Assembly: GCA_009692825.1 (NCBI GenBank)
Contig: SHYL01000008.1
Span: forward strand, 1-35,914
Direction: 5' to 3'
Length of the DNA stretch: 35,914 bases
From: Dehalococcoidia bacterium
GTDB taxonomy: Bacteria; Chloroflexota; Dehalococcoidia; SHYB01; SHYL01
Shown: piece after piece, positions 1-35,914 of the stretch
How the letters are laid out: each line of letters opens with the position of its first letter
How positions within the stretch are numbered: the first letter of the stretch is position 1
Program-made: the position numbers and the translations under genes
Notes under the pieces: generated by a model
The model's database searches: none
The model's input: the letters and a program-made list of their open reading frames with translations, nothing else
Told to the model about the DNA's origin: nothing

Positions 1-1
1 C

Positions 2-139
2 GCCAGCACTTTACTTGCGATCTGTCTTTTCCTGGCAGCACCTAATAAGCGGATACGCGACGTTGGCAAAGTAGTAGAGATGAATTCTCAGCCGTCGCAG
101 AGCTATGTTGCAGCAGTCGTAGCGGATACTAAGACATGA
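2..139 (+). CDS. C-terminal fragment of an upstream protein with a hydrophobic segment (partial, cut by window edge)
   Basis: Open frame from base 2: ASTLLAICLFLAAPNKRIRDVGKVVEMNSQPSQSYVAAVVADTKT*. Its stop overlaps the next start (ATGA). Confidence 0.6.
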   Translation, partial: ASTLLAICLFLAAPNKRIRDVGKVVEMNSQPSQSYVAAVVADTKT

Positions 140-426
140 ACATAGGCATATGCCGCATCGCTCTACGTTTGCCTGAAAACGATAACCTAAAGGCCAAACG
201 TATGCTTGTGCGCTCCGTTACGGACCGTGTTCGCAATAAGTCCAACGTATCGATTTCTGAGGTTGCCGATAACGACAACTGGGAGCTTTTAACGATTGGT
301 ATTGCTTACGTCAGCAATGAAAGCCGACACGGCAATGAGGTTATGTCGAAAGTTGTGGAATACATCGATACGATAAAAGACGACGGTGAGATGCTTGATT
401 ACGATATCGAACTGATTACGGTTTGA
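136..426 (+). CDS. DUF503 (YlxP-like) family protein
   Basis: 96 aa ORF, MNIGICRIALRLPENDNLKAKRMLVRSVTDRVRNKSNVSISEV, matching the DUF503 pattern; ATGA-coupled to the upstream frame. Confidence 0.85.
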   Translation: MNIGICRIALRLPENDNLKAKRMLVRSVTDRVRNKSNVSISEVADNDNWELLTIGIAYVSNESRHGNEVMSKVVEYIDTIKDDGEMLDYDIELITV

Positions 427-474
427 TTCGTAACCATCTCGATTCACCTATTTATTTTGTAAACACTTTTTAAG

Positions 475-1539
475 CTAATCTACCGCGATATTCAGTTGCG
501 CGGCTGTTTTCAGCCAGTCCGCCCATTCTGAATCCTCCAACGGTATGCCGTCTTTTCTGCGCTTCTCTTCTATCTTGAAGCCGCGTTCGCCGGGCATAAG
601 GATTTCTTCGAAACCTTTGGCCTTCTTGCTGTTTTTCATCATGCCTATGCGCGCGTCCACCTTGTTCTTGAAGTCCTGAAGGTTTGTGAATGAGCTGACG
701 TTGAGCGCCATAATCATGGAGTCATTAGTGATTTTTCCTGTGGCCGCAGGGCTTGGGTCCATGGGCCCGCCGCTGAGGAGACCGCCCAGGATCTCGCTGA
801 CTATCTGCATCGCGGCACCTTTAGGACCGTTCGTCATGTTCGCCATCGAGCCTGACAGTCCCGGCGTAGGTGTCATGGGTGAACCGGGATTGTATTTGGT
901 TGCGTCTGCTGTCGTTACGCCGTCATCGTCCAGTATCCAGCCTTCAGGGATGGGAAGCTTTTTCACGAGGTATGGCTGGAGAGCACGGGACGCGATCGCG
1001 GTGGTCGCCATGTCAACGATTATCGGCTTCTCTTTGCCTGCTGGGATCGCAACCGATACAGGGTTCGTGCCCATGATTCGCGCTGCACCGCCGTATGCAG
1101 GCGACTGCGGGATGGCGGAGCGAGTGTACATCTGGCCGACCATGTCCTGCATGGCGATAAGCTCTGTGTAATAGCCAAGCGCTGTTACGCCCCCGAGGTT
1201 CTTTATCGCCGCCGCTCCCATGCCGTGCTTGCGGGCCTTCTCAATGATCTTATCGACCGCATGCTTTGCTATGACAGGTCCGATACCGAATTTCGCGTCC
1301 AGTGTAATAGTCGTGTCGCTTTCGGCAATAACGTCTGCCTTGATATGGTTACGGTTAGGGTCACGTATCGATGCATTCACAACGCCGGGTATGCCCCTGA
1401 TGCCGTGGCTATCGTGGCCGCGCAGGCTTGGCATGAGCAGGCTATCGAATACTATTGCCGCGTCCGCATCTGTGATGCCTGCGGCTGTCATCATTTTCAT
1501 GCTGAGGTCATGTGCGTGCTTAACGCTGATCAGATGCAT
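475..1539 (-). CDS. Ldh family (malate/L-lactate dehydrogenase-like, PF02615) oxidoreductase
   Basis: 354 aa; RGHDSHGIRGIP, GIGPVIAKHAVDKIIEKARKHGMGAAAIKN and IMGTNPVSVAIPAG motifs typical of the family. Confidence 0.9.
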   Translation of the reverse strand: MHLISVKHAHDLSMKMMTAAGITDADAAIVFDSLLMPSLRGHDSHGIRGIPGVVNASIRDPNRNHIKADVIAESDTTITLDAKFGIGPVIAKHAVDKIIEKARKHGMGAAAIKNLGGVTALGYYTELIAMQDMVGQMYTRSAIPQSPAYGGAARIMGTNPVSVAIPAGKEKPIIVDMATTAIASRALQPYLVKKLPIPEGWILDDDGVTTADATKYNPGSPMTPTPGLSGSMANMTNGPKGAAMQIVSEILGGLLSGGPMDPSPAATGKITNDSMIMALNVSSFTNLQDFKNKVDARIGMMKNSKKAKGFEEILMPGERGFKIEEKRRKDGIPLEDSEWADWLKTAAQLNIAVD

Positions 1540-1632
1540 AAGTTACTCCTTAGCTGGTCTGTACTGATTCGTTGGATTTTATCGGCACTACGATACCACA
1601 GTTAAGGTTCGCAGCGTTACACTTAAGAAGAT

Positions 1633-3951
1633 ATGCAGCTTCAAGACAAACCATCCTCATTTGACCCGAAGCAATTTATAGAAGAAATCAAGCGTGAGCC
1701 GTGGTATGCCGGGCAGATCGAGTATGTGGAGCATATTGCGCCGCGGCAGGCTAAACATGCAGCCTTGAAGTCTGCGATAGACCCATCGCTGGTTAGCGCA
1801 TTGCAGTCGGCCGGGCTGATGCCTATGTTTTCGCATCAGGCTGAGGCCATTGACCGCACGATTGCAGGCGAGAATGTGATAGTCTCCACACCCGCGGCAA
1901 GCGGGAAAAGCCTTTGCTATCAGGTTCCTGCCCTGAATGCTGTTCAGCAATCCGCTTCCGCCAGGGCGATATTGCTATATCCCACGAAGGCGCTGGCCCA
2001 GGACCAGCTACATTCACTCCAATCCTTGTCGTCGCGCATTTCGCGCAAACCCATGATTGCGACATACGATGGCGATACACCGCAGGAGGAGCGTTCGAAG
2101 ACGAGGCGCTCAGCAAACATCCTGCTAACGAACCCTGACATGCTTCACATGGGCATATTACCGAACCACAGGTCATGGTCGAAGCTGTTGCAGGGACTTA
2201 AGTATGTAGTTCTGGATGAGGCGCATGTCTATCGAGGCGTTTTCGGCAGCCACGTCGCAAACGTTTTGCGCAGGTTCAGGCGTTTGTGCGAAGGCTACGG
2301 CTCGCACCCGCAGTTCATCCTATGCTCAGCAACGCTGGCAAACCCCACAGAGCATGCTCAAAACCTTGTTGGGCTGCCGTTCACGTCGATAACTGAAGAT
2401 GGGTCACCCGCGGGAGCTAAAGAATTTGCGCTCTGGAACCCACCAGTCATCGATAAGGCGCGCGGAAGCAGGCGCAGCTCCAACTACGAATCGACCAACT
2501 TGTTCGCTTCATTAGTGAGTAAAGGCGTGCGCACCATCACATTCGCGCGCACCCGCAAGCTGACCGAGCTTATATACATTTACACACGTGAGAGGCTTGG
2601 TGAATCAGGAGCCGCGGTTGCCAGCAGGATAAGGCCGTACAGGGCGGGCTACCGTATCGAGGAGCGCAGGCAGATTGAAAAAGAGCTGTTCGAAGGCCGT
2701 TTGCTGGGCGTGTCGGCGACAAGCGCGCTGGAGCTAGGCATAGACATAGGCGGTCTGGATGCGACGATACTCACAGGCTATCCGGGCAGCATCGCGAGCG
2801 CTTGGCAGCAGGCCGGGCGCAGCGGACGCAGGGGCGGCGGTTCGCTTTCTATCATGGTAGCGATGAGCAACCCGCTTGACCAGTACTTCATGCGGAACCC
2901 TAAGGCTTTTTTCGGCAAGCCTCAGGAGAACGCTATAACGTCCCATACCAACCCTCACATACTGCGTTCGCACCTTTTGTGCGCGGCGTACGAGAGACCG
3001 TTGACGCAGTCGGACGCTTCGTATTTCGGCGAGCAAACAATTCCGTTGGCAAACGAGCTGACGAAGGAATGTCTAATGAGGCCGTCGTCCAGCGGACGTC
3101 AGTGGTACCTGGCGGCTGGAATCGATTATCCAGCGCAGGATATAAACATACGTTCCACCTCTGCTGGCGTTTACACGCTTATCGAGGAAGGAACCGGCAG
3201 ACTTTTAGAGACCGTCACATCTGAGCAGGCGTTCTCGCAGATACACCCCGGAGCTGTCTATCTGCACCAGGGCAACGCTTTCCTTGTGACCAGCCTGGAT
3301 ATTCCGGCGAAAAGTGCGTACGCCCGTCAGACCGAGGATCCGTTTTATACACAGTCGTCTGATGTCACTGATATACGTATCTTGCGCGTGCTGCAGGAGA
3401 AACAGGTCGGCCCCGCGAAACTGTATCTGGGCGAGGTGGATGTTTCACGTACTTTCGTCAGCTATAAAAAGAAGCGCCAGCTGACGGAAGAGATCGTCGA
3501 CGAAGAGCCGCTGGATCTGCCCACGCAATCGTTTCCGACGGTGGCATTTTGGTGGGACATACCGCAGAATATGCAGCGCGAAATACGGAAAGCAGGGCTG
3601 GACTTCGCCGGCACCATTCACGCGGCTGAACATGCTTCAATCGGCATGCTGCCCTTATTTGCACTCTGTGAGCGCAATGACATAGGTGGTGTATCGACTC
3701 CACTGCATCCGGACACAGGCCTGCCGCAGGTGTTCATATACGATGGACATGCGGGCGGTGTTGGTATCGCGGAGAAGGGCTACGAACTGGCGACGGAGCT
3801 GTGGGACGCGACTCTTAAGGTCATCAACGAATGTGTATGTGAAAGCGGCTGTCCTAGCTGCATACAATCGCCGAAGTGCGGCAACAACAACGAGCCGTTG
3901 GACAAGAAAGGCGCTGCTGCATTGCTGAAGAGCCTCTTGGGCCGAAGCTGA
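1633..3951 (+). CDS. DEAD/DEAH-box helicase with C-terminal DUF1998 Zn-binding domain (MrfA/YprA-like)
   Basis: 772 aa; ASGKSLCYQVP, VVLDEAHVYRG, CSATLANP, QAGRSGRRG; C-terminal CVCESGCPSCIQSPKCGNNNEPLDK cysteine cluster. Confidence 0.93.
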   Translation: MQLQDKPSSFDPKQFIEEIKREPWYAGQIEYVEHIAPRQAKHAALKSAIDPSLVSALQSAGLMPMFSHQAEAIDRTIAGENVIVSTPAASGKSLCYQVPALNAVQQSASARAILLYPTKALAQDQLHSLQSLSSRISRKPMIATYDGDTPQEERSKTRRSANILLTNPDMLHMGILPNHRSWSKLLQGLKYVVLDEAHVYRGVFGSHVANVLRRFRRLCEGYGSHPQFILCSATLANPTEHAQNLVGLPFTSITEDGSPAGAKEFALWNPPVIDKARGSRRSSNYESTNLFASLVSKGVRTITFARTRKLTELIYIYTRERLGESGAAVASRIRPYRAGYRIEERRQIEKELFEGRLLGVSATSALELGIDIGGLDATILTGYPGSIASAWQQAGRSGRRGGGSLSIMVAMSNPLDQYFMRNPKAFFGKPQENAITSHTNPHILRSHLLCAAYERPLTQSDASYFGEQTIPLANELTKECLMRPSSSGRQWYLAAGIDYPAQDINIRSTSAGVYTLIEEGTGRLLETVTSEQAFSQIHPGAVYLHQGNAFLVTSLDIPAKSAYARQTEDPFYTQSSDVTDIRILRVLQEKQVGPAKLYLGEVDVSRTFVSYKKKRQLTEEIVDEEPLDLPTQSFPTVAFWWDIPQNMQREIRKAGLDFAGTIHAAEHASIGMLPLFALCERNDIGGVSTPLHPDTGLPQVFIYDGHAGGVGIAEKGYELATELWDATLKVINECVCESGCPSCIQSPKCGNNNEPLDKKGAAALLKSLLGRS

Positions 3952-4959
3952 TCAGCGCAGGTTCTTGATTACCTCTTTTGCAAATTCCTGGGTTGTCGCT
4001 TTGCCGCCGAGGTCCTGAGGGCTGAATTTGCCTTCGCGAAGAGTTGTCTCCAGCGCGGTTTCTATCCGTGTTGCGGCTTCGGGTTCTCCAAGATGTCTGA
4101 GCATCATAACGCTGGTTAATATGCACGCCATAGGGTTAGCTATCCCCTTCCCGGCTGCCTGCGGCCAGCTACCGTGTACAGGCTCGAACACAGCGTAGTC
4201 CTTGCCGATATTTGCGCCAGGCACAACGCCTATGCCGCCAACAAGGCCAGCCGCTAGGTCGGAGAGTATATCGCCATAGAGGTTTTCCATGAGCAGGACG
4301 TCGAACTGCTGCGGATTCATCACCAGTTGCATGCAGGCGTTGTCTACTATCATCTCTTCATACTGTATGGACTTATAGTTTTTAGATACGTTCCGGCAGC
4401 AGTCCAGGAATAGGCCATCAGATAACTTCATGATATTCGCCTTGTGTATAGCTGATACTTTTTTACGGTTCTCACGAACGGCCAGCTCAAACGCATATTC
4501 TGCGATCCGTGTGGACGCAACACGGGTGATGATTTTTATGGACTCTACCACGCCCGGGACGACTTCGTGTTCAATGCCTGCGTATAGGTCTTCTGTATTC
4601 TCGCGGATGATTACCAGGTTTACATTTTTGTGCAGAGACGGGACGCCTGGGAAATTCTTAACGGGACGCACGTTTGCATACATATCAAGGCTCTTGCGGA
4701 GAGCCACATTCAGGCTTGGGAAGCCTTCCGCTATTGGAGTGGTGATTGGGCCTTTGAGCGCAACTTTGTTGCGCTTGATCGCATCAAGGCTTTCGATTGG
4801 AAGCAGGACCCCGTATCTATGTATACCCTGCTGTCCGATGATGGCATGTTCCCACTGTATGTTTACGCCAGAGGCAGCAATGACCTCTACGGTAGCGTTA
4901 ACTACTTCTGGGCCGATACCGTCGCCAATGACTAACGTTAGCGTATAATTTTTCGGCAA
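3952..4959 (-). CDS. NAD-dependent isocitrate/isopropylmalate dehydrogenase family protein
   Basis: 335 aa; GDGIGPEV, RENTEDLYAGIEH, NLYGDILSDLAAGLVGG and EPVHGSWPQAAGKGIANP motifs. Confidence 0.93.
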   Translation of the reverse strand: MPKNYTLTLVIGDGIGPEVVNATVEVIAASGVNIQWEHAIIGQQGIHRYGVLLPIESLDAIKRNKVALKGPITTPIAEGFPSLNVALRKSLDMYANVRPVKNFPGVPSLHKNVNLVIIRENTEDLYAGIEHEVVPGVVESIKIITRVASTRIAEYAFELAVRENRKKVSAIHKANIMKLSDGLFLDCCRNVSKNYKSIQYEEMIVDNACMQLVMNPQQFDVLLMENLYGDILSDLAAGLVGGIGVVPGANIGKDYAVFEPVHGSWPQAAGKGIANPMACILTSVMMLRHLGEPEAATRIETALETTLREGKFSPQDLGGKATTQEFAKEVIKNLR

Positions 4960-5037
4960 TCCCGCGCCTCCAATGTAACTTAAAACGCTTTTGAAATTAT
5001 AGCCAAAGATTTAATTTTCTACTTCCAGAGGAGAATT

Positions 5038-5679
5038 TTGATCAAAGCCGTTATTTTCGATATGGACGGTGTGCTTTCAGATAGCGAGCCGCTTTTCAGA
5101 GAATCAATCAACAAAATTCTAGTAGAGGAAGGTGCGCAAATATCCGAGCAGGAATACAAGCAGCTTATCGGCTCCACTTTTGAGCATGCCTGGCAGGTTT
5201 TGATAGAGAGGTTCAACCTTAAAAAGCCGGCGAGCCATTACATGCAGATTTACGATGGTGTTGTGGAAGATACGCTCGGAGCAAAAGCTAGGCCTGCCTC
5301 TGGCGTTTACGAACTCATGGCAGAACTCGATAAGCGGAAGTTGCCCAAAGGTCTAGCGTCTGCATCTAAACGAATATGGATCAATGCCCTTCTGCGCGCG
5401 ATAAAACTGGAAAACTCTTTTAACGTGATAGTAGCCGGCGACGAAGTAAAAAAAGGAAAGCCTGAGCCTGAGATTTACATAACGGCAGCCCATAAACTTG
5501 GCTTCGAGCCTAAGGAATGTGTTGTCATCGAGGATTCGCCGACAGGGATACTGTCGGCATCTCGTTCCGGTGCGAAAGTAGTGGCGGTCAGAACGCCATA
5601 TACGGCGGGTCTGGATATCTCTAAGGCTAACGTAATCATCGATAGCCTTGCTAACTTCGACTACAGAGTGCTGGATTAG
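5038..5679 (+). CDS. HAD-superfamily phosphatase (beta-phosphoglucomutase-like); TTG start
   Basis: 213 aa; IFDMDGVLSDSEPL (motif I), GLASASK (motif II), KGKPEPEIY and VVIEDSPTGILSA (motifs III/IV). Confidence 0.9.
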   Translation: MIKAVIFDMDGVLSDSEPLFRESINKILVEEGAQISEQEYKQLIGSTFEHAWQVLIERFNLKKPASHYMQIYDGVVEDTLGAKARPASGVYELMAELDKRKLPKGLASASKRIWINALLRAIKLENSFNVIVAGDEVKKGKPEPEIYITAAHKLGFEPKECVVIEDSPTGILSASRSGAKVVAVRTPYTAGLDISKANVIIDSLANFDYRVLD

Positions 5680-5682
5680 CGT

Positions 5683-6210
5683 ATGCCTGCGCTTCCTGAC
5701 CTTCTACAGCCCGGACTAACGTTGGTAATGCTTGGATTTAACCCGGGCTTGATGTCGTGGCAGCAGGGCCACTACTATGTCAATCCCAGAAATTATTTCT
5801 ATCCTCTCATGCATAAGTATGGCATTACGCCTAGATTGTTCGCGCCGCACGAGGATGTCCAGCTTCCGTCCGTAAGCATAGGCATGGTAGACGTGCTTAA
5901 AGAGCCGTCTGCACGTTCGTCAGACATACCCTCAAAGGTTTTTGTTGCCGGCAAAGAGGTGCTCATTGCCAAGCTTGAGAAAGCGGAACCAAAAATCGTA
6001 TGTTCCAACGGTGCAGTGATTTACTCAATCGTATTTGGTAGGACCTGCCAGTATGGACTGCAGGAAGAGCGGATAGGCGGCGCGCCTCTCTACGTTGTTC
6101 CCTCAACGTCGCCCGCCAACAATGGGAAGTGGCAGGAGCGCGAAAGTTGTTTTGCTGAGCTTGGCGAAATGGTTAAGCGTGAAGTCCTGAAACGTTACTC
6201 CAAAAGGTAA
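5683..6210 (+). CDS. Mismatch-specific uracil/thymine DNA glycosylase (MUG-like, UDG superfamily)
   Basis: 175 aa; VMLGFNPGLMSWQQGHYYVNPRNYFYPLMHKYGITPRLFAPHEDVQLPSVSIGMVDVLKEPSARSSDI resembles the MUG GxNPG motif and downstream region. Confidence 0.8.
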   Translation: MPALPDLLQPGLTLVMLGFNPGLMSWQQGHYYVNPRNYFYPLMHKYGITPRLFAPHEDVQLPSVSIGMVDVLKEPSARSSDIPSKVFVAGKEVLIAKLEKAEPKIVCSNGAVIYSIVFGRTCQYGLQEERIGGAPLYVVPSTSPANNGKWQERESCFAELGEMVKREVLKRYSKR

Positions 6211-7049
6211 GCCGCACCGATAAGACCCGGTCCTGTATAAAGCCCCATTGCGGGTGTGAACGACGAGAGCATCAATTCACTCGGTTTCACTTCCGCATCG
6301 ACTCGTTTCAAGAACAGCTCTGCTTCTTCAGGCGCATTTGTATGGACCACCGCCACTTTTAGCTTTCCCTTCGCTGATTCTGATTTAAGGCTTTCGATGA
6401 TTTTGCGCAAAGCCTGTGGCTTGCTCAGAGCCGCGCCATTCCGTTTCACTTCACCATTCGCAATGCTAAGAATGGGTTTGATATTGACCAGGTTGCCTGC
6501 CCACGCCGCCGCTGATGGGATCCGCTTGCTTCGCGCCAGATACTCCAGCGTATCCATAACTGCCAGAAGTCCTGTGCACTGCCGCGTTTGCTCGGCTGCT
6601 CTTACAACTTCTTCAAGACTTGCGCCTTGTTCCGATGCTTCGGCTGCCGCGAGCGCTACGAATCCTGCCGCCATCGATGCGCTCCTAGAGTCGACTACGC
6701 TTATGCGGACGTTCTTTAGCGACTCGTGGGCGTTCTGTGCGGCTGTGCTTGCTGAGTTATAGAGTGAGCTTAGGCCTGCGTGCAGCGTTACGCAAAGAAT
6801 CTGGCCATGGTCACGCGCAAGTTCTTGGTAGGCTTCAATATATGCACCCGGGGATGGCGGGGATGTACCCGGCGGCTTGCCTGACTCTTTCAGTAGGCGA
6901 TAGAACTCGTCAGGATTGGATCGGTGATCATCGAGATAAAGGTTGTCGCCAAAGAGAAAGCTAAAGGGAAGTACTTTTATATGGTGTTTAATGACGTAGC
7001 TTTGGGGAATACAGGCGGTGCTGTCCGTAACTATTGCTACGTTTGCCAT
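6195..7049 (-). CDS. DegV family fatty-acid-binding protein
   Basis: 284 aa; VAIVTDSTACIPQ, PGTSPPSPGAYIEAYQEL, LSSLYNSASTAAQNA and VVDSRSASMAAGFVALAAAEA. Confidence 0.93.
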   Translation of the reverse strand: MANVAIVTDSTACIPQSYVIKHHIKVLPFSFLFGDNLYLDDHRSNPDEFYRLLKESGKPPGTSPPSPGAYIEAYQELARDHGQILCVTLHAGLSSLYNSASTAAQNAHESLKNVRISVVDSRSASMAAGFVALAAAEASEQGASLEEVVRAAEQTRQCTGLLAVMDTLEYLARSKRIPSAAAWAGNLVNIKPILSIANGEVKRNGAALSKPQALRKIIESLKSESAKGKLKVAVVHTNAPEEAELFLKRVDAEVKPSELMLSSFTPAMGLYTGPGLIGAAYLLE

Positions 7050-7058
7050 TCTTGAATG

Positions 7059-7529
7059 CTACCGGGTTACCGAGTCACTGGTAGTAAGTCGTTTCCTGTA
7101 GACCCAGGCGGACTTGCCGCCGTCGTAATAGTTTCGCTTGCGCTCGCCGCGAACGAAGCCGTAGCGTTCGTAGAAACTTATCGCGATATCGTTATCGTGG
7201 CGGACTTCGAGACGCATAACGTTTGCTCCGCGAGAGATGGCCAGCAACTGGGCTTCTTCAAGTAGCATTTTTGCGTAGCCGTTCCTCCTGTGCCCGGGAT
7301 GTACAGTGATGTTATAGATCCTGCAGGAGCTGCTGCCACGGTGGAACGCTACCATGCACATGCCAACAATGCTTTGCTCGCCGTCTATAATAAGCGTCAC
7401 CGCATTAGCTTTGGTGAGTAGATGTAGAAATTGTCTTCTGCCGAAGTGGTCAGAATCATATCCAACCCTTTCAAGCTCAAGAACAGCTTCCAGGTCTTTG
7501 CCGGTGGCGGCACGTATATTCGGGTTCAT
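7059..7529 (-). CDS. GNAT family N-acetyltransferase (RimI-like)
   Basis: 156 aa; IYNITVHPGHRRNGYAKMLLEEAQLLAISRGANVMRLEVRHDNDIAISFYERYGFV. Confidence 0.88.
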   Translation of the reverse strand: MNPNIRAATGKDLEAVLELERVGYDSDHFGRRQFLHLLTKANAVTLIIDGEQSIVGMCMVAFHRGSSSCRIYNITVHPGHRRNGYAKMLLEEAQLLAISRGANVMRLEVRHDNDIAISFYERYGFVRGERKRNYYDGGKSAWVYRKRLTTSDSVTR

Positions 7530-7548
7530 TATCTAAGCGTACGTGATG

Positions 7549-8391
7549 TTACTTGCTGCGTTCAACCATTGCTATAAGCCTGCGAGCGCGTCGCACTGCA
7601 GAAATATCGGCCAGCTCGCCACCTACATACGCTCCGGCGGTATCCTTGCGCTCCGCTTCTTCGTACGCCTTAATGATCTGGCGTGCGCGGTTAATCTCAA
7701 CCTCCGAAGGAGAAAAAGATTTGTTGATTCGCTCGATTTGCGAATAGCTTGTCGCAAGTTTCCCTGAAAATCCCATTTGCTTTGCCGCAGAAATTGAGTT
7801 GCCCAGATTTGCGTCTGTGCTTGGCCCATCGAAGCAGACTATGTCTGACGCGTTCGCAGCTACAACGACCGACGACCGTGCGAATGCCAGCGCATGTTCG
7901 GACGAGTCAGGAATGGACATCGTCCTGGCGTACGTTTCGCTTCCGAATACCACGGCTGTGATACGTGGCGATGAACCGCAGATTTCGAACGCTCTTACGA
8001 CACCGCGGGCAGTTTCGAGCCACGGGATTACTTTAATATGGCCCGTGGGTATTCTGCGCTTCTCTTCCATCTCTTTTATCACGCTGCCGTAATCGAATAC
8101 GTCATGGGAAGATTCGACATGGCCTACGCTTATGCCTGATAGGTGAGTGGAAGTAACTGCATCTATATCGTCGCGAGACATGCCTGTAGAGATTGGATTT
8201 ATATGGACGAATACCTCTTTGCCTTTGCGAGCGAGAGGCTCGATTGCGGCGGCAACTGGCGACCTTGCGCTGGCCGCTTTATCTGTTGGTACATTGGATA
8301 TGTCAAGCATGACTGCGTCCGCTTTGGATGAAAGCAGGTTGTCCAGTGATTTCAACTCGTCACTGCGAACGATTAATAATGATCTAAAAAT
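7549..8391 (-). CDS. HpcH/HpaI aldolase/citrate lyase-like (CoA ester lyase) family protein; proposed AUU start at 8391 (ORF track uses TTG at 8355)
   Basis: The ORF track protein begins inside the conserved N-terminal strand. The same frame upstream reads (I/M)FRSLLIVRSDELKSLDNLLSSKADAVMLDISNVP, the usual family N-terminus, with GAGGT five bases before ATT. HPWLETARGVV-like and VFGSETYA segments follow. Confidence 0.78.
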   Translation of the reverse strand: MFRSLLIVRSDELKSLDNLLSSKADAVMLDISNVPTDKAASARSPVAAAIEPLARKGKEVFVHINPISTGMSRDDIDAVTSTHLSGISVGHVESSHDVFDYGSVIKEMEEKRRIPTGHIKVIPWLETARGVVRAFEICGSSPRITAVVFGSETYARTMSIPDSSEHALAFARSSVVVAANASDIVCFDGPSTDANLGNSISAAKQMGFSGKLATSYSQIERINKSFSPSEVEINRARQIIKAYEEAERKDTAGAYVGGELADISAVRRARRLIAMVERSK

Positions 8392-8403
8392 AGGCGACCT
8401 CGC

Positions 8404-9891
8404 TTAGATTTTCTGTTTATCGGCGTCAGCCCGCCATCTGAGGACAGGCTGCCTGGCAGCGCGCGCTTCGTCGAGGCGTGTCATCGGTGCCGAATACGGC
8501 GCATTTCTGACGAGTTCTGGCTGCTCCTCGACCTCTCTGGCGATGCTAAGCATAGCATCTATAAAAGCGTCCAATCCCTCACGTCCTTCGCTTTCAGTAG
8601 GCTCTATCATAAGCGCTTCTTCAACTATCAGTGGGAAGTACATGGTGGGCGGATGAAATCCGTAATCGATAAGGCGTTTCGCTACGTCTAGCGCTCGCAC
8701 GTTGTGTTCTTTCTGGCGTTTCGCAGAGAAGATGACTTCGTGCATGCAGAGGCGCTGGTAAGGCAAGAGGTAATCGCCCTTCAACTTCGCGAGCACATAA
8801 TTAGCATTGATGACCGCATTTTCGCTGATGGATTTTAGCCCTTCGGCGCCCAGAATGCGGATATATGCGTAGGCTCTTACCAGCATCCCAAAGTTGCCGT
8901 TGAAAGCGGCGATTTTCCCTATCGATTTAGCCGGCCTGTGAAACTTATAAGTATTGTTGGCAATCTTTACGACAACCGCATCAGGCAAATAATCCCTGAG
9001 AGTTTCACTCACGCATACCGGACCTGAGCCTGGGCCGCCTCCGCCGTGCGGTGTGCTGAACGTCTTGTGTAGGTTCAGATGGACTACGTCGAATCCGAGC
9101 GCTCCCGGCTTCACCTGCCCCAGCAGTGCGTTCATGTTGGCGCCGTCGCCGTAAACAAGGCCGCCAGCTTCGTGTACAGCTTTGCAAATCTCGACGATAT
9201 GTCTTTCGAATAGTCCCAGCGTACTTGGGAGGGTAATCATCAGGCCCACCACATCGGTGCCTAGCTCCTTGTGCAGAGCATCCATGTCTACGTTGCCGTC
9301 ATTGTCCGTGGCAACACTTGTCACTGTAAACCCGAGCATTGCCGCTGTCGCCGGGTTTGTCCCGTGCGCAGAGTCAGGTATAAGCACACGCTTGCGCTGT
9401 ATCTGGCCGTGTTCCAGGTGGTACGCTCTGAACATTTGTAGTCCCGTGAATTCCCCGTGCGCTCCCGCGAGCGGAGCTAAGCTTACGGCTGACGTGCCTG
9501 TTATTTCAGCGAGGTAGGTCTGCAGATTGTGCATCAGCTGTAGCGCTCCCTGAGCGGTTTCATCAGGTTGGATAGGGTGTACATTAGCAAAACCCGGGAG
9601 ACGTACTGCGTCTTCATGAAGCTTTGGGTTGTACTTCATCGTGCAGCTGCCCAGTGGATAGATTCCGCTGTCAACGCCGTAGTTAAGCGTGCTGAGATGA
9701 GTGAAATATCGGATCAGCTGAGGTTCGCTAACCTCTGGGAAGTGCAGGTCATCGCGTAGGAGCTCTGCTGGAGGCATATCCGAAAGTGGCACATCCATCG
9801 ACGGCGTTGTAGAGGCGCGCCTGCCGGCTACGCTCACGTCCATAAGGAGCGTACGTTGTTTCTCCAGGAGCTTGGGGTTATTTATCAGCAA
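8404..9891 (-). CDS. gcvPB: Glycine dehydrogenase (decarboxylating) subunit 2
   Basis: 495 aa; GIYPLGSCTMKYNPK, HGTNPATAAM, HLNLHKTFSTPHGGGGPGSGPV (PLP lysine), YFPLIVEEALMIEPTESE. Confidence 0.97.
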   Translation of the reverse strand: MLINNPKLLEKQRTLLMDVSVAGRRASTTPSMDVPLSDMPPAELLRDDLHFPEVSEPQLIRYFTHLSTLNYGVDSGIYPLGSCTMKYNPKLHEDAVRLPGFANVHPIQPDETAQGALQLMHNLQTYLAEITGTSAVSLAPLAGAHGEFTGLQMFRAYHLEHGQIQRKRVLIPDSAHGTNPATAAMLGFTVTSVATDNDGNVDMDALHKELGTDVVGLMITLPSTLGLFERHIVEICKAVHEAGGLVYGDGANMNALLGQVKPGALGFDVVHLNLHKTFSTPHGGGGPGSGPVCVSETLRDYLPDAVVVKIANNTYKFHRPAKSIGKIAAFNGNFGMLVRAYAYIRILGAEGLKSISENAVINANYVLAKLKGDYLLPYQRLCMHEVIFSAKRQKEHNVRALDVAKRLIDYGFHPPTMYFPLIVEEALMIEPTESEGREGLDAFIDAMLSIAREVEEQPELVRNAPYSAPMTRLDEARAARQPVLRWRADADKQKI

Positions 9892-11191
9892 AGCCCGCCA
9901 GTTCCTTTACCAGCTTGTCAATTTCGACTCTGGTGTTGACCTCAGTTACGCAGAAAAGCATGCCGTTCGGTATCTTTGCGCTCACGTCCAGCCCGCCGAT
10001 GATCGATTTACTGAGCAGATACTTATTTATTTCGGCAGGCGCAGAGGGGCAGGTCACGGTAAACTCCCTAAAGAATGGTGAGCTTGATGTTAAGCGAAAG
10101 CCTTTTAGCTGTGAAATCTGTTTGGCCGCATATTGCGCCTTGTGATAGCAGAGGGTCGCTATTTCCTGCATACCGCGTTTCCCCAGAGCGGCCATGTATA
10201 CCGTAGTAGCAAGCGCCACCAGCGATTCAGTCGTGCATATGTTTGATGTGGCGCGTTCACGTCGAATGTGCTGCTCTCTCGTCTGCAGAGTAAGTACGTA
10301 GCCTGTCCTACCCTGGCTGTCTACCGTCTGACCAACGATGCGGCCTGGCATCTGGCGCAGGTGCTTCGATTTGCATGCGAAGAGGCCCACATACGGTCCG
10401 CCAAAGCTCTGGGCAACGCCGAGGCTCTGGCCTTCTGCTGTAACTACGTCTGCGCCGTACTCGCCGGGCGGTTTCAACATGCCTAACGATATGGGGTCAA
10501 CGGTAACAACTTTAAGTGCGCCGACCGCATCCGCTTCAGCGGCATGTGCTTTCATGTCTTCCATGAAGCCGTAGAAGTTGGGCTGCTGGACTATCAGACA
10601 TGCGGTAGTTTGTTTAAGGCTCAGGTTTTTAGAGGAGGATATATCTATCGCAACTCCCTGGGGGAGGAGATAGGGCTTGAGTACTTCGATATAGGTTGGT
10701 GAGACGGTATCGAGCACGGTTACGGACATGCGCCCGGTTATGCGGCACGCCATGAGTGCAGCTTCGGCTAGAGCGGAAGCTCCGTCGTACATGCCTGCGT
10801 TGGCTACTTCCATGCCCATAAGCTCGCTGACCATCGATTGGAATTCGTATATGGTTTGCAGGGTACCCTGGCTTATCTCAGGCTGGTATGGCGTATAGGC
10901 CGTGTAAAACTCGCTGCGGCCAGTTATGTGTCCAACAACGCTCGGTACGTAATGGCGATATGAGCCTGCGCCCAGGAAGCTGGCCCAGCCCTGAGGATCG
11001 ATATTCTTGCCAGCCAGCATTTCAAGCTCGCGTTTAAGCTCAAGCTCGGAGACCGGAGGCGGCAAATTCAAGGTTGGATTTCTGAACTCGTGCGGTATGT
11101 CATTGAAGAGGTCGGCCGATGAGGAAACACCGATCGCTTTGAGCATGACCTGTCGGTCTTCTTCAGTGTTGGTGATGTAAGGGAAAGCCAT
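9878..11191 (-). CDS. gcvPA: Glycine dehydrogenase (decarboxylating) subunit 1
   Basis: 437 aa; FLGAGSYRHYVPSVV, YTPYQPEISQGTLQTIYEFQSMVSELMGMEVANAGMYDGASALAEA, TREQHIRRERATSNICT. Confidence 0.97.
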   Translation of the reverse strand: MAFPYITNTEEDRQVMLKAIGVSSSADLFNDIPHEFRNPTLNLPPPVSELELKRELEMLAGKNIDPQGWASFLGAGSYRHYVPSVVGHITGRSEFYTAYTPYQPEISQGTLQTIYEFQSMVSELMGMEVANAGMYDGASALAEAALMACRITGRMSVTVLDTVSPTYIEVLKPYLLPQGVAIDISSSKNLSLKQTTACLIVQQPNFYGFMEDMKAHAAEADAVGALKVVTVDPISLGMLKPPGEYGADVVTAEGQSLGVAQSFGGPYVGLFACKSKHLRQMPGRIVGQTVDSQGRTGYVLTLQTREQHIRRERATSNICTTESLVALATTVYMAALGKRGMQEIATLCYHKAQYAAKQISQLKGFRLTSSSPFFREFTVTCPSAPAEINKYLLSKSIIGGLDVSAKIPNGMLFCVTEVNTRVEIDKLVKELAGFADK

Positions 11192-11596
11192 CTATTTGCC
11201 GGTCAGACCGTCGTATTCCTGCGCTGATAGCAAGCTGGCTACCTCGGAAGAATCTTTCACCTTAACTTTTAGGAGCCATCCGTTTGAGAACGGCTCTTTA
11301 TTTACCAGTTCAGGCTGCTCGATTGCATGCTTGTTTGTATCTACTACTTCGCAGGAAACAGGCGTAAACAGGTCAGACACAGATTTTACAGATTCCACTT
11401 CGCCAAACTTTTCAAATTGCTTGAGAGTTTTACCCGCTTTAGGCACGTCCAGGAAGACTATGTCTCCAAGCTGGGATTGAGCGAAGTCAGTTATGCCTAT
11501 GAAAGCAGTGCCGTCAGGTTCAATCCTTATCCATTCGTGGTCCTTGGTATATTTAAGATTCCGGGGGTTTGGGATTTGTTTATCTTTATCTGACAT
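11192..11596 (-). CDS. gcvH: Glycine cleavage system H protein
   Basis: 134 aa; YTKDHEWIRIEPDGTAFIGITDFAQSQLGDIVFLDVPKAGK, lipoyl site ESVKSVSDL. Confidence 0.97.
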   Translation of the reverse strand: MSDKDKQIPNPRNLKYTKDHEWIRIEPDGTAFIGITDFAQSQLGDIVFLDVPKAGKTLKQFEKFGEVESVKSVSDLFTPVSCEVVDTNKHAIEQPELVNKEPFSNGWLLKVKVKDSSEVASLLSAQEYDGLTGK

Positions 11597-11599
11597 TGG

Positions 11600-12709
11600 T
11601 TATTTCTTAGCCCGGCGGTAAAAAGGTAATTGCGTTACCTCTATGGCTGCCGATTTTCCCCTGATATCCACTTCAAGTCGTGTGCCCGGCGCAGAAAGAG
11701 CGATCGGTACGTAGCCCATTCCTATATTCATATCTAGTGTTGGGGTGTAGCTTCCGCTGCTTACTGTACCTACTATTTGACGCTGATAGATTATATTAAA
11801 TCCGTGCCGGGATACAGGGCCTTTTTTCAGCATCTTGAAGCCGATTAATTTTCTCTTGATGCCTTCCGTGTTTATTTTTACCAAGGATGGTTTTCCAATA
11901 AAATCGGGCTTGTCCAGGCTGACGTAATGACTGAGGCCAGCCTCTAATGGGTTGGTTGTGAGGTCTATATCGTTGCCATATAGAGGCATGCCAGCCTCCA
12001 GCCTTAGCGTGTCCCGGGCGCCCAGGCCGCATGGCGCAGCGCCCATTGAAATCAGCGTTTCCCAGAGGGCAGGGCCTTGCGAGGCCGGGCAAATTATTTC
12101 ACCGCCATCTTCGCCCGTGTAGCCGGTCCTTGCTGCCAGCGATTCGTCTCCGCCGATGGTTGTTCCCATGCAGGCGTACTGCTTAAGGGCTGAGACGCCC
12201 GGTGTGATTCTTTCCATCATTCCGACGGCGTTCGGACCCTGGCACGCTATCATCACGGAGTCATTTGTGAAATCTACGAGTGACAGGTTCTTAAATTTTG
12301 TCTGGTGTTCTTTGAGGTGTGCGGCAACTCTGGGTTTGCTTCCGGCGTTACATACAAGTAAGAGACGTTCGTCCGCTATTCGGTAGGTGATCGTATCGTC
12401 GATGATACTGCCATCACCGTTGCAAACAAAAGAGTACTTCGCCCTGCCCATCGCGACCTGGGTAATGTCAGCCGTAATGATATGTTGCACGAAAGCCATC
12501 GCGTCCTTGCCAAGCAGCCACAATCGCCCCATGTGCGAAACATCGAATATGCCTGCAGATGAACGTACAGCTTTATGCTCTGCGATGATGCCGGCGTATT
12601 GCACGGGCATCTCCCAGCCTGCGAACGGGAATATGCGCGCGCCAAGTTTGACATGATTATCGTAGAGGGGAGTTTTCCTCAGGCTCCCTGTGCCGGGCGA
12701 ATCGGACAT
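11600..12709 (-). CDS. gcvT: Glycine cleavage system T protein (aminomethyltransferase); start placed at ATG 12709 rather than the track start 12757
   Basis: TPLYDNHVKLGARIFPFAGWEMPVQYAGIIAEHKAVRSSAGIFDVSHMG is canonical GcvT. The MSDSPGTG start at 12709 avoids a 44-nt overlap with the upstream gene. Confidence 0.95.
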   Translation of the reverse strand: MSDSPGTGSLRKTPLYDNHVKLGARIFPFAGWEMPVQYAGIIAEHKAVRSSAGIFDVSHMGRLWLLGKDAMAFVQHIITADITQVAMGRAKYSFVCNGDGSIIDDTITYRIADERLLLVCNAGSKPRVAAHLKEHQTKFKNLSLVDFTNDSVMIACQGPNAVGMMERITPGVSALKQYACMGTTIGGDESLAARTGYTGEDGGEIICPASQGPALWETLISMGAAPCGLGARDTLRLEAGMPLYGNDIDLTTNPLEAGLSHYVSLDKPDFIGKPSLVKINTEGIKRKLIGFKMLKKGPVSRHGFNIIYQRQIVGTVSSGSYTPTLDMNIGMGYVPIALSAPGTRLEVDIRGKSAAIEVTQLPFYRRAKK

Positions 12710-12713
12710 GGGC

Positions 12714-13439
12714 TCAGTTACCTTTGAAATTTGGCTTGCGTTTTTCCCGCATCGCATTCAGCGCTTCCTGTGCGTCTGATGTGCCAAGCAGCGCAGAATT
12801 CAGCTGGCGCTCCAATGCGAGTCCGTCAGCCAGGGTTCCTCCGCGTTGTGCAGCCTCTTTTACCGCCTGAATCGCCAGCGGCGCCATGCTTGCGATCTGC
12901 TCCGCAATCTCGAGTGCTCTCGATTTTAACGATTGCTGAGGAATGGCTTCACTTATCAAGCCAAGCTTCAAAGCCTCGCTTGCCGTGATTCTCCGAGACG
13001 TAAGCATAAGTTCGATTGCATGGGTAACGCCTATAGCTCGTGTGAGCCGCTGGATCAATCCGCCTGCGGGAAGTATGCCGCCTCTCGGTCCCTCAGAAGC
13101 AAAGGTAGCGTTTTCAGAAGCGAGGCGTATATCGCATAAAAGCGCGAGCGCGAGTCCGCCGGCAAAACAATATCCGTTTACTGCCGCGATCATGGGCTTC
13201 CAGAAATCGGTCATATAGAAAGGTGAGTCTTCAGGGTTAGAGGTTACGTCCGCCCCTGTGCAAAAAGCTTCTGTGCCAGAGCTGCTGATAATAGCTACTC
13301 GAAGAGAATTATCGTTTCGGACTGTCTTGAGAGCTTCGCCCAACTCTTTGATGCCTTCAGAATCTAGCGAGTTCATGGCATCAGGACGGTCTATCGTAAT
13401 TAGGGCTATATTGCCCTGTTTTTTAAGACTAATCTGCAT
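12714..13439 (-). CDS. Enoyl-CoA hydratase/isomerase family protein
   Basis: 241 aa; ITIDRPDAMNSLD, FCTGADVTSN, MIAAVNGYCFAGGLALALLCDIRLASENATFASEGPRGGILPAGG. Confidence 0.92.
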   Translation of the reverse strand: MQISLKKQGNIALITIDRPDAMNSLDSEGIKELGEALKTVRNDNSLRVAIISSSGTEAFCTGADVTSNPEDSPFYMTDFWKPMIAAVNGYCFAGGLALALLCDIRLASENATFASEGPRGGILPAGGLIQRLTRAIGVTHAIELMLTSRRITASEALKLGLISEAIPQQSLKSRALEIAEQIASMAPLAIQAVKEAAQRGGTLADGLALERQLNSALLGTSDAQEALNAMREKRKPNFKGN

Positions 13440-13513
13440 ATAAAAACCAGCATAAACGTTAGCTTTGCGGGTTGATTATAGCAGTGGGGGAATTGAGTGC
13501 AGAGTCGCGAAAA

Positions 13514-15220
13514 TTAGGCCTTCACAGCTTTTTTCGACAGTCCAACTTCAGCTAATGATTCTTCCATAGCTTTAAGGAACTGATCAATGTGGGCGAAGGT
13601 CATCGCGGTGCTTACGCACCCCTGGCCGTGGGCCATGAGATGGAAACCTCTATTCAGAAGCGCCATGTTGAGCCTGTGTACTGATTCGAAATCAGAAGTC
13701 GCGGCTGAATGTCCGTCGACTACGTTCGCATCTGTAAGGTGGTATGCGAAGAGGTGTCCTACGCCCGTAACCTTCATCTTAACCTTGAGGTTATCTGCCA
13801 GGCGCTTTAATCCTGTACGCAACTGATCGCCTAGGCCGTTCAAAAGGACATACTTATCAGGTGTAAGTGCTTCCAGGTGAGCGATGCCTGCCGCCATAGA
13901 AATAGGATGGCCGCTGTAAGAACTGGAATGTGGCACAGAAGGCCCGCCATTCATGGAACTGACCATTGACATAACATCGGCACGTCCGCCAAAGACACCT
14001 ATAGGCATTCCACCGCCGACTGCTTTGCCAAGCACTGTGAGGTCTGGCGTTACGTTATATAGCCCCTGCGCTCCACCTTTAGAGAGTGTGAAGGTTACAG
14101 TCTCATCAAATATCAACAGGATGCCAAAGCGTTTGGTGATTTCACGTAAGCCTTGAAGGAATCCCTCAACCGGTGGAATACAGCCGCCCGATGCTATTAC
14201 GGGCTCTAGGATTACAGCTGCAAGGACATCTTTGTTGGCGCGTATCTTGTTTTCGCACGCCTTCAGGTCATTGAATGGCAGTACTCGCGTATCTTCTGAA
14301 GCCCCCTTCAGCAGGCCTTTGCTTTGCATAGGGTTACCCGCTTTAGTGATAAAGGTTCCAGCTAAAACCGCATCGCTGCTTCCGTGGTAACCGCCCTCCA
14401 TCTTTGCTATTTTCGGGCGACGGGTGAATGCCCTGGCTACTCGTACGGCAAACATCGCGGCTTCAGTGCCGGACGCTGTAAACCGCATGCGTTCGATCGA
14501 AGGCATTCTCGCGTTTATGTTTCTGGCGAGTTGCACCTCAAGCTCAGTAGGTTCAGAGAAGTGCATGCCGTTCTGCACCTGTCGAATGACAGCCTGCCTT
14601 ACCCTCGGATGGTTGTGACCCATAGGAAGAGAAAATCCGGCATTTACGAAATCAAGTAATCGCCTGCCATCGATATCCCACAGGTAGCATTCCTCGCCGC
14701 GCTGTATGTATGGGGGGAATGGATCGAGATGGCCTATGCCGTTAACACCGTCCGGTATGTATTTAATAGCCTGGTCAAACGCTTGTTTTGAGCGATGTGA
14801 GCGTTCACGATACTTTTGAATAACGGAATCTTCAGGCGGCAAGGCAATTGGTTTTGAGATAGGCTTTAGAAGTACTTTGAACGCCAAGTTTGAAGATCTC
14901 GCCAGGGACATCTGCTCGGTGATTGGCCTTGTCATGGCCGGTGGCTTTATCAATATAGGAATAGGAGCCGTAAATTTACTGGCGGAGATGGTTGAGATAG
15001 GTTTGTTACGGGCAAAAGCTGGAATCACTTTTAATGCCGGGGCTGACTTTTTAACAGGGACTGATTTGCTGGGCATTTGGAGGCTTTTCTTAGAGGCTGT
15101 TATTGATGATTTAACTGATTTTCTGGCAACGATTTTACGCACAGGCGCCCTAGTCTTAATAGCAGAAGCGCCGATTCTCTTTAATGCGTTTGAAGAGAGG
15201 TTCTTTTTCGTTGTACGCAT
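13514..15220 (-). CDS. Class-III aminotransferase (glutamate-1-semialdehyde aminomutase-like) with long basic N-terminal extension; start proposed at 15220 (track 15274)
   Basis: RFTASGTEAAMFAVRVARAFTRRPKIAKMEGGYHG, LIFDETVTF, LTVLGKAVGGGMPIGVFGG. A TTAACT-N17-TATAAT promoter overlaps the track's first codons, so the second ATG (MRTTKKNLSS) is preferred. Confidence 0.88.
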   Translation of the reverse strand: MRTTKKNLSSNALKRIGASAIKTRAPVRKIVARKSVKSSITASKKSLQMPSKSVPVKKSAPALKVIPAFARNKPISTISASKFTAPIPILIKPPAMTRPITEQMSLARSSNLAFKVLLKPISKPIALPPEDSVIQKYRERSHRSKQAFDQAIKYIPDGVNGIGHLDPFPPYIQRGEECYLWDIDGRRLLDFVNAGFSLPMGHNHPRVRQAVIRQVQNGMHFSEPTELEVQLARNINARMPSIERMRFTASGTEAAMFAVRVARAFTRRPKIAKMEGGYHGSSDAVLAGTFITKAGNPMQSKGLLKGASEDTRVLPFNDLKACENKIRANKDVLAAVILEPVIASGGCIPPVEGFLQGLREITKRFGILLIFDETVTFTLSKGGAQGLYNVTPDLTVLGKAVGGGMPIGVFGGRADVMSMVSSMNGGPSVPHSSSYSGHPISMAAGIAHLEALTPDKYVLLNGLGDQLRTGLKRLADNLKVKMKVTGVGHLFAYHLTDANVVDGHSAATSDFESVHRLNMALLNRGFHLMAHGQGCVSTAMTFAHIDQFLKAMEESLAEVGLSKKAVKA

Positions 15221-15259
15221 TTCATTACCATCGAGCGAAACTTTCGTCAGTGATGAGTA

Positions 15260-15288
15260 ATTATAGCATCCCAAGCTATGTCAGTTAA
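15260..15288 (-). promoter_or_regulatory. Putative sigma70-type promoter of the aminotransferase gene (TTAACT-N17-TGCTATAAT, extended -10)
   Basis: On the minus strand: TTAACT gacatagcttgggatgc TATAAT. Perfect -10 with TGC extension, 17-bp spacer, 4/6 -35. Confidence 0.6.
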
Positions 15289-15337
15289 CATAAATCTTAT
15301 CTTCACATAACGACTAGGTTTGGGTGGACATGCTTGG

Positions 15338-15924
15338 CTATGCTGAAGTGGCTGGAAGAGGTTTCATCGGCTGTATTCGGGCCTTCAATAATGATATGGC
15401 TACGCCAGACATTGCGACGATTGCTCTAATAATGGATTCGTAGAAAATTATCGCAAGAACCAAAGTAACAAGCGTTGCCGCGCCTACAGTCCATCCAACA
15501 TTTCTCGTAGCCACTAGAATCACTATTCCAATCGGTGTGCATATCAGGCAAGGCACAAGCAGGATTGCGTATGTCATACCAATTCCTGTAGCAAGTCTTA
15601 TGCCTCCTCTGAATATGTTCCAAAATGGATAGCAGTGTCCAGGGTGGCGGCGACTCCGATCAGCGTTCACGACCATACCGGTAGGTCCAGTAAACGCGCG
15701 ATTACGATTGGAGTGAGGCCTTTGGCCGCGTCAGAAATACCTGTGGCTATGCCGGCTTTTTTGCCTATTTTTCTGAAAACATTGGCTGCGCCAAGGTTTG
15801 AGTTTCCGGTTTTCCTGGGATCAACTCTCCCAAAAAGCCTGCAGTTGATAAGTGCGAATGGGATAGTCCCCAAGAGGTATGCGGCAGCAGTGAGTATGAC
15901 AATATAGGTTTGGTTCGAGTTCAT
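15338..15924 (-). pseudogene. plsY: Decayed glycerol-3-phosphate acyltransferase (PlsY) gene
   Basis: N-terminal ORF 15667-15924 (LLGTIPFALINCRLFGRVDPRKTGNSNLGAANVFRKIGKKAG) and C-terminal ORF 15338-15676 (GHCYPFWNIFRGGIRLATGIG) together make one PlsY, separated by an in-frame TGA and a 1-nt frameshift. Confidence 0.82.
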
Positions 15925-16006
15925 AGGCGGGGATTACATCCGAAATGTACGCGATATTTACGTTCAGGCCTTGCTTATTCTTTGAATAAAAGTTAAATTT
16001 GATGCA

Positions 16007-16270
16007 ATGGATGGCACACACATGAACGCATCATCAGGCCAAAATCTTCAAGACACAGACACGGGTCCCAGCCGCATAGAGTTGGGCGAATATTTCCTTA
16101 ACCGGCTCAGAAACATGATTTCTGCCCGTAATCAGATTCACGGCCAAACAAAGGTTGAGCCTTGGAAGGTAAAGGCGCTTGACCGCGCTATATACAGCAC
16201 TATCCTGGACTGCGAAGTGCAGGATGTTAAAGAGGAAGCTAAGCTGATACTAAAAGGTAAAAGCTCTTAA
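16007..16270 (+). CDS. Small hypothetical protein (possible start at 16022, MNASSGQ)
   Basis: 87 aa ORF in an otherwise empty interval, same direction as the glycogen cluster; no recognisable family. Confidence 0.5.
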   Translation: MDGTHMNASSGQNLQDTDTGPSRIELGEYFLNRLRNMISARNQIHGQTKVEPWKVKALDRAIYSTILDCEVQDVKEEAKLILKGKSS

Positions 16271-16303
16271 ATCACCCCGTTTACAACTTCCAAGGCTTTA
16301 TAC

Positions 16304-16332
16304 TTAACCCAAACAGGTCGAACCGCTACTAT
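16304..16332 (+). promoter_or_regulatory. Possible promoter of the glgC operon (TTAACC-N17-TACTAT)
   Basis: TTAACC caaacaggtcgaaccgc TACTAT, 18 nt before the glgC ATG; 4/6 matches in each box. Confidence 0.3.
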
Positions 16333-16349
16333 AGGCATCGGGGGCCTCC

Positions 16350-17633
16350 ATGAATAGAGTCTTGGCGTTGATCCTCGCAGGTGGCATGGGCAACCGTTTG
16401 AGCATTCTTGCCGAAGAAAGAGCCAAGCCCGCCGTTATGTTTGCAGGCAAATATCGGATCATCGACTTCACTTTGTCCAATTGCGTTAACTCTGGCATAG
16501 ACCGTGTTGGAGTTCTTACCCAGTATCGCCCGATGTCACTCAATCAACACATTGGCCTTGGCAAGCCGTGGGACCTTGACCGGGAGCGCGGAGGCGTTTC
16601 GATTTTGCAGCCGTACGTCGGGAGAAAAGCATCAGACTGGTATCGGGGCACTGCGGATGCGGTGTATCAAAACTTGAATTTTGTAGAAGAGACATCATGC
16701 GACCAAGTGCTGATTCTGGCGGGCGATCACGTCTACAAGATGAACTACAACGATATCGTGAGCTTTCATCAGATGAAGAAGGCTGACGTGACAATTGGGA
16801 TAATAAATGTCCCCATCGAGGAGGCATCTCGTTTTGGAATATTGTCTCTCGATAATCAAGATACGGTAGTGAAATGGGAAGAGAAACCCGCCAGGCCTAC
16901 GGGTACTCTGGCCTCCATGGGGATATACGTATTTCAGAAACAGGCACTGATTGACATTCTTACTGAGGACGCAGCCAAGCGCTCAAGCCATGACTTCGGT
17001 AATGACATCATACCGGCCATGGTTGAGAGGCACAAAGTTTACGGGTTTCGTTTCACTGACTACTGGCGTGATATCGGTACGGTTTCGTCCTACTGGCAGG
17101 CAAGCATGGAGCTCCTGGCAGAGCCGCAGATGATAGATATGCGCGACCAGAATTTTCTCATACGTACGCGTTCAAAGGAAATGCCTCCGGCCAAGATAAG
17201 CAATAAGGGTAATGTGCACGAGAGTCTTATAAGCCATGGGTGCGTCATAAAGGGCGAGGTTAGACATTCGATTCTATCGCCGGGCGTTACTGTAGAAGAG
17301 GGCGCAAAAGTTGAAGACTCAGTTATATTCGACGATACATATATATCTTCAGGCGTTGTTATAAATAAATCCATAGTGGACAAAGAAGTCGTAGTCGGTG
17401 CTGGTGCAATCATTGGCTTTGGGAATGACATGACGCCAAACGCGGATGAGCCTGACAACCTCGCTTCAGGCGTAACGCTTGTTGGGAAGCGGGCGAAGAT
17501 TCCGGCATTTGCGAAGATCGGTCGCAACTGTAGGATTGACCCTTCGGTAAGGGAACAGGACTTCAAAGGTCAGCTGACTATTCTCAGCGGCAAAACCGTA
17601 GCCAGGGTAGAAGGCACTCGCGCATATGCCTAA
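16350..17633 (+). CDS. glgC: Glucose-1-phosphate adenylyltransferase
   Basis: 427 aa; LALILAGGMGNRLSILAEERAKPAVMFAGKYRIIDFTLSNCVNSGI, YRGTADAVYQN, LAGDHVYKMNY; left-handed beta-helix C-terminus. Confidence 0.96.
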   Translation: MNRVLALILAGGMGNRLSILAEERAKPAVMFAGKYRIIDFTLSNCVNSGIDRVGVLTQYRPMSLNQHIGLGKPWDLDRERGGVSILQPYVGRKASDWYRGTADAVYQNLNFVEETSCDQVLILAGDHVYKMNYNDIVSFHQMKKADVTIGIINVPIEEASRFGILSLDNQDTVVKWEEKPARPTGTLASMGIYVFQKQALIDILTEDAAKRSSHDFGNDIIPAMVERHKVYGFRFTDYWRDIGTVSSYWQASMELLAEPQMIDMRDQNFLIRTRSKEMPPAKISNKGNVHESLISHGCVIKGEVRHSILSPGVTVEEGAKVEDSVIFDDTYISSGVVINKSIVDKEVVVGAGAIIGFGNDMTPNADEPDNLASGVTLVGKRAKIPAFAKIGRNCRIDPSVREQDFKGQLTILSGKTVARVEGTRAYA

Positions 17634-19998
17634 AAAATCGACTACCAGGAGGAAATCTCCTGTTCTGGACGGCAACACTGAATTCACCTTCTTGACTGAA
17701 GATGATTGCTTTCGTCTTCTAAGATCTCTGAGGTGGAAGGCTGGAGTAAGCTGTCCGCGCTGCCATGCTGACCATATTGGCAGGTCGGTCGCTCATCCGC
17801 TTTCGACACACCCGCCCTCTCAAAGGTACCTTTGTTTAAAGTGTCACCATCACTTTAACGACATCGCGGGGACAATCTTTGAGAAGAGCAAGACACCTCT
17901 GTGGAAGTGGTTTGCCACCATACACCTGGTCCTGAACACGAAGGGTGTTGCCGCAAGGCGTATTGCGGAGCTGCTGGAAAGCAGTGAGAAGACGACGCTT
18001 CAGATGGTGCATCGAATCAAGAAAGATGCCGTAGCGGCGCAGATAGCGAAGCATCTTGAATCCTTGCGTAAGCACGGCGCAATCAAAATAAAAGTTACGA
18101 AGCATGACGTTAACATAACTGTCATACCTCAGAGGTTGAAGCTGCCTCCCGATGTGGGCCTGCCTGATAAACGACGGCCGGTTGATGGAGTGTCAGAGCA
18201 CCAAATTCGACAGGATCGAACAGCACTTATTAAAGCTCCTGAATATAATCAAATAACGGCATTTGCTATGGGTTCAAGAAATAACGAAGCTTTTGTGTAC
18301 AGACCTCATTCACCTAACTTTAAAGGAACGTTTTCCTTTGTACTGCACTCCCATTTGCCATATGTGAGACTCGCCGGCAGATGGCCTCACGGCGAAGAGT
18401 GGATACACGAGGCGATGTCTGAGACATACCTGCCGCTCCTGAATGTGATCCGTGTTTTACGTTCGAAGCAAATCTCGTCAAAGCTCACAATAAACCTGAC
18501 GCCAATTTTGATGGAGCAGCTTGCTGATCCGCTGATTAAAGATAACTTTGTCGCTTATGTAAAAGACAAGATTGCGCGTTCAGAAATTGATGCTGAAAGA
18601 TTCAAAGGGATTGATGTCCATAAGGAAAATCTTGCTCTGGCATATGCCCAGAGGTACAAGGACACGCTGTATAGCTTTGAAACCTTGTATGGCAGGGATA
18701 TCATCGGCGCTTTCAACCGCTTACAGGACGAAGGTTTGGTAGAAATAGCAGCAAGCGCTGCAACCCATGGCTACCTTCCTCTTCTTGCCACTGATACTTC
18801 TATAAGAGCGCAGGTAAAGGTGGGGGTAGATACATATAAGAAATACTTTGGCAGAGCGCCATCATCATTTTGGCTGCCTGAGTGCGCTTACAGGCCTGAA
18901 AAAGACGGCAGGCCGCCAATTGAGAAGTTCCTCGAAGATGAAGGAATAAAGGCATTCTTCACTGAGAGTAGTGCGTTGACAGGCACGACTGTCCATCCAA
19001 AAGGTGAATCGCGAATCGGTCCGTACGGCTATGTGATTGGCTCAAGGGGTGTTCGAAAAGAGAGGCCCCCCACAAATGCCGACGAATGGGCTACTTATTC
19101 CGCTTATAACGTCTATGATTCTGGCGTTGCAGTAGTCGCCAGGAATGCGCGAACAAGTATGCAGGTGTGGTCTGCGGCTCACGGGTACCCAGGGGACTAC
19201 TGGTACCGGGAATTTCATAAGAGAGATGACGCATCGGGGCTTCAGTACTGGCGTATAAGTGGTCATTCGACTGACCTTGCATCTAAGGCGCTATATGACC
19301 CCGGCCGCGCGTCCCAAAGAGTAAGTGAGCACGCAAATCACTTTGCTTGGCTTGTGGAAGAGCTTACGAAGAATTACTTCGGCGCTACCGGTGATAAGGG
19401 AATGATGACCGCCGCTTACGATACAGAATTATTTGGGCACTGGTGGTTTGAAGGGCTTGACTGGCTTGCGCATGTGATAGAGAAACTTTCTAATAGTGCC
19501 TCTGTGCGTCTTGTCACCGTTACCGAAGCTCTGCAGATTAAGCCGCCTGAAACCAGCATAGATTTGCGGGAAGGTTCATGGGGATCGCGCGGGGATCATT
19601 CTACTTGGAACGGGTTTGATGCCAACTGGATGTGGCCTATTATCCATTCTTGTGAAAAGAAGATGGAAAGTCTGGCTGAAGCTTACCCGGTAGCAGTAGG
19701 TCCAACAGTCCAGGTTTTGAATCAGGCGGCGCGAGAATTACTCCTACTGGAATCCAGCGACTGGCCTTTCCTGGTAACCACGGGCCAGGCACGGGATTAC
19801 GCTATAGACCGGTTCAAAATACATCTCAGGCGTTTTCAGGTACTGGCCTCGGCATTGGAGTCAGGACCTATCACCAGCGTTACCATTGCCCAATGCAAAG
19901 AATGGCGCGAATTAGATAATCCATTTCCACAATTGGACTACCATCTGTTCACTCCGAAGGCGGAGCTCGTTGTGGCTAAAAAAGGTAATACTGCCTGA
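17626..19998 (+). CDS. Fusion protein: N-terminal IS1595-type transposase zinc ribbon + HTH-like module, C-terminal GH57 1,4-alpha-glucan branching enzyme
   Basis: 790-codon uninterrupted frame. N-term: FLTEDDCFRLLRSLRWKAGVSCPRCHADHIGRS...RYLCLKCHHHFNDIAGTIFEKSKTPLWKWF. C-term from about residue 230: FSFVLHSHLPYVRLAGRWPHGEEW, FWLPECAYRP, AAYDTELFGHWWFEG, LLLLESSDWPFLVTTGQA. Start overlaps the glgC stop. Confidence 0.93.
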   Translation: MPKKSTTRRKSPVLDGNTEFTFLTEDDCFRLLRSLRWKAGVSCPRCHADHIGRSVAHPLSTHPPSQRYLCLKCHHHFNDIAGTIFEKSKTPLWKWFATIHLVLNTKGVAARRIAELLESSEKTTLQMVHRIKKDAVAAQIAKHLESLRKHGAIKIKVTKHDVNITVIPQRLKLPPDVGLPDKRRPVDGVSEHQIRQDRTALIKAPEYNQITAFAMGSRNNEAFVYRPHSPNFKGTFSFVLHSHLPYVRLAGRWPHGEEWIHEAMSETYLPLLNVIRVLRSKQISSKLTINLTPILMEQLADPLIKDNFVAYVKDKIARSEIDAERFKGIDVHKENLALAYAQRYKDTLYSFETLYGRDIIGAFNRLQDEGLVEIAASAATHGYLPLLATDTSIRAQVKVGVDTYKKYFGRAPSSFWLPECAYRPEKDGRPPIEKFLEDEGIKAFFTESSALTGTTVHPKGESRIGPYGYVIGSRGVRKERPPTNADEWATYSAYNVYDSGVAVVARNARTSMQVWSAAHGYPGDYWYREFHKRDDASGLQYWRISGHSTDLASKALYDPGRASQRVSEHANHFAWLVEELTKNYFGATGDKGMMTAAYDTELFGHWWFEGLDWLAHVIEKLSNSASVRLVTVTEALQIKPPETSIDLREGSWGSRGDHSTWNGFDANWMWPIIHSCEKKMESLAEAYPVAVGPTVQVLNQAARELLLLESSDWPFLVTTGQARDYAIDRFKIHLRRFQVLASALESGPITSVTIAQCKEWRELDNPFPQLDYHLFTPKAELVVAKKGNTA

Positions 19999-21473
19999 TG
20001 AACATACTGTTTGTTGCTGCTGAAGTAAGTCCGCTTTCCAAGGTTGGTGGACTTGGAGATGTAGCTGGTTCGCTCACTGTTGCTCTCTCTGAACTCGGTC
20101 ATGATGTTCGCATCGTCACGCCTAATTACAGTGCTATCGATGTGAAGAAATTTCCCAGCAAGTCGAAGGGCAGCGTAAAATTTACCGCCCCTGGAGGGGC
20201 TTCTTTCAGCGCTGATGTAAGAGAGACGCGCCTGAAGAATCGCATACCTGTATATCTCATTGACATGCCGGAGTTTTTTAACCGCAGCAAGGTTTACGGA
20301 GAAGCGGATGATCTCGAACGCTTCTGGGCGTTCTCACAGGCAGCCGTCCTGGTGCCGGAACTTCTCGGATGGCAGCCTGACGTACTCCACGCCCATGACT
20401 GGCATGCGGCCATTTCCGTTTCGTTAATGAAGGCCTATCGCGATAGGTACCCGATATGGAACAAAGCTGGAACCGTTCTGACGATTCATAACCTGCAATA
20501 CCAGGGCCATCTGAACGATAAGTTTATGAGCTCCGGTTTTATGGACCTCGGAGCGCTCAGCGTAGACCGTCTCGCGAACCTGAATATATATCCAAGCATG
20601 ATGGGCCTCGGTCTTGTAGCCACCGATGTTATTAATACGGTATCTGAAGGATACTCAAGGGAGATCCTGACACCTGAATTCGGCTACGGAATGGAGCCGC
20701 TGTTGCACCAGAGGCAGGAAGACCTGGTTGGTGTCCTTAACGGCATAGATATTCGCGAGTTTGATCCGTCAAAAGATGCATATTTGCCGTTTAAGTTTGA
20801 TTTAAATACTATTAATTACCGCAGTGGAAACAAGGCGGAGCTCCAGCGCAAAGTGGGACTTGAAGTCAGGGCGGACGTTCCAGTTTTTGGTGCTGTCACC
20901 AGGCTTGCTGACCAAAAAGGTATAGACATCCTTGCTGACGCAATTCCGAATATTCTTAAAGCCACAGAAGCTCAATTCGTAATACTCGGAAACGGAAACC
21001 CTGACCTAGAGGCCCGTTTAACGACTCTAACAAACGCCAATAAGGGAAGAATGTCCGCTATTATCGGTTTTGATGTTGCTCTTGGTCAGCTCATATATGC
21101 CGGCAGTGATGTTTTCGTCATGCCGTCCAGGTTCGAGCCGTGCGGCCTCGGCCAGATGATTGCACTACGCTACGGGTCCGTACCTCTGGTAAGACAGACT
21201 GGCGGACTGGCGGATACAATTCAGGACTGTGGGCATGACCTTTCGAACGGAAACGGATTTGTTTTCAAAAATCCAAACTCTCAAGAGATTGAAGATACGA
21301 TGATAAGAGCTGTCCGCGCGTACGGCAGTAGAAATTTCTGGGGCAAGCTTCAGCAAAGAGGTATGGCTCAGGACCTCTCCTGGGACACGTCAGCTCAGAA
21401 GTACATTTCCATTTATAAGCAGGCACAAGGGAAGCGCAGTTCAATCGTAAGCATATCTGGAGGGCGCTCATGA
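19998..21473 (+). CDS. glgA: Glycogen/starch synthase (GT5)
   Basis: 491 aa; NILFVAAEVSPLSKVGGLGDVAGSLTVALSELGHDVRIVTPNY, VLHAHDWHAA, MPSRFEPCGLGQMIALRYGSVPLVRQTGGLADT. Confidence 0.96.
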   Translation: MNILFVAAEVSPLSKVGGLGDVAGSLTVALSELGHDVRIVTPNYSAIDVKKFPSKSKGSVKFTAPGGASFSADVRETRLKNRIPVYLIDMPEFFNRSKVYGEADDLERFWAFSQAAVLVPELLGWQPDVLHAHDWHAAISVSLMKAYRDRYPIWNKAGTVLTIHNLQYQGHLNDKFMSSGFMDLGALSVDRLANLNIYPSMMGLGLVATDVINTVSEGYSREILTPEFGYGMEPLLHQRQEDLVGVLNGIDIREFDPSKDAYLPFKFDLNTINYRSGNKAELQRKVGLEVRADVPVFGAVTRLADQKGIDILADAIPNILKATEAQFVILGNGNPDLEARLTTLTNANKGRMSAIIGFDVALGQLIYAGSDVFVMPSRFEPCGLGQMIALRYGSVPLVRQTGGLADTIQDCGHDLSNGNGFVFKNPNSQEIEDTMIRAVRAYGSRNFWGKLQQRGMAQDLSWDTSAQKYISIYKQAQGKRSSIVSISGGRS

Positions 21474-22768
21474 TTTACTGGGCGCCCCTGCTCCATATGT
21501 ACCAGCCCCCAACGCAAATTCACATGATATTGGATAAGGTCTGTCGAGAGTCTTACAGGCCGCTGATAGAAGTATTCAAGTCGCATCCGCAAGCGAAAGC
21601 CACGGTTAACATAAGTGGCTGTCTTACGGAAATGCTTCAAGAGCATGGATTTCAAGACGTTATTGACGGACTACGGGACCTTTCGGAAAGAGGTCAGCTT
21701 GAGTTTGTTGGCTCGGCCAAATATCACGCTATCCTGCCATTGATCCCACAGGAAGAAGCGGCAAGACAGATCGCACGCAATAAAGTTACGAACTCCAAGT
21801 TTTTTGGCAGCTCATACAACCCCAAAGGGTTCTTTCCTCCAGAGATGGCCTATAGTTCGAAAGTTGCCCAACCGATCATAGATAGTCGACATAAGTGGAT
21901 ACTGATTTCAGGTGTCGCATGCCCTACTCACTGGCCCGTGGATAGAGTGGATTACATAAAGCGCGGTGACGATGAACTTGGCGTCTTCTTCCGGGACGAC
22001 TTACTTAGCAACAATATCAGCTTTGATCGGATCAGTGCTACTGAATTTATCGACAAGTTAAAAAGGGTGCAAAGCTATTCAGGAAAGAAAGATGTGTATG
22101 TGATAACAGCAATGGATGCCGAAACCTTCGGCCATCACATTTTGGACTGGGAGAAGCTGTTTCTGGCGGATGTTTACAACCGTATTGATGGAGCCCTCGC
22201 TAAAACAAGCGATCCACTGGCATCTCGTACTAAGGAAATTATCGAATTCGGGGAAAAGCTGACCGAACCTGAGTTAAGAGTAGTTAACATCTCTGAACTT
22301 TTGACCCTATTCCCAAAGGGTTACCAAATCGAGCCCAAGCCGTCTTCCTGGAGTACAAGCGCCGCGGATATTGAGTTCGAGAACCCATTCCCGCTTTGGA
22401 ATGACCCAGGCAACCCTTTACATAAACTGTTGTGGCAGCATCTAAACCTGACGATAGAGATGGTAAATGAATCGCAGCTTGCGACCAAGCCAAAATCAAA
22501 AACGTCCGCAGAAGTTGGGCGAGTTATGCTGGATCCTGCATTGCATAGCTGCCAGTTCTGGTGGGCCAGCCAGCGTCCGATGTGGGACGTTAACATGGTC
22601 TATAGAGGCCTGCTCGAGCAACGTGAGGCGATGATGAACGCATACAAAGCTATCGTTACTGACGATTTTGACGAGCGAACCAAGCATGAATATCAACTCA
22701 AATTCCTGGCATCTCAAAAGATTCAGGACATGATAGTAGACTTGCTTGTTAACGATAACAGAGCCTGA
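21470..22768 (+). CDS. GH57-family glycoside hydrolase (short form, 432 aa)
   Basis: MIYWAPLLHMYQPPTQIH, KGFFPPEMAYSSKVA (nucleophile-like Glu), VYVITAMDAETFGHHI (acid-like Asp). ATGA-coupled to glgA. Confidence 0.85.
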   Translation: MIYWAPLLHMYQPPTQIHMILDKVCRESYRPLIEVFKSHPQAKATVNISGCLTEMLQEHGFQDVIDGLRDLSERGQLEFVGSAKYHAILPLIPQEEAARQIARNKVTNSKFFGSSYNPKGFFPPEMAYSSKVAQPIIDSRHKWILISGVACPTHWPVDRVDYIKRGDDELGVFFRDDLLSNNISFDRISATEFIDKLKRVQSYSGKKDVYVITAMDAETFGHHILDWEKLFLADVYNRIDGALAKTSDPLASRTKEIIEFGEKLTEPELRVVNISELLTLFPKGYQIEPKPSSWSTSAADIEFENPFPLWNDPGNPLHKLLWQHLNLTIEMVNESQLATKPKSKTSAEVGRVMLDPALHSCQFWWASQRPMWDVNMVYRGLLEQREAMMNAYKAIVTDDFDERTKHEYQLKFLASQKIQDMIVDLLVNDNRA

Positions 22769-22829
22769 TCAGTACGTTCGCCAGTTCCACAGTTTCCTCT
22801 AAACGGCAGCTCTCTGGAATAATAAATTT

Positions 22830-24956
22830 ATGAACCAGATAAATTTCAGCCTAGTTCTTCACAATCATCAGCCCGTTGGCAATTTCCCATGGGTTTTTGA
22901 AGATGCTTACGCGAAGTGTTATTTGCCGATGGTTCACGCGCTAGAAAAGCATCCTTTGATCAAGGCATCCCTTCACTACAGCGGCCCGCTCATAGATTGG
23001 CTAACCGACAATAGGCCCGACTTTATTCCTATGGTTGCCAGTCTTGTTAAGAGAGGACAGGTTGAGATTATCGGCAGCGGCTATTACGAGCCTATCCTTA
23101 CGTCTATACCTGATGTAGATAAGATCGGCCAGATAAACAAGATGCGTGATTACATCAAAGATACCTTCGGTACGGATGCAAAGGGGATGTGGCTTACCGA
23201 ACGTGTATGGGAGCCTCACCTGCCAAAGTGGCTTGCATTAGCTGGGGTCGAATGGACAGTCGCAGACGATTCTCATTTCAAGATGGTGGGTCTCTCAGAC
23301 TCCGACCTATCCGGGTACTACACCACTGAAGAAGAGGGGTACACCGTAAAGCTGTTTTCAAGCAGTAAGCAGGTAAGGTATCTCATTCCTTTTAAGAGTG
23401 TTGAAGAGACGATCGAATATTTTAAGAGCCAGGCGAATGAAAGCGGCTCGGCATTGCTAGTGCTTGGTGACGACGGTGAAAAACTTGGCGTTTGGCCCGG
23501 CACTTACGAACACTGTTGGACGAACGGTTGGGTTGAGAGATTTTTCAAAGCTCTTGAAGAAAATCAGGGAAGCATAAAAGTTATAACGCTCGGAGAATAT
23601 TTAGACAAGTATCCTTCGCTTGGTCGTGTTTACATTCCAACTGCTTCCTACGAAGAGATGATGGAGTGGGCGCTTCCTACGCAGAGCTCTTTTGATTTGA
23701 ATAACATTAGACATGAGCTGGAGGGTAGGAATGACCAGCGAATGCTCTCTTTCATCAAGGGTGGCTTCTGGCGTTCGTTCATGACGAAATATCCGGAGGC
23801 TAACCAGATGCACAAAAAGATGCTCCGCGTCAGCCAGAAAGTCCACGATATGGCCGACGATAACAATAAAAAGTTAGCTCTGAACGACCTGTGGAAAGGC
23901 CAGTCCAATTGCCCCTACTGGCACGGTGTTTTCGGCGGTCTTTATCTTACCCACGTCCGTTCCGCAAATTACAGGAATCTCATAGCCGCAGAAAAGAAAG
24001 TAGATGCAGAAAAACATATTGGCGAGTGGATGCAAACAAGCCTTTTCGATATAGATCGTGATGGAAAAGAAGAGGTTATCCTGGAGAGCGATAAATTCAA
24101 TCTCTACATCGATATTGCTAGCGGCGGTGGTTTAACAGAGTGGGATATCAAGGACAAGAATCATAATCTCCAGAGCGTAGTGGCCAGAAGACCTGAGGTA
24201 TACCACTTACAGCTTAAGCAGTCCTCAGAAAATCAGGACCAGCATCAGATACAGGCTGGCGAAATCGCGACGATACACAACGCGCCTAAATTCAAGGGCG
24301 ATTTGATCAGCGAAATAACTTATGACCGCTATCCACGCCTGAGCATGCTTGAGCATTTTATAAGCAACGACGTTAAGTTTGAGGAGTTCGCGTCCGGCGA
24401 CTATCGCGACGACAGCGATTTTGCGTCGGGAATATTTAACCACCGCTTTTCAAGAGAGGCGGATATAACAAAGGTAGCTCTAGAACGCACAGGGACTGTA
24501 AAAATGGCGTCAACCAGCGGAATACTCGAACTTGGGAAGACTGTTATCGCCCGCCCCGGTAAGGAATCGTTTACGGTAATTTATGGCATCAAAAATGTCG
24601 GCGACACTAAGATAAGCACCAGGTTCGTATCTGAATGGAACCTTAATCTTCTCGGGGGCGGGCATAATCCGGTTGCATACTATGAGGCGGATGGCCAAAG
24701 ACTCTCCCCTTCTTTCTTAGATGAGTCCGGGCATTTTCAAGGCGAAGAAGTTACGCTTGTTAATGAATATCTGGACATTCACGCAAAGTTGACGTCTTCG
24801 GACGAATGCGAAATATGGCGCTTTCCGGTTGAATCGGCATCCAATTCAGAGCGTGGAATCGAGAAGGTTTACCAAGGAAGCTGCATTGCTCTAGTTATGC
24901 CGCTTGAGATTGCCCCCGGCGAACAATTTGGCTTAACTCTTACCTGGACTTTTTAG
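22830..24956 (+). CDS. GH57 alpha-amylase/4-alpha-glucanotransferase with C-terminal DUF1925/DUF1926-type domains
   Basis: 708 aa; INFSLVLHNHQPVGNFPWVFEDAYAKCYLPM, KGMWLTERVWEPHLP, LLVLGDDGEKLGVWPGTYEHCW; beta-rich C-terminus. Confidence 0.9.
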   Translation: MNQINFSLVLHNHQPVGNFPWVFEDAYAKCYLPMVHALEKHPLIKASLHYSGPLIDWLTDNRPDFIPMVASLVKRGQVEIIGSGYYEPILTSIPDVDKIGQINKMRDYIKDTFGTDAKGMWLTERVWEPHLPKWLALAGVEWTVADDSHFKMVGLSDSDLSGYYTTEEEGYTVKLFSSSKQVRYLIPFKSVEETIEYFKSQANESGSALLVLGDDGEKLGVWPGTYEHCWTNGWVERFFKALEENQGSIKVITLGEYLDKYPSLGRVYIPTASYEEMMEWALPTQSSFDLNNIRHELEGRNDQRMLSFIKGGFWRSFMTKYPEANQMHKKMLRVSQKVHDMADDNNKKLALNDLWKGQSNCPYWHGVFGGLYLTHVRSANYRNLIAAEKKVDAEKHIGEWMQTSLFDIDRDGKEEVILESDKFNLYIDIASGGGLTEWDIKDKNHNLQSVVARRPEVYHLQLKQSSENQDQHQIQAGEIATIHNAPKFKGDLISEITYDRYPRLSMLEHFISNDVKFEEFASGDYRDDSDFASGIFNHRFSREADITKVALERTGTVKMASTSGILELGKTVIARPGKESFTVIYGIKNVGDTKISTRFVSEWNLNLLGGGHNPVAYYEADGQRLSPSFLDESGHFQGEEVTLVNEYLDIHAKLTSSDECEIWRFPVESASNSERGIEKVYQGSCIALVMPLEIAPGEQFGLTLTWTF

Positions 24957-26071
24957 CCGGCCTTCAGTAGCTGGAAAACCAACTTCTGAATATTTCGCAC
25001 GCTTTCTTCAGCGAATTGTCTGGCAAAATCTTTATTCTCTTTGCCTATCGGCGGCATAATGGGATCGGTGAGCATCTTTATCCCGTATTTTTCCTGGTAT
25101 GACTTTGGCACCTCATTGGGCACGGGCCTACCAGACATAATGCTGTATGCAAGCGTCCAGCTACGAGCGACAGCGCTTACATCGTAACCGCCTCCGCCAA
25201 GCGCAAGCCACTTATACGGCATCCTGCTGAAGGTATCTACGCATTTGGCAAAGCCCTGTGTTGTAAGCGCCATGTGCGTTATGGGATCCAGGTAATGAGT
25301 ATCTACGCCAAGCTGTGTGACGATACAGTCAGGTTTGAAGAGCTCAACAGCAGGCAGGACTGCCTCATTGAATGCCCAGAGAAACACTTCGTCGTCCGTC
25401 CCCGGCGCCAGCGGAACGTTCATGGAATAGCCGCGCCCCTTGCCGATGCCAATCTCGTCTACGCTGCCCGTACCCGGGAACAGCCATTTTCCAGATTCGT
25501 GGGTGGAAATCGTAAGTACGCGGTCGATATCGTAGTATGCGGCTTGTACGGCGTCGCCATGATGGCAGTCGATGTCTATATAGGCTACACGTTTGTTTTG
25601 CGCAAGCATGGTGTTGATAGCGATTACAGGATCATTGAATATACAGAAACCGGAGGCACGATTTTTCATTGCGTGGTGCAGACCCCCGGATATATTGAAC
25701 GACACATCAGCTTTATTCTGCAAAAGCAATTCGGCTCCAACTACCGACGCGCCAGTAGACAATAAAGAAGACTCGTACATCCCTCCGTAAATCGGATTGT
25801 CGCCGCCATCGCTGAAGTTGAATTGAGCGGATTGTTCCCTGTTGAGACCTGTGCTTAAGCTTTTCACAGCTTGAATGTAGTCGGGCGTATGGAAGGTTTT
25901 CAGCTCTTCTTCAGTCGCTAACCTTGGCTGAATGATGGAAGCGGTGTCCAGGATGCCGTAGGCTTGCAGGAGTTCGTAGGTATAGCGGAGGCGGTCGGGC
26001 TTCATAACATGGTCAGGTCTCAAAACGTGGCGGCTCATCTGGTCGTTATAGATGAACGCTGCCCTTTTCAT
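24953..26071 (-). CDS. Histone deacetylase-family (AcuC-like) deacetylase
   Basis: 372 aa; NISGGLHHAMKNRASGFCIFNDP, VAYIDIDCHHGDAVQAAYYD, QLGVDTHYLDPITHM, GGGGYD. Confidence 0.94.
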   Translation of the reverse strand: MKRAAFIYNDQMSRHVLRPDHVMKPDRLRYTYELLQAYGILDTASIIQPRLATEEELKTFHTPDYIQAVKSLSTGLNREQSAQFNFSDGGDNPIYGGMYESSLLSTGASVVGAELLLQNKADVSFNISGGLHHAMKNRASGFCIFNDPVIAINTMLAQNKRVAYIDIDCHHGDAVQAAYYDIDRVLTISTHESGKWLFPGTGSVDEIGIGKGRGYSMNVPLAPGTDDEVFLWAFNEAVLPAVELFKPDCIVTQLGVDTHYLDPITHMALTTQGFAKCVDTFSRMPYKWLALGGGGYDVSAVARSWTLAYSIMSGRPVPNEVPKSYQEKYGIKMLTDPIMPPIGKENKDFARQFAEESVRNIQKLVFQLLKAG

Positions 26072-26823
26072 ATCTCGATAATCTGGCCTTCCCGTCCAAG
26101 TGATATATCCATCCCTGTCGTATCCGCAAATATAGAGATTTCCTGCTTTATCTTTACCTGTTGAGTTGGGTCCATATGAAGCACAACAATCTTTTCCGGC
26201 TTTGGATCTAACTCGAGCAGCTGGCCTGCCAGGATTGCCGGCGTCATATGTCCCCGGCGAATAGCCTCGTCCATACTTTCGTCGCTGAAAGTAACCTCTG
26301 TGAAGAGGACATCGATGCGCTCATCATGCAGGGACCTGGCGATTTCACCGCCGCAGTCCCCCGAGTAAAAGAAGCTTTTCTTATCTCCTTTTACAAGAAA
26401 TCCGACGGCAGGCACACCATGTTTTACTTTTATAGGAGTTACCTCGTAATCGCCCACCTCAAACGGTTCATCATGTGAGACCTCTACAAGGTTGAATTTT
26501 GGCGCAACATCCGGGACTTTCGTGAAGTCTGGATAGAGCTTACCGTCGAGGTAATGCTCTTTGATCGGCTTAAGCACTTCTTCAATGGAATAGATCATGC
26601 TCATTCCCTCTTTACGCGTGTTTATGCCGAGAGTAAGGAGGTCGCGCACATGGTCAAAGTGCTTATGGGTTATCAGCAAATGTTTAATAAGCTTTTGCTG
26701 AGGAAGAGTAAGAGTTGAAGTTAATGCGCCTGCATCAAAAGCGATAACGTTGTCCAGGAGCATGCAGGTAAGCCGTGTTTGCAGGCTCTCTAAATTGTGT
26801 GCGCCCAGGATCTGTATATGCAT
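26068..26823 (-). CDS. MBL-fold metallohydrolase (RNase Z/3',5'-cyclic-nucleotide phosphodiesterase-like)
   Basis: 251 aa; LLITHKHFDHVRDLL, FFYSGDCGGE, VVLHMDPT; ATGA-coupled to the deacetylase gene. Confidence 0.85.
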   Translation of the reverse strand: MHIQILGAHNLESLQTRLTCMLLDNVIAFDAGALTSTLTLPQQKLIKHLLITHKHFDHVRDLLTLGINTRKEGMSMIYSIEEVLKPIKEHYLDGKLYPDFTKVPDVAPKFNLVEVSHDEPFEVGDYEVTPIKVKHGVPAVGFLVKGDKKSFFYSGDCGGEIARSLHDERIDVLFTEVTFSDESMDEAIRRGHMTPAILAGQLLELDPKPEKIVVLHMDPTQQVKIKQEISIFADTTGMDISLGREGQIIEI

Positions 26824-26853
26824 ATACAGTTATTATAACTGCCCCTAAGCGTT

Positions 26854-27438
26854 TCACCTGCCTCTAGACCTAAGGAAAAAGAAGGACGGCAGTGCTATGA
26901 GCAGAAATATGGAGCCGAGAAGGTAGCCTGAGCCGACATCGCTAGGCCAATGCATACCCAGCGTCATGCGCGATAGGCCGACGGTAAGCATTAAGAACAT
27001 TGAGAGTGCTTGTAAGGTCCGCCTAAGCCACATCTTCTTGACATAAATTTCGGCTAAGACAAATATTATTCCGAAAAGAGCTACATAAGTTGTTACGTGG
27101 CCGCTTGGAAACGAAAAGCTGCTGTCCTTACTGCCGATGATATTGACTTGAGCGGCGGTAGGGCGCGGCCGGTGTATTAGCACTTTCAGAAGTGAATTTA
27201 CGGCAAAAGCGATTCCTGAGCTTAGGACCAGCAGTGACGCCAACCATTTGCGGAACACCGCGCATATTGCAGCGGTTAAAATCATTACGATTACCCAGTT
27301 AAGCTCGTTGCCTACTATTGAGATGAGCTGCATCCCCTTATCCCATATCCAAACGTTAAAGGAATTTTGATACCAGCGCATAAAACGTATATCACCATCC
27401 ATTACGTCTTTATCCGATTGGTAGCTAAGAAAGCCCAA
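26854..27438 (-). CDS. PAP2-superfamily membrane phosphatase
   Basis: 194 aa; KVLIHRPRPTAAQ, SFSFPSGHVT, GLSRMTLGMHWPSDVGSGYLLG; several hydrophobic segments. Confidence 0.92.
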   Translation of the reverse strand: MGFLSYQSDKDVMDGDIRFMRWYQNSFNVWIWDKGMQLISIVGNELNWVIVMILTAAICAVFRKWLASLLVLSSGIAFAVNSLLKVLIHRPRPTAAQVNIIGSKDSSFSFPSGHVTTYVALFGIIFVLAEIYVKKMWLRRTLQALSMFLMLTVGLSRMTLGMHWPSDVGSGYLLGSIFLLIALPSFFFLRSRGR

Positions 27439-27549
27439 AAGAGATATCAGGAAAGTGATTGATGAGGCTAGGAGTATGAGATTTTTGTTGGTTTTAATAA
27501 ACTTAAGCTTTATTGATAATTCACCGCAAGTGTAATATTATGCGCGTCA

Positions 27550-27759
27550 ATGATGATTTTCATTCTCGGGTTAGCCACTGGCTTCATAGGGTTTCTTGCT
27601 TGGGTAATACTAAGCGTTATCTTCGCGTTCGGTGATGATTCAACTGGTACGACTTGGATTCTTGCAATACCATTTCTTGTGATGGTGGGCGGCCCTATCT
27701 ATTTCTTGTTTATTTTGCCCCTCTATAAGCGGTCGAAGCGCAATAAGCTGAAAACTTAG
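27550..27759 (+). CDS. Small two-TM membrane protein (hypothetical)
   Basis: 69 aa; two hydrophobic stretches followed by a basic tail (LYKRSKRNKLKT). Confidence 0.55.
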   Translation: MMIFILGLATGFIGFLAWVILSVIFAFGDDSTGTTWILAIPFLVMVGGPIYFLFILPLYKRSKRNKLKT

Positions 27760-27857
27760 ACCATCTTTTCGTAGCTAATTCCTTCGTAAATAGTGCTTAC
27801 TTCTTCTAGTGACCTTTGAATCATAAGATTCAATCTCAAATACCTCTGATTGAACCT

Positions 27858-27866
27858 TGCTATAAT
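27858..27866 (+). promoter_or_regulatory. Extended -10 promoter element (TGCTATAAT) upstream of asd
   Basis: TGC directly followed by a perfect TATAAT, 63 nt before the asd start; no clear -35. Confidence 0.4.
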
Positions 27867-27929
27867 TTTGGGGTTATTTAACGCTTTCTTCGCCCTAAAT
27901 TCTACTAATCAAAAGAAGCAGAGGTTTTC

Positions 27930-29009
27930 GTGTATAAGGCAGCAATCTTAGGAGCTACCGGCGTCGTTGGACAAGAGTTCATACTTGCATTGCAGAACCA
28001 CCCGTGGTTTTCAATCACGCGTCTGGCAGCGTCAGAGCGCTCAGCTGGCAAACTTTACCACGAGGCTCTTCAGGACAAGAACGGCTCTACACGATGGTAC
28101 TGCGCAGGCGCCCCTAATAAGAATATCCAGAACATGCTTGTAGAGGACGCGTCCAAGATGGACATGTCCAATATCGACGTGGTGTTTACTGCGGTCGAAT
28201 CAGAAGAGGCTAAGCACCTGGAGCCCAGGTTCGCTGCGCATAAGCCTGTAATCACTACTGCCTCAGCTTTTCGATATGAAGAAGACGTCCCGATAATGAT
28301 TCCGGGCATCAACTCAGCCCATTCCGCACTCATTAAGAAGCAACGCGACCGAGGATGGAAAGGCTTTATCGTACCCGGCCCGAACTGCACCACCGTAGGC
28401 CTTGCGGCGTCGCTTAAGCCTATCCAGGACAGCTTTGGACTGAACCAGGTGATCATGACATCCATGCAGGCTGTTTCAGGCGCAGGCAGAGACGGCGGAG
28501 TGCTGGCGCTAGATATCACAGACAACGTTATTCCTTACATCCCCAGGGAAGAAGAGAAAGTCCAGCGGGAGACCAAGAAGATACTTGGTACTCTTACGGA
28601 TGGACACATAACGCCGCTTGACCTCGCTATAAGCTGCATCTGCACGCGCGTGAACGTGAGAGACGCGCATCTGGAGATGGTTTTCGTCTCCACAAAGAAA
28701 CCCTGCACCCCTGACGAAGTGAAGCGGGCCATGATTGAATACGGCAGGCGCATCTCAGACCAGGGCTGGCCCAGCGCGCCTAAAGAACTGATCGTTGTGC
28801 TTGACGACCCATTCAGACCCCAGCCGCGCGTTGATAGGGATACTTACGATGGCATGGCAGTGGTGGTTGGCCGCATTGAGCAAGCGACTGCTCTCGAAAA
28901 CGGCATCAAGTATGTTGTACTTTCGCACAACCTGAAACTGGGTGCTGCAAAAGGCGCGGTATTGATAGGCGAGCAGCTTGTCAAAGAAGGCTACATAAAG
29001 GAAAGCTAG
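27930..29009 (+). CDS. asd: Aspartate-semialdehyde dehydrogenase, archaeal/fungal-type; GTG start
   Basis: 359 aa; AAILGATGVVGQEF, VPGPNCTTVGLAASLKPIQDSFGL (active-site Cys), MQAVSGAGRDGG. Confidence 0.93.
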   Translation: MYKAAILGATGVVGQEFILALQNHPWFSITRLAASERSAGKLYHEALQDKNGSTRWYCAGAPNKNIQNMLVEDASKMDMSNIDVVFTAVESEEAKHLEPRFAAHKPVITTASAFRYEEDVPIMIPGINSAHSALIKKQRDRGWKGFIVPGPNCTTVGLAASLKPIQDSFGLNQVIMTSMQAVSGAGRDGGVLALDITDNVIPYIPREEEKVQRETKKILGTLTDGHITPLDLAISCICTRVNVRDAHLEMVFVSTKKPCTPDEVKRAMIEYGRRISDQGWPSAPKELIVVLDDPFRPQPRVDRDTYDGMAVVVGRIEQATALENGIKYVVLSHNLKLGAAKGAVLIGEQLVKEGYIKES

Positions 29010-29599
29010 AAAAGCTTTAGCCTTTTTAGCAAAACCTCCAAATTCTCTTCAGGTTTTTTTCTGCTGTCCAATATCAACCAGCGTTTTGGTTCTGCTTTGG
29101 CCAGCGCTATATATCCTTTGCGTACTCTCTCGTGGAATGCGTTCGCTTCGCGCTCCATCCTGTCCAGGTTTGCAGATCTGCGCTTAGCGGCCTGTCCGAC
29201 AGGAAGGTCCAGCAGACAAGTCAGATCCGGGACGATACCCTGGGTGGCGGCATTATTCATGTGCCTGATGAGTGCTTTATCGAGTCCCCGTCCGTAACCC
29301 TGATACGCCGACGTGGAGTCAGTGTACCTATCACAGATGATGTGCTCTCCCTTATCAAGGGACGGCTTAATAACATCCTGCACAAGCTGAGCGCGTGCGG
29401 CTACAAATAGCGCCAGCTCAGCTACAGGCGTAATCGATTTATGGGATGCCAACAATGTACGTAGGCTTTCACCAAGCGGCGTGTCCCCGGGCTCACGAAG
29501 CTTTTTGAACTTAAGCTTTTGTTTCTTCATTTCAGCGGCGAGCATTTCTATTAACGTGCTTTTGCCGCTGCCGTCTATGCCTTCAAACGTGATAAACAA
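29006..29599 (-). CDS. tmk: Thymidylate kinase
   Basis: 197 aa; MFITFEGIDGSGKSTLIEML, LREPGDTPLGESLRTLL, ICDRYTDSTSAYQGYGRGLD. Confidence 0.95.
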   Translation of the reverse strand: MFITFEGIDGSGKSTLIEMLAAEMKKQKLKFKKLREPGDTPLGESLRTLLASHKSITPVAELALFVAARAQLVQDVIKPSLDKGEHIICDRYTDSTSAYQGYGRGLDKALIRHMNNAATQGIVPDLTCLLDLPVGQAAKRRSANLDRMEREANAFHERVRKGYIALAKAEPKRWLILDSRKKPEENLEVLLKRLKLF

Positions 29600-29670
29600 A
29601 TTTAGTTACTTCCTCGTGCCAGTCTATAAACATAGTTTAAGATACCGCCTTAAAACGACGTTATGAGAGC

Positions 29671-29703
29671 AAAAAATAGGCAGGCGTAACGCGCCTGCCT
29701 ATT
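29671..29703 (-). terminator. Rho-independent terminator downstream of the LigB-like gene
   Basis: Perfect 12-bp inverted repeat aataggcaggcg (29675-29686) / cgcctgcctatt (29692-29703); on the minus strand it runs into TTTTTT. Confidence 0.85.
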
Positions 29704-29724
29704 CAAATCAAATGCTTTTTGGGC

Positions 29725-30636
29725 TTATTTTGCGATTTGCCAGTATGCGAACGCAGCGCCTGTCTTGGACTGGCGTGACGGGATGTAATCCACCACGCGT
29801 GCCTTGCCGCCGCAAGCGGCAGCTACGGTTATCCATGACCTGATTTCGCCGGTCGGTCCGCGGAGGTTTTCAGAGTCGAAAGTAAAGAGACGTTTGAGCT
29901 TATCGGCCTTGCCTGATTGCAGGCTGTCCAGCAGCCAGCGATCGAATGGCTCGTCTACCCATCTGCCAGCTATATCGTATGAGAGTCCGCCTGAAGCAAG
30001 TATCGCGATACGCTCCGGGCGTTCTGCGAGGATTTCCCTTAGCTTGACGCCAAGGTCCCAGCAGCGGGCAGCCGGAGGCAGAGGGGCCGAGAAGGCGTTG
30101 ATAAATAATGGGATGATAGGGATGTTCATGTTTGGTACGAGCGCCTTATACGGCGCTGAGACCATATGCGACACTACGCTGCCGCCTACAGGCTTGAATT
30201 CAGAGCCCCAGGACAATTCAAATTCGCTCTGTACAAGGCCGTCCAGTATGGCTGTGGCTAGGGTGCTGTCGCAGCGGATCTTGTAGGTCCCCTTTACTGT
30301 CTCCGGAGCCGCAGATATGCCGTCTGCCGCTATGACTTCAGGGCCAGTGAAAATACTGAAAGTTGGTGTATTTATGCGTGTGAACATTTCGCCGCGGTCT
30401 GAGCCTACTATTATCAACGCCTCGGGCCTGTAATCTTCTATCTGGCGACGCAAGCCGTCAAAAGCCGCCCTGTACCGGGCCAGTGTAGTGTCGATTTTTT
30501 CCATGCTTTCGTCTTTGCCCATGAACGGCTGAAGGTCTACTACTTCAGGAGGTACGTTCTTGTAAGCGTTTTCCCAGTGTTCTTTAGAAAGGAAGATAGC
30601 CGGATTATTGGATGCCGCAAGTCCTAGTCCAAGCAT
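29725..30636 (-). CDS. LigB-like (class III extradiol dioxygenase subunit B-fold) protein lacking canonical active-site histidines
   Basis: 303 aa; overall LigB-like layout: GLAASNNPAIF, ALIIVGSDRGEMFTRINTPTFSIFTG, ILASGGLSYDIAGRWVDEPFDRWLLDSL, TGEIRSWITVAAACGG. Confidence 0.8.
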   Translation of the reverse strand: MLGLGLAASNNPAIFLSKEHWENAYKNVPPEVVDLQPFMGKDESMEKIDTTLARYRAAFDGLRRQIEDYRPEALIIVGSDRGEMFTRINTPTFSIFTGPEVIAADGISAAPETVKGTYKIRCDSTLATAILDGLVQSEFELSWGSEFKPVGGSVVSHMVSAPYKALVPNMNIPIIPLFINAFSAPLPPAARCWDLGVKLREILAERPERIAILASGGLSYDIAGRWVDEPFDRWLLDSLQSGKADKLKRLFTFDSENLRGPTGEIRSWITVAAACGGKARVVDYIPSRQSKTGAAFAYWQIAK

Positions 30637-30677
30637 TAGTGACTCCTACGAAATTGATGAGATTTTTAACTGCGAGA

Positions 30678-30683
30678 ATTATA
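30678..30683 (-). promoter_or_regulatory. Candidate -10 box (TATAAT) for the LigB-like gene
   Basis: Minus strand reads catatataattctcgc; perfect TATAAT 42 nt before the ATG; -35 weak. Confidence 0.4.
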
Positions 30684-30685
30684 TA

Positions 30686-30714
30686 TGAATCGTTGGAATT
30701 AATAAAACGATTCA
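30686..30714. promoter_or_regulatory. Candidate operator: perfect 9-bp inverted repeat in a divergent intergenic region
   Basis: TGAATCGTT (30686-30694) N11 AACGATTCA (30706-30714), arm centres 20 bp apart, between the LigB-like gene and the MFS gene. Confidence 0.55.
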
Positions 30715-30775
30715 CTTTTACTGTTTTTTGCTTGACTTTTGTATATTCGTGGATTAACGTTCGGCAATTGCTTTG

Positions 30776-32065
30776 ATGACAAATCAGACCGACAAAAACA
30801 TAAAGAAAAAGCCGAAGCTTTTTTACGGTTGGATAATCGTAGGAGTGCTGGCTATAGTCAACGGCGTAACTATGGCGATGGGAACAGTCAATTTTGGTCT
30901 GTTCCCCAAGCCGATGGGTGATGAGATAAGCGCAGGACGGTCTATGTTTGGCTGGGCGCAGACCGCCAGGCAAATAACCGGTGCGGTTACCAGCCCGCTC
31001 ATAGGCAAGCTGCTTGACCGCTACGGTTCCCGGATTCTACTGCCTGTCGCGGCTGTTGTTACCAGCGCCTCCATGGTTGCGATGGGCTTCGTTAACAGCG
31101 GATGGCAAATGATCCTTATCTTCGGAGTAATGGGAACAGTCGGTATCGGCGGACCGGCCACGCTTCTGACCGCGGTCCCCGTAGCGAAGTGGTTCGTGAG
31201 GCTTCGCGGAAGGGCGCTTGGACTCACCTCTCTTGGTTCACCTCTAGGCGCCATGGCACTTGTGCCATTGACCCAGGTCTTAATAACAGGGTTCGGCTGG
31301 CGGGAGACGTGGATGGTCTTGGGTGTTATGGCTCTCGTCCTGGTTTGCCCGCTTTCGTTTTTACTTTTAAAGCGGCAGCCGGAAGACATCGGGTTGCGCC
31401 CTGACGGAGTAACAGACGCAGTCTTAGCCGGCGGGAATTCTTCCTCAGGGATGCCGGCACCAGAGGAGTCCTGGACGCTTGAAGAGGCAAGAAAGACGGG
31501 TACTTTCTGGCGGCTCATCGTAGTATTCAGCATAGCTACGCTTGGCACCAGCACGCTTGGACTGCACAGGCTGGCTAATTTCATCGATCACGGGCTGGAC
31601 GCGCAGCTTGTAGCAAACGCGATATCCGTGGAAGCTGGAACAGGCGCGCTAAGCGTGCTTACGATGGGTTTCCTGTTTGAACGCGTACAGGCGAAGTATC
31701 TTGGAGCAGTCAGCTTTATTTTTCTAGCAGGTTCGGCATATTTTTCAATCATTGGAGATAGCGTCTTTGCGCTTTTCGGCTCAATGGTGACGTTTGGAGT
31801 AGGCATTGGTGGCAACATGCTGCTGCAGAACTACCTGTGGCCCAATTATTATGGCAGGAAGCACCTGGGAGCGATAAGAGGCACCGTTATGCCCGCAACA
31901 CTCCTGTTTGCGAGCATAGGGCCGCCTTTAGCTGGATATGTATACGACTCCACGGGGACTTATAACGTTGTCTGGTGGGTGGGTATAGGTTTAATCATTT
32001 CAGGCGCGATTATCCTGGCAACCACTCATAAGCCACATTCAAGGGCTGCGGCACCAATAATTTAG
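30776..32065 (+). CDS. MFS transporter (monocarboxylate/oxalate-formate antiporter-like)
   Basis: About 429 aa with about 12 hydrophobic segments; LFYGWIIVGVLAIVNGVTMAMGTVNFGLFPKPMGDEIS N-terminus typical of the family. ATG at 30776 preferred over TTG at 30773. Confidence 0.88.
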   Translation: MTNQTDKNIKKKPKLFYGWIIVGVLAIVNGVTMAMGTVNFGLFPKPMGDEISAGRSMFGWAQTARQITGAVTSPLIGKLLDRYGSRILLPVAAVVTSASMVAMGFVNSGWQMILIFGVMGTVGIGGPATLLTAVPVAKWFVRLRGRALGLTSLGSPLGAMALVPLTQVLITGFGWRETWMVLGVMALVLVCPLSFLLLKRQPEDIGLRPDGVTDAVLAGGNSSSGMPAPEESWTLEEARKTGTFWRLIVVFSIATLGTSTLGLHRLANFIDHGLDAQLVANAISVEAGTGALSVLTMGFLFERVQAKYLGAVSFIFLAGSAYFSIIGDSVFALFGSMVTFGVGIGGNMLLQNYLWPNYYGRKHLGAIRGTVMPATLLFASIGPPLAGYVYDSTGTYNVVWWVGIGLIISGAIILATTHKPHSRAAAPII

Positions 32066-32074
32066 AGGTTAGCG

Positions 32075-32266
32075 ATGACCATATATAAAACTGTGCATGA
32101 CGTAAAATCGTTAGAGATTGAAGAAGCCACCGATAAAAGGCTAAGGATTGTTCTCACACTGCAAAAGCTGGGTGTGATAACAAAATTGGATTTTTTCATA
32201 AGTGAAATAGAAGCTAAGGAAATCGCATCTGTTTTACATAAAACTGTGGAGTCGAACAATGGGTAG
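32075..32266 (+). CDS. Small hypothetical protein
   Basis: 63 aa ORF directly downstream of the MFS gene; no recognised family. Confidence 0.5.
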   Translation: MTIYKTVHDVKSLEIEEATDKRLRIVLTLQKLGVITKLDFFISEIEAKEIASVLHKTVESNNG

Positions 32267-32272
32267 ACAAGA

Positions 32273-32300
32273 TTGACAAGCATGAATCAAACATTAATAT
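32273..32300 (+). promoter_or_regulatory. Putative promoter of the ABC solute-binding protein gene (TTGACA-N16-TAATAT)
   Basis: Perfect TTGACA -35 at 32273-32278, TAATAT at 32295-32300, followed by AAGGAGG and the start codon. Confidence 0.5.
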
Positions 32301-32332
32301 AGCGTTCATTAGTTAGATTGAAGGAGGATATA

Positions 32333-34120
32333 TTGAGATTGTCTAGACTTTTGTTGTCTTTTATAGTTCTTTCGTTGGGGGCACTCATAACTGCTTGCGG
32401 AAGCGGCAAGGATGAGAGCACGGCTGTTCCCACGAAGCCTGCTGCCACAGCATCATCATCCGCTCCTCACCCAACCAATACGCCAGGGAGAGGCTCAGCC
32501 GGTGCTGATGCTACCCCTGCTGCCCCCTCAGGTACGGGCACTATTCTTGACCGCACTCAGTTCCCCAAGGTTGAGGTTGAGAACGTACGTTACGGCGGAT
32601 CGATGACTTGGTTAAGGAGTGCAAATCCTGCATTTCTTGATCCGAAATACTTTGAGCAGATGGATGCCGAGACTATGTTCTACGAAAAACTCGTAGGATT
32701 CGCCGCGGATGCAAATACAGTTTTCGTACATGCTGCGCCGGTACTGGCTGAGAGCTGGAAATCATCAGCTGACTTAAAGACATTTACATTTACGTTGAAG
32801 AAGGGTATCAAGTGGCACAACATAGCTCCCGTTAACGGCAGAGAGCTCGTAGCAGATGACATAGTATTCAGCTTCAAGCGCTACACCGAAGCGGACTCAA
32901 ACAAATACGCCAAGTGGAGAGCTGTAGATACAATTACAGCTCCGGACAAGTACACGGTTGTAATCACACTTAAGGACCCCGATGCATGGGCAATCAGCAA
33001 CCTATTCGGCACCTCTGAATACATAGTCGCTCCTGAAGCTGTTGCAGAGGGCGGCGGACGAATCGGGAGTAAGGGTATCGGCACCGGACCTTATATCCTG
33101 AAAAGCTACGCTCCCAGGAGAGGGTACGAGTTCATAAGGAACCCTGATTACTGGGCGAAGGACTCCAAGGGCAACGTCCTTCCTTACATAGACTCTATCA
33201 ACTCTCCATTCATCGCTGACGTTGCTACTGTAGTCGCTGGCTACCGCACAAAGCAGATCGACGTAGGCGGCTCCTACGGCGCAAACAACCAGCTGATAGA
33301 GCTGGGCAAGTCACTTCCCGACCTCAGGGTCTTCAACATAGGAATCACTCAGGAATCAGGCCTGGCCTTCAACCTCAAGAATGCTCCATGGAATGACGTA
33401 AGAGTACGCAGAGCATGGAACATGCTAATGGACAAGGAGAAATACATACAGGCGGCGTCAGCCACTCAGTACTGGGAGTACACAACGCCTATACCGTGGG
33501 CACTCGTTTCCGATGAGCCTTTCACCTTCGATAAGCTTGGTCCGTACTATAAGTACAACCCTGCTGAAGGCAAGAAGCTTCTTGAGGAAGCTGGATTCAC
33601 GGGTGGGAAAATGACCCTTTCCACTAAGCTGGAATTCTCTACCAGCCCAATCCACGTCCTACGCTCAACGATATACCAGCAGCTCTACAAGGAGAACGGT
33701 ATAAACTTTGACATCACGCAAATGGATACGGCGACATACTTCCAGAAATGGTTTGAACGGTCGCATAAGGACATAAGTCTTAACTTCTCTAACCACGGCG
33801 ACTGGTCATTGAACTGGTATGCCCAGAACAAGTACGAAAAGACAGCAAACCAGAACACTTCATGGGTTGACGAACCGGAAGTTACCAAGTGGATCAATGA
33901 GGTCAAGGTAACAACGGACGCGGCCAAAATCAGACAGTATGCAAAGAACTTCTGGGACTACGACACGCTGCAGAGCGTTTATATATACACGCCTGTAGAA
34001 CTGACGTATACCCTCGCTGCCCCAAGAGTTCGCAACTTTACAACCAGGCGCGGCGCGAGCTTCACATCGCAGCTCATACTGCCATGGCTTGCGGACGCTC
34101 CGAGGACAACAGCTAACTAA
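32333..34120 (+). CDS. ABC transporter solute-binding lipoprotein (SBP_bac_5, peptide/nickel type); TTG start at 32333 preferred (track 32318)
   Basis: Lipobox LGALITAC followed by a Ser/Thr/Pro/Ala-rich linker; AESWKSSADLKTFTFTLKKGIKWHN and VRVRRAWNMLMDKEKY typical of SBP_bac_5. AAGGAGG at 32321-32327 is placed for TTG 32333. Confidence 0.92.
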   Translation: MRLSRLLLSFIVLSLGALITACGSGKDESTAVPTKPAATASSSAPHPTNTPGRGSAGADATPAAPSGTGTILDRTQFPKVEVENVRYGGSMTWLRSANPAFLDPKYFEQMDAETMFYEKLVGFAADANTVFVHAAPVLAESWKSSADLKTFTFTLKKGIKWHNIAPVNGRELVADDIVFSFKRYTEADSNKYAKWRAVDTITAPDKYTVVITLKDPDAWAISNLFGTSEYIVAPEAVAEGGGRIGSKGIGTGPYILKSYAPRRGYEFIRNPDYWAKDSKGNVLPYIDSINSPFIADVATVVAGYRTKQIDVGGSYGANNQLIELGKSLPDLRVFNIGITQESGLAFNLKNAPWNDVRVRRAWNMLMDKEKYIQAASATQYWEYTTPIPWALVSDEPFTFDKLGPYYKYNPAEGKKLLEEAGFTGGKMTLSTKLEFSTSPIHVLRSTIYQQLYKENGINFDITQMDTATYFQKWFERSHKDISLNFSNHGDWSLNWYAQNKYEKTANQNTSWVDEPEVTKWINEVKVTTDAAKIRQYAKNFWDYDTLQSVYIYTPVELTYTLAAPRVRNFTTRRGASFTSQLILPWLADAPRTTAN

Positions 34121-34143
34121 GCTAAGAAACTCAATAAATCAGC

Positions 34144-34178
34144 GTAAGGGCAGGTTGTAAAACCTGCCCTTACTTTTT
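34144..34178 (+). terminator. Rho-independent terminator downstream of the ABC solute-binding protein gene
   Basis: gtaagggcaggtt (34144-34156) / aacctgcccttac (34161-34173), perfect 13-bp stem, 4-nt loop, then TTTTT. Confidence 0.92.
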
Positions 34179-34201
34179 GTAAACAAACTTTATTGAAATG
34201 T

Positions 34202-34212
34202 GCTAGCCTAGC
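34202..34212. promoter_or_regulatory. Small palindrome GCTAG-C-CTAGC upstream of the dienelactone hydrolase gene (possible weak operator)
   Basis: Perfect 5+1+5 palindrome sharing the TAGCCTA core with the palindrome at 35070. Confidence 0.3.
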
Positions 34213-34241
34213 TCCGTAAAACTTTTGTTTTAGGAGAGAAT

Positions 34242-34922
34242 ATGCCGCAGGCTATCGAGACATCTACCGTAACTTTTAACAATGGGCAGACCACCGGTTA
34301 TCTTGCGAGGCCGGCAGGCTCCGGCAAACACCCATCCATTCTTGTGCTCCAGGAGTGGTGGGGACTTAACGATGACATAAAAGACATAGCGGAGCGCTAC
34401 GCTAGGCAGGGGTTTGCGGCGCTGGCGCCAGATGTTTACCACGGCAAAGTCTATACAACCCCAGACGAGGCGCGTCAGGCCTCAGGCGGGCTGGACCAGG
34501 TTAAGGCGGCCCAGGATATAGATGCCGCAGCGGCATGGCTTACACAGCAGTCATTCGGGTCAGGCCAGCAGTTCGGATGCGTTGGCTTCTGTATGGGCGG
34601 CGGCCTATCGCTGCGCACAGCATCCCGCAATCCAAATTTATCCGCATGCATCTCCTATTACGGTGGCATTCGCGATGCGATTGACGAAACAGTCGCGAAG
34701 ATAAAGGCTCCTGTGTTGGCATTTCACGGTGCTGACGAGGCCGAGCGCGCAGGACAATTGAAGGCTGCGTTCGAAAAGCAGAATAAGCCATTTGAACTGC
34801 ACATATACGAAGGCGCCAAGCACGGGTTTTTCAACCGCCAGAACATGTCAGTTCACCACATGGCCGCTTCATACGATACGTGGCCCAGAGCGTTGGAGTT
34901 CTTTAAGCGCAACGTTAAATAA
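34242..34922 (+). CDS. Dienelactone hydrolase family protein
   Basis: 226 aa; ILVLQEWWGLNDDIKDIAERYARQGFAALAPDVYHG, FGCVGFCMGGG (Cys nucleophile), HGADE, AKHGFFN. Confidence 0.94.
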   Translation: MPQAIETSTVTFNNGQTTGYLARPAGSGKHPSILVLQEWWGLNDDIKDIAERYARQGFAALAPDVYHGKVYTTPDEARQASGGLDQVKAAQDIDAAAAWLTQQSFGSGQQFGCVGFCMGGGLSLRTASRNPNLSACISYYGGIRDAIDETVAKIKAPVLAFHGADEAERAGQLKAAFEKQNKPFELHIYEGAKHGFFNRQNMSVHHMAASYDTWPRALEFFKRNVK

Positions 34923-34943
34923 CCAGAATAATCCGCAGTTTAA

Positions 34944-34976
34944 AAGAAGGGCATCCTGACATGCCCCTCTTTTTTG
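34944..34976 (+). terminator. Rho-independent terminator downstream of the dienelactone hydrolase gene
   Basis: aagaagggcat (34944-34954) / atgcccctctt (34961-34971), one internal mismatch, followed by a T-run. Confidence 0.75.
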
Positions 34977-35066
34977 TGTTTTCTTACGTAGACCCTACTC
35001 GAGTGGGTTCACAATCCAAAAAGGCACTGATTGCTAAATTATGTTGACTTGTTGGGTATTGTCTTA

Positions 35067-35085
35067 TATGGTTAGCCTAACCAAA
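35067..35085. promoter_or_regulatory. DtxR/IdeR-type box-like palindrome upstream of the Rieske oxygenase gene
   Basis: tatGGTTAGCCTAACCaaa; perfect 13-nt palindrome core identical to the DtxR consensus core TTAGGTTAGSCTAACCTAA; 16/19 hand-counted matches. Confidence 0.55.
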
Positions 35086-35123
35086 AGTATTTATTTATTG
35101 TTTAGTCTTGAAAGGGTGAAGCA

Positions 35124-35914
35124 ATGGTTATTAAATCGAGGGAGCTAGTTGATAATAAGAATGGACTCCTGAACCGCAGTATCTTTGTCGACAAGGCCAT
35201 TTATCAGCAGGAGCTCGAGCAGATATTCGGACGCTGCTGGCTCTTCATAGGTCACGAGTCGCAGGTGCAAAAGCCTAACGATTTTATTGCTTCATATATG
35301 GGTGAGGATCCGATACTTCTCACCAGGGATTCTAAGGGTAAGCTTCACGCATTCTTAAACATGTGCCGGCACAGGGGCAACCGCATCTGCCGCGCTGACG
35401 CAGGCAATGCGCCTTCATTCATGTGCACATATCACGGCTGGACGTTCGCAACAGACGGCAAGCTCGTTGGCGTCCCTGGCTACAAAGAAGCCTATTTCGA
35501 AGAGCTGGACCGCTCGCAGTGGGGACTTGTAGAGGCCGGGCACATCGACAGCTACAAAGGGCTTGTGTTCGCTTCATGGGACAAACAGGCGCCTTCATTA
35601 ATCGACTACCTGGGCAACATGGCGTGGTATCTGGATCTGCACGTCGACAGGCGCGCTGGCGGTTCCGAATTGCTGGGTGGGATCCAGAAGTGGACGCTTA
35701 ATGCAAACTGGAAGTTCCCAGCAGATAACTTCGGCGGCGACGGCTATCACCACGCTATAACTCACGGTTCCACCTACTCACAGCCAACAATCGTTGGACA
35801 GAGACGTCCCAATCCATATGCGCCCAGCGCAGGAGTGGCGATATACCCGGGAAACGGCCACGGCGTGGTTGGCTACGGCGGCGGCACAGACGGCAAGAAA
35901 ACGCTTGCAAACAT
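35124..35914 (+). CDS. Rieske non-heme iron oxygenase, alpha subunit (partial, runs off the window; absent from the ORF track)
   Basis: Hand translation from ATG 35124: MVIKSRELVDNKNGLLNRSIFVDKAIYQQELEQIFGRCWLFIGHESQV...LNMCRHRGNRICRADAGNAPSFMCTYHGWTF (Rieske CxH/CxxH)...NANWKFPADNFGGDGYHHAITH (mononuclear Fe ligands). Confidence 0.93.
   Translation, partial: MVIKSRELVDNKNGLLNRSIFVDKAIYQQELEQIFGRCWLFIGHESQVQKPNDFIASYMGEDPILLTRDSKGKLHAFLNMCRHRGNRICRADAGNAPSFMCTYHGWTFATDGKLVGVPGYKEAYFEELDRSQWGLVEAGHIDSYKGLVFASWDKQAPSLIDYLGNMAWYLDLHVDRRAGGSELLGGIQKWTLNANWKFPADNFGGDGYHHAITHGSTYSQPTIVGQRRPNPYAPSAGVAIYPGNGHGVVGYGGGTDGKKTLAN

Follow-up and report, generated by a model that had tools for sequence, protein, structure and literature searches.

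The closest described systems to the locus reported here are of three kinds. GH57 branching enzymes such as those of T. kodakarensis (PDB 3n8t) and T. thermophilus (1ufa, 3p0b) combine a catalytic domain, with its Glu and Asp residues, and a C-terminal BE_C domain, and the known structures start directly at the GH57 domain. IS1595 transposases consist of a zinc ribbon (Zn_ribbon_IS1595, PF12760), a helix-turn-helix (HTH) and a DDE nuclease domain (DDE_Tnp_IS1595, PF12762). PutA and BirA are trigger enzymes, in which an enzyme and a DNA-binding domain share one chain. To our knowledge, fusions of a transposase DNA-binding domain to a host protein are seldom seen in bacteria. In eukaryotes such fusions are well described (for example PMC10027918, PMC12062965).

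The window, meaning the whole stretch of 35,914 nucleotides that was analysed, comes from an uncultured Chloroflexota bacterium, whose metagenome-assembled genome (MAG) has 1.17 Mb in 62 contigs and a completeness of 75.7%. Its glg operon contains a gene (17626..19998, forward strand, as are all window features given below) encoding a protein of 790 amino acids, in which an IS1595-type zinc ribbon-HTH module and a linker precede a GH57 branching enzyme. Compared to the known GH57 structures, the protein adds a 214-residue N-terminal module plus linker. It has a four-cysteine zinc ribbon, a GTIF motif and an HTH in common with IS1595 transposases (aa 21-135), but differs from them in that it is fused to an enzyme and has no DDE domain, no terminal repeats and changes at conserved positions. 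Its likeness to PutA and BirA would lie in the proposed way of working, not in homology or class membership.

Organisation of the fusion gene and the glg operon

The fusion frame starts with ATG and runs for 790 codons with no internal stop, while upstream of this ATG the frame stays open for 5 codons only. The start overlaps the last codons of glgC (glucose-1-phosphate adenylyltransferase; 16350..17633; NF003670/TIGR02091 above the NCBIfam cut-off) by 8 nt (ATGCCTAA), and a putative weak Shine-Dalgarno-like GAAGG lies inside glgC (17610..17614), 11 nt before the fusion ATG. The preliminary description of this locus had claimed a single frame without a stop or frameshift between module and enzyme, beginning within the end of glgC; both points were correct, and the translational coupling to glgC that it proposed is plausible given the overlap and the operon position. 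The GlgC C-terminus is normal, its alignment with relatives reaching the last residues. On the other side, the ATG of glgA (glycogen synthase; 19998..21473; TIGR02095 above cut-off) overlaps the end of the fusion gene by 1 nt. A second GH57 protein (21470..22768; Pfam 1e-34) and a GH57 protein of the alpha-amylase/4-alpha-glucanotransferase type (22830..24956; Pfam AmyA-gluTrfs_C 4.8e-57, GH57 3.6e-48) follow. The first of these two matched branching-enzyme models weakly, and its neighbours are conserved in several relatives.

This order (glgC, branching enzyme, glgA, GH57, GH57) is also the order in relatives. Where glgC directly precedes the enzyme gene in them (about two dozen distinct cases), the two are separated by a gap of 5-178 nt, a space that is occupied by the module in the window genome. 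The best homologues of the enzyme half are from Chloroflexota, and a second branching enzyme was not found in the recovered 76% of the genome. Upstream of glgC, no palindrome or other operator candidate was recognised.

Within the fusion protein, Pfam placed Zn_ribbon_IS1595 at aa 23-76 (17692..17853; 3.5e-9, 36.9 bits against a cut-off of 25.4), with CPRC from residue 43 and CLKC from residue 70 providing Cys43, Cys46, Cys70 and Cys73. An HTH of the IS1595 transposase type follows at aa 87-139 (17884..18042), as indicated by NCBIfam, a transposase profile and an AlphaFold model; the first 55 positions of the NCBIfam model transpos_IS1595 matched this region (1.8e-7, 31 bits, below the whole-protein cut-off of 75). 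Its predicted helices span residues 92-104, 110-116 and 121-133, with mean pLDDT of about 86-95. A linker of 94 aa (aa 140-233; 18043..18324) was modelled mostly at low confidence, with a predicted helix (135-149) at its start. It contains an in-frame ATG (Met215, 18268..18270), a putative start of a GH57-only form, before which no Shine-Dalgarno-like sequence could be recognised by reading the sequence. A PadR domain (PF03551) is absent from the fusion protein according to Pfam.

The catalytic and C-terminal domains of the enzyme lie at about aa 233-775 (18325..19950). Pfam matched GH57 (4.6e-39) and BE_C (PF09210; 2.7e-29), and PDB 3n8t matched aa 233-768 at 4.3e-134; the nearest solved structures to this half are 3n8t, 5wu7, 3p0b and 1ufa. 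The catalytic residues Glu419 (in WLPEC; 18880..18882) and Asp599 (in YDTELFGHWW; 19420..19422) align with those of 3n8t and are unchanged across an alignment of 31 homologues. With a GH57 domain, both catalytic residues and a C-terminal BE_C present, the protein is a GH57 branching enzyme on all sequence features tested, and the complete enzyme of the preliminary description is thereby borne out.

Coding signal in the module and the linker

Codon usage of aa 1-140 and of the linker (aa 141-214) is of the coding type, like that of other genes, which agrees with the earlier view of an in-frame, coding module that is not noise. None of 1000 dinucleotide-preserving shuffles reached the coding score of either segment, and the open frame was retained in 3 (module) and 17 (linker) of 1000 shuffles. 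GC content is 0.46-0.51 in the main segments of the fusion gene and composition is continuous over the junctions, except that aa 215-233 are encoded by a short A+T-rich segment (GC 0.35).

Transposase origin of the N-terminal module

A one-sequence search with a profile built from 25 near-full-length IS1595 transposases gave a match to aa 21-135 (3.7e-30), a value at which the resemblance is not due to chance, and the match ends where the DDE domain would start. The zinc ribbon and HTH named in the preliminary description were therefore recovered as the expected PF12760 and as an IS1595-type HTH. Its wording that the module closely resembles IS1595 transposases stands as a family match and was too strong for the degree of likeness, since identity is about 30-40% and at most 41%. 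In the alignment with transposases, C43, C46 and C70 are invariant and C73 nearly so, and the module has all four. Of 18 positions at which at least 85% of the transposases agree, it deviates at 6, compared to at most four in any single transposase; the A-W pair of the third HTH helix is among the changes, suggesting that the module has a binding surface unlike theirs. AlphaFold modelled the zinc ribbon and each of the three helices of the HTH mostly at a pLDDT of 76-95, taken in blocks of ten residues, and the linker for the most part below 60; in the full-length model the module is at low confidence because no homologue in that alignment spans it. The kept cysteines and predicted fold, together with the changed positions, would suit a module that was kept for binding with altered specificity, without proving it.

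The DDE domain, described earlier as missing, was indeed absent. Pfam gave no PF12762 match in the frame, and no remnant was present in the six frames of 17901-18700, in a search for which transposases as positive control scored >200 bits. Terminal inverted repeats occurred at chance level only in 17400-18500, and neither DDE_Tnp_IS1595 nor a second copy of the module was found elsewhere in the recovered genome. The module is thus not a fresh insertion, and the fusion protein is not a transposase but only derived from part of one. A 55 aa frame in the same genome (L173:1490-1630) encodes a zinc-ribbon peptide just above the PF12760 cut-off that is not a transposase.

In a tree with transposases the module has a long branch (1.47), which we rejected as proof of domestication, since long branches were also seen for GlgC, GlgA and the enzyme half, so that the module's branch also reflects an unsampled lineage. 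These three proteins (16350-21473) have unusually long branches relative to other Chloroflexota and point to a deeply separate, poorly sampled lineage. In a Foldseek search no structure matched the module significantly (best E 0.17), the only likenesses being weak ones to winged-helix and zinc domains, and a PDB profile search gave only short generic zinc-finger matches. The module had no match in phages or viral contigs, and its matches in plasmids were mainly IS1595 transposases.

Distribution of the architecture and PadR fusions on the same enzyme

The enzyme of the window was searched against 80 genome-contig loci and 393 genomes of its class (38 with a match), and a PadR-type enzyme (see below) was used as query against 400 genomes of the phylum and 346 genomes of a second class. 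None of about 150 Chloroflexota branching-enzyme loci, some of which are the same genome from two collections, carries a zinc ribbon on the enzyme, so that the architecture anticipated in relatives was not recovered there. For this exact module, such an outcome had been named in the preliminary description as counting against it, a result softened by a PadR domain at the equivalent position in seven genera. The enzyme was absent from four other genomes of the source order. A search with the module (100 relatives, 301 phylum genomes) returned full-size transposase frames, the rest being contig-end or broken pieces. The IS1595-module fusion is known from a single genome, and the relatives compared are all outside its GTDB family. 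Long N-terminal extensions were also seen in L065/L133, L097/L136 and L189/L192; these three were rejected, as they look like G+C-rich upstream read-through; Pfam found no domains in those of L065 and L097.

Reading upstream of the enzyme loci revealed that, in seven genera belonging to a single Chloroflexota family, the GH57 branching enzyme has a PadR transcription-regulator domain at its N-terminus (L051:2052-4349, L047:2774-5071, L056:5497-7815, L063:497-2803, L076:2850-5216, and L142 and L176, both around 1500-3780). The PadR matches were above the Pfam cut-off in all five proteins scanned (2.5e-6 to 2.6e-15), and over the whole fusion the others share 58-61% identity with the L051 protein. 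They form one clade (support 90/84) beside members of the same family without PadR. The PadR-GH57 enzymes resemble the fusion protein of the window in carrying a DNA-binding domain of similar size at the same N-terminal position on the same enzyme, but the domain is unrelated, the enzymes form a separate single clade, and no glgC or glgA adjoins their genes. As the two domains are unrelated, a DNA-binding domain was fused to the branching enzyme at least twice in the phylum; as glgC and glgA are not adjacent, the PadR fusions are no evidence for regulation of the glg operon. A GntR/LacI-type regulator adjoins two of the PadR-fusion genes. Upstream of the L051 gene, whose PadR start is at 2052, lies a perfect 8+8 inverted repeat (CATTACAAGGTTGTAATG; CATTACAA-gg-TTGTAATG; L051:2016-2033), located between a TATAAT-like box and a Shine-Dalgarno sequence and present in one of six upstream regions checked. 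It may be a PadR operator, but it could have arisen by chance.

In the open literature, including word searches of the text of PMC6037648 and PMC11046441, no description of a GH57 branching enzyme carrying a DNA-binding domain was found, nor anything relevant on PadR in combination with GH57 or on the domestication of IS1595; the PadR-GH57 fusion is apparently undescribed there.

Discussion

We consider it very probable that the in-frame gene fusion is real. As best single explanation, which we put forward tentatively, the exapted module would make the enzyme an autoregulator of the glg operon, by analogy with trigger enzymes. On this view, the zinc ribbon and HTH that form the DNA-binding part of an IS1595-type transposase would have been acquired in the space separating glgC from the native branching-enzyme gene; the captured element would then have lost its DDE nuclease and its ends, and what remained would now be the N-terminal domain of the one branching enzyme that was found in this genome. 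The GH57 half would make glycogen branches while the N-terminal half would bind DNA, most simply the enzyme's own glg promoter. If the free protein bound DNA and the glucan-engaged protein did not, or the reverse, expression of the operon would follow the amounts of free and glucan-occupied enzyme. Domestication, DNA binding, its target and the coupling to glucan are what we infer here, as the preliminary description did for domestication, binding and a possible autoregulation; DNA binding is assigned to the module by family, and we lean slightly towards the view that it still binds nucleic acid. The coding signal in module and linker, the four retained cysteines, the zinc ribbon and HTH folded in the model, the lack of insertion-sequence remnants, the tight operon overlaps, the sole branching enzyme found and the independent PadR parallel speak for autoregulation. 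The single MAG of 76% completeness, the lack of a recognised operator upstream of glgC, the lack of a significant Foldseek match and the occurrence of PadR fusions outside glg clusters speak against it.

The main rival is that the module is the passive tail of a captured insertion sequence: an IS1595-like element would have inserted behind glgC, ahead of the enzyme gene, and lost its right part by deletion, leaving the start of the transposase fused in frame, tolerated and without a function for the host. N-terminal extensions of enzymes are frequently harmless, the architecture is a singleton, and nearly all homologues of the module are full-size IS1595 transposase frames, the others being cut by contig ends or broken, all of which fits such a tail. 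We nevertheless regard it as somewhat unlikely, because element ends, a DDE remnant and a sibling copy in the recovered genome are all absent, the zinc ligands and HTH core are retained despite an identity of only about 40% to the nearest known relative, and the linker too carries coding signal. The module could instead have an architectural use, in oligomerisation, in contact with GlgA or GlgC or as a tether to nucleic acid or the nucleoid. Zinc ribbons are versatile, the linker is long and predicted to be mostly unstructured, and the PadR fusions outside glg clusters indicate that regulation of a neighbouring operon is no general rule; however, the IS1595-type and the PadR module alike belong to DNA-binding families, which favours DNA as the target and leaves this use improbable.

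Translation of the enzyme chiefly from Met215 (18268), with the long form as a minor product, would agree with the position of this residue near the expected native start, since homologues begin around aa 230-234, and with the leader-like, A+T-rich aa 215-233. It seems quite improbable given that the ATG is not preceded by a Shine-Dalgarno-like sequence, that the upstream start is positioned for coupling to glgC, and that the module is coding. Finally, a MAG that is in 62 contigs and 76% complete, and the only source of the fusion, might have joined unrelated stretches or lost a stop codon. Such an artefact is highly improbable: the gene order on both sides of the fusion matches that of relatives and the junction overlaps are of a kind usual in operons. 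The normal GlgC end and the continuous composition and codon usage, together with this gene order, make a false assembly join unlikely.

Taken across the phylum, Chloroflexota may have repeatedly made the GH57 branching enzyme DNA-binding, by way of PadR in one case and of a transposase module in the other. The products would be trigger enzymes that sense polysaccharide, with glycogen branching directly setting gene expression; we regard this broader reading as doubtful. If the fusion protein does bind DNA, an enzyme of the storage polymer would itself be sensor and regulator of glycogen synthesis. Since the PadR form is conserved across seven genera, the idea can be tested on an architecture that recurs and not just on one metagenome bin.
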